DNA of 64,000 nucleotides from Flavobacterium circumlabens. GTDB lineage: Bacteria; Bacteroidota; Bacteroidia; Flavobacteriales; Flavobacteriaceae. Location of the stretch: NCBI RefSeq assembly GCF_004345565.1, contig NZ_SLWA01000006.1:1-64000 (forward strand), in the 5' to 3' direction. Below, in pieces: positions 1-64,000 of the stretch (the stretch's first letter is position 1; every line of letters begins with the position of its first letter). Under the pieces are notes generated by a model that was not told the DNA's origin, made no database searches, and saw only the letters and a list, made by a program, of their open reading frames with translations. The position numbers were made by a program, and so were the translations under genes.

Positions 1-106
1 AGGGATCGCAGCGATATCCTTTTGCGGGGAACGTAAATCTCTTAAAGTCCCCCAAACCAATCCCGCAAAAGATTTAGTGAAGAGCCCGGCCCACAGGGAA
101 ACGCCC
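1..106. repeat. GC-rich intergenic hairpin element
   Basis: This block is visibly richer in G and C than its surroundings. It contains a perfect 10-bp inverted repeat, CTTTTGCGGG at 19-28 and CCCGCAAAAG at 62-71, followed by the run AGCCCGGCCCACAGGGAAAC at 84-103. No sensible reading frame crosses it. The layout (ATCC start, variable hairpin, AGCCCG..CAGGGAAACGCCC tail) resembles dispersed intergenic elements I associate with flavobacterial genomes, but that is from memory and only one copy lies in this window. The left edge may be cut by the window. Confidence 0.45.
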
Positions 107-191
107 ATAAACAATAACTGTAGGCTAAATATCAATTCATTAAATGATTTAAATTTTATACTTTTAGTCTTAAAAAATTAAACTGATTTCT

Positions 192-626
192 ATGAAAAAG
201 ATAATTGTTTTTATAGTATTGCTTTTTGGGATAGTTTGTAATGCTCAAAAAAATAAAGTCCAGGAAGTGATTGATAATTTCTTTGTGGCATTTCATCAGC
301 AAGATACAATCAAATTGAAATTAGTTTGTTCCGATCAACTTATTTTGCAATCTATTACAGAAAGTACAACAAAAGGAAATAAATTAGCGGATGAAAGTGT
401 AAAGGAATTCTATAAATCTATTGCGACAATTCCTTCTGATGTGAAGTTTAAAGAGAAAATAGTAAGTTCTACTATTCAAATTGACGGAAGTATGGCTCAT
501 GTCTGGGCTCCGTACGAATTTTATATCAATGATAAACTAAGTCATTCAGGTGTGAATACTTTTACGTTATTTAAAGAAAAAGCGAACTGGAAAATTATTT
601 ATCTGATCGATACAAGAAGAAAATAA
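192..626 (+). CDS. Secreted NTF2-like (SnoaL/DUF4440-type) protein
   Basis: The 144-residue product begins with a clear signal peptide (residues 1-18, cleavage near VCNAQ), so it is exported. The rest fits a single NTF2-like alpha+beta cone: an N-terminal helix with VIDNFFVAFHQQDTIKL, then strands carrying MAHVWAPYEFYIND and NTFTLFKEKANWKIIYLID, the usual closing strands of DUF4440/SnoaL-like and lumazine-binding-like proteins. No catalytic residues can be assigned from the family alone, so the function is unknown. It stands alone: its stop at 624-626 directly abuts the convergent endonuclease III gene on the other strand. The ATG start is well placed before the signal peptide. Confidence 0.75.
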   Translation: MKKIIVFIVLLFGIVCNAQKNKVQEVIDNFFVAFHQQDTIKLKLVCSDQLILQSITESTTKGNKLADESVKEFYKSIATIPSDVKFKEKIVSSTIQIDGSMAHVWAPYEFYINDKLSHSGVNTFTLFKEKANWKIIYLIDTRRK

Positions 627-1277
627 TTATTTACTTAAGTGGTGCGTTGCATAGTAATGACAAGAATCTTTCATCAAACATTCTTCACATTTAGGTTTTG
701 GCCTGCAGATTTCCCGTCCTAAAAAAGAAATTGCCATTCCAATCTCAGACCAAATGGATTTTGGAAGTTCCTGCATTAAATCTTTTTCTACTTTGTTACC
801 ATCTTTAGCTTCTTTGATTATTCCGATTCTGGGCGCAACCCGAATTACATGCAAATCAGCAATAATACCTTCTGCCGGCTGATGGGTTTCTCTCAGAATT
901 ACATTTGCGGATTTTCTTCCAATACCTTTTAGGGCTGTTAACTCCTTTAGCGTTAAAGGAATATTTTCATCTTTTTGAAGTGTTTCTGCAATTTCCAATA
1001 ACCAGTTTGCTTTGGTTGGATAATTTCTGACTTTACTTATGTAAGGAATAAATGTTTCCGTATTCGCTCTGGATAAGCTTGTTAAAGTTGGAAATCTATC
1101 AAATAAAGCAGGAGCAATGGAATTTATGTTTGCATCAGAATCTTGTGCTGACAGCACTACCATAACTAGTAATTGATAAGTGCTTTGATACTCAAGCGGG
1201 TGTTTTTTACCTTTGTATTTTTTTAATAAGGTTTTTAATTTTACTTCCCAATCGGTTGTTTCTCCAAATAAATCCAT
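627..1277 (-). CDS. nth: Endonuclease III-like DNA glycosylase/AP lyase
   Basis: This is a base-excision repair glycosylase of the HhH-GPD superfamily, which removes oxidised pyrimidines and cleaves the abasic site. The helix-hairpin-helix is LKGIGRKSANVIL, whose Lys matches the catalytic Lys of E. coli Nth (K120), and the catalytic Asp sits in IADLHVIRV. A C-terminal 4Fe-4S cluster is present as CRPKPKCEECLMKDSC; the first spacing is x5 rather than the usual x6. The start is set at the Met beginning MDLFGETTDW, where family similarity begins; a Met ten codons upstream (1307) is also possible and would leave only 6 nt after the upstream hydrolase stop. The two genes are probably co-transcribed. 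Confidence 0.85.
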   Translation of the reverse strand: MDLFGETTDWEVKLKTLLKKYKGKKHPLEYQSTYQLLVMVVLSAQDSDANINSIAPALFDRFPTLTSLSRANTETFIPYISKVRNYPTKANWLLEIAETLQKDENIPLTLKELTALKGIGRKSANVILRETHQPAEGIIADLHVIRVAPRIGIIKEAKDGNKVEKDLMQELPKSIWSEIGMAISFLGREICRPKPKCEECLMKDSCHYYATHHLSK

Positions 1278-1313
1278 TTTAGTTTTTTTTAAAGTGAATT
1301 GTACCATTACAAA

Positions 1314-2180
1314 TTAAGTACTTTTAATAAAATCTATTATTTTTTTGATAACATTTTGATTTCCTAAAATTTTTCTGTGACCTAAATTATCAGTTAAAAG
1401 TAAAGTTCCATTTTCTAAATGTTCATGAATATGGATTCCTGCTTTTACTGCAACTTCGGGGTCATGATTGTCATGAATTACCAAAACTGGAATTTTGACC
1501 TTGGCAGCTGCTCTGTAAGCAGAATAATTATCCATTTTGGTCTGATATTTATTTTCAAAATAATTACATAGAAGTCTGCTCATTTCCGGTTTCAATCTTA
1601 ATTTGGAAATAAAATCATCTAAAATATCCTGTACAATATCTCCACTTCCAATAATAATGGCTTTTTTGACCTTTAATCCATCCTTAATTGCATTAAGAAC
1701 CGACATTCCTCCTAATGAATGGCCAATCGCAAATTCAAACGGGCCATAATGTTTTTCGATTTCTAAAATTGATTCTATAAAATCAGACATTATAGTGGTT
1801 TTTCCTTGTGATTTTCCATGTGCCGGAGCATCAAAACTTATTGTTGAATATCCATTTTGTAAAAGTTCTTCGGCTATTTTAAATAATTGGGTTCCGCGTC
1901 CGGACCAACCGTGAACAATTAGTATTTTTCGCTGACTTTTTCCATATTCATAGGTAACAACGCTTTTGTCGATAGCAGGAACATAGATTGTTTTTTGGAT
2001 GCTTTTATGGTCCATATCCAATTCTCTTTTAGGAACCTTATGTTTTATGGGGGTTGTAAAAAGCTTTGCCGCATATTTTGTAGCCAATTTAGTAGAAATA
2101 AAAGCGCATATTTTACTGGATATGATTATAAACTGCGGAATTTTTAAGGATTGTGTAGGATTGGAAGCCTTTTTTGCCAT
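1314..2180 (-). CDS. Alpha/beta hydrolase
   Basis: A 288-residue alpha/beta-hydrolase-fold protein. The visible landmarks are the oxyanion region VHGWSGRGTQL, the nucleophile elbow GHSLGG (Ser within AIGHSLGGMSV), the acid-bearing loop VIHDNHDPEV and the final His in NLGHRKIL. These support a working catalytic triad, but the substrate cannot be named; it could be an esterase, lipase-like enzyme or thioesterase. There is no signal peptide, so it is probably cytoplasmic. It is divergent from glgA and lies 6 to 36 nt upstream of the endonuclease III gene, depending on that start, in the same direction, so the pair likely forms an operon. Confidence 0.8.
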   Translation of the reverse strand: MAKKASNPTQSLKIPQFIIISSKICAFISTKLATKYAAKLFTTPIKHKVPKRELDMDHKSIQKTIYVPAIDKSVVTYEYGKSQRKILIVHGWSGRGTQLFKIAEELLQNGYSTISFDAPAHGKSQGKTTIMSDFIESILEIEKHYGPFEFAIGHSLGGMSVLNAIKDGLKVKKAIIIGSGDIVQDILDDFISKLRLKPEMSRLLCNYFENKYQTKMDNYSAYRAAAKVKIPVLVIHDNHDPEVAVKAGIHIHEHLENGTLLLTDNLGHRKILGNQNVIKKIIDFIKST

Positions 2181-2322
2181 ATTGATAATTTTTTTTTCAG
2201 GTCTTTATTCTGTGTATTTTTTCCTAAATTTAAAGAACATAAAAGTAACATAATTAATAAATGGTTGCTCAAAAAAGAATTTGTATTTGATTAATTATTT
2301 AAAAGGTTTATAAATTTCTAAA

Positions 2323-3750
2323 ATGGAAATATTTCATATCAGTGCAGAATGTTATCCTATGGCAAAAGTGGGCGGATTGGCCGATGTTGTAGGAGCATTG
2401 CCTAAATACCAGAATAAAGCAGGTCATCAGGTTCGTGTTGTTGTACCCTGTTATGATACGAAATTTAAAAAGGATAACGAATTTGAATACGTTCACTGGG
2501 GAGAAGTCAAATTAGGTAATTTTGAATTTCCATTCAGTGTTTTGAAAGAAACCACGGATAAGCTTGGGTACAAATTGTATCTTATAGAAATTAAAGAATT
2601 ATTTGACAGACCTAACGTGTACGGATATGAAGACGATATTGAACGCTTTTTGTCTTTTCAAATAGCCGCATTAGATTGGATTTCCGGTCGCGAAACCGTT
2701 CCTGATATTATTAATTGTCATGATCATCATACCGGAGTAATTCCGTTTTTAGTAAAATATGCTTATAAGTATGAAAAAATAAAAAATGTAAGGACAGTTA
2801 TCACCATTCATAATGGATTGTATCAGGGCTGGTTTGGCTTTGATAAATTGCATTATTTACCTCAATTCGATTTAATTCATGTTGGGTTTTTAGAATGGAA
2901 TAATGCTATAAATTCTTTGGCTGTTGGAGTTAAATGTGCCCATGCTGTTACAACGGTTTCGCCAAGTTATCTGAACGAAATCAATTATGCTGCTAATGGA
3001 CTTGAAGAATTATTCAAAGTAGTACGAAGCAAATCAAAAGGTATTTTAAACGGAATTGATATTGATATCTGGGATCCGTTCACTGATAAAATGCTTTATG
3101 AAAATTATACAACTGAAACTTTTAGGGCAGGGAAGCAGAAAAACAAAGAAAAGCTCTGCGAGCAATTTGATTTAGATCCTGCAAAACCGCTGTTTAGTTT
3201 CATTGGGCGATTGTTTGAAGAGAAAGGCGGCGATTTATTGCCTCAGGCTTCTGCTTTAGCTTTATCAGAGAATTTTGAAAATATAAATATCCTGATTCTG
3301 GGATCGGGTAATTCGGAGATTGAGTCACAATTAACGCAACTTAGAAATGACTATATAGGGAATTACAATGTTTTTATAGGCTATAATGAAGAATTAGCCC
3401 ATTTGATTTATGCAGGTTCTGATTTTATCTTAATGCCTTCTCGTGTGGAGCCCTGCGGTTTAAATCAGATGTATGCTTTGCGCTACGGAACAGTGCCTAT
3501 TGTCAGAAGGACAGGTGGATTACGCGACACTGTGATTGATTTTGGCGATGACGGAAACGGAATTTGTCACGATCAGGCTTCTGTCGGCGATATCTGTTAT
3601 TCAATTAATCGTGCCGTAAAACTCTATGGCGATAAAATAAGTTTCAATACAATAATTGAAAGAGGAATGCGTACAGATCATTCCTGGGAAACAGTATGTG
3701 AAGAATACATAAAAATATACAACTTAATAATTCAGCAAAATGAAGTTTAA
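2323..3750 (+). CDS. glgA: Glycogen synthase (ADP-glucose type, GT5)
   Basis: Transfers glucose from ADP-glucose to the non-reducing end of a growing alpha-1,4-glucan. The N-terminal ADP-glucose-binding motif KVGGLADV lies at about residues 13-20, and the C-terminal GT-B domain has SRVEPCGLNQMYALRYGTVP, with the conserved EPCGL catalytic/donor-binding block. At 475 residues it matches the usual GlgA length of about 477. The gene opens the cluster glgA-glgC-glgB, and its last 11 nt overlap the start of glgC, pointing to translational coupling. The order gives the full classical pathway: ADP-glucose formation, elongation and branching. Confidence 0.95.
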   Translation: MEIFHISAECYPMAKVGGLADVVGALPKYQNKAGHQVRVVVPCYDTKFKKDNEFEYVHWGEVKLGNFEFPFSVLKETTDKLGYKLYLIEIKELFDRPNVYGYEDDIERFLSFQIAALDWISGRETVPDIINCHDHHTGVIPFLVKYAYKYEKIKNVRTVITIHNGLYQGWFGFDKLHYLPQFDLIHVGFLEWNNAINSLAVGVKCAHAVTTVSPSYLNEINYAANGLEELFKVVRSKSKGILNGIDIDIWDPFTDKMLYENYTTETFRAGKQKNKEKLCEQFDLDPAKPLFSFIGRLFEEKGGDLLPQASALALSENFENINILILGSGNSEIESQLTQLRNDYIGNYNVFIGYNEELAHLIYAGSDFILMPSRVEPCGLNQMYALRYGTVPIVRRTGGLRDTVIDFGDDGNGICHDQASVGDICYSINRAVKLYGDKISFNTIIERGMRTDHSWETVCEEYIKIYNLIIQQNEV

Positions 3751-5020
3751 AAAGAAAAATGTAGTTGCCATTATTTTAGGAGGAGGACAAGGATCACGTT
3801 TGTTCCCATTAACAGAAACAAGATCAAAACCAGCTGTTCCGATTGGGGGAAAATACAGATTGGTTGATATTCCAATTTCAAATTGTATTAATTCTGATAT
3901 TTTTAAAATATTTGTACTGACACAATTTAATTCTGCATCTTTGAATGCACACATCAAAAACACTTTCAATTTCAGTATTTTCAGTCAGTCCTTTGTCGAT
4001 ATTTTAGCTGCTGAACAAACGCCTGATAATCCGACCTGGTTTCAGGGTACAGCCGATGCCGTTCGTCAGTGTATGTCACATTTTCAAAAGCATGACTTCG
4101 AACACGCTTTGATTTTATCCGGTGATCAATTGTATCAGATGGATTTCAACGAAATGTTAGAGGCTCATATTGCAAGTAATGCAGAAATTTCTATTGCGAC
4201 ATTACCTGTAAATGCTAAGGATGCTCCGGAATTCGGAATTCTGAAAACGGATCATGAGAATTGTGTGGAAGCTTTTATTGAAAAACCGGATGCTTCGCTT
4301 TTACCGGAATGGGAATCAGAGGTGAGTGAACAAATGCAGGCTAAAGGCAAAAAATATTTGGCTTCGATGGGGATTTACATTTTCAATAAGAAATTATTGG
4401 AAGAGTTAATGGAAAATCCTGATACAAAGGATTTTGGCAAGGAAATTATCCCACAAGCGGTTGGTAAACATAAAATTCTGAGCTATCAATACGAAGGGTA
4501 CTGGACCGATATTGGAAATATTGAATCTTTTTTTGAAGCAAATATTGGTCTTACTGCCGATATTCCGGAATTTAATTTGTTTGATAATGACAATAAAATT
4601 TTCACGCGTCCAAGATTGCTTCCTCCTTCAAAGTTTAGAAATTCGGTGATTAATCAGTCTTTAATTTCTGAGGGCTGTATTATTAATGCCAAAGAAATTA
4701 AGAGTTCCGTAATTGGTATTCGTTCCAGAATTGGTGAGGGAACAGTACTCGAAAGCTGTTATGTGATGGGGAATGATTTTTATCAGGATCTTGATGAACT
4801 GCATGAGGATTCCGAGAACAATAAAATTCATATTGGAATAGGCGATAATTGTTTTATAAAAAATGTTCTGGTGGACAAAAATGTGCGTATTGGAAACAAT
4901 GTTCATATTAACGGAGGCAAGCATTTAGATAATTTTACCAACGAATTATACAGTATAAAAGACGGAATTGTTGTTATTAAAAAAGGAGTTGTTCTTTCGG
5001 ATAATTTTAGAATTGAATAA
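3740..5020 (+). CDS. glgC: Glucose-1-phosphate adenylyltransferase
   Basis: Makes ADP-glucose from ATP and glucose-1-phosphate, the committed step of bacterial glycogen synthesis. The nucleotidyltransferase signature is at the N terminus: GGGQGSRLFPLTETRSKPAV, followed by the substrate region IPISNCINS. Residues from about 290 to 426 form the left-handed beta-helix domain, seen as repeated isoleucine/valine-rich hexapeptides (SSVIGIRSRIGEGTVLES, KNVRIGNNVHINGG), where allosteric control and oligomerisation normally reside. The 426-residue length is standard. The ATG lies inside the 3' end of glgA in another frame, and glgB follows after 34 nt. Confidence 0.95.
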   Translation: MKFKKKNVVAIILGGGQGSRLFPLTETRSKPAVPIGGKYRLVDIPISNCINSDIFKIFVLTQFNSASLNAHIKNTFNFSIFSQSFVDILAAEQTPDNPTWFQGTADAVRQCMSHFQKHDFEHALILSGDQLYQMDFNEMLEAHIASNAEISIATLPVNAKDAPEFGILKTDHENCVEAFIEKPDASLLPEWESEVSEQMQAKGKKYLASMGIYIFNKKLLEELMENPDTKDFGKEIIPQAVGKHKILSYQYEGYWTDIGNIESFFEANIGLTADIPEFNLFDNDNKIFTRPRLLPPSKFRNSVINQSLISEGCIINAKEIKSSVIGIRSRIGEGTVLESCYVMGNDFYQDLDELHEDSENNKIHIGIGDNCFIKNVLVDKNVRIGNNVHINGGKHLDNFTNELYSIKDGIVVIKKGVVLSDNFRIE

Positions 5021-5054
5021 AGCTTAAAATTAATTATTGCCTTAAAAACCAAAT

Positions 5055-6959
5055 ATGAATAAAGTCCTCACACATTCCCTTTTTACTGATTTTGATATTG
5101 ATTTATTCAAAGCAGGGAAACACTTCAGATTATATGAGAAACTTGGTGCACATTTAATAGAAGTTGATGGAGTAAAAGGCGTTTATTTTGCGGTTTGGGC
5201 TCCAACTGCACAATCTGTTTCTGTTGTCGGCGATTTTAATTACTGGACAGGAGGAGAGCATCTACTACAAGTACGCTGGGATTCTTCGGGTATTTGGGAA
5301 GGGTTTATTCCAAACCTGGAAAAAGGAGCACTTTATAAATATAAAATTCAATCGAATATCGATAGTGTTGTAACCGAAAAAGCAGATCCGTTCTCTTTAT
5401 ATTGTGAAAAACCACCTCATACGGCTTCTGTTGTCTGGGATCTGGATTATAACTGGAAGGATGAAAACTGGATGCAATCGCGTCAGGAAAATAATGGTCT
5501 GGATAAACCTTATTCGGTTTATGAAGTGCATTTAGGCTCGTGGAAACGTGGAGAAAACAATCGTTTCCTGACGTACCTGGAATTAGCGGAAGATTTGGTA
5601 GCTTATGTAAAGGAAACGGGTTTTACCCATGTAGAATTTATGCCCATAATGGAATATCCGTATGATCCTTCGTGGGGATATCAGCTCACCGGATATTTTG
5701 CGCCGACTTCCCGTTTTGGAAAGCCACAGGATTTTATGGTGCTCGTTGATAAATTGCATCAGGCCGGGATTGGAGTTATTCTGGACTGGGTTCCGTCTCA
5801 TTTTCCTGATGATGCGCACGGTTTAGGATTTTTTGACGGTTCAAATTTATATGAACATCCGGATCGCAGAAAAGGTTATCATCCGGATTGGAAAAGTCTT
5901 GTTTTTAATTATGGCCGAAATGAAGTGCGTGCTTTTTTGATTAGCAACGCTGTTTTCTGGCTGCAGCAGTATCATGCAGATGGCTTACGGGTTGATGCCG
6001 TGGCTTCGATGCTGTACCTTGATTATTCCAGAAAAGAAGGGGAGTGGGAACCTAATATTTATGGAGGAAGAGAAAATCTTGATACAGTTAGTTTTCTTAA
6101 AGAATTCAATGAAGTTATTTATGCTAATTTTAATGGAGTTCAGACGATTGCAGAAGAAAGTACTTCTTTTCCTATGGTTTCCAGACCTACTTTTACCGGA
6201 GGTCTGGGCTTTGGAATGAAGTGGATGATGGGCTGGATGCATGATACACTGAAATATTTTCAAAAAGAAACGGTTTATAGAAAATACCATCAAAATGAAT
6301 TGACTTTTTCGATGACTTATGCTTTTACCGAAAATTTCATGTTGCCGTTTTCGCATGATGAAGTGGTTTACGGAAAGAAATCTGTTGCGAATAAAATGCC
6401 GGGTGATGAATGGCAGAAGTTTGCCAATTTACGTTTGTTGTACGGTTATATGTTTACGCATCCCGGGACAAAATTATTGTTTATGGGTTCTGAGTTTGGA
6501 CAAAGTGATGAGTGGAATTTTGAAAAAAGCCTGGACTGGCATTTACTACAATACGATTATCACTCCGGAATTAAAAAAATAATTACAGATTTGAATCAGT
6601 TGTATAAATCACAACCGGCATTGTACGAAAAACAATTTAGTGGCGAGGGTTTCGAATGGATTAATTATTCAGATCATCAAAATGCCATTCTGTCCTACAT
6701 TCGAAAAGGAAACAATCCTAAAGAAAATTTAGTAGTGGTTTGTAATTTCACTCCGGTAGTTCGGGAAAATTACAGGATCGGAATTCCTCAGAAAGGAAAA
6801 TTGGTTCCCGTATTTAATAGTGATGATAAGGTTTATGGCGGAAGTGGAATTAGTAATCCGCGTTCAATTAAAATTGAAGCATCACCCTATGATGGCAGGG
6901 ATTATTCGGTCGAATTAATTTTGCCTCCTTTGAGTGTAACCCTATATTCTTTTGAATAA
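5055..6959 (+). CDS. glgB: 1,4-alpha-glucan branching enzyme (GH13)
   Basis: Introduces alpha-1,6 branches into glycogen. The N-terminal CBM48/E-set domain is visible at about residues 25-115 (GVYFAVWAPTAQSVSVVGDF). The GH13 barrel carries all four conserved regions: DWVPSHF, GLRVDAVASMLYLDYSR (nucleophile Asp314), the acid/base Glu in AEEST near residue 367, and PFSHDEVVYGK. The C-terminal all-beta domain ends at residue 634. It is shorter than the E. coli enzyme (728 residues) because the extra N1 domain is absent, which is common. It follows glgC at 34 nt in the same orientation, so one glycogen operon is likely. Confidence 0.95.
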   Translation: MNKVLTHSLFTDFDIDLFKAGKHFRLYEKLGAHLIEVDGVKGVYFAVWAPTAQSVSVVGDFNYWTGGEHLLQVRWDSSGIWEGFIPNLEKGALYKYKIQSNIDSVVTEKADPFSLYCEKPPHTASVVWDLDYNWKDENWMQSRQENNGLDKPYSVYEVHLGSWKRGENNRFLTYLELAEDLVAYVKETGFTHVEFMPIMEYPYDPSWGYQLTGYFAPTSRFGKPQDFMVLVDKLHQAGIGVILDWVPSHFPDDAHGLGFFDGSNLYEHPDRRKGYHPDWKSLVFNYGRNEVRAFLISNAVFWLQQYHADGLRVDAVASMLYLDYSRKEGEWEPNIYGGRENLDTVSFLKEFNEVIYANFNGVQTIAEESTSFPMVSRPTFTGGLGFGMKWMMGWMHDTLKYFQKETVYRKYHQNELTFSMTYAFTENFMLPFSHDEVVYGKKSVANKMPGDEWQKFANLRLLYGYMFTHPGTKLLFMGSEFGQSDEWNFEKSLDWHLLQYDYHSGIKKIITDLNQLYKSQPALYEKQFSGEGFEWINYSDHQNAILSYIRKGNNPKENLVVVCNFTPVVRENYRIGIPQKGKLVPVFNSDDKVYGGSGISNPRSIKIEASPYDGRDYSVELILPPLSVTLYSFE

Positions 6960-7112
6960 AATTCAGTCCTTTTTTTCCAAATGAGATTTTGTTAATTTTG
7001 AGCTCGTATATTATCGATTTTCTGATTTTTTAAGGCCTAATTTATCACTCACACAGAAAAAACGTTTTCGTGAATAATCTTTATATTCATAGCGGCTTAT
7101 ATAGTTTTTTTG

Positions 7113-7120
7113 TATGTTTG
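7113..7120 (+). promoter_or_regulatory. Possible -7 element before the GH31 gene
   Basis: TATGTTTG fits the flavobacterial -7 consensus TAnnTTTG and sits 38 nt before the GH31 ATG. No TTG is present 17-23 nt upstream, so the promoter is only half supported. The 198-nt gap between glgB and this gene is larger than inside the glg cluster, which leaves room for separate control. Confidence 0.25.
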
Positions 7121-7157
7121 GAAGAGGTAGCGTTGTTATAACTAATTCATTATCGAT

Positions 7158-9557
7158 ATGATTACAAACACATCATTAGAATACAAGGGCGATTTATATC
7201 CATCAAAAATTGTTTCCTATGAGCATGAAGGGGATTCTATTTTTTTTCATACTGATAATAAAGTAATCTTAAAAGTTACCATTCTCAGAGACAGTTTAAT
7301 TCGGTTTCGTTTTACGACAAAAGGCTATTTTAGTAACGATTTTTCATATGCGATTGATAAAACACAGTTGCATGGCTATAACTTTCTCGAACTTACAGAA
7401 GAGGAAACTTATTTTCAGATCAGAACCAGTAAAGTCAAATGTAAAATTCAGAAGGCAGATCTTCGTTTGTCTATTTATGATTTAAGTGATGTTCTGATTC
7501 TTGAGGATGAACTTGGTTTTCATTGGGAAGAAAGTTATGAATATGGTGGAAATATCGTAAAAATGAGTAAGTCTTCAAAAGATGGAGAATGTTTTTACGG
7601 ACTGGGCGATAAAGCCACGCAAATGAATTTAAAAGGCAAAAGACTCGAAAATTTTGCTACCGATCAATACGCTTTTCAAAAAGAACAAGACCCTTTATAT
7701 AAGGTAGTACCTTTTTATATTGGCTTAAATAATAAACAATCTTACGGTATTTTCTTCGATAATACCTTTAGAACCTTTTTTGATTTTTGTCAGGAAAGAA
7801 GAAATGTTTCCAGCTTCTGGGCAGAAGGAGGCGAAATGAATTACTATTTCATTTATGGCCCACAAATGCAGGATGTGGTCACGACCTATACTGATTTGAC
7901 TGGCAAACCGGAACTACCGCCACTTTGGGTTTTAGGATATCACCAATGCAAATGGAGTTATTATCCCGAAAGTAAAGTAAAAGAAATCACTTCAAAATTC
8001 AGGGAGCTTAAAATTCCATGCGATGCCATTTATCTGGATATTGATTATATGGAAGGTTTTCGATGTTTTACGTGGAGTAAAGAATATTTTCCCGACCCCA
8101 AAAGAATGATTGCTGAATTAGCCGAAGATGGTTTTAAAACAGTTGTAATTATTGATCCGGGAATAAAAATCGACAAAGAATATTCCGTTTATAAAGAAGC
8201 TTTAGAGAAAGATTATTTCTGCAAAAGAGCCGACGGACCTTACATGAAAGGCAAAGTATGGCCTGGTGAATGTAATTTTCCGGATTATACAAATCCCGCA
8301 GTCAGAGAATGGTGGGCAGGATTATTTAAAGAATTAATTTCAGATTTTGGCGTAAAAGGAGTCTGGAACGACATGAATGAGCCAGCTGTTATGGAGGTTC
8401 CAAATAAAACTTTCCCAATGGATGTTCGCCATGTTTATGACGGAAATCCGTGCAGCCACAGAAAAGCCCATAATATTTATGGAACACAAATGGCCCGGGC
8501 AACCTATCACGGGGTAAAACGATTTGCGTATCCCAAAAGACCTTTTGTCATTACAAGATCTGCTTATTCCGGAGCACAGCGTTATACATCGTCCTGGACA
8601 GGAGATAATGTGGCTACCTGGGAACATTTATGGATTGCCAACATACAGGTACAGAGAATGTCTATTTCGGGAATGGGCTTTACAGGATCGGATATTGGAG
8701 GTTTTGCAGAACAGCCAACAGGAGAATTATACGCACGTTGGATTCAGTTAGGCGTCTTCCATCCGTTTTGCAGAACCCATTCTTCCGGAGATCATGGGAA
8801 TCAGGAACCGTGGGCGTTTGATGAAGAAGTGATTAATATTACCCGAAAATTTGTTAGCCTTCGCTATCAGTTATTACCTTATTTATATACGATGTTCTGG
8901 CAATATATTGAAGAAGGAATTCCGATGTTAAAACCTTTGGTATATTACGATCAGGAAGATACACAAACGCATTATAGAAATGACGAATTTATTTTCGGAA
9001 ATCAAATATTGGTTTGTCCGATACTTGAACCTAACGCTGTAGGCAGGCGTATGTATATTCCAAGAGGGGAATGGTATAACTACTGGACCAATGAGTTTTC
9101 AAATGGAGGTAGAGAAGTCTGGGTGGATACTAAATTTGATGAAATTCCAATTTTTGTAAAAGCGGGGGCCATTATTCCGAAATATCCGGTTCAGCAATAT
9201 GTCGGAGAGCTTGAATTTGATGAACTGACGCTGGATTTATACTTTAAAAACGGAAAGGAAAAATCATTTGTTTACGAAGATTCCCAGGATGGTTACGATT
9301 ATAAAAAAGGACGCTACAGTTTTCTTTCTTTCACATCAATTGGTAAAGAAAAAGAATTGATAGTGCAGCTGCATAAAGAAGGAAAATTTGAAACTAATTA
9401 CAGTACCTATAAAATCAATTTAATTGGATTACCGTTTAAAGTAAAAGAAATTGAAATTGATAACGAAAGAATCGCTTTTGATGAAGTAAGTTTCTCAGAG
9501 AGCCATTTCTTAATAGTGGATAAGGAATTCAGTGAACTTCATCTTATTGGGGAATAG
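7158..9557 (+). CDS. GH31 family alpha-glucosidase
   Basis: A 799-residue glycoside hydrolase of family 31, which cleaves terminal alpha-glucosyl (or related) residues. The signature GVWNDMNEPAVM contains the catalytic nucleophile (Asp405), and the acid/base Asp is in TGDNVATWEHLW. The N-terminal beta-sandwich (galactose-mutarotase-like, about residues 1-235) and a C-terminal beta domain fit the family. No signal peptide is seen, so a cytoplasmic enzyme acting on maltodextrin or glycogen fragments is plausible. It follows glgA-glgC-glgB in the same direction, which supports a role in alpha-glucan turnover; the exact linkage specificity cannot be read from sequence by eye. Confidence 0.88.
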   Translation: MITNTSLEYKGDLYPSKIVSYEHEGDSIFFHTDNKVILKVTILRDSLIRFRFTTKGYFSNDFSYAIDKTQLHGYNFLELTEEETYFQIRTSKVKCKIQKADLRLSIYDLSDVLILEDELGFHWEESYEYGGNIVKMSKSSKDGECFYGLGDKATQMNLKGKRLENFATDQYAFQKEQDPLYKVVPFYIGLNNKQSYGIFFDNTFRTFFDFCQERRNVSSFWAEGGEMNYYFIYGPQMQDVVTTYTDLTGKPELPPLWVLGYHQCKWSYYPESKVKEITSKFRELKIPCDAIYLDIDYMEGFRCFTWSKEYFPDPKRMIAELAEDGFKTVVIIDPGIKIDKEYSVYKEALEKDYFCKRADGPYMKGKVWPGECNFPDYTNPAVREWWAGLFKELISDFGVKGVWNDMNEPAVMEVPNKTFPMDVRHVYDGNPCSHRKAHNIYGTQMARATYHGVKRFAYPKRPFVITRSAYSGAQRYTSSWTGDNVATWEHLWIANIQVQRMSISGMGFTGSDIGGFAEQPTGELYARWIQLGVFHPFCRTHSSGDHGNQEPWAFDEEVINITRKFVSLRYQLLPYLYTMFWQYIEEGIPMLKPLVYYDQEDTQTHYRNDEFIFGNQILVCPILEPNAVGRRMYIPRGEWYNYWTNEFSNGGREVWVDTKFDEIPIFVKAGAIIPKYPVQQYVGELEFDELTLDLYFKNGKEKSFVYEDSQDGYDYKKGRYSFLSFTSIGKEKELIVQLHKEGKFETNYSTYKINLIGLPFKVKEIEIDNERIAFDEVSFSESHFLIVDKEFSELHLIGE

Positions 9558-9578
9558 CCATATTATGATATATTTTTG
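9547..9578 (+). promoter_or_regulatory. Candidate promoter of the M48 protease gene
   Basis: TTG at 9547-9549 and TATTTTTG at 9571-9578 are spaced 21 nt apart, matching the flavobacterial TTG-N17-23-TAnnTTTG promoter. A second TATTTTTG occurs at 9613-9620, closer to the ATG at 9642, but without a well-spaced TTG. The -33 element lies inside the last codons of the GH31 gene. Confidence 0.45.
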
Positions 9579-9641
9579 TTAAATTATGTAAATGATGATT
9601 TCATAATAATTGTATTTTTGTGTTGCTAAATACGAAAAATT

Positions 9642-10451
9642 ATGAAAAAATATTTGATAGGAGGAATACTTACTATTCTTTTGGTTGCATGTGCAACAAA
9701 TCCAATTACAGGAAAACAAAGTTTAAATTTTGTTTCAAACAGTGAATTGTTTCCGTCTTCTTTTCAGCAGTATAATCAGTTTCTAACTGAAAATAAAGTT
9801 ATTACAGGTACGGCTGATGCTAAAAGAGTTGATGTTGTAGGATCCAGAATTAAAGCTGCTGCAGAGAAATACCTGAAATTTTTAGGACAGGGTCAATATT
9901 TACAGGATTATCGCTGGGAATATAAACTGGTAGATAATAAAGAAGTTAACGCCTGGTGTTTGCCGGGAGGTAAAATTGTCGTTTATTCGGGAATCTTGCC
10001 AATAACCCAGAATGACGCCGGTTTGGCAACTGTTATGGGACATGAAGTTTCACATGCTTTAGCGAACCACGGTGCGCAAAGAATGAGTGCTGCACAATTG
10101 CAACAAATTGGAGGTGTGGCTTTAGGAGCCGCTACAAGTGGAAAATCTGAGCAAACACAACAAATATTTTCACAAGCTTACGGACTTGGTACAGAGGTAG
10201 GTGTAATGCTTCCCTTTAGCAGAGGAAACGAGACAGAGGCTGATAAAATAGGACTGACACTGATGGCAATCGCAGGATATAATCCGGATGATGCCGTTTC
10301 CTTTTGGAGCAGGATGTCTGCAAAATCCGGAGGAGGATCAACACCGGAGTTTATGAGTACACACCCGTCAGATGCGACAAGGATTGCCAACATAAAATCA
10401 TTAATTCCGGAAGCTAAAGCAATTGCACTTAAAGTTGGAGTTATAAAATAA
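9642..10451 (+). CDS. M48 family metalloprotease lipoprotein
   Basis: A zinc protease related to the LoiP/BepA/Oma1 group. The N terminus is a lipoprotein signal (LLVACATNP lipobox, Cys17), so it is anchored on the periplasmic side of a membrane. The zinc-binding HExxH motif is MGHEVSHALANHG starting at His134, and the third ligand is the Glu of NETEADKIGLTLM. The C-terminal STHPSDATRI block is typical of this subfamily. With 269 residues it lacks the TPR tail of BepA, so it is nearer to LoiP. Its likely job is turnover or folding surveillance of envelope proteins. It stands as a single gene followed by its own terminator. Confidence 0.88.
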   Translation: MKKYLIGGILTILLVACATNPITGKQSLNFVSNSELFPSSFQQYNQFLTENKVITGTADAKRVDVVGSRIKAAAEKYLKFLGQGQYLQDYRWEYKLVDNKEVNAWCLPGGKIVVYSGILPITQNDAGLATVMGHEVSHALANHGAQRMSAAQLQQIGGVALGAATSGKSEQTQQIFSQAYGLGTEVGVMLPFSRGNETEADKIGLTLMAIAGYNPDDAVSFWSRMSAKSGGGSTPEFMSTHPSDATRIANIKSLIPEAKAIALKVGVIK

Positions 10452-10471
10452 ACATATTTTTTACGTATCAA

Positions 10472-10507
10472 GTGAGAGGTTATTTACTAGTAGATAGCCT
10501 CTTTTTT
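10472..10507 (+). terminator. Terminator after the M48 protease
   Basis: AGAGGTTAT at 10475-10483 pairs imperfectly with ATAGCCTCT at 10494-10502, followed by TTTTTT. It lies 24 nt after the M48 stop codon on the same strand. Confidence 0.6.
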
Positions 10508-10635
10508 AGTTTTCAGTCTCAGTCTCACTCTCAGTCTCGGTTTGAAACTTGAAACTTGAAACTTGAAAGGTGCGACTGCGACTGAAAACTGTGACTGAAT
10601 ACTGCATCTAAATACCTAAACCAGAAACCTGAAAC
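10508..10635. repeat. Low-complexity intergenic repeat (CAGTCTC / GAAACTT type)
   Basis: The stretch opens with repeated CAGTCTC-like units (10514-10539), continues with three and a half copies of GAAACTT (10544-10568), and then carries the opposite-sense form GCGACTGCGACTGAAAACTG and related words up to 10601, ending in ACCAGAAACCTGAAAC. It has no coding potential. The same vocabulary occurs at 41936-42015 and 54961-55124. Here the element has both orientations of the CAGTCTC word, so it could fold back on itself. Confidence 0.7.
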
Positions 10636-10721
10636 AAAAAAATAAAAGTTCTTAATACTGTAATAATGAATTCTTAATAAAAATTAGATAAATTCGTAGC
10701 TTAATTAACCGAACCATTTCT

Positions 10722-12047
10722 ATGAGAAAATTACAAAAAGGAGATAAAAAATTGCTAAACGCCTGGGCGTTTTATGATTGGGCCAATTCTGTTTATACTT
10801 TGACCATTGCATCAGCAGTATTTCCGATTTTTTATGAAGCTTTATTTTCCGAACGTGATCACTACATTGATGTTTTCGGAATGCACTTAAAAAATTCTGC
10901 TTTAATAAGTTTTATAACTGCTGCTGCATTTTTAGTGGTTTCGTTTATTTCTCCTTTATTATCCGGAATTGCCGATTATGTGGGAAACAAGAAATCATTC
11001 ATGAAGTTCTTTTGCTACGTAGGTGCTTTATCCTGTATGGGCTTGTACTGGTTTGATCTTACGGATATATATGTGGGATTATTATTTTACTTCTTAGGAT
11101 TGATAGGATATTGGGGCAGTCTGGTTTTTTATAATTCTTACCTTCCGGATATTGCTTTTCCGGAGCAGCAGGATAAAATTAGTGCCAAAGGATATTCATT
11201 AGGATATATCGGAAGCGTTATTCTTTTAATTATCAATCTGGCGATGATTATGAAACCAAAGCTTTTTGGAATTACCGGAACTGATGGTGAAGCAGCGATG
11301 AAAGCCATGCGATACTCGTTTATAATGGTTGGTGTCTGGTGGATATTATTCAGTCAGTATACGTATTATTATTTACCAAAAGGGAGTAAGGAAACAGGCC
11401 AAAAATTAACTAAAAATGTGCTCTTTAACGGTTTTAAGGAGCTAAAGAAGGTTTGGGCTTTATTAAAAGAAAATATTGCTTTAAAACGTTATTTAGGAAG
11501 TTTCTTTGTTTCCAGTATGGCTGTACAGACTGTGATGTTGGTGGCTACTTACTTTGGAGCACAGGAAATTCAATGGGCTTCGAAAGAAGAAAGTACTATT
11601 GGTCTGATTATTTGTATTTTATTAATACAGTTGGTGGCTGTTTTGGGAGCTGTGTTAACGTCAAGAGCTTCAGATAATTGGGGTAATATTCCAACGTTAG
11701 TGGTAATCAATATAATTTGGGCTGTATTTTGCGGACTTGCTTATTTTATTACTTTGCCGATTCATTTTTATGCGATGGCTACTATGGCCGGACTTGTGAT
11801 GGGCGGAATTCAGGCATTATCACGTTCTACCTATTCTAAATTACTGCCTGAGACAGAAGATACAGCTTCGTTTTTTAGTTTCTATGATGTAGCCGAAAAA
11901 ATTGGAATCGTAATCGGAATGTGCGTTTACGGAATTATAGACCAGATTACCGGCAGCCCGCGTGCAGCTATCGTGATATTGGGATTATTCTTCGTAACAG
12001 CTATTTTTCTTTTAAGAAGGATCCCTAAAAATGCTACTTCAAAATAG
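10722..12047 (+). CDS. UMF1-family MFS transporter
   Basis: A 441-residue polytopic inner-membrane protein with about twelve hydrophobic segments. The N-terminal LNAWAFYDWANSVYTLTI block is the hallmark of the UMF1/Atg22-like MFS family. The first loop (LLSGIADYVGNKKSF) resembles the MFS loop 2-3 motif, and MGGIQALSRSTYSKLLPE in the C-terminal half is also typical. The bacterial members are poorly characterised; the yeast relative Atg22 exports amino acids from the vacuole, but substrate transfer to this protein would be speculation. The gene is flanked by a repeat block upstream and a strong terminator downstream, so it is probably monocistronic. Confidence 0.85.
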   Translation: MRKLQKGDKKLLNAWAFYDWANSVYTLTIASAVFPIFYEALFSERDHYIDVFGMHLKNSALISFITAAAFLVVSFISPLLSGIADYVGNKKSFMKFFCYVGALSCMGLYWFDLTDIYVGLLFYFLGLIGYWGSLVFYNSYLPDIAFPEQQDKISAKGYSLGYIGSVILLIINLAMIMKPKLFGITGTDGEAAMKAMRYSFIMVGVWWILFSQYTYYYLPKGSKETGQKLTKNVLFNGFKELKKVWALLKENIALKRYLGSFFVSSMAVQTVMLVATYFGAQEIQWASKEESTIGLIICILLIQLVAVLGAVLTSRASDNWGNIPTLVVINIIWAVFCGLAYFITLPIHFYAMATMAGLVMGGIQALSRSTYSKLLPETEDTASFFSFYDVAEKIGIVIGMCVYGIIDQITGSPRAAIVILGLFFVTAIFLLRRIPKNATSK

Positions 12048-12065
12048 TAGCTACTAAAATATAGT

Positions 12066-12111
12066 AAAAAGAGCTGATGGATACTAAAATATCCATCAGC
12101 TCTTTTTTTTT
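12066..12111 (+). terminator. Strong rho-independent terminator
   Basis: A perfect 13-bp stem, GAGCTGATGGATA at 12071-12083 with TATCCATCAGCTC at 12090-12102, is followed by nine T residues and preceded by five A residues. It lies between the transporter gene and the convergent DUF2807 gene and could work in both directions. Confidence 0.85.
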
Positions 12112-12174
12112 GAAATTCATTTTAGGATGTATTCAAATGATTTTTTCAACGAATATAAAGCAGCCGTAATTTTT

Positions 12175-12906
12175 TTAGGCTTTCGAAATACTTCCTGATC
12201 CGCTGACTTTGGTTTCTTTTGTTTTTGGATTACCCACATATTCAATGTCACCAGAGCCGGATACTCTTGCTTTTAGGTTTTCACTGCAAAATACCTTGCT
12301 GTCGCCTGAACCCGAGATCGTGATATCTACATTTTTAGCTTTTAATGAAGCAGCATCAATATCACCTGAACCGGATAGTTTTGTTGTTAAACTTCCTGTA
12401 TTTCCTTTTAAAACAATATCTCCGGAACCACTCACTGCAAGATCAAAAGTAGTAGCATCAACATTCAGGTCTAAATCGCCGGAGCCTGCTAATGCTGCCG
12501 AAAATGAATCCGATTTTATAATGCTTTTTGATCGTATGTCACCTGAACCAGCAAGTGAAACATTCGATATTTTTTCAAAAGGTATTGTAATCTGAACTGT
12601 CTTACCGCTGCTTGGACTAATGCTTGTATTTTTCTCGGTATAAATTTTAAGCACATTGCCTTCTACTTCAACTTTAATATAGGCTTGCAAATTTTCTTCA
12701 GCTTTTACAGTGATCGCTCCTTCTTTACCGGAAACTAAATCAACATCAAAGAAACCGGATACTTTAATCTTGTCATAATCGGCAGTCGAGCGATTATTGG
12801 TTACCACTTTACCATTTCCTTTTATTCGGTTTTTAGACCACTGGGCATTGGCTGCCGTGCTTAAAAGAAATATACTGCAAATTAATAGTTTGATTGACTT
12901 TTTCAT
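12175..12906 (-). CDS. Secreted DUF2807 (GIN-type adhesin-head) protein
   Basis: A 243-residue protein with a signal peptide (residues 1-21, ANAQ) and a right-handed beta-helix-like series of short repeats built around SGSGDI: LAGSGDIRS, LAGSGDLDL, VSGSGDIVL, LSGSGDIDA, ISGSGDSKV, VSGSGDIEY and VSGSGSISK. This is the DUF2807/putative auto-transporter adhesin head GIN domain. It is exported, and its role is not established in the family. It is the last gene of the operon that begins with the ECF sigma factor at 15155, with 19 nt separating it from the preceding repeat protein, so it may report or act on envelope stress sensed by that system. Confidence 0.85.
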   Translation of the reverse strand: MKKSIKLLICSIFLLSTAANAQWSKNRIKGNGKVVTNNRSTADYDKIKVSGFFDVDLVSGKEGAITVKAEENLQAYIKVEVEGNVLKIYTEKNTSISPSSGKTVQITIPFEKISNVSLAGSGDIRSKSIIKSDSFSAALAGSGDLDLNVDATTFDLAVSGSGDIVLKGNTGSLTTKLSGSGDIDAASLKAKNVDITISGSGDSKVFCSENLKARVSGSGDIEYVGNPKTKETKVSGSGSISKA

Positions 12907-12925
12907 TTTTTGATTGATTTTAAGA

Positions 12926-13987
12926 TTATTGTTTTTTGATTATTGTTACGTTTCCGTAATTCGAAGTAATAATTACTTTGTTTTGGCCTTTTTTCTTATT
13001 GAATCCGCTAATTTTTTTGCTGGCATTTTTGCTTTCGTTAACGGAAACATCCAGCGAATTGTCACTTTTTATGCTTCCGTACTTAGTATTAATGTCAAAA
13101 TCAAAAGAATAGTTTGTATCATAACCCAGGGACACGTCTGAATAACCGGAGGTAACATTGATGTTGTTGGCCTTTTCGTTTATGATTCCAATCGTTAATT
13201 TACTGTAATTAAGATCTGCAGTTAAGGTATTTAAAAGCTCTCCGATGTTAACGGTAATATAATTTCCTGCTCCGGTAACAGTACCCATTTTTTCAAATTT
13301 AAAGGTTCCGTAATTACAGTCGTATTTTATATTCTGACTGTCACCGACAACCAGATCCGTGTAATTGGTATCCAGGTTGATTTTGCCGGCATCTGCAATT
13401 CGTAAACCGGAATATCGCGCTTCAATATTACCACTTTTAATGTATTCAATGTTGGAACTCTGGCAATACTCGATATGAACTGAATTTGTGTTTCCGTTGA
13501 GTCTTCCAAGGTTTATCTTGCCGTATTTGCAGAAGATCTCACTGGTTGAAGCTAAATCGCCTGTCATGATATTTCCGTATTTATTACTGAGTTTTACAGT
13601 TCCGTTTCTCGGAATTTTAATCACATAGTTAATTTCAAAACTATTACTACTCCCTTTACTTTTTACAGAAGAATTTCCGGTGGAAGTAATGGCGGTAACC
13701 ATTGATTTTAAGGCTGTAATGTCAACATCAATACTGTTGAGTCTTTCGTTTACCCAGTTTTCATTTCCTCCGGTTACTTTTATGGTAATGGCAAGGTCAA
13801 TTTTGTCTTCATCCCAGGTTGATACTGAAATATTTCCGTATCGGTTATCAATATCAATTCCTGCATTCGAATTAACGATATAGGTTTTCTTAATTGTTTT
13901 TTGTTTTGAAATAAAAGTGTCATCATTTGCAAATCCCAAAAATGGAATCAAAACGAATAAAATCAGTAGGTTATAATGTTTTTTCAT
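12926..13987 (-). CDS. Secreted beta-repeat protein (DUF4097-like)
   Basis: A 353-residue exported protein (signal peptide residues 1-20, ending GFAND). The mature part repeats short strands with a YGNI/YG-type turn (IDNRYGNISV, LSNKYGNIMT, FCKYGKINL, NTKYGSIKS, SNYGNVTI), which is the pattern of DUF4097-family beta-strand repeats, a structural relative of DUF2807. The molecular function is unknown. The start overlaps the end of the upstream membrane-anchored regulator by 17 nt, and the DUF2807 gene follows 19 nt later, so the genes are surely co-transcribed and probably translationally coupled. Confidence 0.75.
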   Translation of the reverse strand: MKKHYNLLILFVLIPFLGFANDDTFISKQKTIKKTYIVNSNAGIDIDNRYGNISVSTWDEDKIDLAITIKVTGGNENWVNERLNSIDVDITALKSMVTAITSTGNSSVKSKGSSNSFEINYVIKIPRNGTVKLSNKYGNIMTGDLASTSEIFCKYGKINLGRLNGNTNSVHIEYCQSSNIEYIKSGNIEARYSGLRIADAGKINLDTNYTDLVVGDSQNIKYDCNYGTFKFEKMGTVTGAGNYITVNIGELLNTLTADLNYSKLTIGIINEKANNINVTSGYSDVSLGYDTNYSFDFDINTKYGSIKSDNSLDVSVNESKNASKKISGFNKKKGQNKVIITSNYGNVTIIKKQ

Positions 13988-14510
13988 GTGTAGTATTTTT
14001 TAAATTTTCATTTTCTTCAATTCGTTGTAATACAGTCTGTAAAAACGATATTCTCGTTTGAAGGTTGCTGATCATAGCGTAAATAATTTGTTTGTTTTCA
14101 CCGTTTTTCTGCAATTCATTTATGATCTTCTGATAATCGGCATCAAAGACTTTCATCTGGTTTAATGCATCATTAATTATCTGTTCGTTTTCCGGCGAAC
14201 TTTTTTCTTTTAATTTAACCAGTTCATTATCAATTAAAATATTGAAAATAGAATCGGTTCGCTTAGTTTCATTTGATGCAAATTTGAATTCTTTTGGTTT
14301 TTGACTATCGTTATAAAAAACAGATATTCCCAGCAACAAGACTATCGAAGCAGCAATTCCCCAAACAGCATAATAATTTTTTTTAGGTTTCTTTTTGTTA
14401 TTTAATTTATTCAGGAAGTCAAGCTGATGGTCAGGATTCACCTCTTCGACATCCCATTGATTCTCAAATTTTTTAAACAACTGATCTAAGTTTTCATTTT
14501 CCTTTTTCAT
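13971..14510 (-). CDS. Putative membrane anti-sigma factor
   Basis: A 179-residue protein with an N-terminal cytoplasmic part of about 45 residues, one transmembrane helix (YYAVWGIAASIVLLLGISVFY) and an extracytoplasmic, helix-rich C-terminal region. It lies directly downstream of an ECF sigma factor, the usual place and topology of an anti-sigma factor, although no zinc-binding HxxxCxxC motif is visible. The N-terminal LDQLFKKFENQWDVEEVNPDHQLDFLNKL could be the sigma-binding segment; this is inference. The 17-nt overlap with the next gene ties it to two secreted beta-repeat proteins. Confidence 0.65.
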   Translation of the reverse strand: MKKENENLDQLFKKFENQWDVEEVNPDHQLDFLNKLNNKKKPKKNYYAVWGIAASIVLLLGISVFYNDSQKPKEFKFASNETKRTDSIFNILIDNELVKLKEKSSPENEQIINDALNQMKVFDADYQKIINELQKNGENKQIIYAMISNLQTRISFLQTVLQRIEENENLKNTTHEKTL

Positions 14511-14600
14511 ATATCCAGATTTTATTTTTAAAGGTGATACAGGGTATCGCCTCTTTATTTATTGGTGTTTGTCTGCACTAACAGGTTTTTAGTGGCGATT

Positions 14601-15155
14601 TCATATTTCCTCTAATTTTTTTCGCAGGCTTTCTTTTGCTCTGCTCAATGTTGTTCTACAGTTGGCATAGGTAATATTCAGAATTTCGCTGATTTCTTCC
14701 TGATCATAACCTTCAATATAAAAGAGGGTTAGGACCATACGATAGTTATCTTTTAATCCTGAAATGGTATCTAAGACTTGTTTCACCTTGAGTGAATTCA
14801 GATCTATATTTTCAGAAAAGAAGCTGTCATTTTCCTCTGTTTTATATAAAGTCTTGCTCAGGTCTTCTACCTGAAAGGCATTATTCTTTTTATAAAAGTC
14901 AATGCTGTAATTGACAATTATTTTTTTTAACCACGCCCCAAAAGCAACTTCCTGCTTATAGTCGTTTATTTTTGTAAAAGCTTTCAAAAAACCTTCCTGC
15001 ATGACGTCTTGTGCAAAATGTTCGTCTTTTACAATTCTGCAAGCTACATTATACATGGCTTTACAGTACCGATTGTAAACTTCGAATTGTGCTTTTTGAT
15101 TGTTCTCTTTACAAAGCGCGATTAATTCTTCGATATTTTGGTTTGTTATATTCAA
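14601..15155 (-). CDS. ECF sigma-70 family RNA polymerase sigma factor
   Basis: A 184-residue ECF-type sigma factor. Region 2 is visible at about residues 23-90 (YNRYCKAMYNVACRIVKDEH, DVMQEGFLKAFTKI, FGAWLKKIIVNYSID), and region 4 at about 125-180 (LKDNYRMVLTLFYIEGYDQE followed by EISEILNITYANCRTTLSRA), including the helix-turn-helix. It heads an operon with a putative membrane anti-sigma factor and two secreted repeat proteins, suggesting a cell-envelope signalling unit. The 90-nt gap to the anti-sigma gene is longer than the other joints of the operon, and no internal terminator is seen there. Confidence 0.88.
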   Translation of the reverse strand: MNITNQNIEELIALCKENNQKAQFEVYNRYCKAMYNVACRIVKDEHFAQDVMQEGFLKAFTKINDYKQEVAFGAWLKKIIVNYSIDFYKKNNAFQVEDLSKTLYKTEENDSFFSENIDLNSLKVKQVLDTISGLKDNYRMVLTLFYIEGYDQEEISEILNITYANCRTTLSRAKESLRKKLEEI

Positions 15156-15417
15156 GTATTGGTTGCTGGTTTTTTATAAGGACGTGGCTTTTTTTAGTTT
15201 GTTACAGTTTGGATAAAATTAATTGTATTTTTTATTTTTTTTTTAATTTTTTGAAATGGATTGAATGAATAAGCTATTAAGAATCAAAAGGGAAGTCCGT
15301 TATTTGGAAGAATTTCATTAGACTTTCGGTTAGATTTAGGCAGTATTTGCCGTTATTTCTGTGAAACCGTAATAATAATCGGACTCGATCCTTTATATTT
15401 GATCCAAAGCTATAGTT

Positions 15418-16029
15418 ATGAAAAAAATATTTTGCCTTCTAATTCTGTTTTGTTTGATAAGTTGTACAAAAGACGATGACGGTACAAGAAGTGATTTGCC
15501 TTCTGAAACTACAGAAGGAAAAAATACATTCGGATGTAGAGTAGATGACATTACATTTTTGCCAAAAAGTTCCGGAGCTATTTTCGGAAGTGATGCGCCG
15601 ATAGTATCTGCAAACTATTTTAAATTAGATGACAAATATTACGATTTTCAGCCGGGATACTATTTAAGAATAGTTGCTATGAATGAAATAACGAATAAAG
15701 ATATAGTTATAAATGCAACAAGATCTGATCTACCCTTAGCGGAAGGAAAAACGTACCCCATTACTATGGAAGGAGATGGTTTGTTTAGTGCTAAATATTC
15801 TTTTTCCACAACAGCTCTATCCAAAGATAATAATGCGTACGTATTTACAAATCACCAATATAAAACATCAAAGGATTATAATGGCGAATTAAAAATCACG
15901 AAAATTGACGAATCTAAATTGATAATTTCAGGAACTTTTTCTTTTGATTGTTATAATGATGATGATCAAACTATTGCTAAAATCAGAGAGAGCAGGTTTG
16001 ATATAAAATATAAACCTTACTTAGAATAA
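15418..16029 (+). CDS. Lipoprotein, DUF6252-like
   Basis: A 203-residue predicted lipoprotein: the lipobox LISC places the lipidated Cys at residue 16, followed by the acidic stretch TKDDD that is common in surface-exposed lipoproteins of Bacteroidota. The mature N-terminal block TFGCRVDDITFLP resembles DUF6252-type proteins; the remainder is beta-rich. Function is unknown. A possible -7 element TATATTTG lies at 15394-15401, but without a clear -33 TTG. The gene is isolated, with about 260 nt of non-coding DNA on each side. Confidence 0.7.
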   Translation: MKKIFCLLILFCLISCTKDDDGTRSDLPSETTEGKNTFGCRVDDITFLPKSSGAIFGSDAPIVSANYFKLDDKYYDFQPGYYLRIVAMNEITNKDIVINATRSDLPLAEGKTYPITMEGDGLFSAKYSFSTTALSKDNNAYVFTNHQYKTSKDYNGELKITKIDESKLIISGTFSFDCYNDDDQTIAKIRESRFDIKYKPYLE

Positions 16030-16153
16030 GTTTTATTTTTTAAATTAAAAAAGCTAAATATCGTCAATCTTAATTTAAATTATAGCCTGAAAGTAATTTC
16101 GTGCTTTTTTACTATTTTCTAAATAAGCCTAAACTATTTCAAAGCTTTCTTTT

Positions 16154-16184
16154 TTGTTTTTGGCACAATGATTGTCTATTTTTA
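16154..16184 (+). promoter_or_regulatory. Possible lon promoter
   Basis: TTG at 16154-16156 and TATTTTTA at 16177-16184 are 20 nt apart; the -7 box matches TAnnTTTG except for the last base. It would leave a leader of roughly 110 nt before the lon ATG. No heat-shock operator was recognised. Confidence 0.3.
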
Positions 16185-16298
16185 CGACCTATCTTGTAAA
16201 TGAAACGCTTAGCAAAGTTTTACTGAAAACTGCCCCATCTAATGTTATTTTTATAGTTAGAATTAAACTTTTAATGACAAAACGACTTATATATTATT

Positions 16299-18752
16299 AT
16301 GTCAAACCATAAAATACTTACTATTGACAATCTGTCACTTCAGGAATTTGACTCAGAAGCAGAATTAATTCCATTATTAACTCCGGAAGACGAAGAAGAA
16401 ATGAATAATGAAGAGCTTCCGCTTTCATTGCCAATTTTACCTTTACGTAATACTGTTTTATTTCCGGGTGTTGTAATTCCGATTTCGGCAGGACGGGATA
16501 AATCCATAAAGCTGATTAACGATGCGAATGCTGCTGGAAAAATAATTGGTGTAGTTTCTCAGATTAATGAAGAAGATGAAGATCCGTCTAAAGATGATAT
16601 TCATAAAATAGGAACGGTAGCCAGAATCCTGCGTGTTTTAAAAATGCCTGATGGGAATGTTACGGTTATTCTACAAGGAAAAAAACGTTTCGAAATTGAT
16701 CATGTAGTTTCAGAAGAGCCTTATATTACAGCTACTATAAAAGAAGTAACAGAAGAACGTCCGGATGAAAATGATACGGAATTCACTGCTATTTTAGATT
16801 CTGTGAAAGAACTGGCTATTCAGATCATTAAAGAAAGTCCAAATATTCCTTCGGAAGCCACTTTTGCGATTAAAAATATTGAGAGCCAATCGTTTCTAAT
16901 CAACTTTGTTTCTTCCAATATGAATTTATCAGTAAAGGAAAAACAAGGTTTACTTTCGATAAACGGCTTAAAAGAAAGAGCGTTGGAAACTTTACGATAT
17001 ATGAACGTGGAGCTTCAGAAATTAGAATTGAAAAATGACATTCAGTCAAAAGTCCGTTTTGATTTAGACCAGCAGCAACGTGAATATTTCCTTCACCAGC
17101 AAATGAAAACCATTCAGGAAGAATTGGGAGGCGTTTCACAGGAAGAGGAAATGGATGAAATGGGGCAGAAGGCGAAAACGAAAAAGTGGGACGAAAAAAC
17201 GCAGAAACATTTCGAAAAAGAATTGTCTAAAATGCGCAGGATGAATCCGCAATCTCCTGATTTCGGAATTCAGCGTAACTATTTAGAGTTATTTTTGGAA
17301 TTGCCGTGGGGTGAATATTCCAAAGATAAATTTGATTTAAAACATGCCCATAAAATATTAGACAAAGATCATTTCGGACTTGAAGAAGTGAAGAAAAGAA
17401 TGGTGGAACATCTGGCTGTTTTGAAACTTCGTAACGATATGAAATCGCCGATTATTTGTTTGACAGGGCCTCCCGGTGTTGGAAAAACTTCTATCGGACG
17501 TTCTGTTGCAGAAGCTTTAGGACGTGAATATGTGCGTATTTCATTGGGTGGTCTACGTGATGAAGCAGAAATCAGAGGACACAGAAAAACCTATATTGGT
17601 GCGATGCCGGGAAGAATTATCCAGAGCCTGAAAAAGGCCGGAACATCAAATCCGGTTTTTATTTTAGATGAAATCGATAAACTTTCAAGCGGCAATAGTG
17701 GTGACCCTTCTTCCGCTTTACTGGAAGTATTGGATCCGGAGCAAAACAGTGCTTTCTACGATAATTTCCTGGAGATGGGATATGATTTATCTAAAGTGAT
17801 GTTTATCGCGACTTCAAATAATATGGCTGCCATTCAGCCCGCGTTACGTGACAGAATGGAAGTGATTAAGATGTCAGGTTATACTATCGAAGAAAAAGTA
17901 GAAATTGCCAAAAGACACCTTTTTCCAAAACAATTGGAAGCGCATGGTTTAACTTCCAAAGATCTGACCATTGGTAAAAGACAATTAGAAAAAATTGTAG
18001 AAGGTTATACACGTGAATCAGGGGTTCGTAATCTGGAAACTAAAATTGCTCAGGTCATTCGTAATGCTGCAAAAGCAGTAGCTATGGAAGAAGAGTATAA
18101 TAAAAAAGTGACGGATGAAGATATCCTGACCGTTTTGGGTGTGCCAAGACTGGAACGTGATAAATACGAAAATAACGATGTAGCCGGAGTAGTTACAGGT
18201 TTAGCCTGGACGAGTGTTGGCGGGGATATTTTATTTATAGAGTCGTTAATTTCGGAAGGAAAAGGTTCTTTGAGTATTACCGGAAATTTAGGCACTGTAA
18301 TGAAAGAATCGGCTACCATTGCTTTAGAATACATCAAAGCAAATGCTAAGAAATTAGGCCTAAGTGTAGAATTGTTCCAAAAATATAATATTCACCTGCA
18401 CGTTCCTGAAGGTGCAACGCCAAAAGACGGTCCAAGCGCCGGAATTGCAATGCTGACTTCACTGGTTTCTTTGTTAACACAAAAGAAAGTAAAGAAAAGT
18501 CTCGCAATGACTGGAGAAATTACCCTTCGCGGGAAAGTTTTACCGGTTGGCGGAATCAAGGAAAAAATCCTGGCAGCGAAAAGAGCTAATATCAAAGAAA
18601 TCATTTTATGTCACGAAAACAAAAGTGATATTGATGAAATTAAAGCTGAATATCTGGAAGGGCTTACCTTTCATTATGTGAAAGAAATGAGTGAAGTTCT
18701 GGCTTTGGCTTTAACGGATCAAAATGCCAAAAACGCTAAAATATTAAAATAA
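16299..18752 (+). CDS. lon: ATP-dependent protease Lon
   Basis: The 817-residue protein has the complete Lon layout: an N-terminal substrate-binding LAN domain (from [20 protein letters not shown], about residues 44-240), a coiled linker, an AAA+ module with Walker [10 protein letters not shown] near residue 390, and a C-terminal protease domain. The Ser-Lys dyad is visible as KDGPSAG (Ser713) and GGIKEK (Lys756). It degrades misfolded and some regulatory proteins in the cytoplasm. It starts with an unusually acidic N-terminal tail ([14 protein letters not shown]), as in other Bacteroidota. It is a single-gene unit ended by a hairpin terminator. Confidence 0.97.
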
Positions 18753-18759
18753 ATTTCAA

Positions 18760-18814
18760 ATTTAAAAATCCGAATTCCAGATCGAAATGTTCGATTTGGA
18801 ATCTGGATTTTTTT
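18760..18814 (+). terminator. Terminator after lon
   Basis: Long imperfect hairpin: AAATCCgaATTCCAGATCGA pairs with a mirrored TCGATTTGGAATctGGATTT, ending in a run of seven T. The arms use the ATTCCA/TGGAAT words also seen in the hairpin at 43650-43688. Confidence 0.65.
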
Positions 18815-18894
18815 AGTCATAATATTTATTTTATAAGTTATATAATTTTATCTTCGCATTTGCGTTATTCCCATATAGGAACGCCTTGAAAAGC

Positions 18895-19914
18895 ATGTTA
18901 AAACGACCTGTTTTATTTTTAATGTTATTGATTTGTTCGGTTTCTTTCGGACAAATTGGAGGTCGTCACACCTATCAGTTTCTTAATTTAACAACTTCAC
19001 CCAGGCAGGCAGCGTTAGGTGGAAATACGATAACGATTTATGATGAAGATGTCAATCAGGTTATGTTTAATCCAGCAACTTTAAACGAGGATATGGATAA
19101 TCACCTGGCTATGAATTACGGAAGTTATTATGGGGACGCGTCTTACGGAACTGCTTCATATGCTTATACTTATGACAGACATGTTCAGACTTTCTATGCC
19201 GGGGTAAGCTATATAAACTACGGTACATTTGATGGTTATGATGAAAATGGTCAGGCCACTTCAGAGTTTACAGGCAGTGAAGGCGCACTTTCATTGGGTT
19301 ATGCCTATAATGTTCCTTATACAGATATTCATTTTGGAGCGAATGTGAAGTTAATAACTTCAACGTTAGAAAGTTATAATTCTATTGGAGGAGCAATTGA
19401 TTTGGGTTTTTTGTATATAATTGAAAAAAATGATTTAAATTTGGCGCTGGTAATTCGCAATATTGGAACACAGTTCACAACCTATTCAGGAATACAGGAG
19501 AATTTACCTCTTGAAATCATTGCAGGAATGTCACAAGAATTAGAACACGTGCCGCTTCGCTGGCATCTTTCTTTAGAAAATTTGCAACAATGGAATGTTT
19601 CATTCTCGAATCCTGTTCGCGGAGAAACTAATATTGATGGAACTACTAAAGAAGAAAAAGTTTCATTCGTAAACAATGCTTTGCGACATGTAGTTGTAGG
19701 AGTAGAGCTTTTTCCAAAAAAAGCATTTAACATCAGAATGGGTTATAATTTTAGAAGAGGGGAAGAATTGAGAGTGGAAGAACAGCGTAATTTTTCAGGG
19801 GTTTCCTTAGGATTTGGTTTAAAAATGAATCGATTGAAATTCAATTATTCATATTCAAAATATACTTTAGCGGCTAATACGAGTCTTTTTGGACTAATCT
19901 TAAACTTTCAATAG
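18895..19914 (+). CDS. porQ: Type IX secretion system protein PorQ
   Basis: An outer-membrane beta-barrel of the PorV/FadL-like group. After the signal peptide (SVSFGQIGG) the start of the mature protein, TYQFLNLTTSPRQAALGGN, is the PorQ signature, followed by DEDVNQVMFNPATLNEDMDN. PorQ belongs to the T9SS attachment machinery that releases and anchors proteins carrying C-terminal sorting domains; two such proteins lie at 26937-32008. The neighbourhood with cmk fits flavobacterial genomes. The start is set at ATG 18895; an in-frame TTG at 18886, with AGGA five bases before it, could extend the N terminus by three residues. Confidence 0.88.
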   Translation: MLKRPVLFLMLLICSVSFGQIGGRHTYQFLNLTTSPRQAALGGNTITIYDEDVNQVMFNPATLNEDMDNHLAMNYGSYYGDASYGTASYAYTYDRHVQTFYAGVSYINYGTFDGYDENGQATSEFTGSEGALSLGYAYNVPYTDIHFGANVKLITSTLESYNSIGGAIDLGFLYIIEKNDLNLALVIRNIGTQFTTYSGIQENLPLEIIAGMSQELEHVPLRWHLSLENLQQWNVSFSNPVRGETNIDGTTKEEKVSFVNNALRHVVVGVELFPKKAFNIRMGYNFRRGEELRVEEQRNFSGVSLGFGLKMNRLKFNYSYSKYTLAANTSLFGLILNFQ

Positions 19915-19922
19915 GCAATTTT

Positions 19923-20522
19923 ATGAAACTATTTTATTTAATTCTTTTTGTTACTGCAGGTTTTTTTAACACCTCAAAAATTAATTTCGAAGACGAAACC
20001 CTGACTACTGCTGATGTCGAAAGGATAAATTTTCACATTAGCGAAATAAAAGAAAAGATTGGAGCTGGTTCCAATTACAATGGAAAAATTGCTTTTTTAG
20101 TTGATATGAAAATAAAATCAGGTAAAAACCGCTTTTTTGTTTATGATTTGGAAAATGATAAAATTCTCGATCAGGGACTTGTAGCTCACGGATCAGGATC
20201 GGAAACCGGAGTTGGCGGAGAATTAAAATTTAGTAATGTACCGGAATCTAAAGCTACGGCTCTGGGAAGGTACTCTATAGAAAAATGTTATAAAGGAATG
20301 TTTGGTAAAGCTTATAAATTAGCTGGTCTGGACGACACTAACAGTAACGCTCTTAAAAGATCTATTGTGCTGCATCAATATTCAGCTGTTCCGGAAGGTG
20401 AACAGGATCATTATATTTCACGCAGCCAGGGCTGTCCAATGGTTAGTGAGGCTTTCTTTAAAAGAATTGAAAAAATAATAGACACTTCTAAGTCAAAAAT
20501 TATCTTAGATATCTATTATTAA
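19923..20522 (+). CDS. Murein L,D-transpeptidase catalytic-domain protein
   Basis: A 199-residue exported protein with an N-terminal hydrophobic signal (LILFVTAGFFNTS). The C-terminal domain shows the PF13645-type L,D-transpeptidase pattern: a conserved His in IVLHQYSAVPEG and SRSQGCPMVSEAF containing the catalytic Cys. Such enzymes act on peptidoglycan cross-links through a Cys thioester. It begins 8 nt after the porQ stop and may be co-transcribed with it and with cmk 45 nt downstream. Which peptidoglycan reaction it catalyses is not known. Confidence 0.82.
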   Translation: MKLFYLILFVTAGFFNTSKINFEDETLTTADVERINFHISEIKEKIGAGSNYNGKIAFLVDMKIKSGKNRFFVYDLENDKILDQGLVAHGSGSETGVGGELKFSNVPESKATALGRYSIEKCYKGMFGKAYKLAGLDDTNSNALKRSIVLHQYSAVPEGEQDHYISRSQGCPMVSEAFFKRIEKIIDTSKSKIILDIYY

Positions 20523-20567
20523 AAATACCCGCATCTTATTATAAATTTATAAAATCAAAAGATTATT

Positions 20568-21260
20568 TTGAAAAAAATAACCATTGCAATCGACGGATTT
20601 TCGTCAACAGGAAAGAGTACTTTAGCAAAACAGTTGGCAAAAGAATTAGAATACGTATACGTCGATACAGGAGCAATGTACAGAGCCGTAGCTTTATTTG
20701 CAATGCAAAATCAGTTCATAGGGCCTGATTCTTTTGATACAAAAGGTCTTGTCGATTCCCTTCCAAAAATTCAATTAGAGTTTAAATTCAATGCAGAACT
20801 GGGTTTTGCAGAAATGTACCTGAATGGCGAAAATGTTGAAAAACAAATCAGAACTATTGAGGTGTCCAACTATGTAAGCAAAGTAGCAGAAGTTTCGGAG
20901 GTACGTTCGAAGTTAGTAGAGCAGCAGCAAGCTATGGGAAAAAACAAAGCTATAGTCATGGATGGTAGAGATATCGGAACTGTAGTTTTTCCAAATGCGG
21001 AATTGAAAATTTTTATGACTGCAAGTGCAGAAACCCGTGCACAAAGACGTTTTGATGAATTACAGGAAAAAGGGGATAATGTTTCTTATGAAGATGTTTT
21101 GAAAAATGTTGTAGAGAGAGATCATATAGATACACACCGTGCAGATTCTCCTTTGGTCATTGCCGATGATGCCATCGAAATAGATAATTCTTACCTGAGT
21201 CGCGAAGAACAGTTCTCAGCTGTTTTGGAATTAATAAACGACGTTGTTAAAACCGCTTAA
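20568..21260 (+). CDS. cmk: Cytidylate kinase (TTG start)
   Basis: Phosphorylates CMP and dCMP to the diphosphates using ATP. The P-loop is IDGFSSTGKSTLAKQLA at the N terminus, the CMP-binding part includes YVDTGAMYRAVALFA, and VMDGRDIGTVVFPNAELK is the conserved NMP-kinase block. The 230-residue length is normal. The start codon is TTG (20568-20570): no ATG exists in frame before the P-loop, and the next codons give KKITIAIDGF, the expected N terminus. An unusual start codon in a housekeeping gene may lower its translation. Confidence 0.93.
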   Translation: MKKITIAIDGFSSTGKSTLAKQLAKELEYVYVDTGAMYRAVALFAMQNQFIGPDSFDTKGLVDSLPKIQLEFKFNAELGFAEMYLNGENVEKQIRTIEVSNYVSKVAEVSEVRSKLVEQQQAMGKNKAIVMDGRDIGTVVFPNAELKIFMTASAETRAQRRFDELQEKGDNVSYEDVLKNVVERDHIDTHRADSPLVIADDAIEIDNSYLSREEQFSAVLELINDVVKTA

Positions 21261-21328
21261 TTTTTTGCAGATATCATTTTTAATGGTAGTTTTACCGCTT
21301 CATTTATTTAAAAAGACAATTTCATCAT

Positions 21329-22705
21329 ATGGGAATTAAAAACAGGTTGATTATAATGAGCTTTCTTCAATTTTTTGTTTGGGGAGCCTGGCTTATAACA
21401 ATTGGGAATTATTGGTTTGGAACTAAAAATTGGGAAGGAACCCAGTTTGGTCTTGTTTTCGGAACCATGGGAATTGCTTCTTTATTCATGCCGACTCTTA
21501 CCGGAATAATTGCAGACAGATGGATTAATGCTGAAAAATTGTATGGCTTTTTACATATCATTTATGCAGTAGTTCTATTCGGGATTGCACAAGTTACTAC
21601 ACCGGATAATTTTATATATGTCATGTTTGCGGCAATGTGTTGCTATATGCCAACAATTGCGTTGAGTAACTCGATTTCATATACTTCACTAAAACTGAAC
21701 AATAAAAACATAGTAAAAGACTTTCCGCCAATTCGCGTTTGGGGAACAATTGGTTTTATTGCAGCGATGTGGATTACCAATTTAAGCGGAAGTAAAGCAA
21801 CGGAATACCAGTTTTACATTGCCGGAGTGGGTGCGTTAATTCTGGGAATTTACGCTTTCACATTGCCGAAATGTGAGCCACAGCGTCTGACTAAAGAGGA
21901 TGCTTCGTTAGTGGAAACATTAGGATTAGAAGCTTTTAAGTTATTTGGAAATTATAAAATGGCTTTGTTTTTTGTCTTCTCTATGTTTTTGGGAGGCGCA
22001 TTGCAATTGACAAATGCTTACGGAGATGTATTCTTAGATGAATTCAAACATTTTCCAAAATATGCAGATTCTTTTGTGATTCAATATTCGACGATCATTA
22101 TGTCGATTTCCCAGGTTTCTGAAACTTTATTTATTTTGGCGATTCCTTTTTTCTTAAGACGTTTCGGAATCAAACAAGTAATGCTGATTAGTATGCTGGC
22201 GTGGGTATTGCGTTTTGGATTGTTTGCTTTTGGAGATCCCGTTGGTGGCTTATGGATGATTATTATGTCTTGTATCGTTTACGGAATGGCATTTGATTTC
22301 TTTAATATTTCAGGTTCATTATTCGTAGAAAGCAATACCGATTCTAAAATTCGTTCCTCGGCACAAGGATTGTTTATGATGATGACTAATGGAGTAGGAG
22401 CTGTTTTAGGAAGTTTAACTTCCGGTTGGGCAATTGATCGTTTCTTTACAAAATCATTTAACAATACTACTGAATTAGCTGGTTTTTTGCAAACCGATAC
22501 CACAAATTCCAGAATGTTGGAATTCGTAAAAGCACAGGGAAATACAGTCTCAACTGATGGAATTTTTACAAACCCGATTTTAATGAAAGACTGGCATACG
22601 ATCTGGTTGTCGTTTGCTGCTTATGCTTTGGTTATCGCGATTGCTTTTGCGATTTTGTTTAAACATAAACATGACCCGAAAGAAATAGAAAATTTAAGTC
22701 ATTAA
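21329..22705 (+). CDS. MFS nucleoside:H+ symporter-like permease
   Basis: A 458-residue integral membrane protein with about twelve transmembrane helices. The N-terminal IIMSFLQFFVWGAWLITIG and PTLTGIIADRWINAEKLYG blocks and the later RVWGTIGFIAAMW match the NupG/XapB-type nucleoside:H+ symporter family. It probably imports nucleosides across the inner membrane; which ones cannot be decided from sequence. It follows cmk by 68 nt, a possible functional link to nucleotide salvage, and ends at a strong terminator at 22722-22759. Confidence 0.85.
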   Translation: MGIKNRLIIMSFLQFFVWGAWLITIGNYWFGTKNWEGTQFGLVFGTMGIASLFMPTLTGIIADRWINAEKLYGFLHIIYAVVLFGIAQVTTPDNFIYVMFAAMCCYMPTIALSNSISYTSLKLNNKNIVKDFPPIRVWGTIGFIAAMWITNLSGSKATEYQFYIAGVGALILGIYAFTLPKCEPQRLTKEDASLVETLGLEAFKLFGNYKMALFFVFSMFLGGALQLTNAYGDVFLDEFKHFPKYADSFVIQYSTIIMSISQVSETLFILAIPFFLRRFGIKQVMLISMLAWVLRFGLFAFGDPVGGLWMIIMSCIVYGMAFDFFNISGSLFVESNTDSKIRSSAQGLFMMMTNGVGAVLGSLTSGWAIDRFFTKSFNNTTELAGFLQTDTTNSRMLEFVKAQGNTVSTDGIFTNPILMKDWHTIWLSFAAYALVIAIAFAILFKHKHDPKEIENLSH

Positions 22706-22721
22706 GGTATTTATGATATTT

Positions 22722-22759
22722 AAAAACCCGTTTTCAATTTATTGGAAACGGGTTTTTTT
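22722..22759 (+). terminator. Terminator after the nucleoside permease
   Basis: AAAACCCGTTT pairs with AAACGGGTTTT across a loop of about 12 nt and is followed by a T-run. It lies 17 nt after the stop codon. Confidence 0.8.
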
Positions 22760-22774
22760 ATGTTCCGATTGAAC

Positions 22775-22812
22775 TAATTTTATATTGCTACTCCAGTCAG
22801 CTTTTTTAAGGA
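22775..22812 (+). repeat. Diverged 38-bp direct repeat, left copy
   Basis: This 38-bp segment, from TAATTTTATATTGC to TTTTTTAAGGA, recurs at 23716-23753 with 32 of 38 positions identical, including TAATTTTATA and TCCAGTCA. The two copies bracket the secreted protein gene at 23025-23696. Confidence 0.55.
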
Positions 22813-22975
22813 AGAAACAGGAAAGTTTGATAGTTGCGTAAAAAAACATTAAAATTCATTTTTGAATAAGCCTGTCATTTTCTTTCGTTTTTGCCACTTA
22901 TTTGCAATAGCATACCATTTATTACGGGACTAAGTCAGTTATTGTTTTTGATTAATTATCTGAAAATCAAGCAGG

Positions 22976-23006
22976 TATTTTTGTATCGGATTTAACGGTT
23001 AAATCC
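22976..23006 (+). promoter_or_regulatory. Possible -7 box and perfect palindrome
   Basis: TATTTTTG (22976-22983) fits the -7 consensus; the nearest upstream TTG (22948-22950) is 25 nt away, slightly too far. Immediately after lies a perfect inverted repeat, GGATTTAAC at 22988-22996 and GTTAAATCC at 22998-23006, separated by one base. It covers the expected transcription start, so it could be an operator for the gene at 23025 or a small leader hairpin. Confidence 0.35.
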
Positions 23007-23024
23007 TTAAAAAGATACAAAACA

Positions 23025-23696
23025 ATGAAGAGGATAATTTTTTATTTCCTGTTATTGATTCCTTTCATAGCACTGTGCCAGACGGGTAGCAGCAAACAAT
23101 TGTCTGATGTATCATCACGTTTCGATGCAATTTGTAAAAATGAAGAAATTATGATTCCAAGAGCAGCACTAAAAAGCAGGTCTGATAAGTCCACGATTGT
23201 AGATCAGAACACCAAATTTATATTGGTTTTGAATACTGTAAAAGGAGCAGGGATTTCACCGGGTTACTATTACTGGTATAATAACAAATGGAATGATTTG
23301 GAAAATCTGACAGAAGAAAACGGCGTACCGAGAGCGAATGGCCAGACAGGAGATCTTTTTATGGATTTTTCTACCAGAGAAGTTTATTTTTATAACGGAA
23401 CGATATGGCTTACCATGACAACACATAATAAAACGCTGACCGAATCAGTGTTTGAAAACAGCAGCAGTACTTTAACGTATAAGGATAAGACAGGAGAAAA
23501 GATTGAAATTAATCTTTCTCAACTTGTGCCTAATTTCGAAAAGCCCATAACTATTTCGCTAAATGTAACTAAGGAAATCCTTAATTATATTGATAATGAT
23601 GGAAGATTAACGGTTTTGAAATTGGACATATTACTTGCAAAAAGTAAAAATACAAATGTAACTGCAGCGTTTTTGAATCAATTAGACTTCTTTTAA
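23025..23696 (+). CDS. Hypothetical secreted protein
   Basis: The 223-residue product has a clear signal peptide (residues 1-18, IALCQ). The middle carries GYYYWYNNKWNDL and QTGDLFMDFSTREVYFYNGTIWLTM, a pattern of aromatic strands often seen in the stalk or head regions of flavobacterial surface proteins (an object-property type text of the form net, unit, value). I cannot assign a family. No sorting domain or lipobox is present, so it is probably periplasmic or released. It is isolated, and 38-bp direct repeats stand on both sides (22775-22812 and 23716-23753), which may mean the locus was inserted or duplicated. Confidence 0.6.
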   Translation: MKRIIFYFLLLIPFIALCQTGSSKQLSDVSSRFDAICKNEEIMIPRAALKSRSDKSTIVDQNTKFILVLNTVKGAGISPGYYYWYNNKWNDLENLTEENGVPRANGQTGDLFMDFSTREVYFYNGTIWLTMTTHNKTLTESVFENSSSTLTYKDKTGEKIEINLSQLVPNFEKPITISLNVTKEILNYIDNDGRLTVLKLDILLAKSKNTNVTAAFLNQLDFF

Positions 23697-23715
23697 ACTG
23701 TCTGGTTTATTATAT

Positions 23716-23753
23716 TAATTTTATAGTACTAATCCAGTCAACCTTTTTCAGGA
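23716..23753 (+). repeat. Diverged 38-bp direct repeat, right copy
   Basis: Right partner of 22775-22812, 84 percent identical over 38 bp in the same orientation. It begins 19 nt after the stop codon of the secreted protein. No target-site duplication or transposase is visible. Confidence 0.55.
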
Positions 23754-23964
23754 CAACGCATAATAGGCTTCGGATCTGGAAAATCTGCAACTTTTGCTTC
23801 TTATTAATTAACAATAATTTCTATTTTGTAAGTCCAAAATTTAATATTATTCTTGTAAAATATTTCGGTAAGAAAGTTTTTAATAAGTTTTGACTGTTTT
23901 AGGTATCAACTTCTTTCTTTGAAACCATTAAAATCAATCAACAATTTAAATCATTAATAATTAT

Positions 23965-24843
23965 ATGGAGAAATATTATAAACCATCAGGCAAATTTTCG
24001 TTAATTTTTATCTTATACTTGCTGCTGGTCAGTGTTACGGCATTTCCTGTATTGGGATTACTATATGCGTACTGCATTTGGTACATTCCATTCGTATATG
24101 TTAACTTTTTTATTACATTAGGTTTTGGTTTTCTCATTGGATTTGTAGTTGCCTTAATTGTTATTAAAAAAGGAAAAGTTAGAAATCCGGTTTTAGGATT
24201 TGTTATTGGATTGACAGCTGCTTTTTTTGCCTTGTACCTTCATTGGGCAATCTGGATAGATTTAGTAATTAATGCAGGAGAAAGTTATGGGTCTGACAGA
24301 ATAGGGATTACAGTAAGTAATATTGAATTTTTACAGGTTTTTTCATTAATATTTCGACCAGATTTAGTTTTAGAATATATCAGTCAGGTTAATGAATATG
24401 GTACGTGGGGTATTCGTGGCGCGACAGCGAGCGGTGCATTCCTTTGGGTTGTCTGGTCAATAGAGTTTATTATTGTTATTGCAATTTCTGGTTTTCTATC
24501 CTATCTAGAGGCAAAAAAACCTTTTTCCGAATCTACTAATTCGTGGTATGAAGAAATGGTGCTTCCTGCTTTTAGCTATATAGACAACCAACAGCAAATG
24601 ATAGCTGATATATTGGGAAGCAATCATGCCGGTTTTGATTTATTAAGTAAAAGCATTGACAGCAAGACAGATAATCATAGCATATTTACGCTCTATAAAT
24701 CTAAATCCGGAAAAAACTATTTGTCAATTGATAATAAAACATCAAAAATAGATGATAAAGGCAATATAACATTTGATAGTGATCAGATTGTAGAATACAT
24801 TACAATTAATAGTCAGTTGTCAAAATTATTATTGGATAAATAA
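23965..24843 (+). CDS. Hypothetical multi-pass membrane protein
   Basis: A 292-residue protein I do not recognise. Four or five hydrophobic segments are visible in residues 14-180 (FILYLLLVSVTAFPVLGLLY, FFITLGFGFLIGFVVALIVI, LGFVIGLTAAFFALYLHWAI, FIIVIAISGFLSYL). A soluble C-terminal region of about 100 residues follows. It starts 41 nt after a 14-base word, TTTAGGTATCAACT (23898-23911), that also occurs in the rpsA leader. It stands alone between the direct-repeat locus and rpsA. No function is proposed. Confidence 0.6.
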   Translation: MEKYYKPSGKFSLIFILYLLLVSVTAFPVLGLLYAYCIWYIPFVYVNFFITLGFGFLIGFVVALIVIKKGKVRNPVLGFVIGLTAAFFALYLHWAIWIDLVINAGESYGSDRIGITVSNIEFLQVFSLIFRPDLVLEYISQVNEYGTWGIRGATASGAFLWVVWSIEFIIVIAISGFLSYLEAKKPFSESTNSWYEEMVLPAFSYIDNQQQMIADILGSNHAGFDLLSKSIDSKTDNHSIFTLYKSKSGKNYLSIDNKTSKIDDKGNITFDSDQIVEYITINSQLSKLLLDK

Positions 24844-24869
24844 TGAATTGATAATCATTTAGAATTGTT

Positions 24870-24899
24870 TTGCTATTACAAATAAATGTATTAATTTTG
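24870..24899 (+). promoter_or_regulatory. rpsA promoter
   Basis: TTG at 24870-24872 and TAATTTTG at 24892-24899 with a 19-nt spacer match the flavobacterial TTG-N17-23-TAnnTTTG consensus exactly. Transcription would begin near 24906, giving a leader of about 110 nt before the rpsA ATG, long enough for translational control. Confidence 0.6.
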
Positions 24900-25017
24900 C
24901 AAACCTTTTGGCAAAGAAGAGTTTCCTTTAGGTATCAACTATTTATGTAAAACAACTTCTGTTTTTTCTACTGCTTTATGAAACTCGAGGAAAACGGAAT
25001 ACAAATTTTTTATCAGC

Positions 25018-26796
25018 ATGTCTGAACAATTAAAATCACAAGAAGAGTTTTTAGCAAATTTTAACTGGCATAACTTCGAAGAAGGTATTGATGCAGTAGA
25101 TGAGAAAAACTTACAGGAATTCGAAGACTTAGTATCAAAAACTTTCATCGCTACAGATCAGGAAGAAGTTGTTGAAGGTGTAGTTGTTAGAATTACAGAT
25201 AGAGACGTTATCGTTGATATCAACGCAAAATCGGAAGGTGTTATTTCTTTAAACGAATTCCGTTACAACCCGGCATTAAAAGTAGGTGACAAAGTAGAAG
25301 TATTAATCGACATCCGTGAGGATAAAACAGGTCAGTTAGTATTATCTCACAGAAAAGCACGTACTATCAAATCATGGGATAGAGTTATTTCTGCAAACGA
25401 AACAGGAGAAATCGTTAATGGTTTTGTAAAATGCAGAACTAAAGGTGGTATGATCGTTGACGTTTTCGGAATTGAAGCTTTCTTACCTGGTTCTCAAATT
25501 GACGTTAAGCCAATTAGAGACTACGATGTATATGTAAACAAAATGATGGAATTCAAAGTGGTAAAAATTAACCACGAATTCAAAAACGTTGTTGTATCTC
25601 ATAAAGCGCTTATCGAAGCTGATATCGAAGTACAGAAAAAAGAAATCATCGGTCAATTACAAAAAGGACAAGTATTAGAAGGTGTTGTTAAAAACATTAC
25701 TTCTTATGGTGTGTTCATTGACTTAGGTGGTGTTGACGGATTAATTCACATTACTGATCTTTCTTGGAGCAGAATCAACCACCCAAGTGAAGTTCTTGAA
25801 TTAGACCAAAAATTAAACGTTGTAATCCTTGATTTCGATGATGAGAAAACAAGAATTCAATTAGGATTGAAACAATTAAACGCTCACCCATGGGATGCTT
25901 TAGATGCTAATTTAACTATTGGTGATAAAGTAAAAGGTAAAGTAGTTGTAATCGCTGATTACGGTGCATTTATCGAAGTTGCTGAAGGTGTTGAAGGTTT
26001 AATCCACGTTTCTGAAATGTCATGGTCAACTCATTTACGTTCTGCTCAGGATTTCGTAAAAGTTGGAGATGTTGTTGAAGCTGTTATCTTAACTCTAGAC
26101 AGAGATGACCGTAAAATGTCATTAGGTATCAAACAACTGACTCAGGATCCATGGACTGATATTACTTCTAAATACCCGGTAGGTTCTAAACATACAGGTA
26201 TCGTTAGAAACTTTACAAACTTTGGTATTTTCGTAGAATTAGAAGAAGGAATTGATGGATTAATTTACATCTCTGACTTATCCTGGACTAAGAAAATCAA
26301 ACACCCATCTGAATTTGTAAATGTTGGTGAGAAACTTGATGTAGTAGTATTAGAATTAGATGTTGAAGGACGTAAATTATCTTTAGGTCACAAACAAACT
26401 ACTGCTAATCCTTGGGATCAATACGAAGATTCTTTCGCTGTAGGAACTATCCACAATGGTGAAATTTCTGAAATCGTTGACAAAGGAGCTACTGTAGAAT
26501 TCGGAGATGATATCGTTGCTTTCATTCCTACTCGTCACCTTGAAAAAGAAGACGGAAAGAAATTGAAAAAAGGTGATACTGCTGATTTCAAAGTAATCGA
26601 ATTCAACAAAGAATTCAAAAGAGTAGTTGCTTCTCACACTGCTATCTTCCGTGAAGAAGAAGAGAAAAACGTGAAAGCTGCAACTGAAAATACTTCATCT
26701 AACTCTACTACAAATGCACCAGCTGCAACTTTAGGAGATAACAATGATGTATTAGCTGCATTGAAAGCTAAAATGGAAAAAACGGAGAAAAAATAA
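25018..26796 (+). CDS. rpsA: 30S ribosomal protein S1
   Basis: A 592-residue protein made of repeated S1/OB-fold RNA-binding domains; at least six can be followed. Clear copies are VLEGVVKNITSYGVFIDLGG, VKGKVVVIADYGAFIEVAEG and HTGIVRNFTNFGIFVELEEG, each followed by a GLIHVS/GLIYIS-type strand. It brings mRNA to the 30S subunit, which matters in Bacteroidota, where Shine-Dalgarno sites are weak. The codon choice is noticeably richer in optimal-looking codons (for example GGT, AAC, CGT) than its neighbours, as expected for high expression. It is monocistronic, with a strong promoter and terminator. Confidence 0.95.
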   Translation: MSEQLKSQEEFLANFNWHNFEEGIDAVDEKNLQEFEDLVSKTFIATDQEEVVEGVVVRITDRDVIVDINAKSEGVISLNEFRYNPALKVGDKVEVLIDIREDKTGQLVLSHRKARTIKSWDRVISANETGEIVNGFVKCRTKGGMIVDVFGIEAFLPGSQIDVKPIRDYDVYVNKMMEFKVVKINHEFKNVVVSHKALIEADIEVQKKEIIGQLQKGQVLEGVVKNITSYGVFIDLGGVDGLIHITDLSWSRINHPSEVLELDQKLNVVILDFDDEKTRIQLGLKQLNAHPWDALDANLTIGDKVKGKVVVIADYGAFIEVAEGVEGLIHVSEMSWSTHLRSAQDFVKVGDVVEAVILTLDRDDRKMSLGIKQLTQDPWTDITSKYPVGSKHTGIVRNFTNFGIFVELEEGIDGLIYISDLSWTKKIKHPSEFVNVGEKLDVVVLELDVEGRKLSLGHKQTTANPWDQYEDSFAVGTIHNGEISEIVDKGATVEFGDDIVAFIPTRHLEKEDGKKLKKGDTADFKVIEFNKEFKRVVASHTAIFREEEEKNVKAATENTSSNSTTNAPAATLGDNNDVLAALKAKMEKTEKK

Positions 26797-26816
26797 TTCT
26801 TAGTTTCCTTTAAATA

Positions 26817-26848
26817 GAAAGTCCCACAGCAATGTGGGACTTTTTTTT
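26817..26848 (+). terminator. Terminator after rpsA
   Basis: Stem GTCCCACA/TGTGGGAC closed by a GCAA (GNRA) tetraloop and followed by eight T. The loop is the same as in the terminator at 32024-32055. Confidence 0.88.
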
Positions 26849-26936
26849 GCTTTATATTTTTTATTTTAATAAATTTTAACAAATAAAGTTGTGTTATTAT
26901 CTTAAAAAGTTATTTTTGTTTGAAAATTTGAACACT

Positions 26937-27791
26937 ATGAAGAAAATCTACTTTTTGTTTTTTGCTTTTTGTTTTTTTAATGGATTGAGTGCGCAGAACG
27001 TGAATATTCCAGATCCAACATTTAAAGCTGCATTAATTAGCAATAAAATTTTATGTAAAGATGTAAATGGAGACGCAATTTACATTGATAAAAATAATAA
27101 TGGAGAGATAGAAATTAATGAGGCCTTGAATGTTTATCAATTAATGGCCAATAACTGTTCAATAACTGACTTAACAGGAATAAATGAATTTAAAAATTTG
27201 ACATTGTTGCACTGTTATGGCAATTCAATTTCAATTCTTGATTTATCAGCTTTAAATAATTTAGACACTGTTGATTGTAAAAATAATTTAATTACAAATC
27301 TTAATATCCTTAATTCCCCTAAGCTTAATTTTTTGGATTGTTCCAATAATAAGCTGACCAATTTGAATCTTACCAATGCTAAAAATTTGGTGTCACTTGA
27401 ATGTGATCATAATTCTCTTTTAAATATTGATTTCGATAATGAAAATTTAAATATTTTAGAAGTGTTAGTCTGTAATAATAATTCTATAATAGGTTTAAAT
27501 TTGACAAATTTTTATAAGTTGTGGCATATCGAATGTCAAAACAATTCTTTAAAAAATTTAATTTTGCAATCGGGATCTAAATTAATGGAATTAAATTGTA
27601 GTCAGAATCAATTAACAAATTTAATTCTGTCAGATTTACCAAATCTTATCACAATGAATTCTTATGATAATTTGTTGACTTCCGTAACTTTAAATAAATT
27701 ACCCGGAGTAATAGATTTAATTCTGTACAAAAATAAACTCACCACTATAGATCTATCCAATTTAAATAAAAAAGATAATAAAATTAAATAG
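26937..27791 (+). CDS. LRR surface protein, N-terminal fragment (frameshifted)
   Basis: The 284-residue open part starts at ATG 26937 with a signal peptide (MKKIYFLFFAFCFFNGLSAQ) and continues with leucine-rich repeats of the form LxxLdCsnNkLtxLnL. It stops at TAG 27789-27791 right after a spurious tail, KKDNKIK. The LRR pattern resumes in the next frame at about 27784 (KLNSLNLGTNLLTSINLG) and joins the ORF at 27829-29643. A single extra base in the A-rich stretch 27766-27790 (an A6 at 27768-27773 or an A4 at 27780-27783) explains the break. Together the two parts would make about 901 residues, like the intact 767-residue neighbour at 29705. It could be a true mutation, phase variation or a sequencing error. 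Confidence 0.8.
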   Translation: MKKIYFLFFAFCFFNGLSAQNVNIPDPTFKAALISNKILCKDVNGDAIYIDKNNNGEIEINEALNVYQLMANNCSITDLTGINEFKNLTLLHCYGNSISILDLSALNNLDTVDCKNNLITNLNILNSPKLNFLDCSNNKLTNLNLTNAKNLVSLECDHNSLLNIDFDNENLNILEVLVCNNNSIIGLNLTNFYKLWHIECQNNSLKNLILQSGSKLMELNCSQNQLTNLILSDLPNLITMNSYDNLLTSVTLNKLPGVIDLILYKNKLTTIDLSNLNKKDNKIK

Positions 27792-27828
27792 CCTTAATCT
27801 AGGTACTAATTTATTAACAAGCATTAAT

Positions 27829-29643
27829 TTGGGTTCAATAAAATACCTGACTTCTTTTAATTGTGCAAATAATAAATTGACCAATTTAAATTTTTTGCCA
27901 GCTTATGAAGGAGGAGATTCTTCATTGAATTTAATAGATTCTATTACTATAACTGTTCCAGCAAGTAAATTTTATTGCAGTAATAATCCTCTTACTTCTT
28001 TAAATCTATCAGGATATTTGGAAACTTTTGATTGCACTAATACATCATTACAAAGTATTGAATTATCGAATGTAAGAGGTAAAGCTAGTTTTGATGTTTC
28101 TGATAATAAAGAACTTACATTTTTTAACACAAAAAATGGTTACGTAAATTCAGGCAATTTGTATAACTGTCCAAAAATTAAATTTATTTGTGCTGATGAT
28201 GATGAAATTACATATTTGCAAAACTCCATTAACAGAGCTGGTTATCCCAATCTTTCAATAAGTAGTTATTGTTCGTTCACTCCGGGAGGAACATACTACG
28301 TTATTCAGGGCAATCATAAATTAGACAGTAATATGAATGGTTGTGACGATCAGGATATAGTTGTTCCTAATTTAAAGTTTACAATTAATGACGGAGTGAA
28401 AACTGGTAATATTATTTCTAATTTTTCCGGAAGTTATTCGATCCCTGTTAAAGAGGGAACTCACACAATTACTCCAGTCTTTGAAAATCCAGATTATTAT
28501 ACCGTTTCTCCTACTAATCTTGCGGTTAGTTTTCCAGCTCAGGCGAGTCCGTTTGTTCAAAATTTTTGTGTTACAGCTAATGGTGTTCATCAGGATTTAG
28601 ATGTTTCGCTTTTGCCTATTACCAGAGCGAGACCAGGTTTTGATGCAAAGTATAAATTGATTTATAAAAACAAAGGAAATCAAATACAATCTGGCTCGGT
28701 AAATCTAAATTTTGATGATAATGTTTTGGATTTGATTGTTGCTAATCCTTTAGCTTCAACACAAACTGTGAATAACCTATCGTGGAATTTCTCTAATTTA
28801 AAACCATTTGAAAGCAGAGAGATTGATATTATTTTGAAATTGAATAAACCAACAGATAAGCCTGCAGTAAATAATGGTGATATCTTAAAATTAAGTACCA
28901 CTATTACTTCTGAGACAGGTGAAGAAACGCCATTAGACAATACATTTATTTTGAATCAAACCGTTGTAGGTTCTTACGACCCAAACGATAAAACTTGTTT
29001 AGAAGGCAATGTAATTAAACCAGGCTTAATTGGTGAGTATGCTCATTATATGATTCGTTTTGAAAATACGGGAACTTATCAGGCTCAGAATATCGTCGTA
29101 AAAGACATGATTGATTTGAATAAGTTTGATATTTCTACTTTAATTCCAACAAGTTCGAGTCATTCTTTTGTAACAAAGATTTCGGAAGGAAACAAAGTAG
29201 AATTTATTTTCGAAAACATTAATCTGCCTTTTGATAATGCGACTAATGACGGTTATATAGCCTTCAAAATAAAAACAAAACCTACACTCGTTGTTGGAGA
29301 TTCTTTTACCAATGAGGCCAACATTTATTTTGATTACAATTCCCCGGTTTTAACCAATAAAGCAACTTCAACTTTTAAAACACTCAGTAATCCCGATTTT
29401 GAATTTTCGAATTATCTGGCTTTGTATCCGGTTCCTGCAAATGATATTTTAAACATTCATGTGACACAGTCGATTGAAATAAAAGCACTGGAAATTTATG
29501 ATATACTGGGACAAATTGTTATTGCTGTTCCCAATGCACAATCCGTTTCAGGTGTTGATGTTTCGAAACTGCGAGCTGGTACTTATTTTATAAAAGTAAA
29601 AACGGATCAGGGAAGTTCAGCAATGAAGTTTATAAAACAATAG
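27829..29643 (+). CDS. LRR/DUF7619/T9SS surface protein, C-terminal part
   Basis: This 604-residue frame is the continuation of the LRR protein begun at 26937; its apparent TTG start at 27829 is an artefact of the frameshift. Remaining LRRs occupy about residues 1-150. A Cna-B-like beta domain follows (YYVIQGNHKLDSNMNGCDD), then the DUF7619 domain with its signature SYDPNDK near residue 385, and last a type A T9SS sorting domain (FSNYLALYPVPANDILNIH, LRAGTYFIKVKTDQGSS) at about 525-604. If made, the protein would be moved across the outer membrane by the T9SS and anchored on the cell surface. It has no signal peptide of its own, so alone it should not be exported. Confidence 0.8.
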   Translation: MGSIKYLTSFNCANNKLTNLNFLPAYEGGDSSLNLIDSITITVPASKFYCSNNPLTSLNLSGYLETFDCTNTSLQSIELSNVRGKASFDVSDNKELTFFNTKNGYVNSGNLYNCPKIKFICADDDEITYLQNSINRAGYPNLSISSYCSFTPGGTYYVIQGNHKLDSNMNGCDDQDIVVPNLKFTINDGVKTGNIISNFSGSYSIPVKEGTHTITPVFENPDYYTVSPTNLAVSFPAQASPFVQNFCVTANGVHQDLDVSLLPITRARPGFDAKYKLIYKNKGNQIQSGSVNLNFDDNVLDLIVANPLASTQTVNNLSWNFSNLKPFESREIDIILKLNKPTDKPAVNNGDILKLSTTITSETGEETPLDNTFILNQTVVGSYDPNDKTCLEGNVIKPGLIGEYAHYMIRFENTGTYQAQNIVVKDMIDLNKFDISTLIPTSSSHSFVTKISEGNKVEFIFENINLPFDNATNDGYIAFKIKTKPTLVVGDSFTNEANIYFDYNSPVLTNKATSTFKTLSNPDFEFSNYLALYPVPANDILNIHVTQSIEIKALEIYDILGQIVIAVPNAQSVSGVDVSKLRAGTYFIKVKTDQGSSAMKFIKQ

Positions 29644-29704
29644 CAATTTTAATAAAAAACATGGTATTGTTTTAAACGATTCCTGTAAAAAGAAAATTAT
29701 TTAT

Positions 29705-32008
29705 ATGAAGAAAAGCTACTTTTTAATTATTAGTTTATCCTTTTTTAATGTTTTGAGTGCTCAGATCATTACTTTTTCAAATTCACAATTTAAGTCGGAT
29801 TTACTGGCTGGCGGAATTACAAGAGATAGTAAGGGGCTCTATTTAATGCCTGATAGTAATGGAGATAAGGAAATAGATGTTTTTGAAGCTTTAAATATTT
29901 ATGAAGTGCAGGAGGAGAATCGTTATATTACTGATGTAACAGGAATAGAATATTTTACAAATCTTAAATCTTTAAAAATCCAAGGAAATACGCTCGTTAA
30001 TTTAAACCTTGCGACCCTGAAAAAATTGGAATACTTAGATTGTAATTCGAACAGGCTGAAAACTATAAATATTGCCGGACTTTCTAATTTAACCTATCTA
30101 AACTGCAGCAATAACGGGATCAAGCAGCTTGATTTGGCCGGACTTTCAAAGCTTACCACTTTTAATTGTTCACAAAATGCCATAAAAAATCTTGTACTTG
30201 CAGATTTTCCTTTACTGGAAACAGCAAATTGTGCAGCATTCGGATTTGGAGATACCACCATAACTTCAAACACTTTAGTACTGCAAAATCTTCCAAGCCT
30301 TGTGAATGTTGATTGTAGCTCCACAAAACTGACTGATTTAAAAATGTCCGGAATTGATAACCTGAAATATTTAAATTGTAAATTCAATGATCTTACTACA
30401 CTGGACGCTTCTAATATGTATAGTGCTGTAGATATCAATCTTGCCAATAACTATCTGCTAAACTCAATATTTATTAAAAATGGCAGGGATGAAACAGTCT
30501 CTTTTGGAAATAATACGAATAAATATGAATTAAAATATATCTGTGCAGATGAAGTTCAATTATCCACTCTAGAATATCGTATCAATAGAAGTTACCCGCA
30601 ACTAGCAGGTAAATGTATGGTTGGTTCTTATTGCAGTTTCTTACCGGGAGGAATTTCTTATACTGTAAAAGGCAGTCAAAGATGGGATTCTAATAGTAAT
30701 GGTTGTGATAATGATGATCCTCTTTTTCCTTTTCTAAAGTTTAATATTACAAATGGTATCATTTCTCAGGATTTTATTACTGATAAATCAGGTAATTATA
30801 ATCTTCACCCTCAAGCAGGACAACATACAATTACGCCTGTTATTTTAGAGAATGCATCATTTTTTAGTGTTTTGCCTGCCAAAGTTATTGCTGATTTTCC
30901 GGCACATAACAGTCCTTTTATCCAGGATTTTTGCATTGCAGCAAATGGTACTCATCCGGATTTAGAGGTTACTTTGCTTCCTTTAAATATGGCAAGACCC
31001 GGGTTTAACAGCAATTATAAAATAGTTTATAAAAATAAAGGGAATGTCATACAATCCGGTTCTGTTAACTTTAAATTTGATGATGCTATCTTAGATTACA
31101 TTTCTTCAAATACTAGTTTTATCAATAAAACAGTTGACAACATTCAATGGAGTTTCACAAATTTAAAGCCTTTTGAGAGCAGAGAAATAGTATTCAGGCT
31201 AAATTTAAATGATCCAACTGAAACTCCTGCCGTAAATATCGACGATGTGTTAAAATTCACAACAACAATTGAATCAGTTGATACAGACGAAACTCCTGAC
31301 GACAATGTTTTTACGTTAAACCAAACGGTTGTTGGTTCTTTAGATCCAAATGATAAAACTTGTTTAGAAGGTAAAATTATTACACCAGGTTTAATAGGTG
31401 AATATGTTCACTATTTGATTCGTTTTGAAAACAAGGGAACATATTCAGCTGAAAATATTGTTGTAAAAGACATGATTGATTTAGCTAAATTTGATATTTC
31501 GACCTTAGTTCCAACAAGTTCAAGTCATTCTTTTGTAACCAAAATTTCAGAAGGAAATAAAGTGGAATTTATCTTCGAAAATATTAAACTTCCTTTTGAT
31601 GACGATAATAATGACGGTTATATCGCTTTTAAAATCAAAACAAAACCTACACTTGTTGTTGGAGATTCTTTTGCCAATGAAGCGAATATTTATTTCGATT
31701 ACAATTTTCCAATTTTGACGAATAAAGAAACTTCAACCTTTAAAACGTTAGGCACTCCCGATTTTGAATTTTCGAATTATCTGGCTTTGTATCCGGTTCC
31801 CGCAAATGATATTTTAAACATTCATAATACACAGAATTTAGAAATAAAATCCTTGGAAATTTACGATCTTTTGGGGCAGATTGTGATTGCTGTTCCCAAT
31901 GCACAATCAGTCTCCAGTATTGATATTTCGAAGCTGAGAGCGGGCAATTATTTTATAAAAGTAAAGTCTGATTTAGGAAGTTCAAGCATGAAATTTATCA
32001 AGAAATAG
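29705..32008 (+). CDS. LRR/DUF7619 surface protein with T9SS sorting domain
   Basis: The intact 767-residue paralogue of the preceding broken gene. Layout: signal peptide (SFFNVLSAQ), LRRs at about residues 60-300 (LKKLEYLDCNSNRLKTINIA), a Cna-B-like domain (YTVKGSQRWDSNSNGCDND), DUF7619 with SLDPNDK, and a type A T9SS sorting domain ending in SSSMKFIKK. It is predicted to be secreted by the type IX system, of which PorQ at 18895 is a part, and held on the cell surface, where LRRs could mediate adhesion. The C-terminal half is almost identical to the neighbour: one 69-nt block at 31757-31825 differs from 29392-29460 at a single base, while the LRR halves have diverged. Confidence 0.88.
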   Translation: MKKSYFLIISLSFFNVLSAQIITFSNSQFKSDLLAGGITRDSKGLYLMPDSNGDKEIDVFEALNIYEVQEENRYITDVTGIEYFTNLKSLKIQGNTLVNLNLATLKKLEYLDCNSNRLKTINIAGLSNLTYLNCSNNGIKQLDLAGLSKLTTFNCSQNAIKNLVLADFPLLETANCAAFGFGDTTITSNTLVLQNLPSLVNVDCSSTKLTDLKMSGIDNLKYLNCKFNDLTTLDASNMYSAVDINLANNYLLNSIFIKNGRDETVSFGNNTNKYELKYICADEVQLSTLEYRINRSYPQLAGKCMVGSYCSFLPGGISYTVKGSQRWDSNSNGCDNDDPLFPFLKFNITNGIISQDFITDKSGNYNLHPQAGQHTITPVILENASFFSVLPAKVIADFPAHNSPFIQDFCIAANGTHPDLEVTLLPLNMARPGFNSNYKIVYKNKGNVIQSGSVNFKFDDAILDYISSNTSFINKTVDNIQWSFTNLKPFESREIVFRLNLNDPTETPAVNIDDVLKFTTTIESVDTDETPDDNVFTLNQTVVGSLDPNDKTCLEGKIITPGLIGEYVHYLIRFENKGTYSAENIVVKDMIDLAKFDISTLVPTSSSHSFVTKISEGNKVEFIFENIKLPFDDDNNDGYIAFKIKTKPTLVVGDSFANEANIYFDYNFPILTNKETSTFKTLGTPDFEFSNYLALYPVPANDILNIHNTQNLEIKSLEIYDLLGQIVIAVPNAQSVSSIDISKLRAGNYFIKVKSDLGSSSMKFIKK

Positions 32009-32023
32009 ATCCTGATCTTAAAC

Positions 32024-32055
32024 AAAAAAATCCCGCAGCAATGCGGGATTTTTTT
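32024..32055 (+). terminator. Terminator after the T9SS protein pair
   Basis: Seven A, stem TCCCGCA/TGCGGGA with a GCAA tetraloop, then seven T. It is symmetrical and separates this gene from the convergent ExbD-like gene. Confidence 0.88.
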
Positions 32056-32092
32056 GTTTACCTATTTTTTGTTTCAGGTTTAGAGAGGATTT

Positions 32093-32623
32093 TTATCTGG
32101 CAGCTAATAGTTTAGATTCCTCCGGAGTAAAATCATTAACAATTGTATAGGTGTCAATTTTAGCAATTGCCATTTCATCTAAAATGTCTACCAAATTTTT
32201 ATAATTACATTTTTTACTTGGCTTAATGATAACAATTGCTCCTCTGTTTTGTTTTCCCAATTTAGCAGAATACTCCTGAATATTTTTATTTCGAATAAAT
32301 AGTTCGTGACGAATTCCATTTTTACCGTATTTGATTTCTTTGGGACTTTCTGATTCATATCCTAAAAGCCCACTATAGAGTATGATTTTATTATTTTCAT
32401 CTAATAAAACTGTTATTATGCGATCGCTAATACCCATTCCACATCTAATAACACCATCATCATTCCATTTCTCAGGTAAAGTTAAATCGATAGCTTTTGG
32501 CTTTGCCAACTCAATCGTTACCATAAAAAAGATGATCAACAAAAAAGAAACGCTAACCATAGCGGTCAAATCGACCTTTGTACTTAGCTTTTTACTTCTT
32601 ACTTTCTGCGGTAGATTTTCCAT
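32093..32623 (-). CDS. ExbD/TolR-family biopolymer transport protein
   Basis: The product starts at MENLPQKVRSKKLSTKVDLT and has one transmembrane helix (AMVSVSFLLIIFFMVTIEL) with the conserved Asp just before it (KVDLTAMV), the usual site of proton-driven coupling in ExbD/TolR. A periplasmic domain of about 130 residues follows and ends KIDTYTIVNDFTPEES. These proteins work with ExbB and TonB to energise outer-membrane transport. No exbB or tonB gene is nearby, so this is an orphan copy. An upstream extension to 32677 exists but precedes the family N terminus. Confidence 0.8.
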   Translation of the reverse strand: MENLPQKVRSKKLSTKVDLTAMVSVSFLLIIFFMVTIELAKPKAIDLTLPEKWNDDGVIRCGMGISDRIITVLLDENNKIILYSGLLGYESESPKEIKYGKNGIRHELFIRNKNIQEYSAKLGKQNRGAIVIIKPSKKCNYKNLVDILDEMAIAKIDTYTIVNDFTPEESKLLAAR

Positions 32624-32832
32624 AATCAATGAATTTATTACTAAAGTATCAAAAAAAGTAATGCAGGAAAGGATCAAATTCTAAAAATATCCAAAAATAA
32701 TTTAAATCAATAAAGTCTTGTTTTACAGTGTATTTTGAGGATAATTTATGTTTGTTTCTGATTTTTTATTTTTTTCCTAAAACCAAAACAAATATTACAG
32801 CGTAAATGAGCTTATAACTTAAATTATTAATT

Positions 32833-33387
32833 ATGAAAACTAGAAAATTTTTAGCTGTAGCAGTTTTAGCCTTAGGATTTGCATTTACTTCTAATGCACA
32901 AAAAACAGTAATGGTGGGAGGAGCAGCAATGTACCCAACAAAAAACATTGTTGGAAATGCTGTTAACTCAAAAGATCATACTACTTTGGTTGCTGCTGTA
33001 AAAGCTGCCGGATTAGTAGAAACATTACAAAGTAAAGGACCATTCACCGTTTTTGCCCCAACAAATGCAGCGTTTGATAAATTGCCAGCAGGAACTGTTG
33101 AGACATTATTGAAACCAGAAAATATCAAAACGTTACAAACGATCTTAACCTATCATGTTGTAGCCGGAAAAATGAATTCTTCTGATATCGCAAAAGCAAT
33201 AAAAATGGGTAAAGGAAAAGCGACTCTTAAAACAGTAAGCGGTGGTACACTGACTGCCTGGATGGATGGAAAGGATTTATATATCAGCGACGAAAGCGGA
33301 AATAAAGCTAAAGTTACAATTGCAAATGTAAATCAGTCAAATGGTGTGATTCATGTAGTTGATACGGTATTGTTACCTAAAAACTAA
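32833..33387 (+). CDS. Secreted fasciclin (FAS1) domain protein
   Basis: A 184-residue protein with a signal peptide (residues 1-22, TSNAQ) and a single FAS1 domain covering nearly all of the mature chain: the H1 box TVFAPTNAAFDKLPAGT, the central YHVVAGKMNS and the H2 box GVIHVVDTVLLP. FAS1 domains are adhesion or binding modules; what it binds is unknown. A -7-like TATGTTTG lies at 32747-32754, without a well-spaced TTG. It is a single gene closed by the bidirectional terminator at 33411-33444. Confidence 0.88.
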   Translation: MKTRKFLAVAVLALGFAFTSNAQKTVMVGGAAMYPTKNIVGNAVNSKDHTTLVAAVKAAGLVETLQSKGPFTVFAPTNAAFDKLPAGTVETLLKPENIKTLQTILTYHVVAGKMNSSDIAKAIKMGKGKATLKTVSGGTLTAWMDGKDLYISDESGNKAKVTIANVNQSNGVIHVVDTVLLPKN

Positions 33388-33410
33388 TTAAGGGCATAAA
33401 AGTCATCATA

Positions 33411-33444
33411 AAAAAACCTGTAAATATCATTTACAGGTTTTTTT
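33411..33444. terminator. Bidirectional terminator
   Basis: AAAAAACCTGTAA and TTACAGGTTTTTTT form a hairpin with A- and T-runs on both sides, between the convergent fasciclin and RhtA-like genes, so it can serve both. Confidence 0.8.
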
Positions 33445-33467
33445 ATATAATAATTGGATTGATATAT

Positions 33468-34313
33468 TTATCTTTTAGCGGTTAAAGTTGAGCCGGCTGA
33501 TGCAATTATAACGCAGACAACAGCTAAAATCTCATAAAAATTCAGTTGCTCCTGTAAAAAAATATAGGCACAGATTGCTGCTGCTGCCGGTTCTAAACTC
33601 ATCAGAATACTGAAGGTTCGGGGAGGAAGCTGCCCTAAAGCTTTCATTTCGAGTGTAAACGGAATGGCGCTGGATAACAAGGCTAATGCTACTCCCAGTC
33701 CCATAAGTTTTGGAGTAAGATTAACTAATCCATTTTCATAAAAACCGAAGGGGAGAATTAAAAGAGAAGCGAAAAGCATTCCGATAGAAACGGCCTCACC
33801 ACTGTTCATGATTTTAGAAACTTTTCCACCCAGGACGATGTAAGTAGCCCAAAGCCCTCCAGCCAACAGCGCAAATAAGACTCCCAAAGTATCTATTCGG
33901 GAATTGGTCCAGGGTGCTATCAGGACAATCCCTGCGGCTGCGAGCAATACCCAGCAATAATCGACCAAACGTCTTGATCCGACTATAGCCACCAAAAGCG
34001 GCCCGATGAATTCTAAGGTAACGGCCAGGCCAATTGGAATTCTTTCAATAGACATATAAAAGATTAAGTTCATGGCACCCAAAGTCAAACCATAAGGAAT
34101 AACAATTTTCCACTGTTGTCCTGTGATTTTGGATAAATTGGGACGGTAAGCCAATAATAAAATTAAAGCGGAGACACCAATTCGTATCGATGCCGTTCCC
34201 GCCGCGCCAAGTGCAGGAAATATTGTTTTTGCGATTGCAGCACCACATTGTACACTTATAATGGCCAAAAGTACTGCCGGAACAGGAGGGAGGTTAAATT
34301 CTTTGTTTTTCAT
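33468..34313 (-). CDS. EamA/DMT exporter, RhtA-like
   Basis: A 281-residue protein with ten hydrophobic segments in two EamA repeats. Several blocks line up with E. coli RhtA (threonine/homoserine exporter): ISVQCGAAIAKTIFPALGAAG near the N terminus, LEFIGPLLVAIVGSRRLVD in the middle, and PFTLEMKALGQLPPRTFSIL plus SLEPAAAAICAYIFLQE near the end. It probably exports amino acids or related metabolites through the inner membrane. The assignment to the RhtA branch rests on remembered similarity and is good, but the substrate is not proven. Confidence 0.85.
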   Translation of the reverse strand: MKNKEFNLPPVPAVLLAIISVQCGAAIAKTIFPALGAAGTASIRIGVSALILLLAYRPNLSKITGQQWKIVIPYGLTLGAMNLIFYMSIERIPIGLAVTLEFIGPLLVAIVGSRRLVDYCWVLLAAAGIVLIAPWTNSRIDTLGVLFALLAGGLWATYIVLGGKVSKIMNSGEAVSIGMLFASLLILPFGFYENGLVNLTPKLMGLGVALALLSSAIPFTLEMKALGQLPPRTFSILMSLEPAAAAICAYIFLQEQLNFYEILAVVCVIIASAGSTLTAKR

Positions 34314-34442
34314 TGCAATTTTATACTGAAAAGCAAAACTACAAATTACGGAACAGAAAAGACTTTGAAAGGTATAAAAGGATACAGATTGTACTCAGAA
34401 TGGTACAATATGGTTATAGATCAGAAGTAATATGGTGAAAAA

Positions 34443-34583
34443 TTAATCTAAAGCACGTTTAGTTACAAAATAACGGTAACCAATAAGGGCCATTTGCCAT
34501 TTTTTTGCTTTGGTAATATCTAAACCCTGTTTGGTAAAACTCGGTAGAAGAACTTTATTGATTTTAGCTAAAATTTTATACAT
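34443..34583 (-). CDS. Small conserved basic protein (46 aa)
   Basis: The likely product starts at ATG 34583 and reads MYKILAKINKVLLPSFTKQG, continuing with LDITKAKKWQMALIGYRYFV and TKRALD. A TTG at 34634 would extend it, but that codon lies in the terminator hairpin of the serine hydrolase gene, so the ATG is preferred. It is basic, with a possible amphipathic helix, and similar short proteins seem common in Flavobacterium, some carrying doubtful names. Function is unknown. Confidence 0.6.
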   Translation of the reverse strand: MYKILAKINKVLLPSFTKQGLDITKAKKWQMALIGYRYFVTKRALD

Positions 34584-34609
34584 GGACGGTTTTATTTTTT
34601 TCAAAGATA

Positions 34610-34641
34610 TAAAAAAGACTTTGCTAAACAGCAAAGTCTTT
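34610..34641 (-). terminator. Terminator after the serine hydrolase gene
   Basis: Perfect 12-bp stem: AAAGACTTTGCT and AGCAAAGTCTTT around a 4-nt loop (AAAC). On the minus strand it is followed by a T-rich run and lies about 35 nt past the serine hydrolase stop. Confidence 0.75.
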
Positions 34642-34674
34642 CTGAGTATTAGAGATTTGTATTTTGTAAAGCGA

Positions 34675-36117
34675 TTAAAGTTTTAGAATTAGATTTTCGT
34701 CGGCGCTATTTTCTTTGTTTGAAATATTTTTAGGAGCTTCCACCCAGCCCGTTTTATTGATAACAAATTTAAAAGTATGGAGATGATCTTTTTTAAAGTT
34801 ACTTACAGGAATCGATAACTCAAAAGTATTTTTATTTTTCCGAATCATTTGATAGTTCTTGTCCTCAGTATTCCAGTTGTTAAAAGAACCGGCAATGGAA
34901 ACGCTTTTTACCAGATCTGAATTAAAAAGTGTATTGTATTCGTAGGTAAATTGTATAGAATTATCTTTTATTTTATATCCGTAAATTCCTTTCTGTGATT
35001 CTTCCCTTGGCAATAGCGCTAAGGCTAATTTTGCAGCTGCATGTCCGATTGCATTGCTTGTATTCTGATCACTTACATTTACAATAACAGAGATTCCCAA
35101 TTTACTTTCGGGATATACCAAAAACATATTTTGTGTACCAAAAGCACCACCATGTTTCCAGCTGTTTTCCCCAAAACCGCTTACTTCAATTCCATCCCAA
35201 AAATAGCCGTTCCACATGGTTTCACTCTCCAGAAGATTTCGTTGTGATTCTACAGCAAATTTATTTTTAGTATCCAGTTCGAAGGCCAGAAACTTTACTA
35301 AATCTCCCAAAGTCGACTTGATACCACCGGCTGCTCCCCATAAATTATCTGATAAAATTGGCATTTGAATATTTTTTGCATTATATCCGTTTGCAATTAT
35401 TGTATTGGGATTTATAAGAAGCTGCGTATCGTTTAATGATAATTTATCGAAAATATTTTCCTCAAGTAAGGTTTCGTAGTTTTTATGATACACGTTTTCC
35501 AAAATGTGTGCTGTAAGCTGAACGCTGCCGTTACTGTATTTATATTTTTTACCCGGTAAAGTATCCAGTTTCATGGCATGTAAGTCCTGAAAAAAAGCCG
35601 CTCTGCTATACGAGTCGTCCAGTCTTTTAAAGGCAAGATAGCTAGTATCACTTATATTTTTTCTGATTTCCGAATTATCAGGCAAATCATGGCTAAATCC
35701 GCTTCTGAAAGATAGCAAATCCCGGAATTTGACAGGATTTCCCTCATATTCTAAATTGGGATAATCACCGGTAATATATTTTCGAATGTCATCATCCAAA
35801 TTTATTTTTTTTTCTAAAACGGCTTGTGCTACGAGTAATCCCGTGAATAATTTTGTAATGGAGGCCACTTCGAAAATAGTACTATTGGTTGCGGTATTAC
35901 CTTTTCCTTTGTCTATTTCACCATAATGTTTTGTATAGGTTTTTCCTTCTTTCACAACTCCAATAGAAACTGAATTTGCTTTGGCTTCTTTCAATACATC
36001 AGCTGCACTTTTATCCATTAGAATTAAAATCTCTTTTTCGCTCAGGGCTTCTGATTTTTGTTGTGCCTTAACTGAAAAACAAAGTAGTAAAAACAAAATG
36101 CATATTATTTTTTTCAT
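34675..36117 (-). CDS. Serine hydrolase (beta-lactamase class C fold) with C-terminal CBM48-like domain
   Basis: A 480-residue exported protein (signal peptide residues 1-18, SVKAQ). The beta-lactamase/transpeptidase-like domain covers about 25-385: SxxK nucleophile motif VASITKLF, YxN-type YSNG, and third motif HGGAFGT. The last 85 residues form a separate beta domain, VKSVSIAGSFNNWNTEDKNY onward to HTFKFVINKTGWVEAP, which resembles the AMPK/CBM48 glycogen-binding fold. Members act as esterases, D-aminopeptidases or peptidases; true beta-lactamase activity is unlikely. It lies downstream of the M56/BlaI operon in the same direction but is separated by a terminator, and its own upstream region lacks the BlaI-type dyads. 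Confidence 0.85.
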   Translation of the reverse strand: MKKIICILFLLLCFSVKAQQKSEALSEKEILILMDKSAADVLKEAKANSVSIGVVKEGKTYTKHYGEIDKGKGNTATNSTIFEVASITKLFTGLLVAQAVLEKKINLDDDIRKYITGDYPNLEYEGNPVKFRDLLSFRSGFSHDLPDNSEIRKNISDTSYLAFKRLDDSYSRAAFFQDLHAMKLDTLPGKKYKYSNGSVQLTAHILENVYHKNYETLLEENIFDKLSLNDTQLLINPNTIIANGYNAKNIQMPILSDNLWGAAGGIKSTLGDLVKFLAFELDTKNKFAVESQRNLLESETMWNGYFWDGIEVSGFGENSWKHGGAFGTQNMFLVYPESKLGISVIVNVSDQNTSNAIGHAAAKLALALLPREESQKGIYGYKIKDNSIQFTYEYNTLFNSDLVKSVSIAGSFNNWNTEDKNYQMIRKNKNTFELSIPVSNFKKDHLHTFKFVINKTGWVEAPKNISNKENSADENLILKL

Positions 36118-36156
36118 TTAATAGGATTCAAATAAATTAGAATTGATTTTTTGACG

Positions 36157-36190
36157 TAAAAAAAACCAGTGTTGGGCACTGGTTTTTTTT
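36157..36190 (-). terminator. Terminator after the M56 gene
   Basis: AAAACCAGTG and CACTGGTTTT form a hairpin with A- and T-tracts on either side, 40 nt past the M56 stop on the minus strand. Confidence 0.8.
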
Positions 36191-36228
36191 ATGATTCTAG
36201 TAAGTTATACGTTTTAAATTTTTACGTA

Positions 36229-38064
36229 TTAATTATTTTGTCTATTGGCTCTCTCTTTTTGTTGTTTAGCCATATCTTTTTGATGCTGAATCATGTCTTT
36301 TTGATGCTGCTTCATGTCTTTCTCCTGTTGCTTCATATCTTTAGCGTGCTGTTTCATGTCTTTTTCATATTGCTTCATATCTATGGCATGCTGTTTCATG
36401 TCTATTTGATATTGTCTATTATTGAAATTGACATTTTGCTGGTTTTCCTGATTGAACTTTTGCATGTCAGCATTGTATTTTTCCATGGCAACTTCATATT
36501 TTTCCATTTCTTTTTCAAAAATAGCTTCGCGTTTTGACATTACTTCTTCTACTTCTTTCTCGTAGGCGGCCATATCCGGTTCAAATGCTTCCATTTTTTT
36601 CTCAAATTCAGCCATTTCTTTTTCGAATTTTTTCATGGCTGCTTTGTCATTCACATTTCCGGGATGTGTTGGTGGTTTTGGCATATTAGCCATAGCCGAT
36701 GCAGGAACCTGAGGCATTGGACCTCCCGGAAAAACGGGTGGTGCAGGAGGTGTTGGGGGAGTAGGAGTACCAGACGTGCCCGGAGCATCAGGAGCATCAG
36801 GAGCGTCAACGTTTTCCACTTCTCTAATCTCATCATCCTGATCTTCATCAGACCTGTCAATATTTTTTATTTGTTCATCATCAGAAAAATTAAAACTGAT
36901 TTTACCGCTTTTCTCTTTAATAATAATGATTCCGATTTTATCAATTCCATTAGTAGATTCGGTTCTTTTTACTTTAACTACTCCTTTTTCATTTTTTAAT
37001 TCAATCTGAATGGAGGTTATCTCGTTTTTAGAATCTCTTTTTAAATCAGAAACACTTACTTTAATCTGATGTTTTTCTTTTAAAATTTTAATTCTTTCTG
37101 CAATTTCAGCATCAGTAGTATTTTTAGAAATGTTGAATACATCCATAGATTCTATTCCTTTAGGATCAATGTTTGTAATCGGGTCTGAAGCTTTCTCCTG
37201 TGCAATTGTTTTGACCTGAAACAGCAGGACAAAAGCTAGAAGTGCCGGAATTATAGCGTAATACTTTAAATAATTCCTCTTTTTTGATTGATTTTTGTTT
37301 AACATGACGATTCGTTTTTTGATTAATGATTGATAAAAATGATTGGTGATTGCAACACAGCTTTCATGTGTTGTTATTTTTAAAAGCGTGTATTGATACG
37401 CTTTTTTGTCAGATATTTTTTTTGCAGCTTCGCTATCGGCAATAAATTCAAGGTTCTGTAGAATAGCCTTTTTATAAAGCCAGATAATCGGATTGAACCA
37501 AAACAGCACACAAAAAATTCTTGAGATCAAAACATCAATAGTATGATTCTGATCGCTATGTACTTTTTCATGCTCAATAATATTCTCTAACTCTGAGGCG
37601 CTGTACAGTGATGAGTTGTACACGATATAATCAAAATAAGAAAAGGGAGCAATATTTTCGTTGATATCGATAAACTTAAAATCAGCTTGCTGTTGTACTT
37701 TTTTGCCTTTTAAAACCGAATTTAAACTATAAAAATCGATTCCGAATTTTACCAGGAAAGCCGTAAAACCAAGTGCGTAAATGGCAAGGGAAACCAAATT
37801 CCAGTCGATTTCAAAAGACTCTTCCTGTATCGTACCCGGAGTGAAAACAGGGGAGTACGCCATATTGGAAACCGGAACAGGATCAACCCATATCACTTTG
37901 GTATACACTAAAAAGGGCAATACCACAGCTGTAATCAGGCCGGATAGTAAAAACCACCTGTTACTGTTGAAAAAAGTTTCTTTGCGCAGTAATAAATAAT
38001 ACGCCAAGTAAAACAAAGCAAGTAATCCACTTGATTTTGCGATAAAAATGAAAAGTGCTTCCAT
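36229..38064 (-). CDS. M56 (BlaR1-like) membrane metallopeptidase with repeat tail
   Basis: A 611-residue sensor-protease. The N-terminal half has four transmembrane segments and the M56 zinc motif HEKVH in NIIEHEKVHSDQNH (residues near 165), followed by FWFNPIIWLY. Unlike BlaR1 it has no penicillin-binding C-terminal domain. Instead, after a fourth membrane segment (ALLAFVLLFQVKTIAQ), come a beta-rich region, a Pro-rich stretch (about 425-470, DAPDAPDAPG and PTPPTPPAPP), a coiled coil (about 473-545), and seven tandem heptads of the form QKDMKQH at 553-601. It follows the BlaI gene at 6 nt. By analogy it should inactivate BlaI upon a signal; the extracytoplasmic tail is the probable sensing part. 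Confidence 0.85.
   Translation of the reverse strand: MEALFIFIAKSSGLLALFYLAYYLLLRKETFFNSNRWFLLSGLITAVVLPFLVYTKVIWVDPVPVSNMAYSPVFTPGTIQEESFEIDWNLVSLAIYALGFTAFLVKFGIDFYSLNSVLKGKKVQQQADFKFIDINENIAPFSYFDYIVYNSSLYSASELENIIEHEKVHSDQNHTIDVLISRIFCVLFWFNPIIWLYKKAILQNLEFIADSEAAKKISDKKAYQYTLLKITTHESCVAITNHFYQSLIKKRIVMLNKNQSKKRNYLKYYAIIPALLAFVLLFQVKTIAQEKASDPITNIDPKGIESMDVFNISKNTTDAEIAERIKILKEKHQIKVSVSDLKRDSKNEITSIQIELKNEKGVVKVKRTESTNGIDKIGIIIIKEKSGKISFNFSDDEQIKNIDRSDEDQDDEIREVENVDAPDAPDAPGTSGTPTPPTPPAPPVFPGGPMPQVPASAMANMPKPPTHPGNVNDKAAMKKFEKEMAEFEKKMEAFEPDMAAYEKEVEEVMSKREAIFEKEMEKYEVAMEKYNADMQKFNQENQQNVNFNNRQYQIDMKQHAIDMKQYEKDMKQHAKDMKQQEKDMKQHQKDMIQHQKDMAKQQKERANRQNN
36262..36408 (-). repeat. 21-bp tandem repeat encoding xxDMKQx heptads
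   Basis: Seven in-frame 21-bp units code for QIDMKQH, AIDMKQY, EKDMKQH, AKDMKQQ, EKDMKQH, QKDMIQH and QKDMAKQ. The unit length, a multiple of three, lets the array grow or shrink without breaking the M56 reading frame, so the copy number may vary between strains. Confidence 0.85.
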
Positions 38065-38070
38065 AAACGG

Positions 38071-38439
38071 TTATTTTTCTTCTTTTGGATTTTCAATCAT
38101 AGCCAGAATTTCGCGTAATTCTGCTGCAGATATTTTTTCTTCTTTGGCAAAAAACGAAACCATACTTTTATAGGAACTATTAAAATAATTATCAATAGCG
38201 GTACTCATAAAACCTTTTCGGTAATCCTCAATCGTTACAATAGGATAATATTGATGTGTATTTCCAAAGGCGTTATGGCTCACATATCCTTTTTCTTCCA
38301 GATTCCTTACAATAGTTGAAAGTGTATTATAATGAGGCTGATCTTCGGTTATTTCTGCCTGAACTTCTTTTACGAATGCTTTTTTAAGCTTCCATAAAAT
38401 GTGCATGATTTCTTCTTCCTTGTTCGTTAGCTTTTGCAT
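38071..38439 (-). CDS. BlaI/MecI-family transcriptional repressor
   Basis: A winged-helix repressor of about 122 residues. The N-terminal LTNKEEEIMHILWKLKKAFV and the recognition part HYNTLSTIVRNLEEKGYV are typical of BlaI/MecI/CopY proteins, followed by a helical dimerisation domain. The start is placed at the ATG of MQKLTNKEEE (38439); a TTG at 38487 would add 16 residues, but it is the -33 element of the promoter. It is co-transcribed with the M56 peptidase 6 nt downstream, which presumably cleaves or de-represses it. Two 16-bp dyads in the promoter indicate autoregulation. Confidence 0.9.
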   Translation of the reverse strand: MQKLTNKEEEIMHILWKLKKAFVKEVQAEITEDQPHYNTLSTIVRNLEEKGYVSHNAFGNTHQYYPIVTIEDYRKGFMSTAIDNYFNSSYKSMVSFFAKEEKISAAELREILAMIENPKEEK

Positions 38440-38456
38440 GTTTTCTAATTTTAATT

Positions 38457-38487
38457 CAAACCTACAACTATTTTTATAGTTACACAA
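38457..38487 (-). promoter_or_regulatory. Promoter of the BlaI/M56 operon
   Basis: On the minus strand, TTG (complement of 38485-38487) and TAGGTTTG (complement of 38457-38464) are separated by exactly 20 nt, a full match to TTG-N17-23-TAnnTTTG. Transcription would start near 38450, about 11 nt before the BlaI ATG. The dyads at 38466-38481 and 38486-38501 cover the spacer and the -33 box. Confidence 0.7.
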
Positions 38488-38501
38488 CTATAAAAATAGT
38501 T
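38466..38501. promoter_or_regulatory. Double BlaI-type operator
   Basis: Two perfect dyads: AACTAT-TTTT-ATAGTT at 38466-38481 and AACTAT-AAAA-ATAGTT at 38486-38501, joined by ACAC. Their centres are 20 bp apart, about two helical turns, so two dimers could bind on the same face. The whole 36-bp block is also a larger inverted repeat. A dimer here would block the promoter. Confidence 0.75.
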
Positions 38502-38592
38502 ATTTAACTAAATTTTCAGTTTAAAACATGAAAAAGTACTTCGATTTAAGTGTAATAAATTGAAAATTAATGATTTATGATTAGAATAAAAT

Positions 38593-39810
38593 TCAGGAAA
38601 CTTTTTCGTCTATCAAAGCTTTCTTGATCCAAAAACAACAAAGCGTTGCTACAACTCCAATACACGCCATAAAAAACCAGTTGATCTGATACCCCAGTCT
38701 GGAGATAATTTCAAAACCAACCTTTGAACTCACAATGTGTGCCAGACTAAAACTCATGGTATAAAGTGCCATATATTGTCCTTCCTGACCTCGGGGTGCA
38801 CGGCTTAAGGCAAAGGCGTTGGAGAACGGAAAGGTTAGAATTTCGCCAAGAGAAATACATATCATGGCAATTACTAATATTCCGGCCCAAACATTTATAA
38901 GTAATAAGAAGAAACTCAGCGACATGATAAACGAGCCCAGGATAATAATTTTTATTTTAGGAAAACCTTTTCTTTCCATAAAACCAACGGTTGGCATTTC
39001 CAGAGCAAAAATAAGAAGGCCGTTTAGCGTCATTAAAAGTCCTGTCTGAAATTCGCTCAACCCAAATTTCTCATTGTGGTATAAGGGTAAAGTGGTAAAT
39101 AGCTGAAAGAAAATCATGGCGGTTACAAAACTTACAAATAAGAAAGCCCAGAATATAGTATCATGAAAAACCGATTTTACTGCTTTGGCACTTTCAATTT
39201 TATCTTCATGAGTTACTTTTTTCTTTTCTTTTACCAAAAGTGCAAAAATCAAAATTGCAATGATACAGGAAGATCCGTCTACCCAAAACAGTCCCTGATA
39301 TCCAACTCCCATAATAATCAAACCACCTAAAGCAGGTCCGGCAGCAAAGCCAAGATTTACGGCCAAACGTACTAAAGTCAGGGCACGCGTTCTGTTTTCC
39401 GGTTTGGCATAAGCTCCTAAAGAAACAAACATGGCCGGCCTGAACATATCTGCAATGACCATTAATATAAACATAGCACCGCATAATGCCCAGAAAGTGG
39501 TGATATATTGTACGAAGAAAAGCGAAACCCCACTGGTAAATAAACTAAAAATCATGATTTTATAAAACCCGATTTTATCGGATAGTTTTCCGCCCAGCCA
39601 GGAACCCAACATAGATCCTAAACCAAATGAAACCATAATCCAACCCACCTGATTATAGGTAAAATGAAGGTCTTCCTTTAAGTATTTCGACAAAAACGGA
39701 AGTACCATAGTACCGGCACGATTAATAAAAGTTACCAGTGTAAGGATCCAGATTTCTCTTGAAAATCCTCTGAAATTATTGATGTAGTGGGTAAAAGCAG
39801 TTTTGAGCAT
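38593..39810 (-). CDS. MFS multidrug-type transporter
   Basis: About 405 residues with twelve hydrophobic segments. The start at ATG 39810 gives MLKTAFTHYINNFRGFSREI followed by WILTLVTFINRAGTMVLPFL, the usual opening of this MFS subgroup, and the loop 2-3 motif GSWLGGKLSDKIGFYKI is present. An upstream extension to 39906 would overlap the divergent DUF1684 promoter and is rejected. It is an inner-membrane exporter candidate of the MDR type; the substrate is unknown. It is divergently transcribed from the DUF1684 gene and not obviously linked to the BlaI operon downstream. Confidence 0.82.
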   Translation of the reverse strand: MLKTAFTHYINNFRGFSREIWILTLVTFINRAGTMVLPFLSKYLKEDLHFTYNQVGWIMVSFGLGSMLGSWLGGKLSDKIGFYKIMIFSLFTSGVSLFFVQYITTFWALCGAMFILMVIADMFRPAMFVSLGAYAKPENRTRALTLVRLAVNLGFAAGPALGGLIIMGVGYQGLFWVDGSSCIIAILIFALLVKEKKKVTHEDKIESAKAVKSVFHDTIFWAFLFVSFVTAMIFFQLFTTLPLYHNEKFGLSEFQTGLLMTLNGLLIFALEMPTVGFMERKGFPKIKIIILGSFIMSLSFFLLLINVWAGILVIAMICISLGEILTFPFSNAFALSRAPRGQEGQYMALYTMSFSLAHIVSSKVGFEIISRLGYQINWFFMACIGVVATLCCFWIKKALIDEKVS

Positions 39811-39861
39811 TATAAAAAGGTTATTTGCAACAAAGTTAGAAAACTTTGTAATGTAGATCGG

Positions 39862-39892
39862 TTGTTGCTTTGTTACTTTTAAACTATTTTTG
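39862..39892 (+). promoter_or_regulatory. Promoter of the DUF1684 gene
   Basis: TTG at 39862-39864 and TATTTTTG at 39885-39892 with a 20-nt spacer match the flavobacterial consensus exactly. Transcription would start near 39899, only about 9 nt before the ATG at 39908. Confidence 0.6.
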
Positions 39893-39907
39893 CATAAAAT
39901 TTCCAAG

Positions 39908-40507
39908 ATGAAAAAAATAATCGCATTTGTTTTACTGCTGACTTTTAATTTCGGCTTCAGCCAAAAGAAATTTGATAAAAGTGATGCCGAAAAATTTCAA
40001 AAGACCATTAACGCAGAATATGCTGACGCTAAGACCAGTCCGTTGATGGCAGAAGATTTAAAGTCATTTAAAACATTGGATTTTTATCCGGTTAACAGTA
40101 AATATTTTGTAAATGCAAAATTGGTAAAAGCAAAAAACGAAAAGGTTTTTGAAATGAAAACCACGGGAACAAGAACACCAAAATACATTAAATACGGAAC
40201 TTTATATTTTAAGATTGATGGTGTTGCACTGCAATTGAATGTATACAGAAGTATTGATCTTTCTAAAACAAAAGAATATAAAGATCATTTATTTTTGCCT
40301 TTTTCTGATTTGACTTCCGGTAAAGAAAGTTATATTGGCGGAAGATATATTGATTTGAAAGTCCCGAAAGGAGAGACCATCGCAGTTGATTTCAATCAGG
40401 CGTATAATCCCTATTGTGCTTACAATCATAAATATTCCTGTCCGCTGGTTCCGTTGGAAAATGATTTAAAAATTGAAATCAAAGCCGGAGTTAAAGCTTT
40501 TCATTAA
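39908..40507 (+). CDS. Secreted DUF1684 protein
   Basis: About 199 residues with a signal peptide (NFGFSQ). The C-terminal part holds the DUF1684 pattern: KYGTLYFKIDGVALQLNVYR, FSDLTSGKESYIGGRYIDL and the Cys-containing AYNPYCAYNHKYSCPLVP. The family is widespread in Bacteroidota, often found as secreted or periplasmic proteins of unknown function. The start is at ATG 39908; a TTG at 39890 lies inside the -7 box and is not a start. Its stop overlaps the ATG of the TatD gene by one base (TAATG), implying coupled translation. Confidence 0.85.
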   Translation: MKKIIAFVLLLTFNFGFSQKKFDKSDAEKFQKTINAEYADAKTSPLMAEDLKSFKTLDFYPVNSKYFVNAKLVKAKNEKVFEMKTTGTRTPKYIKYGTLYFKIDGVALQLNVYRSIDLSKTKEYKDHLFLPFSDLTSGKESYIGGRYIDLKVPKGETIAVDFNQAYNPYCAYNHKYSCPLVPLENDLKIEIKAGVKAFH

Positions 40508-41154
40508 TGGAATTTTTTAATTTTCATACCCATAAGCTCACCAACCAATCCGATGTTTTAGAATTGGTCAATCAGTATCCCCGTGAATTTGATGCTTCAA
40601 TTCCGTTTTATTCCATTGGAATTCATCCCTGGTATATTGCAGAAGACAAAATTGACACTGATTTGAAAATTATAGAAGAAAAGTTGCAGAACCAAAATTG
40701 TCTGGCAATCGGCGAGTGCGGTTTGGATAAACGGATTGAAATTCCACTGGACCTGCAAACTTCAGTTTTTGAAAAACAATTGATTTTAGCCGAAAAATAT
40801 AAAAAACCGGTTGTGATTCATTGCGTGGCCGCTTTTCAGGAAGTGATTGCGATTAAGAAAAAAAGGAAGATAACGGTTCCGATGATTATACACGGATTTT
40901 CGAAAAACAGTCAGCTTGCAGACCAGCTTATAAAAGAAGGATTCTATATTTCTTTTGGAAAATATTTATTGAGAAATCCGGAATTAAGAACTGTTTTTCA
41001 ACAAATTCCAAACGATCGTTTTTTTCTCGAGACAGATACGGTTGAAGAAACAATACAACAGGTTTATGATTTAGCATCAGAATATAAAAATATAAATTAC
41101 AGTGCGTTACAAGATATAATTTCAACGAATTATAAAAGGGTATTCCATAAATAA
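40507..41154 (+). CDS. TatD-family metal-dependent hydrolase
   Basis: A 215-residue TIM-barrel metal hydrolase of the TatD DNase family. Metal ligands are seen as FHTHK (HxH, residues 6-8), the Glu in IGECGLDK, His in VIHCVAAF, His in IIHGFSKN and Asp in FLETDT. E. coli TatD is a 3'-5' exonuclease involved in DNA repair, and others act on related phosphoesters. It is shorter than E. coli TatD (260 residues), as in many Bacteroidota. It is translationally coupled to the preceding DUF1684 gene. Confidence 0.85.
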   Translation: MEFFNFHTHKLTNQSDVLELVNQYPREFDASIPFYSIGIHPWYIAEDKIDTDLKIIEEKLQNQNCLAIGECGLDKRIEIPLDLQTSVFEKQLILAEKYKKPVVIHCVAAFQEVIAIKKKRKITVPMIIHGFSKNSQLADQLIKEGFYISFGKYLLRNPELRTVFQQIPNDRFFLETDTVEETIQQVYDLASEYKNINYSALQDIISTNYKRVFHK

Positions 41155-41155
41155 A

Positions 41156-41190
41156 AAAAAGTTTCAGATTAAAAGGAATCTGAAACAAAA
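41156..41190 (-). terminator. Hairpin with T-run only on the minus strand
   Basis: GTTTCAGATT and AATCTGAAAC form a perfect 10-bp stem with a 6-nt loop. On the plus strand it is flanked by A-runs on both sides, so the usual U-tract is missing there; on the minus strand eight T follow the stem. It could stop antisense transcription into the TatD gene, or be a processing hairpin on the plus-strand mRNA. Confidence 0.5.
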
Positions 41191-41218
41191 AACAATAAAA
41201 TTTTAAACAAAAAGAGAT

Positions 41219-41935
41219 ATGGCAGAGTGGACAGAAAGAGCCGAGCTTTTATTTACCAAAGAAGGATTAGAAAACCTCCAAAAGTCCAATGTTTTGGTGG
41301 TGGGTTTAGGTGGTGTCGGATCATTTGCAGCTGAGTTTCTGGCCAGGGCCGGAGTAGGAAGTATGACAATTGTTGACGGAGATGTAGTAGATATTACCAA
41401 CATAAACAGACAGTTACCGGCTTTACATTCTACAGTTGGCGAAGCCAAAATCAAAATTGTAGGAGATCGTTTAATGGATATCAATCCGGAATTAAAACTG
41501 ACCCGTGTTCAGGAATTTTTGTCTCCGGAACGGGCTTTTGAAATCGTTTCCCCTGAGTTTGATTACGTTTTGGACTGCATCGACAGTATTACGCCTAAAT
41601 TGAATTTAATATTCGCCGCCAAACGCAAAAGAGTAAAAATCATTAGCAGTATGGGTGCTGGTGGAAAAATGCTGGCCTCTAAAGTAAAAGTGGCAGATAT
41701 CTCTAAAACGATAAACTGTTATTTTTCTAAAGCAATCCGCAAACGCCTGAGGGAAGCTAACATCAACAAATTGAAAGTTGTTTTTTCTTCTGAAATTCAG
41801 GATACAAAAAGCTTAAAACTGACAGACGGCAAGAATTTCAAAAAATCATTTTACGGAACCAACAGCTATATGCCCGGATTATTTGGTCTTCACGCTGCCG
41901 AAACGGTAATAAGATATTTGCTTAAGAAAGAATAG
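41219..41935 (+). CDS. tcdA: tRNA threonylcarbamoyladenosine dehydratase
   Basis: An E1/MoeB/ThiF-fold protein of 238 residues that dehydrates t6A37 to its cyclic form (ct6A) in tRNAs reading ANN codons. The ATP-binding glycine motif is VVGLGGVGSFAAEFLARAG at about residues 23-41. The next E1 motif is DGDVVDITNINRQL, with the Arg and Gln used for adenylation, and DYVLDCIDSITPK matches the conserved Cys/Asp loop. The length fits TcdA and is shorter than MoeB/ThiF. It begins 64 nt after the tatD stop. Confidence 0.88.
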   Translation: MAEWTERAELLFTKEGLENLQKSNVLVVGLGGVGSFAAEFLARAGVGSMTIVDGDVVDITNINRQLPALHSTVGEAKIKIVGDRLMDINPELKLTRVQEFLSPERAFEIVSPEFDYVLDCIDSITPKLNLIFAAKRKRVKIISSMGAGGKMLASKVKVADISKTINCYFSKAIRKRLREANINKLKVVFSSEIQDTKSLKLTDGKNFKKSFYGTNSYMPGLFGLHAAETVIRYLLKKE

Positions 41936-42015
41936 GCTTCAGTCTCAGTATCAGTTTTCAGTCTTTAACCTAAACCTTTGCCTCTCTGAACCTGCAGAAA
42001 AAACCTTAGCCCCTT
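41936..42015. repeat. Low-complexity intergenic repeat (CAGTCTC/ACCTTTG type)
   Basis: Between tcdA and the HAD gene runs a block of TTCAGTCTCAG, TTTTCAGTC, ACCTTTG, CCTCTCTGAACCT and ACCTTAGC words. Read in the direction of transcription the same order occurs at 54961-55124, between kdsC-like and ubiA-like genes, showing a shared origin. It has no coding sense. Confidence 0.7.
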
Positions 42016-42023
42016 AAAAAAAA

Positions 42024-42686
42024 ATGATAAAAACAGTAATTTTTGATATGGACGGTGTTATTGTAGACACAGAACCCGTTCACCGTTATTCGTATTACAA
42101 ACAATTTTCTGAATTGAATATTGATGTAACAGAAGAAATGTACACTTCATTTACGGGATTTTCTACCCGTAATACCTTTCAGGCCCTGAAAGGATTTTTT
42201 CCATCGATAGAGCAGGAAGTAGAGGATTTGATTCAAAGAAAAAGAAACATTTTTAATGATGCATTCGATACGAAAGAAGATTTATATCTGTTGGAAGGCG
42301 TAGAAGATTTGATCAAGGATTTGTATGCCAGCGGAATTCAGTTAATCCTGGCTTCTTCAGCTTCAAAAGTAACCATCGAACGTGTTTTTACGCGATTTAA
42401 GCTGCATTCTTATTTTACGGATATTGTAAGTGGTGAAGATTTTCCGCAATCCAAGCCGAATCCCGCTATTTTTCTTCATGCCGCATCGTTATCAGTCGCT
42501 CCGACAGAAAATTGTATCGTAATTGAAGATAGTACGAATGGCGTAAAAGCTGCTAAAGCCGCAAACTTGTTGTGTATCGGCTATAACAGCCATCATTCTA
42601 AATTACAGGACCTGTCAACGGCAGATTTAATCATCAATGATTTTAAGGAATTAAATGCTCAAAAAATAGCACAGTTGGGCAACTGA
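42024..42686 (+). CDS. HAD-family phosphatase, beta-phosphoglucomutase-like
   Basis: A 220-residue HAD hydrolase. Motif I is FDMDGVIVDTEP, with the nucleophile and acid Asp residues; motif II is LASSASK; the Lys of motif III is in QSKPNP; and motif IV is VIEDSTNGVKAA. The inserted helical cap after motif I (residues 15-80) puts it in subfamily I, near beta-phosphoglucomutase and small-sugar phosphatases. The substrate cannot be named. It follows the repeat block directly, with the ATG 9 nt after it. Confidence 0.82.
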   Translation: MIKTVIFDMDGVIVDTEPVHRYSYYKQFSELNIDVTEEMYTSFTGFSTRNTFQALKGFFPSIEQEVEDLIQRKRNIFNDAFDTKEDLYLLEGVEDLIKDLYASGIQLILASSASKVTIERVFTRFKLHSYFTDIVSGEDFPQSKPNPAIFLHAASLSVAPTENCIVIEDSTNGVKAAKAANLLCIGYNSHHSKLQDLSTADLIINDFKELNAQKIAQLGN

Positions 42687-42705
42687 ATTATATAAAATTT
42701 AACAT

Positions 42706-42733
42706 TTGTTAGGGGATTGAATTTGTAAATTTG
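42706..42733 (+). promoter_or_regulatory. Promoter of the DUF2911 gene
   Basis: TTG at 42706-42708 and TAAATTTG at 42726-42733 with a 17-nt spacer match the flavobacterial consensus exactly. The transcript would start near 42740, 19 nt before the ATG. Confidence 0.6.
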
Positions 42734-42758
42734 AACAAAACAAATAAACTTAAAACCA

Positions 42759-43601
42759 ATGAAAAAACTAATCATTGCATTAGCCATTATTATGGCTCCT
42801 TTTGTCTCACAAGCACAGGTAAAAACACCACAAGCGAGTCCAAAAGCCTATATCAAACAAACCGTTGGTTTGACGGATGTTGAAGTTACCTATTCAAGAC
42901 CGGGTGCGAGAGGAAGAGCCGTATTCGGAAACTTAGTTCCGTTTGGAAAATTATGGAGAACCGGAGCGAACGAAAATACCATAATCAGTTTTAGTGACGA
43001 TGTGGTGATTGATGGCAAAACATTAAAAAAAGGAAAATATGCACTTTATACAATTCCTAAAATTGAAAGCTGGGAAGTAATTTTTTACAGTACTACAGAC
43101 AATTGGGGATTACCTGAGAACTGGAGTGATGCCAATGTAGCTTTAAAAACTACCGTTAAGGAAAATGCTTTACCAACTCCGGTTGAAACGCTTACTATTG
43201 GAATCAATAGTTTAGATCCAAATTTTGCTTTTCTTGAAATTGCGTGGGAAAATTCACATGTGGCTTTGAAATTTGAAGTTCCGACGTCAAAAACGGCAAC
43301 AACAAGTATCGAAAAAACTTTGGCAGGACCAACAGAAAATGATTATTTTGCATCAGCACAATATTTATTCCAATCCAACGGAAACATTGCAGATGCCAGA
43401 AATTATGTAGATAAATCTTTGGATATGAGTGCTGATAAACCTTACTTTATTTTAAGATTAAAATCATTAATCCAGGCAAAACAAGGAGATAAAAAAGGTG
43501 CTGTGGAGACAGCAAAACTTTCTTTAGCTGCTGCAGAAACTGCCAACAATCAGGATTATGTAAAAATGAACAAAGACAGTATCGCTGAGTGGAGCAGATA
43601 A
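42759..43601 (+). CDS. Secreted DUF2911 protein
   Basis: A 280-residue protein with a signal peptide (VSQAQ). The DUF2911 domain fills residues 22-170, with its signature KQTVGLTDVEVTYSRPGARG, FGKLWRTGANENTIISF and KGKYALYTIP. The C-terminal part (about 190-280) is helical and TPR-like (ADARNYVDKSLDMSADKPYF). DUF2911 is common in Bacteroidota and has no established function. It is likely a single gene, with a strong promoter upstream and a hairpin terminator downstream. Confidence 0.88.
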   Translation: MKKLIIALAIIMAPFVSQAQVKTPQASPKAYIKQTVGLTDVEVTYSRPGARGRAVFGNLVPFGKLWRTGANENTIISFSDDVVIDGKTLKKGKYALYTIPKIESWEVIFYSTTDNWGLPENWSDANVALKTTVKENALPTPVETLTIGINSLDPNFAFLEIAWENSHVALKFEVPTSKTATTSIEKTLAGPTENDYFASAQYLFQSNGNIADARNYVDKSLDMSADKPYFILRLKSLIQAKQGDKKGAVETAKLSLAAAETANNQDYVKMNKDSIAEWSR

Positions 43602-43649
43602 AAGATTCTTTGAATCTTTGAAATTCCAAATACTTAAATTCCAAAATAT

Positions 43650-43688
43650 AAAAATCCAAATACCAATTTATTGGGATTTGGATTTTTT
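43650..43688 (+). terminator. Terminator after the DUF2911 gene
   Basis: AAATCCAAATACC and GGGATTTGGATTT form a hairpin followed by seven T. The upstream 43610-43650 repeats AATTCCAAA-like words, as in the hairpin after lon. Confidence 0.7.
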
Positions 43689-43701
43689 TATAACTTTTAA
43701 C

Positions 43702-44328
43702 TCAATTCAAACTTGGCGGTTCCGGAATCCGGATTGTTTTCTTCTTTTTTATAAGCAGCAAATAGAAGGTAATGCCGCCCAGAATAATAAGCAAAGCAAT
43801 CTGAAGCTGTCCCAGGTTATTATTTCCGCCATACATCTCATTTGCCGCGTTTAATTTCGCTTTTCCTTCGGTGATCTGAATTTGAGACAATAATTCCAAA
43901 GTTTTCAAAGCTTCATCGCCTGATTTAGAAACCTGCTTCCAGTTATTGCTTTTAGATAGAGCTTGGATTGTTTTACAGGAATTTAAAAAAGCCTCAAAAT
44001 AGGTTTTTTCTTTTGGAGTCAAAACCGTTTTGGCGTATAAATGATCTATACTACGAATGATTTTTAAGGTATTGACAATTTCATTCCTTTTGAGATGATC
44101 ACTCAGGTTTGGCTGTTCGGCTTCTGTTTTTATAAAATGAAGCTTGTTTGAATACTGAAAAATATAGCGTGCCACGACCAGTCGGTCTTTATAAATGGCA
44201 TTGATATTCTCATTGACATTTTTAGAGTTTTGCAGCGTATTGAAATTACTAAGAATAATGATAAGCATCACTACCAGCAAAATAAAAGCAGCTTTGGTTT
44301 TGTTGCTGTATTTTTTCAGGTCTTTCAT
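43702..44328 (-). CDS. Membrane protein with a 4HB/MCP-like sensor domain
   Basis: About 208 residues: a transmembrane helix near the N terminus (AAFILLVVMLIIILSNF), an extracytoplasmic four-helix-bundle-like region (about 30-180, with KNVNENINAIYKDRLVVARY), and a second helix (LQIALLIILGGITFYLLLI) with a short basic cytoplasmic tail. This is the input half of a chemoreceptor without any HAMP or signalling domain. It may be a stand-alone binding protein or a partner for another receptor. The start is placed at MKDLKKYSNK (44328). Confidence 0.65.
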   Translation of the reverse strand: MKDLKKYSNKTKAAFILLVVMLIIILSNFNTLQNSKNVNENINAIYKDRLVVARYIFQYSNKLHFIKTEAEQPNLSDHLKRNEIVNTLKIIRSIDHLYAKTVLTPKEKTYFEAFLNSCKTIQALSKSNNWKQVSKSGDEALKTLELLSQIQITEGKAKLNAANEMYGGNNNLGQLQIALLIILGGITFYLLLIKKKKTIRIPEPPSLN

Positions 44329-44508
44329 AATGATGCATTTTAGCAATGGTTAGTTTCTCAAAGATATATATTTTCGAAACAGCATTTATCTTATAAATAA
44401 GATTTGCATTTGCACGTTTTAGCATTATTCTTCATAGAAACATTTTCAAATTACTTCCTTAAGAATCCGCAAAATCGGTGTGCTATCGTACTACGGAAAT
44501 TCTTAAAC

Positions 44509-46239
44509 CTACAATTCATTCGTTTCAAGTTCATTTCTCTTGAAGACCAACAGCTGCATTAACAACGACAACACAATAGTCAAAATGGCACCAATAAAAT
44601 TCAGCCATAAATATCCCAGTTTTTCCTGACCGCTTGGGTAAATATAAATCATGAAATAATAGATTACAAAAATGGTGATCTGACTGATAATAGCACTGTA
44701 AAACATTGCCTTTGCCTGAACGCGACGCAGGTAAAAACCAACCAGGAAAATCCCCAAAACGGTTCCGTAAAAGATGGAACCAATGATATTGACCAACTGA
44801 ATCAGGTTTTCAAATAAGGTACCTACACAGGCAAAAAGTATGGCAATAATTCCCCAGAAAAGCGTGAAAAATTTGGTTGCGTTCAAGTAATGTTTCTCTG
44901 ATTTTTCGGTTTTCAGATTTCGTTTATAAATATCTATAGCTGTTGTAGACGCCAGAGCATTTAAACCTGATGCTGTTGATGACATTGCAGCAGAAAGAAT
45001 TACAGCCAGCAATAATCCGATAAGTCCTTTTGGTAAATAATGCAAAATGAAATGAAAGAACACATAGTCTTTGTCATTAGTTTCACTATTGCTGTCTGCT
45101 TTAGAAATAATTTCTTTCGCACGGTCACGCAGGTCTTTTTCTTTATTGGATAATGCCACCAGTTCTTTTCTCAAAATCGGATTGTCATAATCCTGATTCA
45201 ACTGATCGATGTACAATAAATTGATTACTTTTTTATCTTCAGAAAGCGTATTTAGTTTTTTCTCCAAAAGATGATACTCTTCTTTAAAAGCGGATTTCTC
45301 AATCACAATTTTATTGTTTGGATTAAAGTTTAACGGTACCGGATTGAATTGGAAGAAGACAAAAACCATCACTCCTGTAAGCAGGATAAAAAACTGCATG
45401 GGTACTTTTAGCAAGCCATTCATGATAAGTCCCATTTGGCTTTCACGAACTGATTTCCCGGATAAATAACGTCCAACCTGCGACTGATCTGTTCCAAAAT
45501 AGGCGAGTGCCAGGAAAAAACCACCCGTAATTCCGCTCCAGAAGGTATATTTTTCTTCCGGATTAAAAGAAAAATCCACAATATTCATTTTATCATTTGC
45601 TCCGGCAATATGCAGGGCACTCGTAAAAGTCATATCGTTTGGTAAGTAATGTAAAATCAGGAAAAAGGTGATAAACATTCCGGTCATAATCACAAACATC
45701 TGCTGTTTTTGAGTCACGTTCACCGCTTTTGTTCCTCCTGAAAAAGTATAAATAATAACCAGCAAACCAATCATGATGTTCATGAAAGTCAGATTCCAGC
45801 CTAAAAGTGCCGATAAAATAATCGCCGGGGCATAAATGGTTAGCCCGGTTCCCAGACCTCTTTGAACTAAAAAAAGGATTGCAGCTAACGAACGTGTTTT
45901 AATATCAAAACGTTTTTCCAAAAATTCATAGGCTGTAAAAACTTTACTTTTATGATACAATGGAATAAAAGTAACGCAAATGACGATCATGGCAATTGGC
46001 AATCCAAAGTAAAATTGCACAAACCCCATTCCATCATGGTAGGCTTGTCCCGGAGTCGACAGGAAAGTAATTGCACTTGCCTGAGTAGCCATTACAGAGA
46101 GTCCAACGGTATACCATGGTGTTTCATGATTTCCTAAAATGAAATCCTCAACATTTTTACTTCCTTTGGTTTTCCACGAACCATACCCAACAATAAATAA
46201 AAGAGTAACAATAAGTACGATCCAGTCAAATAGTTGCAT
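44509..46239 (-). CDS. Sodium:solute symporter (SSS family)
   Basis: A 576-residue inner-membrane symporter with about 13 hydrophobic helices. TGGFFLALAYFGTDQSQVGRY is the SSS signature region, and VEDFILGNHETPWYTVGLSV is the usual beginning. A hydrophilic insertion of about 90 residues sits near residues 300-390. It probably imports a sugar or related solute using Na+. It begins 3 nt after the stop of a 35-residue membrane protein and follows a PIG-L deacetylase gene in the same operon, so the substrate may be an acetylated amino sugar or a product of that enzyme; that link is an inference. Confidence 0.85.
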   Translation of the reverse strand: MQLFDWIVLIVTLLFIVGYGSWKTKGSKNVEDFILGNHETPWYTVGLSVMATQASAITFLSTPGQAYHDGMGFVQFYFGLPIAMIVICVTFIPLYHKSKVFTAYEFLEKRFDIKTRSLAAILFLVQRGLGTGLTIYAPAIILSALLGWNLTFMNIMIGLLVIIYTFSGGTKAVNVTQKQQMFVIMTGMFITFFLILHYLPNDMTFTSALHIAGANDKMNIVDFSFNPEEKYTFWSGITGGFFLALAYFGTDQSQVGRYLSGKSVRESQMGLIMNGLLKVPMQFFILLTGVMVFVFFQFNPVPLNFNPNNKIVIEKSAFKEEYHLLEKKLNTLSEDKKVINLLYIDQLNQDYDNPILRKELVALSNKEKDLRDRAKEIISKADSNSETNDKDYVFFHFILHYLPKGLIGLLLAVILSAAMSSTASGLNALASTTAIDIYKRNLKTEKSEKHYLNATKFFTLFWGIIAILFACVGTLFENLIQLVNIIGSIFYGTVLGIFLVGFYLRRVQAKAMFYSAIISQITIFVIYYFMIYIYPSGQEKLGYLWLNFIGAILTIVLSLLMQLLVFKRNELETNEL

Positions 46240-46242
46240 AGG

Positions 46243-46350
46243 TTATGAGTATAATTGCATGATTAAGAAAAAAATAAGGATGTAAACGGCGTTTGCTACC
46301 AAAACATAAGTGTAGCTTTTTTTCCATCTTTTTGTTTTTTTGTCTTCCAT
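46243..46350 (-). CDS. 35-residue single-helix membrane protein, likely symporter partner
   Basis: An intact small gene not covered by ordinary ORF cut-offs. It starts at ATG 46350 and ends at TAA 46243-46245, coding MEDKKTKRWKKSYTYVLVAN and then AVYILIFFLIMQLYS. The N-terminal 12 residues are strongly basic, and the rest is one transmembrane helix, so a cytoplasmic N terminus is expected. It sits exactly between the PIG-L gene (10 nt after its stop) and the SSS symporter (3 nt before its ATG). Small single-helix partners are known for some sodium symporters, such as MetS with MetP. A role as accessory subunit is inferred. Confidence 0.75.
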   Translation of the reverse strand: MEDKKTKRWKKSYTYVLVANAVYILIFFLIMQLYS

Positions 46351-46360
46351 TTTTGAATAT

Positions 46361-48892
46361 TTATTTCTTTAGTTCCTGTTTGGGAGCTTCTATAGGTTGT
46401 TTTAGTGAAATGATATTCGAAAGTAGTCGGTACGCACCGGCAACACCTTCTGGCAATTCCCTGAAAAAACTAAGACCGGTGTAAATGTAATATCCTTTTC
46501 CATAAGGCGCTACTAACAAGGCACCATTTTTTGGTGATTCCCCATTGTCATGCGACGATAGAACAGGAGTGAAGGCAGGGTCATACTGATCCGGATAATA
46601 TAAGCCTTGTTCCTGCGTCCATCCTTCAAAATCTTTGGTACTGATTTTATTTGGCGTATTTAAAACAGGATGATTGGGTGCCAGAAAAGTAATTTTTGCA
46701 TTTTCTTCTGTCACACGGTCATTTGATATTTTTAACGGATACGGCGCAATCTGATCGGTTACCGTTTTACCAAAAGTATTGTATTGAACAATCATGTTTT
46801 TACCGCCTTTTACAAAATCAAAGAGTATTTTTTGTTTGTTGGCCAAAGCATTAACGGTATTATAAGCCCGAATTCCTGTAATTACGGCATTGAAAGAATC
46901 AAGTTTTTCGGGAGTAATTTCTTCAGGTTTTAAAAGGGTTACTTTATATCCCATCTGAGCAAGGCTTTCGGGAACTTCATCCCCTGCACCCATAATATAT
47001 CCGATTGCATTTCCTGAGGTTTTCAGATCAATTCGCAGACATTTAGATTCGGCAGACTTTAAGACCATTTGCTTTGTAATATGACTGTAATCGATAATCG
47101 TTACATCTTTATCAAAACGTTGGTTATCAATTGTAACAATGCTTTTTGCAATGGCTTCTTCGGGGTGAATTGGTGCTGTAACCTCAAAATAAAAGGTTTG
47201 TTCCATTCCTTTCTTCTCTAAAGCAAACGGAATTTGTTTTGGAGAAATCAGCCAGTCATTCGGTAATTCTAATTGTAAAGTTCCTTTAATGTCATCTTTT
47301 CCCGCACGAACTTTTACAGGAACCATTTTACTTTTGGTGTCTTTAAAAATCAACACTTTCTCTAAAATTGAAGTGGTAGCTTCTGGAACAATATCAAGAA
47401 AATTATACATTTCTCCTTTTACGCCGTCATTATATTTGTAAACTACGATTCGTTCAAACGGAATTTCAACACCATTGATTTTTACATTAAAAACAACTTT
47501 TACCTCTCTTATAATATCCGGTATTCCAATATTTTCCTGATTAGACACCGTATACATTCCAACAGTGGCTTTTTCTTTTAGCCAATAGGGTTGTGTATAT
47601 TCGATTGTATTGGGAAGCTGCAGTTGAAGTGTGGTTTTCAGATCAGTATTATTTTTTAAAATACTGTTTTGAATTGTATTTTTATGATCGGGTAGTGTAG
47701 TTACACTCATCAGTTCCATTCCCACCGCAGATCGGTTAATCGCTTCAAGGCTTAACTTAACAGTACTTCCGGGTGTTGCTTCCTGTTCGCTCGCAACAGC
47801 TTCGAGATATAATCCTGAGCAGGAGGCTATGATATTTTTTATCGCAGCAGATTTCAGGTTTTTCCAGTGATCGTCTTCCAGAGATTCAATCATGGTATAG
47901 GCTTTCACTAATTCCGGAATACTTGCTGATGGATTGCTGAAATCATATTTTGCTATAATTTTAGAAATTAATTCCCCAATCGGTTTTCCGTTTTTAACTC
48001 GGTTCCAGGTGGTATCAATTCCATCAAATAACTGATCCGGGTTTGCTGGGCTTTCGCCATTAATGAGCTCCAGATATTCTGTTTCAGTTCCACGCGCACC
48101 GGTACTTCCAAAACCCTGAGACTGGTGACGGCTGCGGCTCAAAGCTGCAATTTCCTGATTAGATTTTCCGATTCCGGTATAATAAACACCAGTTTCCAAT
48201 TTGGTGAATTTTGATTTATTGGCAGCATCAAATTTTTCCTGGCTTCCGTAAAACCACCAGGAAGTATTGAAAAACTGACGTTTTACCTGCCATGGTTTTA
48301 CGTATTTTAACTGTTCAGGGTATATTTTCGGATCATTTGTCAAATTAAAACTTTCAACACTTAACATTGCAGATGATGTGTGATGTCCGTGTGTTGTGCC
48401 TGGTGAGCGATGATCAAATCGATTGATAATCACATCGGGCTGAAATTTTCTTATCGTCCAGACCACATCCGCCAGAACCTTGTCTTTATCCCAGATTTTT
48501 AAAGTTTCATCCGGATTTTTGGAATAACCAAAGTCGTTGGCTCTGGAGAAAAACTGCTCTCCGCCATCTACTTTTCTGGCTTCAATTAATTCCTGAGTTC
48601 TTATCACGCCTAATAATTCTCGCAGTTGCGGACCAATTAAATTCTGACCTCCATCACCACGCGTTAAGGACAAATATCCTGTTCTGGCATTTACCTCATT
48701 TGACAAATAGGATATCAGACGGGTATTTTCATCATCAGGATGTGCTGCCAGATACAATACAGAACCTAAAAAGTTTAATTTTTTGATTTGATTGTAAATT
48801 TCTACAGCATTCGGTTTTTGTGGTTGTTGTGCAAAAGAAATGAAGGTTCCAGCTAAAAAAATAAAAAGAAACTGTATTTGAATTTTTCGCAT
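46361..48892 (-). CDS. PIG-L family deacetylase with C-terminal ThuA-like region
   Basis: An 843-residue exported protein (signal peptide residues 1-21, ISFAQ). The N-terminal PIG-L/LmbE domain has the zinc motif AAHPDDENTR (residues about 50-59) and the later HGHHTSS, both required in GlcNAc deacetylases such as MshB. The middle is beta-rich (NPCBM/FN-like). The last 220 residues, with VITGIRAYNTVNALANKQKI and GKGYYIYTGLSFFRELPEGV, look like a ThuA/GATase1-type flavodoxin fold. It probably removes acyl groups from amino sugars outside the cytoplasm. It leads the operon with the small membrane protein and the SSS symporter. Confidence 0.85.
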   Translation of the reverse strand: MRKIQIQFLFIFLAGTFISFAQQPQKPNAVEIYNQIKKLNFLGSVLYLAAHPDDENTRLISYLSNEVNARTGYLSLTRGDGGQNLIGPQLRELLGVIRTQELIEARKVDGGEQFFSRANDFGYSKNPDETLKIWDKDKVLADVVWTIRKFQPDVIINRFDHRSPGTTHGHHTSSAMLSVESFNLTNDPKIYPEQLKYVKPWQVKRQFFNTSWWFYGSQEKFDAANKSKFTKLETGVYYTGIGKSNQEIAALSRSRHQSQGFGSTGARGTETEYLELINGESPANPDQLFDGIDTTWNRVKNGKPIGELISKIIAKYDFSNPSASIPELVKAYTMIESLEDDHWKNLKSAAIKNIIASCSGLYLEAVASEQEATPGSTVKLSLEAINRSAVGMELMSVTTLPDHKNTIQNSILKNNTDLKTTLQLQLPNTIEYTQPYWLKEKATVGMYTVSNQENIGIPDIIREVKVVFNVKINGVEIPFERIVVYKYNDGVKGEMYNFLDIVPEATTSILEKVLIFKDTKSKMVPVKVRAGKDDIKGTLQLELPNDWLISPKQIPFALEKKGMEQTFYFEVTAPIHPEEAIAKSIVTIDNQRFDKDVTIIDYSHITKQMVLKSAESKCLRIDLKTSGNAIGYIMGAGDEVPESLAQMGYKVTLLKPEEITPEKLDSFNAVITGIRAYNTVNALANKQKILFDFVKGGKNMIVQYNTFGKTVTDQIAPYPLKISNDRVTEENAKITFLAPNHPVLNTPNKISTKDFEGWTQEQGLYYPDQYDPAFTPVLSSHDNGESPKNGALLVAPYGKGYYIYTGLSFFRELPEGVAGAYRLLSNIISLKQPIEAPKQELKK

Positions 48893-48995
48893 AGCGTAAT
48901 GAGGTGTTTTGAAAGAGCCTCAAAAATACTAATTATATTTTTGAAGATTATGTAAATGAAATGTTAATGCTTAAATTTTATCATACTAAAACAAT

Positions 48996-49033
48996 AAAAA
49001 AGCGAGCATCATTGCAATGATGCTCGCTTTTTT
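48996..49033. terminator. Strong bidirectional terminator
   Basis: GCGAGCATCATTG and its complement form a perfect palindromic stem with A-run before and T-run after. It serves the His-rich protein gene (minus strand, stop at 49047). Confidence 0.88.
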
Positions 49034-49046
49034 ATTTAGAAAATAA

Positions 49047-49565
49047 TTATCTTCTTCCGTGTCCGTTATGATCATGATCTCTGTGATGATCATCATGTCT
49101 GTCGTGGTTATCGTGTCTGTCATGTTTATCATGATGTCTGTTATCTCTGTGATTGTCGTGACGCTCATTGTAACCATAAACTGGTCGTGGTCTGTAAGGT
49201 CTTTGAGGAGCACCGTGATAACCTTTATAATATCTTACTTTGTGTCTGTCAAAATAGGTGTAAGGAGTTCTGCCGTGGTAATCTGTTAGAACAACTTTGT
49301 AACCTCCGTACAGATCATAATTACGATATTGTCTTGGCAAACGAGCAGTTCTGACCCATCTTCCTCCTCCAAAATAAATAAATTGTGAGGCTCTGACATC
49401 GTAGTAAGCTTCAATGTCCGGTAAATAATAATACTCCATTTCAGAATAACCAGAAGGACCCCATTCAGGAGCAGTTCCAATGTTTACGTTTACAGATACC
49501 TGGGCATTCGTGGCGTTTGCAATCAAAAGAAATAGTCCGGCGATTGCTATTTTAATTGTTTTCAT
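49047..49565 (-). CDS. Secreted protein with a His/Asp-rich tail
   Basis: A 172-residue exported protein (signal peptide residues 1-21, ATNAQ). The middle (SEMEYYYLPDIEAYYDVRAS, FIYFGGGRWVRT, YDLYGGYKVVLTDYHGRTPY) is a Tyr/Gly-rich beta module seen in small flavobacterial secreted proteins. The last 40 residues are almost all His, Asp, Arg and Asn (HHDKHDRHDNHDRHDDHH), a likely site for binding zinc, copper or nickel. No enzymatic function can be assigned. An inverted repeat CGATAAAA/TTTTATCG at 49649-49670 lies about 85 nt upstream and could be an operator. Confidence 0.7.
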   Translation of the reverse strand: MKTIKIAIAGLFLLIANATNAQVSVNVNIGTAPEWGPSGYSEMEYYYLPDIEAYYDVRASQFIYFGGGRWVRTARLPRQYRNYDLYGGYKVVLTDYHGRTPYTYFDRHKVRYYKGYHGAPQRPYRPRPVYGYNERHDNHRDNRHHDKHDRHDNHDRHDDHHRDHDHNGHGRR

Positions 49566-49789
49566 TTTTTTACTTTTTATGTTAATTTTAATCGTAATTA
49601 CCGATATTCATATACTGTGCCAAAAATAAAAACCAAATGTATTTTAACCGATAAAAAAGGTATTTTATCGATTGGTTATTCTTTAATTTTTTGGAAATAA
49701 TTGATTATTAATATGTTGTATAAAAGTTAAAAATTTATAGAAAAATCACTTTCAACAGGAAAATAAATGGAAGGATTTCAACTTTAAGC

Positions 49790-51616
49790 TTATTTATACT
49801 CCACAACTCTTGGTTTTGCCAGTTCAAAACTTTGTAAACCATAATCTGTAGTTTCAAAAGTATTGGTTTTAGTAATATTATCACCTTGCAGCGGAATACT
49901 GGGATAGTAGGATAGTGATAATTGAAAAGAACTGAAAACCAGATAATCATTACTGACTACTAAACCTAAAGTGATCTTATGGTAAGGTTTATTTCTAAAC
50001 ATGGCATCATTTTGACTTCCAAGTACGGCTAAGGAATAATTAAAAAACGGATTCATACGAAATCCCCAAAGCGCATGTGGCGCATAGGTTTGTGTCTGTA
50101 GCGATAAAACCATTTTACTGGTTCCGTACAAAGCAGCGTTAAAACCAGCCAATCCTTCGCGATCATTAATATTTAGCTGATCGCCAATAACATCGACGCG
50201 GTTCATACCCAATACAAATTTAGGATTAATAAATTGTCTTAGTTTCCAGTTTCCAATACTATATAGTTTGGTAAAATAATTTGATTCAAGCAGTAAAGTT
50301 GTCTGGTAGGTTTTAGATTGATGAAAATAAGTTCCGGCTTCAAAATTCATACTCAGAAATCCTAATCTGTAATAGTTTCCAAAAGAAAATTGTGCTCCGA
50401 CGTAGGGCCTCCAAAAAGTATTTTTATATTGATATCCTAATGTTATTCCGTAAATCCTGCCTATGGGGACATCTTCGGTCTGTCCATTTCTAAAGATATA
50501 ACTATCTTTGACAAATCTTCGGGTATTAACTCCGACACCGCTTAAAATTAGTTTTTCATCCGAATAATAATCTGTAGGATCAAAATCCCTTGACGGGCTT
50601 TCTTTATAATCGATATTCAAAAAGCGGCCGGATACAATCAAGTTTGTAATTCCGTTAGCCTCATCCTCAAAAACTTTTGCCGCCTTTCCTGCCCAAAAGT
50701 CCTGATAATCATATTTAAAAGGCTGGAAAGAATATTGCAAATCCGCAGCCTGTATACTGTCTCTTCTAAAACTTTGGCCTAATAATATTCCGCCCGCCCA
50801 TTTGGTTAGGGGAGAATAAAAGGCCCGTTCGACAGCAACACTTTTACTGTAATTATTGTCGAGATCCATGTTGTATTTTAACGTCGTGCTTATGAAAGTA
50901 TTGACAATATTCGGAACGGTGTAGGTGATATCATTTGCGTTAGCTCCATCTTCAAAACGATTGGTAAAACGATAATCCAATTGCTGGCCGGATCCGAAAA
51001 AATCTTTTTCTTTCATCCCTACAGAAATCTTGTTGCTTGAAAAAGATAAGCGGGGAATTGTGCTCCACGAATCTAATACACGTATGGTAACATCAATAGA
51101 ATCCGATTCTTTACTCACCAGTTTTCTTGTAATTTTTACTGCTGTCACATATCGCTGAGATCGGATAATACGCTCACTTTCCAGTACTTTATAAGCATCA
51201 TAACGTGTATTTCTTTTAAATAACAGCAGATTATAAATAGCTATTTTTTTTGTTTTTAAATGCAGTTTATTACCCGTTCTTTCTCCCCAGTTTCTGGGCA
51301 TGGCTGTTGAATCTGTCACAGAGTGGCCAAAAGGGTCTAAAGTCACGACATTTATTTTACGAATGATTTTACCATCATAATTCGTAGTATCTTTTTCTAT
51401 AATTTCGGCTTCTCTTTTTCGGGGTTTATTGGTTCTGAAAAGCCATTTGTGCAATGTTTTGGTGAACTTGCGCTTTTTAGAATAATTCTGAATTTTTTTA
51501 TAAACTGCTGCACTATCCTTAGTGGTTTCCTTTTTCGGTTTGTCTACTTGCGCACAAATGCTTTGCAGGCAAAAGCAAAGTAAAACAGATATTATTATTT
51601 TAAATTTTCGAAACAT
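49790..51616 (-). CDS. Outer-membrane beta-barrel protein (BamA/TamA-like layout)
   Basis: A 608-residue exported protein (signal peptide residues 1-22, SICAQ). The first 200 residues contain a mixed alpha/beta part (YVTAVKITRKLVSKESDSID and VTIRVLDSWSTIP), which resembles a POTRA-like module. The remainder is made of alternating amphipathic strands (RLGFLSMNFEAGTYFHQSKT, GAQFSFGNYYRLG) that should form a barrel. The chain ends in Lys rather than a terminal aromatic, but earlier strands match outer-membrane barrels. The precise function, assembly or transport, is not clear. Confidence 0.65.
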   Translation of the reverse strand: MFRKFKIIISVLLCFCLQSICAQVDKPKKETTKDSAAVYKKIQNYSKKRKFTKTLHKWLFRTNKPRKREAEIIEKDTTNYDGKIIRKINVVTLDPFGHSVTDSTAMPRNWGERTGNKLHLKTKKIAIYNLLLFKRNTRYDAYKVLESERIIRSQRYVTAVKITRKLVSKESDSIDVTIRVLDSWSTIPRLSFSSNKISVGMKEKDFFGSGQQLDYRFTNRFEDGANANDITYTVPNIVNTFISTTLKYNMDLDNNYSKSVAVERAFYSPLTKWAGGILLGQSFRRDSIQAADLQYSFQPFKYDYQDFWAGKAAKVFEDEANGITNLIVSGRFLNIDYKESPSRDFDPTDYYSDEKLILSGVGVNTRRFVKDSYIFRNGQTEDVPIGRIYGITLGYQYKNTFWRPYVGAQFSFGNYYRLGFLSMNFEAGTYFHQSKTYQTTLLLESNYFTKLYSIGNWKLRQFINPKFVLGMNRVDVIGDQLNINDREGLAGFNAALYGTSKMVLSLQTQTYAPHALWGFRMNPFFNYSLAVLGSQNDAMFRNKPYHKITLGLVVSNDYLVFSSFQLSLSYYPSIPLQGDNITKTNTFETTDYGLQSFELAKPRVVEYK

Positions 51617-51690
51617 TCAACGGTATTTTGACTTTACAAAGATTTTAAATGTAAGATAAATATTGCTCATATCTTTCATTCGGTTACTAT

Positions 51691-52791
51691 TTAATTTTCA
51701 GAATGTACTTTTTTAATTCTCCAAATAAACCTTTTTGGCATATGATTGCCCATCAGATATCCCCAGGGCTCCAGTGATTCGATTCTGTCGAAAATAATTT
51801 TTAAAATTGCCAAAAGCGGTATCGCCAGAAACATGCCGGATATTCCGGCCGCCGCGCCACCAATGATGATGCCCATGATAGAGACAAATGCGTTGATTTC
51901 TACTTTAGAATTAATAATTAACGGAACCAGTACATTATTGTCAATTAATTGAACGATCAGGTTGACAATCAAAATTGAAAGTATCATAGATGTTTCTGCA
52001 GAACCTGTAAGCGAAGCTAAAATGGTTATGATTCCGGCTGCTGTAATACCAATATAAGGTATCAGGTTTAATATTCCCGTGATAAGTCCCAGAAGAATAA
52101 AATATTTTACACCGATAATCCAAAGTCCTAAACTTGTTAATACCGACACAATAATCATTTCTAAAATTAAACTAACGATATAATTATTGATAGAAACTTT
52201 TATTTGAGATAAAATATTTTTTAACGTTGCATGACTTTCTTTGCTTATTAATTTGACCAGAAAAAGAATAAAATGATCCTTATACAATAAAAATAAAAAG
52301 GTATAAATCGGAATAATGGTGCAATCTAAAAGAAGATCACTTATTGATATGATGGCGGAGCCCAGAGTAGCATTTCCATTTTTAACTGAATCCTTGGTTA
52401 CATTATCGATATATTTTTTTTGTTCGCCAATACTAATATTAAAATGATCTTTTATAAACTTATGAATATCAACAATAAAAGCATTTGCGTTCTTTTTAAT
52501 GGTATCAAAATCATTCGCCATATCATTGACTTGATAAGAGATAAAAAATAATATACCAATAATAAATGAAGCAAAAAGAATAACACAAAGAAAGGCTGCG
52601 AGATATCTGGGAAATTTAAGTTTTGTGTTTAAAAAAGTAAAAACCGGAAGCAATAAAACAGCAAATAAAAATGCCATTAATACAGGTGTAATAATATCTT
52701 TTCCGATGCAAAAAATAAATGCAAAACAGATTAAAGTTATTACTATTAAAGAAAGTTTTACATAAAAAGGCAATTCTACTGGTCGAGTCAT
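51691..52791 (-). CDS. AI-2E family transporter
   Basis: A 366-residue inner-membrane protein of the PerM/TqsA (AI-2E) family. It shows about eight hydrophobic helices with an interhelical soluble stretch after the third. Typical parts are VLMAFLFAVLLLPVFTFLN, NLIPYIGITAAGIITILASL and NVLVPLIINSKVEINAFVSI. Members export small molecules or act as Na+/H+ antiporters; only some, such as TqsA, affect AI-2. The substrate here is unknown. It lies 115 nt from the MscS gene upstream in the same direction. Confidence 0.85.
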   Translation of the reverse strand: MTRPVELPFYVKLSLIVITLICFAFIFCIGKDIITPVLMAFLFAVLLLPVFTFLNTKLKFPRYLAAFLCVILFASFIIGILFFISYQVNDMANDFDTIKKNANAFIVDIHKFIKDHFNISIGEQKKYIDNVTKDSVKNGNATLGSAIISISDLLLDCTIIPIYTFLFLLYKDHFILFLVKLISKESHATLKNILSQIKVSINNYIVSLILEMIIVSVLTSLGLWIIGVKYFILLGLITGILNLIPYIGITAAGIITILASLTGSAETSMILSILIVNLIVQLIDNNVLVPLIINSKVEINAFVSIMGIIIGGAAAGISGMFLAIPLLAILKIIFDRIESLEPWGYLMGNHMPKRFIWRIKKVHSEN

Positions 52792-52906
52792 TTTTTTTGG
52801 AATTTTTTATAAAAAAATAGAGTTTTAGTGAAACAAATATTACACTTTATTTAAATAATATTGTTTTAGCTTTTCTACTTTAGTTTATAAAATTCCCATT
52901 CAGAAA

Positions 52907-53437
52907 TTAATCAAAAAACTCCTTTTCTTCGTAGTGGACCGGCATAATAGAGATGCCTTTCTGCAGTAATAGATTATTTGGAAAAATGATTTTTTCGCCT
53001 TCTTTGGTTTTTAAATTTACATGAAAGGCACTGATATCTTCAATTTCCGCTTCGATTGGAAAATCCTTATCGTGAATTTTTATGGTATCGCCAATCCGGA
53101 AAGGGAATGAAAAAAACAAAATCATTCCGGAAGTAATATTGCTCAGAATAGACCATTGCGCAAACATGGCCACACCAATTACGGTTGCAATAGAAGAGAC
53201 AGTTACAAAAATATCTTTGGTTTGAACTCCCCAGATTACAATCAGGCTTATTATAACCAATATATTCATTAACACATGAATGTATTTAATGACCAAGTTG
53301 GTCCGATGCTCTAATAATTGACTGGAACTGGCATAACGACGAATTAACTTGGCAAGAATCATTCTTAAAGCAATTAATGCAAAAAGGAGAATTCCTGTCG
53401 TTATTATTTCCTGACTATATTCTTTAAAAGAAAACAT
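52907..53437 (-). CDS. Small mechanosensitive channel (MscS family)
   Basis: A 176-residue channel with three transmembrane helices followed by the MscS beta domain (GDTIKIHDKDFPIEAEIEDI, IIFPNNLLLQKG). The pore-lining helix region VIGVAMFAQWSILSNITSGM corresponds to TM3. It is much shorter than E. coli MscS (286 residues) because the C-terminal vestibule ends soon after the beta domain. It would open under membrane tension and protect against osmotic downshock. It begins 12 nt after maf and is part of that operon. Confidence 0.85.
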   Translation of the reverse strand: MFSFKEYSQEIITTGILLFALIALRMILAKLIRRYASSSQLLEHRTNLVIKYIHVLMNILVIISLIVIWGVQTKDIFVTVSSIATVIGVAMFAQWSILSNITSGMILFFSFPFRIGDTIKIHDKDFPIEAEIEDISAFHVNLKTKEGEKIIFPNNLLLQKGISIMPVHYEEKEFFD

Positions 53438-53449
53438 AAGTATTTTTTT

Positions 53450-54034
53450 TTATACTAAAGTACTCAAATATTCATAAACTTTGGCCGTTGGAAGTCCCAT
53501 AACATTCGTGTAAGAACCTTCAACCTTGGTAACAGCCATAAAACCAAACCATTCCTGAATACCGTAAGCACCTGCTTTATCGTAGGGTTTGTAATTTTCT
53601 ATGTAAAATAAAATCGCTTCGTCTGATAAATCCTTAAAAGTAACTTTGGTAACATCATTGATAACAGTAGAAGCAGCATTGGTTTTAAAACAAACCGATG
53701 TAAAAACCTCGTGTGTGGCATTGGACATCGATTTGATCATTTCGAAAGCTTCCTGTGCATTTTTTGGTTTCCCCAATGCGCGATTCTGGTGCCAGACAAT
53801 TGTATCACTGGTCACTAAAATCTCGTTCGGATTTAATTCTCCTTCAAAGGCATTTGCTTTTAATACGGCTAGATAATCGGTTATTTCAACTGCTTTTAGC
53901 TCCGGAGGGTATATTTCTTCAATCTCCTTAAGTCTGATTTCAAAATCCAAATCCAGATCTTTAAAAAACTGTTGTCTGCGAGGAGATCCTGAGGCCAGAA
54001 TCAGAGTATATTTTTTTAGTTTTTCTTTAAGCAT
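53450..54034 (-). CDS. maf: Maf-like nucleotide pyrophosphatase
   Basis: A 194-residue nucleoside triphosphate pyrophosphatase that hydrolyses non-canonical or methylated nucleotides. The Maf signatures are LILASGSPRRQQFF at the N terminus, VTSDTIVWHQNRALGKPKNA and AGAYGIQEWFG. The length matches the family (about 190). Its start overlaps the end of the UbiA-like gene by 8 nt, and the MscS gene follows at 12 nt, so the three genes are co-transcribed. Substrate preference between dTTP/UTP-type and m7GTP-type enzymes cannot be decided reliably by eye. Confidence 0.92.
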   Translation of the reverse strand: MLKEKLKKYTLILASGSPRRQQFFKDLDLDFEIRLKEIEEIYPPELKAVEITDYLAVLKANAFEGELNPNEILVTSDTIVWHQNRALGKPKNAQEAFEMIKSMSNATHEVFTSVCFKTNAASTVINDVTKVTFKDLSDEAILFYIENYKPYDKAGAYGIQEWFGFMAVTKVEGSYTNVMGLPTAKVYEYLSTLV

Positions 54035-54953
54035 TGTACTTGATATTTATGGCAATAACCAGGATTGATAAAATTCCGAACAGCAGTATTAATTTTAAAA
54101 CAGTACTTAAATGATGAAAATCCTTTTGAGATTTCGCACTAAATATTTTTACCATAAAATATAAAAGTGGTGCTAAAACAAAAGCAAAGGCATAAAAAGT
54201 AACCATGTAAAGATTATTTTCAATAAAGTATTTATTGATGTAAAGCAGAGCCAATATAAATGGAATAACAGCAAATCCTAAAGCAATTTTTGCAGCTCTG
54301 TTAATTCCAATGGCAACAGGTAAGGTATTCATCCCCTGATTGTAATCACCATTTACATCTTCAATGTCTTTAATGATTTCGCGAATGAAATTAATCATAA
54401 AAGCAAATAAGGCATAGTCAATTAAAATAGAAAACAGACTTGCCATTTGCGCCCGATTTTCAGTGTTTGTGGCAGGAAAAATATCGAACACTCCGATGAT
54501 GATTACACTAAATGATAATACACCGGCTACAACAAAATTCCCTAAAACCATGATTTGTTTTAGTGATGTTGAATAAAAATAAAGTACAGAAGCAATTAGG
54601 ATAAAGACAACCGCAAAACTTGGTCTCATTATCACATTCGATAAATAACAACCAATAGCAACACCGGTAATATTTAATCCGATGTAAATATTGTAAGCCG
54701 CAGTTTCCGAAATTCCTTTACCAATCACAACATCATTGGGTTTGTTGATGGTATCTGTCGCAACATCCAGAATATTATTAATTACATATCCTGCAGCAGC
54801 TAACAAAACAGTGCTTAAAACCAACAGACCATATTGCCAGTCAGCTAAAGCCAACGGAATGTCCTGCTGTTTTAAAAAAGCATAACGAAATAAAAGCTGC
54901 ATAAAAGCAAGCATCAGTAAGTTTTGATATCGAATGAGTTTGAGGAGTTTCAT
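54027..54953 (-). CDS. UbiA-family prenyltransferase
   Basis: A 308-residue integral membrane prenyltransferase with about nine helices. The Asp-rich motifs that bind Mg-diphosphate are NNILDVATDTINKP and IIKDIEDVNGDYNQGM. In Bacteroidota this gene is usually annotated as geranylgeranylglycerol-phosphate geranylgeranyltransferase-like; a role in menaquinone or other prenyl-lipid synthesis is also possible, so the exact product stays open. It is directly followed by maf (8-nt overlap) and preceded by a repeat block (54961-55124) that separates it from the KdsC-like gene. Confidence 0.85.
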   Translation of the reverse strand: MKLLKLIRYQNLLMLAFMQLLFRYAFLKQQDIPLALADWQYGLLVLSTVLLAAAGYVINNILDVATDTINKPNDVVIGKGISETAAYNIYIGLNITGVAIGCYLSNVIMRPSFAVVFILIASVLYFYSTSLKQIMVLGNFVVAGVLSFSVIIIGVFDIFPATNTENRAQMASLFSILIDYALFAFMINFIREIIKDIEDVNGDYNQGMNTLPVAIGINRAAKIALGFAVIPFILALLYINKYFIENNLYMVTFYAFAFVLAPLLYFMVKIFSAKSQKDFHHLSTVLKLILLFGILSILVIAINIKYNA

Positions 54954-54960
54954 TTTTTTT

Positions 54961-55124
54961 GAGGTTCTTTTTCTAAAGATTCTGAGTGGCTAAGTTGCTA
55001 AGGTTCTGAGTTTTTTTTTATAAAGGTTCAGAGGCGAAAAGGTTCAAAGGGACAAAGGTTTTGTTAGATAATGTTAAGTCTATGACTGAAAATGGAACTG
55101 AGACTGAAAACTGCGACTAAAAAC
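54961..55124. repeat. Low-complexity intergenic repeat (CAGTCTC/ACCTTTG type)
   Basis: Read with the genes (minus strand) this block gives TTTTCAGTCTCAG, ACCTTTG, CCTCTGAACCT, ACCTTAGC words in the same order as at 41936-42015, with a longer spacer and extra copies. It lies between the KdsC-like gene and the UbiA-like gene, without any reading frame. Confidence 0.7.
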
Positions 55125-55652
55125 TTAATCATGTTTCCCACTAAAATGTTCCATCCATTTTCCCTGTACTTTCATGACTTGCTCGATAACATCACGGGCA
55201 GCGCCTTTTCCTCCTTTTACATGCGAAATATAACGGCAGATATTTTTGATTTCGGGGCTTGCATCTTGTGGACAGGTTGGTAATCCCACCAATTTCATAA
55301 CATGAAAATCCGGAATATCATCACCCATATACAACACGTTTTCAGGATTAATATTGTAAATATCCGTGTATTCTTTAAACGTTTTAACTTTGTCGGGAGT
55401 TCCCAAATGAATGTCCGTAATTCCTAAATTGCGAAGACGAACACGAACACCTTCATTGCTTCCGCCAGAAATAATGCAAACATTATAGCCGCTTTCTACA
55501 GCCGCTTTCATTGCATAACCATCACGAATATTCATCGTACGAAGAATTTCTCCTTCGTTGGTTACAAAAACAGAGCTGTCTGTAAGTACGCCATCAACAT
55601 CAAAAACAAACGTGGTGATGTCATTCATTATTTCTTTATAACTTTTTGCCAT
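55125..55652 (-). CDS. KdsC-like HAD phosphatase (type IIIA)
   Basis: A 175-residue capless HAD phosphatase. Motif I is FVFDVDGVLTDSSVFV; the pattern NIRDGYAMKAAVESGYN and the later GDDIPDFHVMKLVGLPTCPQ match KdsC (3-deoxy-D-manno-octulosonate 8-phosphate phosphatase), which acts in Kdo synthesis for lipopolysaccharide. The small length and lack of a cap agree. It starts inside the end of the DUF2520 gene (17-nt overlap). Without kdsA or kdsB nearby the substrate stays probable, not proven. Confidence 0.82.
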   Translation of the reverse strand: MAKSYKEIMNDITTFVFDVDGVLTDSSVFVTNEGEILRTMNIRDGYAMKAAVESGYNVCIISGGSNEGVRVRLRNLGITDIHLGTPDKVKTFKEYTDIYNINPENVLYMGDDIPDFHVMKLVGLPTCPQDASPEIKNICRYISHVKGGKGAARDVIEQVMKVQGKWMEHFSGKHD

Positions 55653-56397
55653 TATTTTGTATAGATTGGGTTAATATTTTATAGATATTTTTTTGATTTT
55701 GAGTGCTTAAATAATCCAAATGGGCTTCAATAGTCAAAGAATCACAGCGTTTTGCAGGGCCTGTTTGTGCCTCAGCGGGATTTAAAGTATTGATTTTTTC
55801 TGCCGTTTCCTGTATCAGAGGTCTGAGAATTTCAAAAGGAACCTGATGTTCTTCACAAATTTCCTGTCCGATCTGGTACAAATGATTCGTGAAATTGTTC
55901 ACAAAAACAGCCGAAACATGCAATGCTTTTCTTTGATCTGAATTAATGGCATAAACAACATTTGAAATACTTTTTGCGGCAGTTTCTAAAACACGAAAGT
56001 CAAAAGTGTTTTCAGCTTCCAGGCACATCGGAACAGTCGAGAAATCAATATCCTTGTTTTTAGAAAATGTTTGGAGCGGATAAAAAACGCCCTTTCTATT
56101 CTTTGAATCTAAAACATCAAGTGAAGCTGCACCGGAAGTATGAACAACAATTCGGTTTTGAAAAGGCAATTGCTTTGAAACATCTGAAATCGCTTTGTCA
56201 GAAACTGCAATAATGTATAAATCAGCTTCTTTTAAATCCTCAAAATCACTTGTAATTTTGTCAAATTCAATAAGAGAGGATAAGGTCTCTTTTTTTCTGG
56301 AATATACCTGGACAATTTCTGTAAGTTCACTTTTAGCGAAAGCCTTAATCAAATGCTGCGCTACATTTCCGGAACCAATTAACGTTATTCGAATCAT
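55636..56397 (-). CDS. Rossmann-like/DUF2520 oxidoreductase-like protein
   Basis: A 253-residue protein with an N-terminal Rossmann fold (GSGNVAQHLIKAFAKS, the nucleotide-binding glycine motif GxGNV) and a C-terminal DUF2520 helical domain (HVSAVFVNNFTNHLYQIGQE). It looks like a small NAD(P)-binding dehydrogenase related to ProC or F420-dependent reductases, with unknown substrate. It opens the minus-strand run of housekeeping genes (DUF2520, KdsC-like, UbiA, Maf, MscS), a gene order I associate with Flavobacteriia. Confidence 0.85.
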   Translation of the reverse strand: MIRITLIGSGNVAQHLIKAFAKSELTEIVQVYSRKKETLSSLIEFDKITSDFEDLKEADLYIIAVSDKAISDVSKQLPFQNRIVVHTSGAASLDVLDSKNRKGVFYPLQTFSKNKDIDFSTVPMCLEAENTFDFRVLETAAKSISNVVYAINSDQRKALHVSAVFVNNFTNHLYQIGQEICEEHQVPFEILRPLIQETAEKINTLNPAEAQTGPAKRCDSLTIEAHLDYLSTQNQKNIYKILTQSIQNNGKKL

Positions 56398-56447
56398 AAC
56401 GCAAAATTAGCATTATTTTTTTTAAAGAGGATACCTACGAAAGAAGT

Positions 56448-56551
56448 TTAGCCACAGATTGCAAGGATTAAACAGATTTAATGCGTTATCATTAATTTAA
56501 AAGAAAGTTAATTCCCAACATCAAAAAAGAATTCTTGTAATCTGTGCCTAA
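56448..56551. repeat. Intergenic inverted repeat with CACAGATT arms
   Basis: The left arm TTAGCCACAGATTGCAAG (56448-56465) pairs with CTTGTAATCTGTGCCTAA (56534-56551), 16 of 18 positions, around a loop of about 68 nt. It lies in the 319-nt gap between the DUF2520 gene and ccsBA, and has no coding sense. The CACAGATT-type words resemble intergenic repeats I recall from flavobacteria. A -7-like TACTTTTG at 56678-56685 is the only other signal noticed in this gap; the closest TTG is 27 nt upstream of it, too far. Confidence 0.55.
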
Positions 56552-56716
56552 GAAATAGTAGCCGCTTTTATAGCTTTGTCAAATTAAGCAGGCGGTTTTA
56601 AGAATTTGATTTAATTGCTGCGCCTTTTTTTGGTTTTAATTAACAAATTGCAAATATAGGAACTCAACATTTTTAAGTACTTTTGTCGCTCTTTTATACA
56701 ATGTAATTCCTCAAAA

Positions 56717-59700
56717 ATGGATAAAAAAATATTCTCTTTTTTGTTTTCTACACGATTAATGGCCGTTCTTTTTTTAACATTTGCTTTGGCAATGGGAATC
56801 GGAACTTTTATAGAAAGTAAGTATAATACCGATACGGCCCGAATCCTAATTTATAATACATGGTGGTTTGAAGCGATAATGGTCTTTTTTATGATTAATT
56901 TCTTTGGAAATATCAAACGCTATCAATTGCTGAAAAAGGAAAAATGGGCTACTCTTTTATTACACATTGCCTTTATTTTTATTCTTTTAGGCGCTTTTAT
57001 TACGCGATATGTCAGCTACGAAGGCATGATGCCCATTCGTGAAGGTGCTGCTGAAAACCAAATTTTTTCTGATAAAACATTCCTGACCGTATTTGCTGAT
57101 GGAGAATATAAAGGTGAAATGAAACGCAGGGTTTTCGAAAAAAGCCTTTTATTATCACCGGTTACCAATAATGATTTCTCGATTTCCGGCAAGTTTGATG
57201 AAACCCCGTTTGAAGTAACTTACGTAAACTACATTATGGGAGCGAAAGAAGTGGTAAAACCAGATCCGAAAGGAACTTTATATCTTAAATTAGTTGAAGC
57301 AGGAGCAGGCGGGCGTGAAGAACATTTCCTGAAAGAAGGTGAAGTTCAAAATATTCACAATGTTTTGTTTGCTTTGAATAAACCTACAGACGGTGCCATT
57401 AATATCACAACGACCGGCGAAAAATACACTATTCAGACTCCATTTGAAGGTAATTTTATGCGAATGGCAGATAAATTCCAGGGAAAAGTTACAAAAGACA
57501 ATGTGCAGCCTCTGATGATGCGTTCTCTATACAGTATTGGAGACATTAGAATTGTATTTCCGGATCCTGCTATGAAAGGAAGTATAGCCTATGAATCGAA
57601 TAAAGATTTCAAGGCCAAAAGTCATCACGATGCGATAATTGTAAAAGTAAAATCGGAAGGACAGGAAAAAAAAGTGACTCTTTTGGGATCTAAAGGAAGT
57701 GTGGGAGAACCAAAAACAGTTAAAATCGGTACTATTGAATATTCTTTATTTTACGGAAGTAAAGCGTATATCCTGCCTTTTAAAGTAAAATTAAACGATT
57801 TTATTGCCACAAAATATCCGGGAACAGAGAAAAGTTATTCTGCTTTTGAGAGTAAAGTTACCGTTCAGGATTCTGCCGAAACTTTTGATGCTGATATTTA
57901 TATGAATCACGTTTTAGATCACAAAGGATACCGATTTTTTCAATCTTCATTCGATCCGGATGAAAAAGGAACGGTATTATCTGTAAATCACGATTTCTGG
58001 GGAACATCGATTACTTATCTGGGTTATTTCATGTTATTTTTTGGTTTGATGGCTATTATGTTTACGAAAAATTCTCGTTTTGCGGATTTAAAACGCAAAT
58101 TAGAAGACGTTAAAAACAAAAAAGAAAAACTTGTTACTATTTTGTTCCTGATGTTAAGCCTGAATGGTTTTGCACAGGAAGTACCTGCTCCCCATGTGCA
58201 TACACCGGGTCATAACCATACACACAGTGAGGATCCAAATGATCATGCCAATCACGTTACAGCCGCGCCAAGTAAGAAACAATTAGATTCTTTATTGACA
58301 ATTTATAAAGCACCCGAATCACACGCTGCAAAATTTGGACGTTTGATTATTCAGGATGCCGGCGGAAGGATGAAACCTATTAATACTTTTTCATCGGAGT
58401 TGCTTAGAAAAGTAAGCCATAGTGATACGTATAACGGAATGAATTCTGATCAGGTATTTTTGTCCATGACGCAATACGCACAGGTTTGGATTCAGGTTCC
58501 TATCATTTACGTAAACACTAAAAATGATAGTATCCGCAGAATCATTGGAATTGAAAAAGAAGCAGAATTTGCACCTTTTGTTAAGTTTTTTGATGAAAAC
58601 GGAAACTATAAGCTATCACCTTACTTAGACGCAGCTTACAAAGCCGCAAATCCAAATAGTTTTGAGAAAGATTTTATCGAAACAGATAAAAAAGTAAATC
58701 TGATGGAATCTGCTTTAAGCGGAAGTATCCTGAAAATTTTTCCAATTCCAAATGACCCGAACAACAAATGGATTTCTTATCTCGAAATTCAAAATGCAGG
58801 TTTAAAGGGAATGGATTCTACATATGTAAAGCAGATTATACCCATGTATTTTAGTGCTTTAAACAACGGAGCGATTTCAAAAGACTTTAAAACAGCAGAT
58901 CAGTTAGTAGAAAGTATCAATGGTTTTCAGAAGAAATTCGGAAGCAAAGTTCGCCCAAGTGAAAAGAAAATAGATCTTGAAATCGCTTATAATACCTATA
59001 ATATTTTACCGAAAATGTTTTATTGGTATTCGCTTGCGGGAATTTTTATGCTGATTTTTACCTTGTTTAATATTTTCTTCGAGAAAAAGTTTTTACGAAT
59101 CACTGTAAATGGTTTTCATATTTTAATAGGTGTAATATTTGCACTTCATACAGTAGCATTAATCGCAAGATGGTATATTTCAGGACATGCGCCCTGGAGT
59201 AACGCTTATGAAGCAATTGTTTATGTAGCCTGGGCAACCATGTTCTTCGGATTAGCTTTTGACAGAAAATCAAAACTTACCGTTGCATCGGCAGCATTTG
59301 TAACATCAATGATTTTCATGGCTGCAAACGCCAACTGGATTGATCCTGAAATTGCTAATTTACAGCCGGTACTTAATTCGTATTGGTTAATGATTCACGT
59401 TGCAGTAATTGTAGCCAGTTACGGTCCGTTTGCGCTCGGAATGATGTTAGGTCTTGTGGCCTTGATACTGATTTTCTTTACTACAGAAAAGAATAAGGAT
59501 AAAATGAGCCTAAACATCAAAGAAATAACGTATATCAACGAAATGGCACTGACCATTGGCTTAATCATGTTAACTATTGGAAACTTCTTAGGAGGACAGT
59601 GGGCTAACGAAAGCTGGGGACGTTACTGGGGATGGGATCCAAAAGAAACCTGGGCCCTAATCTCAATTATGGTTTATGCTTTTGTAATTCACGCTCGTTT

Positions 59701-59929
59701 TGTACCTTCATTAAGAGGACAATGGTTCTTTAACCTAATGAGTATGTTTGCCTTTATTTCGATTTTATTTACGTATTACGGAGTAAATTTTCACTTAGTG
59801 GGTCTGCATTCCTACGCCAGTGGAGAAGCTCATTCCCTAAGCTGGATCTGGTATTCTCTCGGAACCATTTCAGTAATTGGAGCTATAACATATCCGAGGT
59901 ACCGAAAATATTATAAAAGCAAAAAATAA
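56717..59929 (+). CDS. ccsBA: Fused cytochrome c assembly protein CcsB/ResB-CcsA
   Basis: A 1070-residue fusion of the two System II cytochrome c synthetase subunits. Residues 1-460 form the ResB-like part (three N-terminal membrane helices, a large periplasmic domain, and another helix near 430). A hydrophobic stretch followed by FAQ at about 472-487, reminiscent of a signal peptide, leads to a His-rich linker (VHTPGHNHTHSEDPNDHANH). The C-terminal CcsA part has the WWD-type heme-handling motif WGRYWGWDPKETWALI near residue 970 and several conserved His. It exports heme and attaches it to apocytochrome c. It is a single gene with a weak hairpin terminator. Confidence 0.92.
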   Translation: MDKKIFSFLFSTRLMAVLFLTFALAMGIGTFIESKYNTDTARILIYNTWWFEAIMVFFMINFFGNIKRYQLLKKEKWATLLLHIAFIFILLGAFITRYVSYEGMMPIREGAAENQIFSDKTFLTVFADGEYKGEMKRRVFEKSLLLSPVTNNDFSISGKFDETPFEVTYVNYIMGAKEVVKPDPKGTLYLKLVEAGAGGREEHFLKEGEVQNIHNVLFALNKPTDGAINITTTGEKYTIQTPFEGNFMRMADKFQGKVTKDNVQPLMMRSLYSIGDIRIVFPDPAMKGSIAYESNKDFKAKSHHDAIIVKVKSEGQEKKVTLLGSKGSVGEPKTVKIGTIEYSLFYGSKAYILPFKVKLNDFIATKYPGTEKSYSAFESKVTVQDSAETFDADIYMNHVLDHKGYRFFQSSFDPDEKGTVLSVNHDFWGTSITYLGYFMLFFGLMAIMFTKNSRFADLKRKLEDVKNKKEKLVTILFLMLSLNGFAQEVPAPHVHTPGHNHTHSEDPNDHANHVTAAPSKKQLDSLLTIYKAPESHAAKFGRLIIQDAGGRMKPINTFSSELLRKVSHSDTYNGMNSDQVFLSMTQYAQVWIQVPIIYVNTKNDSIRRIIGIEKEAEFAPFVKFFDENGNYKLSPYLDAAYKAANPNSFEKDFIETDKKVNLMESALSGSILKIFPIPNDPNNKWISYLEIQNAGLKGMDSTYVKQIIPMYFSALNNGAISKDFKTADQLVESINGFQKKFGSKVRPSEKKIDLEIAYNTYNILPKMFYWYSLAGIFMLIFTLFNIFFEKKFLRITVNGFHILIGVIFALHTVALIARWYISGHAPWSNAYEAIVYVAWATMFFGLAFDRKSKLTVASAAFVTSMIFMAANANWIDPEIANLQPVLNSYWLMIHVAVIVASYGPFALGMMLGLVALILIFFTTEKNKDKMSLNIKEITYINEMALTIGLIMLTIGNFLGGQWANESWGRYWGWDPKETWALISIMVYAFVIHARFVPSLRGQWFFNLMSMFAFISILFTYYGVNFHLVGLHSYASGEAHSLSWIWYSLGTISVIGAITYPRYRKYYKSKK

Positions 59930-59950
59930 TACATTCAATTATTAATTCAT

Positions 59951-59990
59951 AAAAAAATGCTCTTCTGTAAAGTCGGGCATTTTTTTTATT
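59951..59990 (+). terminator. Weak terminator after ccsBA
   Basis: AAAAAAATGC and GCATTTTTTTT can pair, with a partly mismatched middle, followed by a T-run about 20 nt after the stop. Confidence 0.55.
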
Positions 59991-60031
59991 TATAAAGTTT
60001 AGGGCAAATCGGGTAAATCCCAAGTAAAAAA

Positions 60032-60757
60032 CTAAAGTCCAAATACAGAAACAACCAAACCTACAGTTAAAAGAAAACTGACCCAAAAAATAAGCTGGCT
60101 TAAAATGGATAATAAAAAAGCTTTGGTTTTAGAAATTTTATTAAAGAATTGAATATTTGTCCAAAAGGTTAAAATAAGGTCAAGTACATATATTGCAATT
60201 AGAATTTTTTGAACCTCAGGTTTTCCATTGTAGTAAATGACTATTGGAAATGTAATAAGATGTGCAAATAGTTTTTGAGATGCTTTGTAGGTATTGAAAA
60301 CAATATATTCTACAAAATTATAACCTTGCTTTCTAAAACTGATATAGGTGCCTAAAGTAAAAAACGGAATGGTCAGAATTATAATCCAGGAATAATGTTT
60401 CGAACTCCATTCATTAAACTTACCAATATCAATGCTGGTATTGGCCGGATCATCAAATAAAAAAACATGAAATTCGTGGTATAGTAATCCGTAAAACGTT
60501 GCCAAAACCACAACTAATGATAAAGGTTTAAAATGTCTTACACGCTTTCCTTCGATAAATTCGCGAATAGAATGTCCCGGTCTTGTAAATAATTGTTTTA
60601 TAGAATAAGGAATACCTTCATCAAAATGCAATAAACTATGCCTGATTTCATGCCATAAATAATGTCCGTTTATTTTGTAGGTTGCAGCAGGCTGACCACA
60701 ATTATTACAATAATGACCTTTATAAATCTGTTTACAATTTTTGCAGGTTATTTCCAT
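60032..60757 (-). CDS. DUF3667 membrane protein
   Basis: A 241-residue protein with an N-terminal zinc-ribbon-like CKNCKQIYKGHYCNNCGQ (two CxxC pairs) and the DUF3667 region ITGHYLWHEIRH-type (INGHYLWHEIRHSLLHFDEG) with TRPGHSIREFIEGKRVRHFK. After that come about four transmembrane helices, ending at the C terminus with LIFWVSFLLTVGLVVSVFGL. It belongs to the common Bacteroidota DUF3667 group with no known function; the cytoplasmic zinc ribbon may bind a partner. The stop lies convergent to ccsBA, behind its terminator. Confidence 0.85.
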   Translation of the reverse strand: MEITCKNCKQIYKGHYCNNCGQPAATYKINGHYLWHEIRHSLLHFDEGIPYSIKQLFTRPGHSIREFIEGKRVRHFKPLSLVVVLATFYGLLYHEFHVFLFDDPANTSIDIGKFNEWSSKHYSWIIILTIPFFTLGTYISFRKQGYNFVEYIVFNTYKASQKLFAHLITFPIVIYYNGKPEVQKILIAIYVLDLILTFWTNIQFFNKISKTKAFLLSILSQLIFWVSFLLTVGLVVSVFGL

Positions 60758-60800
60758 TGTTTAGGATTTATTTAATATTATAAAATAGAATTTATGACTA

Positions 60801-61190
60801 TTATTCCTGAATTTTATCTTTCTTAAATCCATTCGGATACATAATAGCAACAAGCACAATAATCAGTAAAAAGTTATATTCCATACCATTTCTTCCTCCG
60901 CCGACTACAAACCATCCTTCCTGAAAATGCACCAGAATGATTCCCATAATAAGAACCAGAATTGTCACAAAACCAGCTAATTTTACATATTTGTTCAGAA
61001 GCAGAAGTACTGCAGCCACAACATGTGATAATTTGATCAACCAGGCCAAAAGAACGCCATAAGGAGCAAACCCAATCTGGTTAAGGAATAAATTGCCAAA
61101 ATCGTTTATTCCGTTATTAAACATTCCGAATATAGAATGGGTCAGGAGAATAATAGCGATCGTAATTCTTAAAAGTAAAGTTGCGTTCAT
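60801..61190 (-). CDS. DoxX-family membrane protein
   Basis: A 129-residue protein with four transmembrane helices. RITIAIILLTHSIFGMFNNG and VLLAWLIKLSHVVAAVLLLL match the DoxX/DoxD-like fold, and the GGGRNGMEYNFLLIIV segment before the last helix is typical. DoxX-like proteins of this kind have only loosely known roles, in quinone or redox-linked membrane processes. It sits between the DUF3667 gene (43 nt downstream) and the anti-sigma gene, separated from the latter by a terminator. Confidence 0.82.
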   Translation of the reverse strand: MNATLLLRITIAIILLTHSIFGMFNNGINDFGNLFLNQIGFAPYGVLLAWLIKLSHVVAAVLLLLNKYVKLAGFVTILVLIMGIILVHFQEGWFVVGGGRNGMEYNFLLIIVLVAIMYPNGFKKDKIQE

Positions 61191-61225
61191 ATTATGATTT
61201 TGATTGTTTTTGATTTAAAAATAAT

Positions 61226-61265
61226 AAAAAAACGCACATCAAAATAAATTAATGTGCGTTTTTAA
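61226..61265 (-). terminator. Terminator after the anti-sigma gene
   Basis: ACGCACAT at 61232-61239 and ATGTGCGT at 61252-61259 pair, with A/T-runs on both sides. It lies about 20 nt after the anti-sigma stop (minus strand). Confidence 0.7.
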
Positions 61266-61284
61266 TATTGTTAAGACTACTTTA

Positions 61285-62073
61285 TTATACTTTTCCTAAA
61301 GTATATAGTTGTTCCATAGTAGGAGTCAGACTTCCTCCGGCAGGCTCAAGCGTTATACCAAAAGCTTCCGCTGAAACGGTTTGATCCACTGCAAATATTT
61401 TTTGATTATTTGAATCGAAATCACTCAATAAACCAATGCTGGTTGGGGTAAGTACCGGACTTAATTTTAAAGCCCATACCTGATATACCATTCCTTTTGG
61501 AGGTTTTGGTAAACCTGCAGCATCAATATAAGTCGTTCTGGTGTCTTTATTCCAGTAAACTTTTGCAAATGATGTTGGAGAAACAGCCTGACCACCAAGT
61601 GTTACTCCGGTATTTTTAATATCTCTTACAATACTCAGACTTTTTTCAGTTTGTTTATTTTGTTGGTCCAGATAAGCAAAATCTCTTTCGATTTTAGTTT
61701 TCTCACTGCCAACAGTTGCAATAGCATCTCTCGTTTTGGTCAGTTCCAAAGTTTGGTAACCCAGACCTAAAAGCAGCAATACAGCAGCTGCCCAGCCCAC
61801 ATATTGTGACCAGTTTGATGCAGGTTTCATTTCGACTACTTTGCCATGTTTAAGCTCAAGGCGCGCTTTGATTTTCTCGAAATTAGCCACCGAATGAAAA
61901 GGAGAGAAACTTGAAGATAAAGCAACAATAGCTTTTTCTATCGAAAGGATTTCCTGATCTACTTCGGGATTGTTTTTAGCCATTTCGGCTACTTCCAGAT
62001 TTTCTTTTTCGGTTAATAAACCGTAAACGTAAAGTTCCAGAATTCCTGATTCTATATATTCTTTTGCTTCCAT
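61285..62073 (-). CDS. Anti-sigma factor (RskA-like)
   Basis: A 262-residue protein with an N-terminal cytoplasmic anti-sigma helix bundle (IESGILELYVYGLLTEKENL, no zinc motif), a transmembrane helix (YVGWAAAVLLLLGLGYQTLE), a coiled coil (about 115-150), and a periplasmic RskA domain with YQVWALKLSPVLTPTSIGLL and FGITLEPAGGS. It should hold the ECF sigma factor encoded immediately upstream and release it on an envelope signal. Its ATG overlaps the sigma factor stop by one base (TAATG), so the two are coupled. Confidence 0.85.
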   Translation of the reverse strand: MEAKEYIESGILELYVYGLLTEKENLEVAEMAKNNPEVDQEILSIEKAIVALSSSFSPFHSVANFEKIKARLELKHGKVVEMKPASNWSQYVGWAAAVLLLLGLGYQTLELTKTRDAIATVGSEKTKIERDFAYLDQQNKQTEKSLSIVRDIKNTGVTLGGQAVSPTSFAKVYWNKDTRTTYIDAAGLPKPPKGMVYQVWALKLSPVLTPTSIGLLSDFDSNNQKIFAVDQTVSAEAFGITLEPAGGSLTPTMEQLYTLGKV

Positions 62074-62603
62074 TATATTTTTAAATAATTACGTAAATCG
62101 TTAATACAGTTTCTGTTTTGTGTCTTGATAGTTCCCAACGGCATTGCCAGTTCTTCTGAAGCTTCTTGCTGGGTATATCCTTTGAAAAATAATAAATCGA
62201 TTATCTCAATACATTTAGGTTTCAGCTTTTTTACAAATTCCTGAATACCGATGGTATCAATTTTGTTGACCAACTTATTACTGTCATCTAACAGATTTAC
62301 GAAATTATCTGAAGAAAGGTTTTTTTGGCTGTTATTAAAGTTTTTGGATCTAAGCTTATCAATTGAGGTATTCCTAGCTATATTAAGGATCCAGGTGTAA
62401 AATCTGCCTTTGCTTTCGTTATAAGAATCTATATTTTTCCAGATTTTGACAAAAACTTCCTGCAAAACATCTTCGGCTTCCTCGCGGTTTTTTATTAGAA
62501 CATTAATGACCGAAAATAAACTTTTTGAATACATATCATACAAATGGGTAAAAGCTCTTTCGTCTTTCTTGTAAATTAAAACTAATAATTCTTCTTGACT
62601 CAT
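62073..62603 (-). CDS. ECF sigma-70 family RNA polymerase sigma factor
   Basis: A 176-residue ECF sigma factor. Region 2 carries HLYDMYSKSLFSVINVLIKN and EDVLQEVFVKIWKNIDSYNE, with WILNIARNTSIDKLRSKN for promoter melting; region 4 has IDLLFFKGYTQQEASEELAM and PLGTIKTQNRNCINDLR. Together with the coupled RskA-like anti-sigma factor it forms a two-gene envelope-response unit. A degenerate gene lies divergently at 62956-63407, so a former target may have been lost. Confidence 0.9.
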   Translation of the reverse strand: MSQEELLVLIYKKDERAFTHLYDMYSKSLFSVINVLIKNREEAEDVLQEVFVKIWKNIDSYNESKGRFYTWILNIARNTSIDKLRSKNFNNSQKNLSSDNFVNLLDDSNKLVNKIDTIGIQEFVKKLKPKCIEIIDLLFFKGYTQQEASEELAMPLGTIKTQNRNCINDLRNYLKI

Positions 62604-62955
62604 AGAATGGGATTTTTAAGCTTAAACAAATTTTTTAAAATATTTTTTTGATTACCTGAGATAAAGATAATTTATTTTTCTGTGAAAATAATATTTTTTT
62701 TAACAGTCTTATCCTTAGAAAAATAAGGGATTTTGGAAAAAAGTAACTTTTTTTTGACTTTTTTAAAACCAAAAGCAAACCGTTTACGTAAATGCTATTA
62801 TAACATAAAATGAAATGTTTAGCTAAATAGCAATTGAAACAAAAATTTTGGCAAAATTAAATAATCGGGGATTAATGATTTTGTAAGGTACTAATAAAAA
62901 ATACGTTTTTTAAGAAAAAAAACGTAAAGCAAATCGCAATAAAAAAATTAAGGTC
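62604..62955. other. Non-coding gap with a possible promoter and palindrome
   Basis: No reading frame is supported in this AT-rich 352-nt gap. The only structure seen is near its right end: TTG at 62881-62883 and TACGTTTT at 62902-62909 with an 18-nt spacer, a near match to the flavobacterial promoter (last base T instead of G), and a perfect 10-bp inverted repeat TACGTTTTTT/AAAAAACGTA at 62902-62926 over the -7 box. This would drive the decayed gene at 62956. Confidence 0.4.
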
Positions 62956-63407
62956 ATGTATAAAATAAATAGTTTAAAGATATTGATTGTAGGTCTCACC
63001 ACTGTTTTGAACTTTACAAGTTTTAGTGAAAATTATTTAAAGGAAGAAAAAGTGCAGAAGGAGAGACCAAATTTGAGCTTTTATAAAGATTAATAGTTGA
63101 TGCCCTCGGACTTCCAATCGAATACGGGTGTAGATGATGCGGATGCTCAAAGTTATAGGTATACAAACGAATTAGATTTTTTTATTATTGTAAACACCGA
63201 TACTGAAAATTATTTGTAGACAAGTGAACTGGAGTTTAAATTATTTCGATCAAAACGGGGGAATCAACTATGAGGAGCTAAAAATAAAAAATTGAATTTA
63301 AAAAAATTGATTTTATCAGTACAATTAGAATACTCAGTTTGCTGCAGGGTCAATACGATAAATAGTCCGGAATTGTTAAGGAATTAATTTCAACTCCGGA
63401 ATGCTAA
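62956..63407 (+). pseudogene. Degenerate gene remnant with stops and frameshifts
   Basis: The first 45 codons are open, from ATG 62956, and give a hydrophobic exported N terminus (MYKINSLKILIVGLTTVLNF) that stops at TAA 63091 followed by TAG. Protein-like text then continues in three frames: DFFIIVNTDTENY in the first frame, NWSLNYFDQNGGINYEELK shifted by one base, and KIEFKKIDFISTIRILSLLQ then GQYDK and, past a TAG, SGIVKELISTPEC in the third. At least two frameshifts and three nonsense codons therefore break a gene of perhaps 145 residues. I do not recognise the family. Confidence 0.6.
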
Positions 63408-63472
63408 AAAGGTAAAAGCAAAAATGGCTTAAAAAATTTCAAATTTCATGGTTTGATTTGTTTGTATGGGGA

Positions 63473-63512
63473 GAAGCCTAACGTCTGATTAACGTTAGGC
63501 TTCATTTTTTTT
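63473..63512 (+). terminator. Terminator after the degenerate gene
   Basis: A perfect 12-bp stem GAAGCCTAACGT (63473-63484) with ACGTTAGGCTTC (63492-63503) and an eight-T run. The intact terminator suggests the gene in front of it was once expressed. Confidence 0.82.
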
Positions 63513-63547
63513 ATTTAACTTATATTTAATACAAAATACGTGCACCA

Positions 63548-63571
63548 AAAAACAGTTGCAAAACTGTTTTT
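63548..63571 (+). promoter_or_regulatory. GCAA-loop hairpin before the glutathione peroxidase gene
   Basis: AAAAACAGTT (63548-63557) and AACTGTTTTT (63562-63571) form a perfect 10-bp stem with a GCAA tetraloop, 26 nt before the ATG. It resembles the terminators at 26817 and 32024, so it could be a second terminator or an attenuator or operator for the next gene. Confidence 0.4.
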
Positions 63572-63597
63572 GACTAATTTTATAAAAAATTGAAACG

Positions 63598-64000
63598 ATG
63601 AAAAAAATATTATTTCTGGCTTATGGTCTGCTATTTTTATTTAGCTGCCAAAATCAAGCACAAACCAATAAAACAAAAACTCCTAAAACGGATAAGGTTA
63701 TGACAAAAGAAACCATTTACCAATTTAAAGTAGAAGATCTATCAGGAAATCCTTTTGATTTTGCTTCTTTAAAAGGAAAAAAAGTAATGATTGTAAACAC
63801 GGCTTCAAAATGTGGATTAACACCTCAATACAAAGATCTTGAAGCGATTTACAAAGAATATAAAGACAAAGGCTTTGTAATTGTTGGTTTTCCTGCCAAT
63901 AACTTTGCTTCACAGGAACCTGGTACAAATGAGGAAATTGGTGCTTTTTGTCAGCAAAATTATGGCGTAACCTTCCCTATGATGGACAAAGTTTCTGTAA
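63598..64000 (+). CDS. Glutathione peroxidase-like lipoprotein (partial, runs off the window)
   Basis: The 5' 134 codons are present; the gene continues beyond the window. It opens with a lipoprotein signal (LLFLFSCQNQAQ, lipidated Cys at about 17) and a Lys/Thr-rich linker, so the enzyme is held in the envelope. The peroxidase domain begins at YQFKVEDLSGNPFDFASLKG, with the catalytic Cys in NTASKCGLTPQYKDLEAI. The next motif reads GFPANNFASQEPGT: the common FPCNQF is changed to FPANNF, so the usual second Cys and the Gln of the tetrad are not in their standard places. It should reduce peroxides, probably using thioredoxin rather than glutathione. Confidence 0.88.
   Translation, partial: MKKILFLAYGLLFLFSCQNQAQTNKTKTPKTDKVMTKETIYQFKVEDLSGNPFDFASLKGKKVMIVNTASKCGLTPQYKDLEAIYKEYKDKGFVIVGFPANNFASQEPGTNEEIGAFCQQNYGVTFPMMDKVSV

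Follow-up and report, generated by a model that had tools for sequence, protein, structure and literature searches.

A regularly phased array of three 16-bp inverted repeats covers the promoter of the blaI–M56 operon in Flavobacterium circumlabens, and we consider it very likely to be a tandem operator of the downstream-encoded BlaI, through which the repressor would hold its own operon in check. The window, that is, the whole stretch of 64,000 nucleotides that was analysed, contains the array upstream of blaI on the minus strand. Read on that strand, the order is O3 AACTGAAAATTTAGTT, AAAT, O2 AACTATTTTTATAGTT, GTGT, O1 AACTATAAAAATAGTT, G, the −7 element TAGGTTTG, 17 bases and the blaI ATG at 38439 (Table 1). 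O1 and O2 stand 20 bp apart from start to start with a gap of 4 bp, and the promoter TTG consists of the final two bases of O2 plus one more. A sequence-only reading of this DNA had described two perfect dyads 20 bp apart and a promoter TTG-N20-TAGGTTTG, all of which are exact, but the dyads number three, O3 having been missed, and to call the promoter 'enclosed by' them is loose wording for dyads that lie within it, across its upstream element and just beyond.

Table 1. Features of the array and its operon (positions of the window), and arrays before other genes in other genomes (loci)
Feature	Position or locus	Strand	Remarks
O1, proximal dyad AACTATTTTTATAGTT	38466–38481	read on +	minus-strand reading AACTATAAAAATAGTT; occupies the −33/−7 spacer
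O2, middle dyad AACTATAAAAATAGTT	38486–38501	read on +	minus-strand reading AACTATTTTTATAGTT; shares bases with the −33 TTG
O3, distal dyad AACTAAATTTTCAGTT	38506–38521	read on +	minus-strand reading AACTGAAAATTTAGTT; just upstream, same 20-bp register
Bacteroidetes-type promoter TTG-N20-TAGGTTTG	38457–38487	−	exact; −7 element 38457–38464, TTG 38485–38487
blaI, Penicillinase_R (PF03965) repressor, 122 aa	38071–38439	−	profile match
M56 metallopeptidase, BlaR1-like protease domain, 611 aa	36229–38064	−	HEKVH at residue 165
Intrinsic-terminator-like hairpin 3′ of M56	36157–36191	−	−17.1 kcal/mol, z −7.15, U-run
Beta-lactamase-family serine hydrolase (PF00144)	34675–36117	−	beyond the terminator-like hairpin
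Array before beta-lactamase-family hydrolases	L107, L114, L134		TAnnTTTG after O1
Array before small secreted- or lipoprotein-like genes, then blaI	L101, L102, L111		no Pfam match in L102 and L111
Array before CarboxypepD or outer-membrane-type proteins	L119, L208, L202		L202 below the Pfam cut-off
Array before a ChaN-like protein	L123		TAnnTTTG after O1
Array before a MacB-like permease	L248		TAnnTTTG after O1

Bacteroidetes-type promoters have the form TTG, about 20 bp and TAnnTTTG. Taken alone, TTG-N20-TAnnTTTG occurs in the window at chance level (4 matches against 2.5 expected). The palindrome AACTAT-N4-ATAGTT is expected 0.007 times per Markov-shuffled window, and a 20-bp pair of AACT-N8-AGTT, the pattern by which we define the array (dyad consensus AACTA-N6-TAGTT), arose in none of 300 shuffled windows. 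Transcription of the operon would be expected to start near 38449–38453. The start codon of BlaI proposed earlier, at 38439, is supported by residues 1–12, which are invariant across 13 aligned Flavobacterium BlaI sequences; a longer, mechanically called reading frame from a TTG at 38487 would begin within the operator.

The first gene encodes a clear member of the BlaI family: the protein scores 106 bits against PF03965 (cut-off 22.6) over residues 4–116 of 122, is similar in sequence to MecI (1sd6, E 1.7e-8) and is 99% identical to a Flavobacterium BlaI found by protein search. An AlphaFold model built on a shallow 13-row alignment had a mean pLDDT of 57.7 and is left out of the argument. 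The M56 protein matches PF05569 at 52.3 bits (cut-off 31) and carries the HEXXH motif; against blaR1_generic it reaches 34.2 bits, for a cut-off of 400, with residues 153–291 alone matched, and no Pfam family for a penicillin-binding or beta-lactam sensor domain is found on it at E 0.001. The hairpin downstream of M56 probably ends the operon, so that the operon is most likely blaI–M56 and the hydrolase probably a separate unit. Of 76 Flavobacterium loci, 30 have such a hydrolase no more than 600 bp beyond the last M56, 45 do not and 1 is undecided.

First, the array is conserved throughout the genus. We collected by protein search 76 distinct Flavobacterium loci, the best of at least 580 relatives and close kin of one another, and every one carries an exact 20-bp pair of AACT-N8-AGTT before the first blaI, at a single place. 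In the 77 rows formed by these loci and the window, O3 fits the same pattern exactly in 55 and with one mismatch in 22, TAnnTTTG follows O1 in all 77, and the outer bases of the half-sites do not vary in O1 and O2, O3 being the most variable dyad. The spacer behind TTG measures 20 bases in 62 of the 76 loci and 19 in 12, with no TTG at 18–22 in the remaining 2. Upstream of O3, conservation falls mostly below 1 bit per position; the leader and the start of blaI are also well conserved, so that within the genus the array is not alone in being conserved.

In 48 of the 76 loci the genes stand in tandem, blaI–M56–blaI–M56, and the array precedes the first blaI alone. In one such tandem (L013, 2864–7255) a stretch that looks plug-like by eye lies close to the end of the first M56 protein (YGDIAKNGVVEIITK), and the second has a Met/Lys-rich tail; the plug-like stretch of the first-copy M56 gave no Pfam plug match. 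The genome of the window has one blaI–M56 pair, of the type with the Met/Lys-rich tail. In six loci (L023, L046, L053, L055, L057 and L080) an insert of roughly 80–95 bases (GCGTTAAGGAT...AACGCCC) separates the blaI promoter from the ATG. The copy in L046 folds moderately well (z −2.4), a Rfam search of the six loci and the window returned five tRNA matches, none of them in the window or at the insert, and 7 of 41 Flavobacterium genomes hold one match apiece, five of these partial.

Second, the array follows BlaI across the family. The exact pair is present in 185 of 397 Flavobacteriaceae genomes and in 129 of 237 genera, and the reversed pattern in 1 of the 397. Counting as close a BlaI whose best E-value lies under 1e-34, a cut set after viewing two groups of E-values, we find the pair in 182 of the 215 genomes that have one and in 3 of the 182 that do not (Fisher p 1.6e-73, relatedness ignored). 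Among the 33 genomes that bear BlaI and lack the exact pair, we fetched 14, and all 14 have mismatched dyads in the same register, with half-sites that are mostly AACG/CGTT.

To these 14 upstream regions we added those of 29 of the 30 best-scoring loci, the window included (one was omitted where the match began at residue 2), and scored dyads singly, with a cut that we set at 8.5 of 10, in the resulting 43 regions, all chosen by protein alone. Two or more dyads exceed the cut in 41 of the 43, the exceptions being second copies in tandem operons. The distance between dyads is 20 bp in 77 instances, 40 bp in 36 and another value in 3; Markov controls gave one 20-bp pair in 8600. Since evenly spaced dyads precede blaI in so many relatives, the array is very probably a binding site of BlaI.

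Third, half-site and recognition helix appear to shift together. For repressors with an 'SS' recognition helix, base 5 is A at 3 and G or T at 21 of the 24 half-sites; with any other helix it is A at 621 of 706. The 'SS' set comprises five loci that are not independent, so this covariation is only suggestive of regulator and operator changing together. An 'NS' residue alone is not decisive: the half-site is AACTT in 6 of 6 for the 'NSISTIVR' repressor of L198, and A is kept in 9 of 10 for the 'NS' repressors of L052 and L125. L198 belongs to a genome (G195) in which this diverged BlaI, behind a three-dyad 20-bp array of AACTTA/TAAGTT, coexists with an ordinary array.

Three genomes carry the exact pair and no close BlaI (G071, G082 and G142): blaI is not among the four nearest listed open reading frames in G071 and G142, and it is absent from both fetched stretches of G082. 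These genomes would fit a different regulator that binds the dyads and controls blaI–M56 while BlaI acts elsewhere, as would the arrays that precede genes other than blaI, described below. We regard such a regulator as improbable, however, because the pair tracks close BlaI over the 397 genomes, because the array stays with blaI in the fetched loci while the neighbours vary (MFS, Na/Ca exchanger, ABC transporter) and because the half-site shifts with the recognition helix of BlaI. In L210 (G071) and L211 (G142) the array lies beside a gene that by eye resembles the Na/Ca exchangers of other loci, and these arrays are perhaps remnants of a lost blaI–M56 operon.

The dyads also lie 72–127 bp past the stop codon of an upstream MFS gene, on the same strand, and their AT-rich hairpins could form in RNA, as expected of terminators or hairpins of that gene's transcript. 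Yet they lack a U-run of the kind that trails the M56 hairpin, such an origin would account neither for the constant 20-bp phasing nor for the way the dyads fit the promoter, and in other genera many of the fetched loci keep the array beside a divergent upstream gene, which together make this origin very improbable. Single dyads are no commoner in the genome than in the reversed control, as chance AT-rich palindromes would be, but the failure of shuffled windows to yield a pair, the presence of the pair in all 76 loci and the lone match of the reversed control among 397 genomes leave chance a negligible probability, refuted by conservation.

We return to the reading of the array as a BlaI operator, for which the distribution beyond the family can be given. 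In a sample of the phylum, 43 of 395 genomes have the pair and 2 the reversed control. By hand tally these are 23 of 24 genomes of the genus, 3 of 17 other members of the family, 0 of 8 from another family of the order, 17 of 49 from other families of the class and 0 of 297 from other classes. Base composition is unmatched between these groups, and the zeros do not amount to absence. From 15 of the 17 genomes of other families we obtained 20 arrays, of which 18 lie directly before blaI; of the other two, one is separated from blaI by a small gene and one precedes a MacB/FtsX permease. Autoregulation by BlaI, as the sequence-only reading had suggested, is strongly supported as the probable mode of control by this comparison of loci and genomes.

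The array would probably repress the operon as follows. Up to three BlaI dimers would occupy the three 16-bp dyads, whose spacing of exactly 20 bp is close to two helical turns (about 34 degrees short at 10.5 bp per turn), so that the dimers would line up along almost the same side of the helix. With O1 in the spacer between the −33 and −7 elements and O2 over the −33 element, occupancy would exclude RNA polymerase and repress blaI–M56, BlaI itself included, and O3 would probably raise occupancy through contacts between neighbours. A signal from the envelope would then be expected to lead the M56 protease to inactivate BlaI and free the array.

The sequence-only reading had also noticed no second copy in the window and proposed that the regulon may be only the operon itself. 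This fits the genome of the window: scans found no other paired array at 0 or 1 mismatch, and with 2 mismatches allowed the reversed control gave more places (7) than the genome did outside the array (6). Single dyads fall below the control, AACTAT-N4-ATAGTT with up to one mismatch giving 33 matches against 67 (no enrichment) and AACKA-N6-TMGTT 27 against 96, and a regulon of single dyads in this genome was accordingly rejected. The 27 include O1 and O2, and of 14 others that were viewed 12 lie inside open reading frames. A regulon of one operon thus appears to stand for this genome, single weak sites being possible. The genome also encodes a BlaI paralog (C1:456892–457230, L006) with the recognition stretch TTTVATLLK, followed by an M56-like start, both judged by eye; on reading the stretch upstream of it we found no AACT-N8-AGTT array.

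As a general rule the proposal fails, because in other genomes arrays precede other genes. We fetched 23 loci whose first gene is not blaI, from genomes partly selected for several matches, and in 11 of them TAnnTTTG follows O1 within 3 bp on the gene side alone, before genes of the classes listed in Table 1. The remaining 12 (L105, L117, L120, L122, L200, L204, L205, L209, L210, L211, L216 and L256) lack a TAnnTTTG in that position. The exact pairs of L105 and L216 lie inside open reading frames and were set aside as probable chance matches; L120 (G154), a near-complete palindrome without TAnnTTTG between genes that by eye are HU-like and RNase G-like, was likewise rejected as a target. In L278, blaI and M56 come some way behind a hydrolase array; in G201 a separate, degenerate array of three dyads belongs to blaI, and the hydrolase array stands at another place.

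Operators of related repressors offer points of comparison. The BlaI/MecI systems of Bacillus licheniformis and Staphylococcus aureus share with this operon a PF03965 repressor beside an M56 protease of BlaR1 type, and differ in that we find here neither a divergent beta-lactamase gene nor a penicillin-binding domain on the M56 protein. According to excerpts of PMC3305447, B. licheniformis BlaI represses itself through several operators, OP1, OP2 and OP3, and the core of the OP1 oligonucleotide is TTACATATGTAA, compared with AACTA-N6-TAGTT here. The M56 protein shows weak similarity to BlaR1 in the structures 8exp (E 0.002) and 8exs (E 0.0028), and its C-terminal half is of low complexity, differing from BlaR1; in a tandem first copy that half is plug-like by eye. 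In the S. aureus model, as set out in part of PMC9834060, BlaR1 cuts BlaI at Asn101–Phe102. In an alignment with MecI, Phe96–Phe97 stand at the cleavage position of our BlaI, so that the P1 residue differs and the P1′ Phe is kept; across 13 sequences F97 does not vary and F96 scarcely does. Cleavage by the M56 protein would here be an extrapolation, as the aligned residues are Phe–Phe and the model comes from S. aureus.

The CopR–CopY operator RNYKACANNTGTMRNY has the same length of 16 bp (excerpts of PMC7253601). Its outer bases, R-N-Y-K and M-R-N-Y, fit 228 of 228 Flavobacterium dyads, which is weak support given the degeneracy of RNYK, into which AACT would fall by chance with a probability of about one in eight, and given that the pattern AACT-N8-AGTT had served to select O1 and O2. 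At the inner C and G of the CopY 16-mer, agreement drops to 12% and 3% of the 228 dyads, and the CA-NN-TG core of the known family operator (TACA-NN-TGTA) is missing here. The same excerpts of PMC7253601 describe one or two operators for CopY, against two or three sites here, with the distal one suggested to block the −35 element and the proximal one RNA polymerase, a two-layered logic like that envisaged above for the array; pairs lie mostly 24–39 bases apart with a mode of 26, by a measuring convention that may differ from our 20 bp start to start. They also report that two operators gave no significantly higher affinity for pneumococcus CopY, and so cooperativity is not to be assumed here. 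BlaI scores 38.7 bits against CopY_TcrY (cut-off 121.95) and, as a 122-residue protein without cysteine, has no CXC motif, unlike CopY. The array is best described as a putative operator, BlaI/CopY-like in function, without the TACA/TGTA core.

Among the open-licence papers listed by our literature searches, no title or abstract opening names an operator for a Flavobacteriaceae BlaI. An excerpt of PMC5294843 reports that a BlaI-family gene, which may or may not correspond to the present BlaI, is up-regulated in a Riemerella lipopolysaccharide mutant, a faint hint of a link to the envelope. Tentatively, and with somewhat less than even confidence, BlaI–M56 of the Bacteroidia might form a class-wide envelope-sensing system that does not primarily respond to beta-lactams and is defined by two or three phased operators, AACTA-N6-TAGTT, on which BlaI dimers sit side by side; different lineages would have recruited beta-lactamase-family hydrolases, CarboxypepD/TonB outer-membrane, ChaN-like and MacB-like genes to it, and paralogous BlaI proteins would have changed the half-site and kept the 20-bp array.

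A close BlaI is widespread, with 215 of the 397 family genomes carrying one. The pattern is specific, with one reversed match in those genomes and two probable chance pairs among the arrays viewed, so that regulons of such arrays should be readable from sequence. The array supplies a ready gel-shift probe, its positions indicate envelope genes as candidate targets, and the inducing signal thereby becomes testable.
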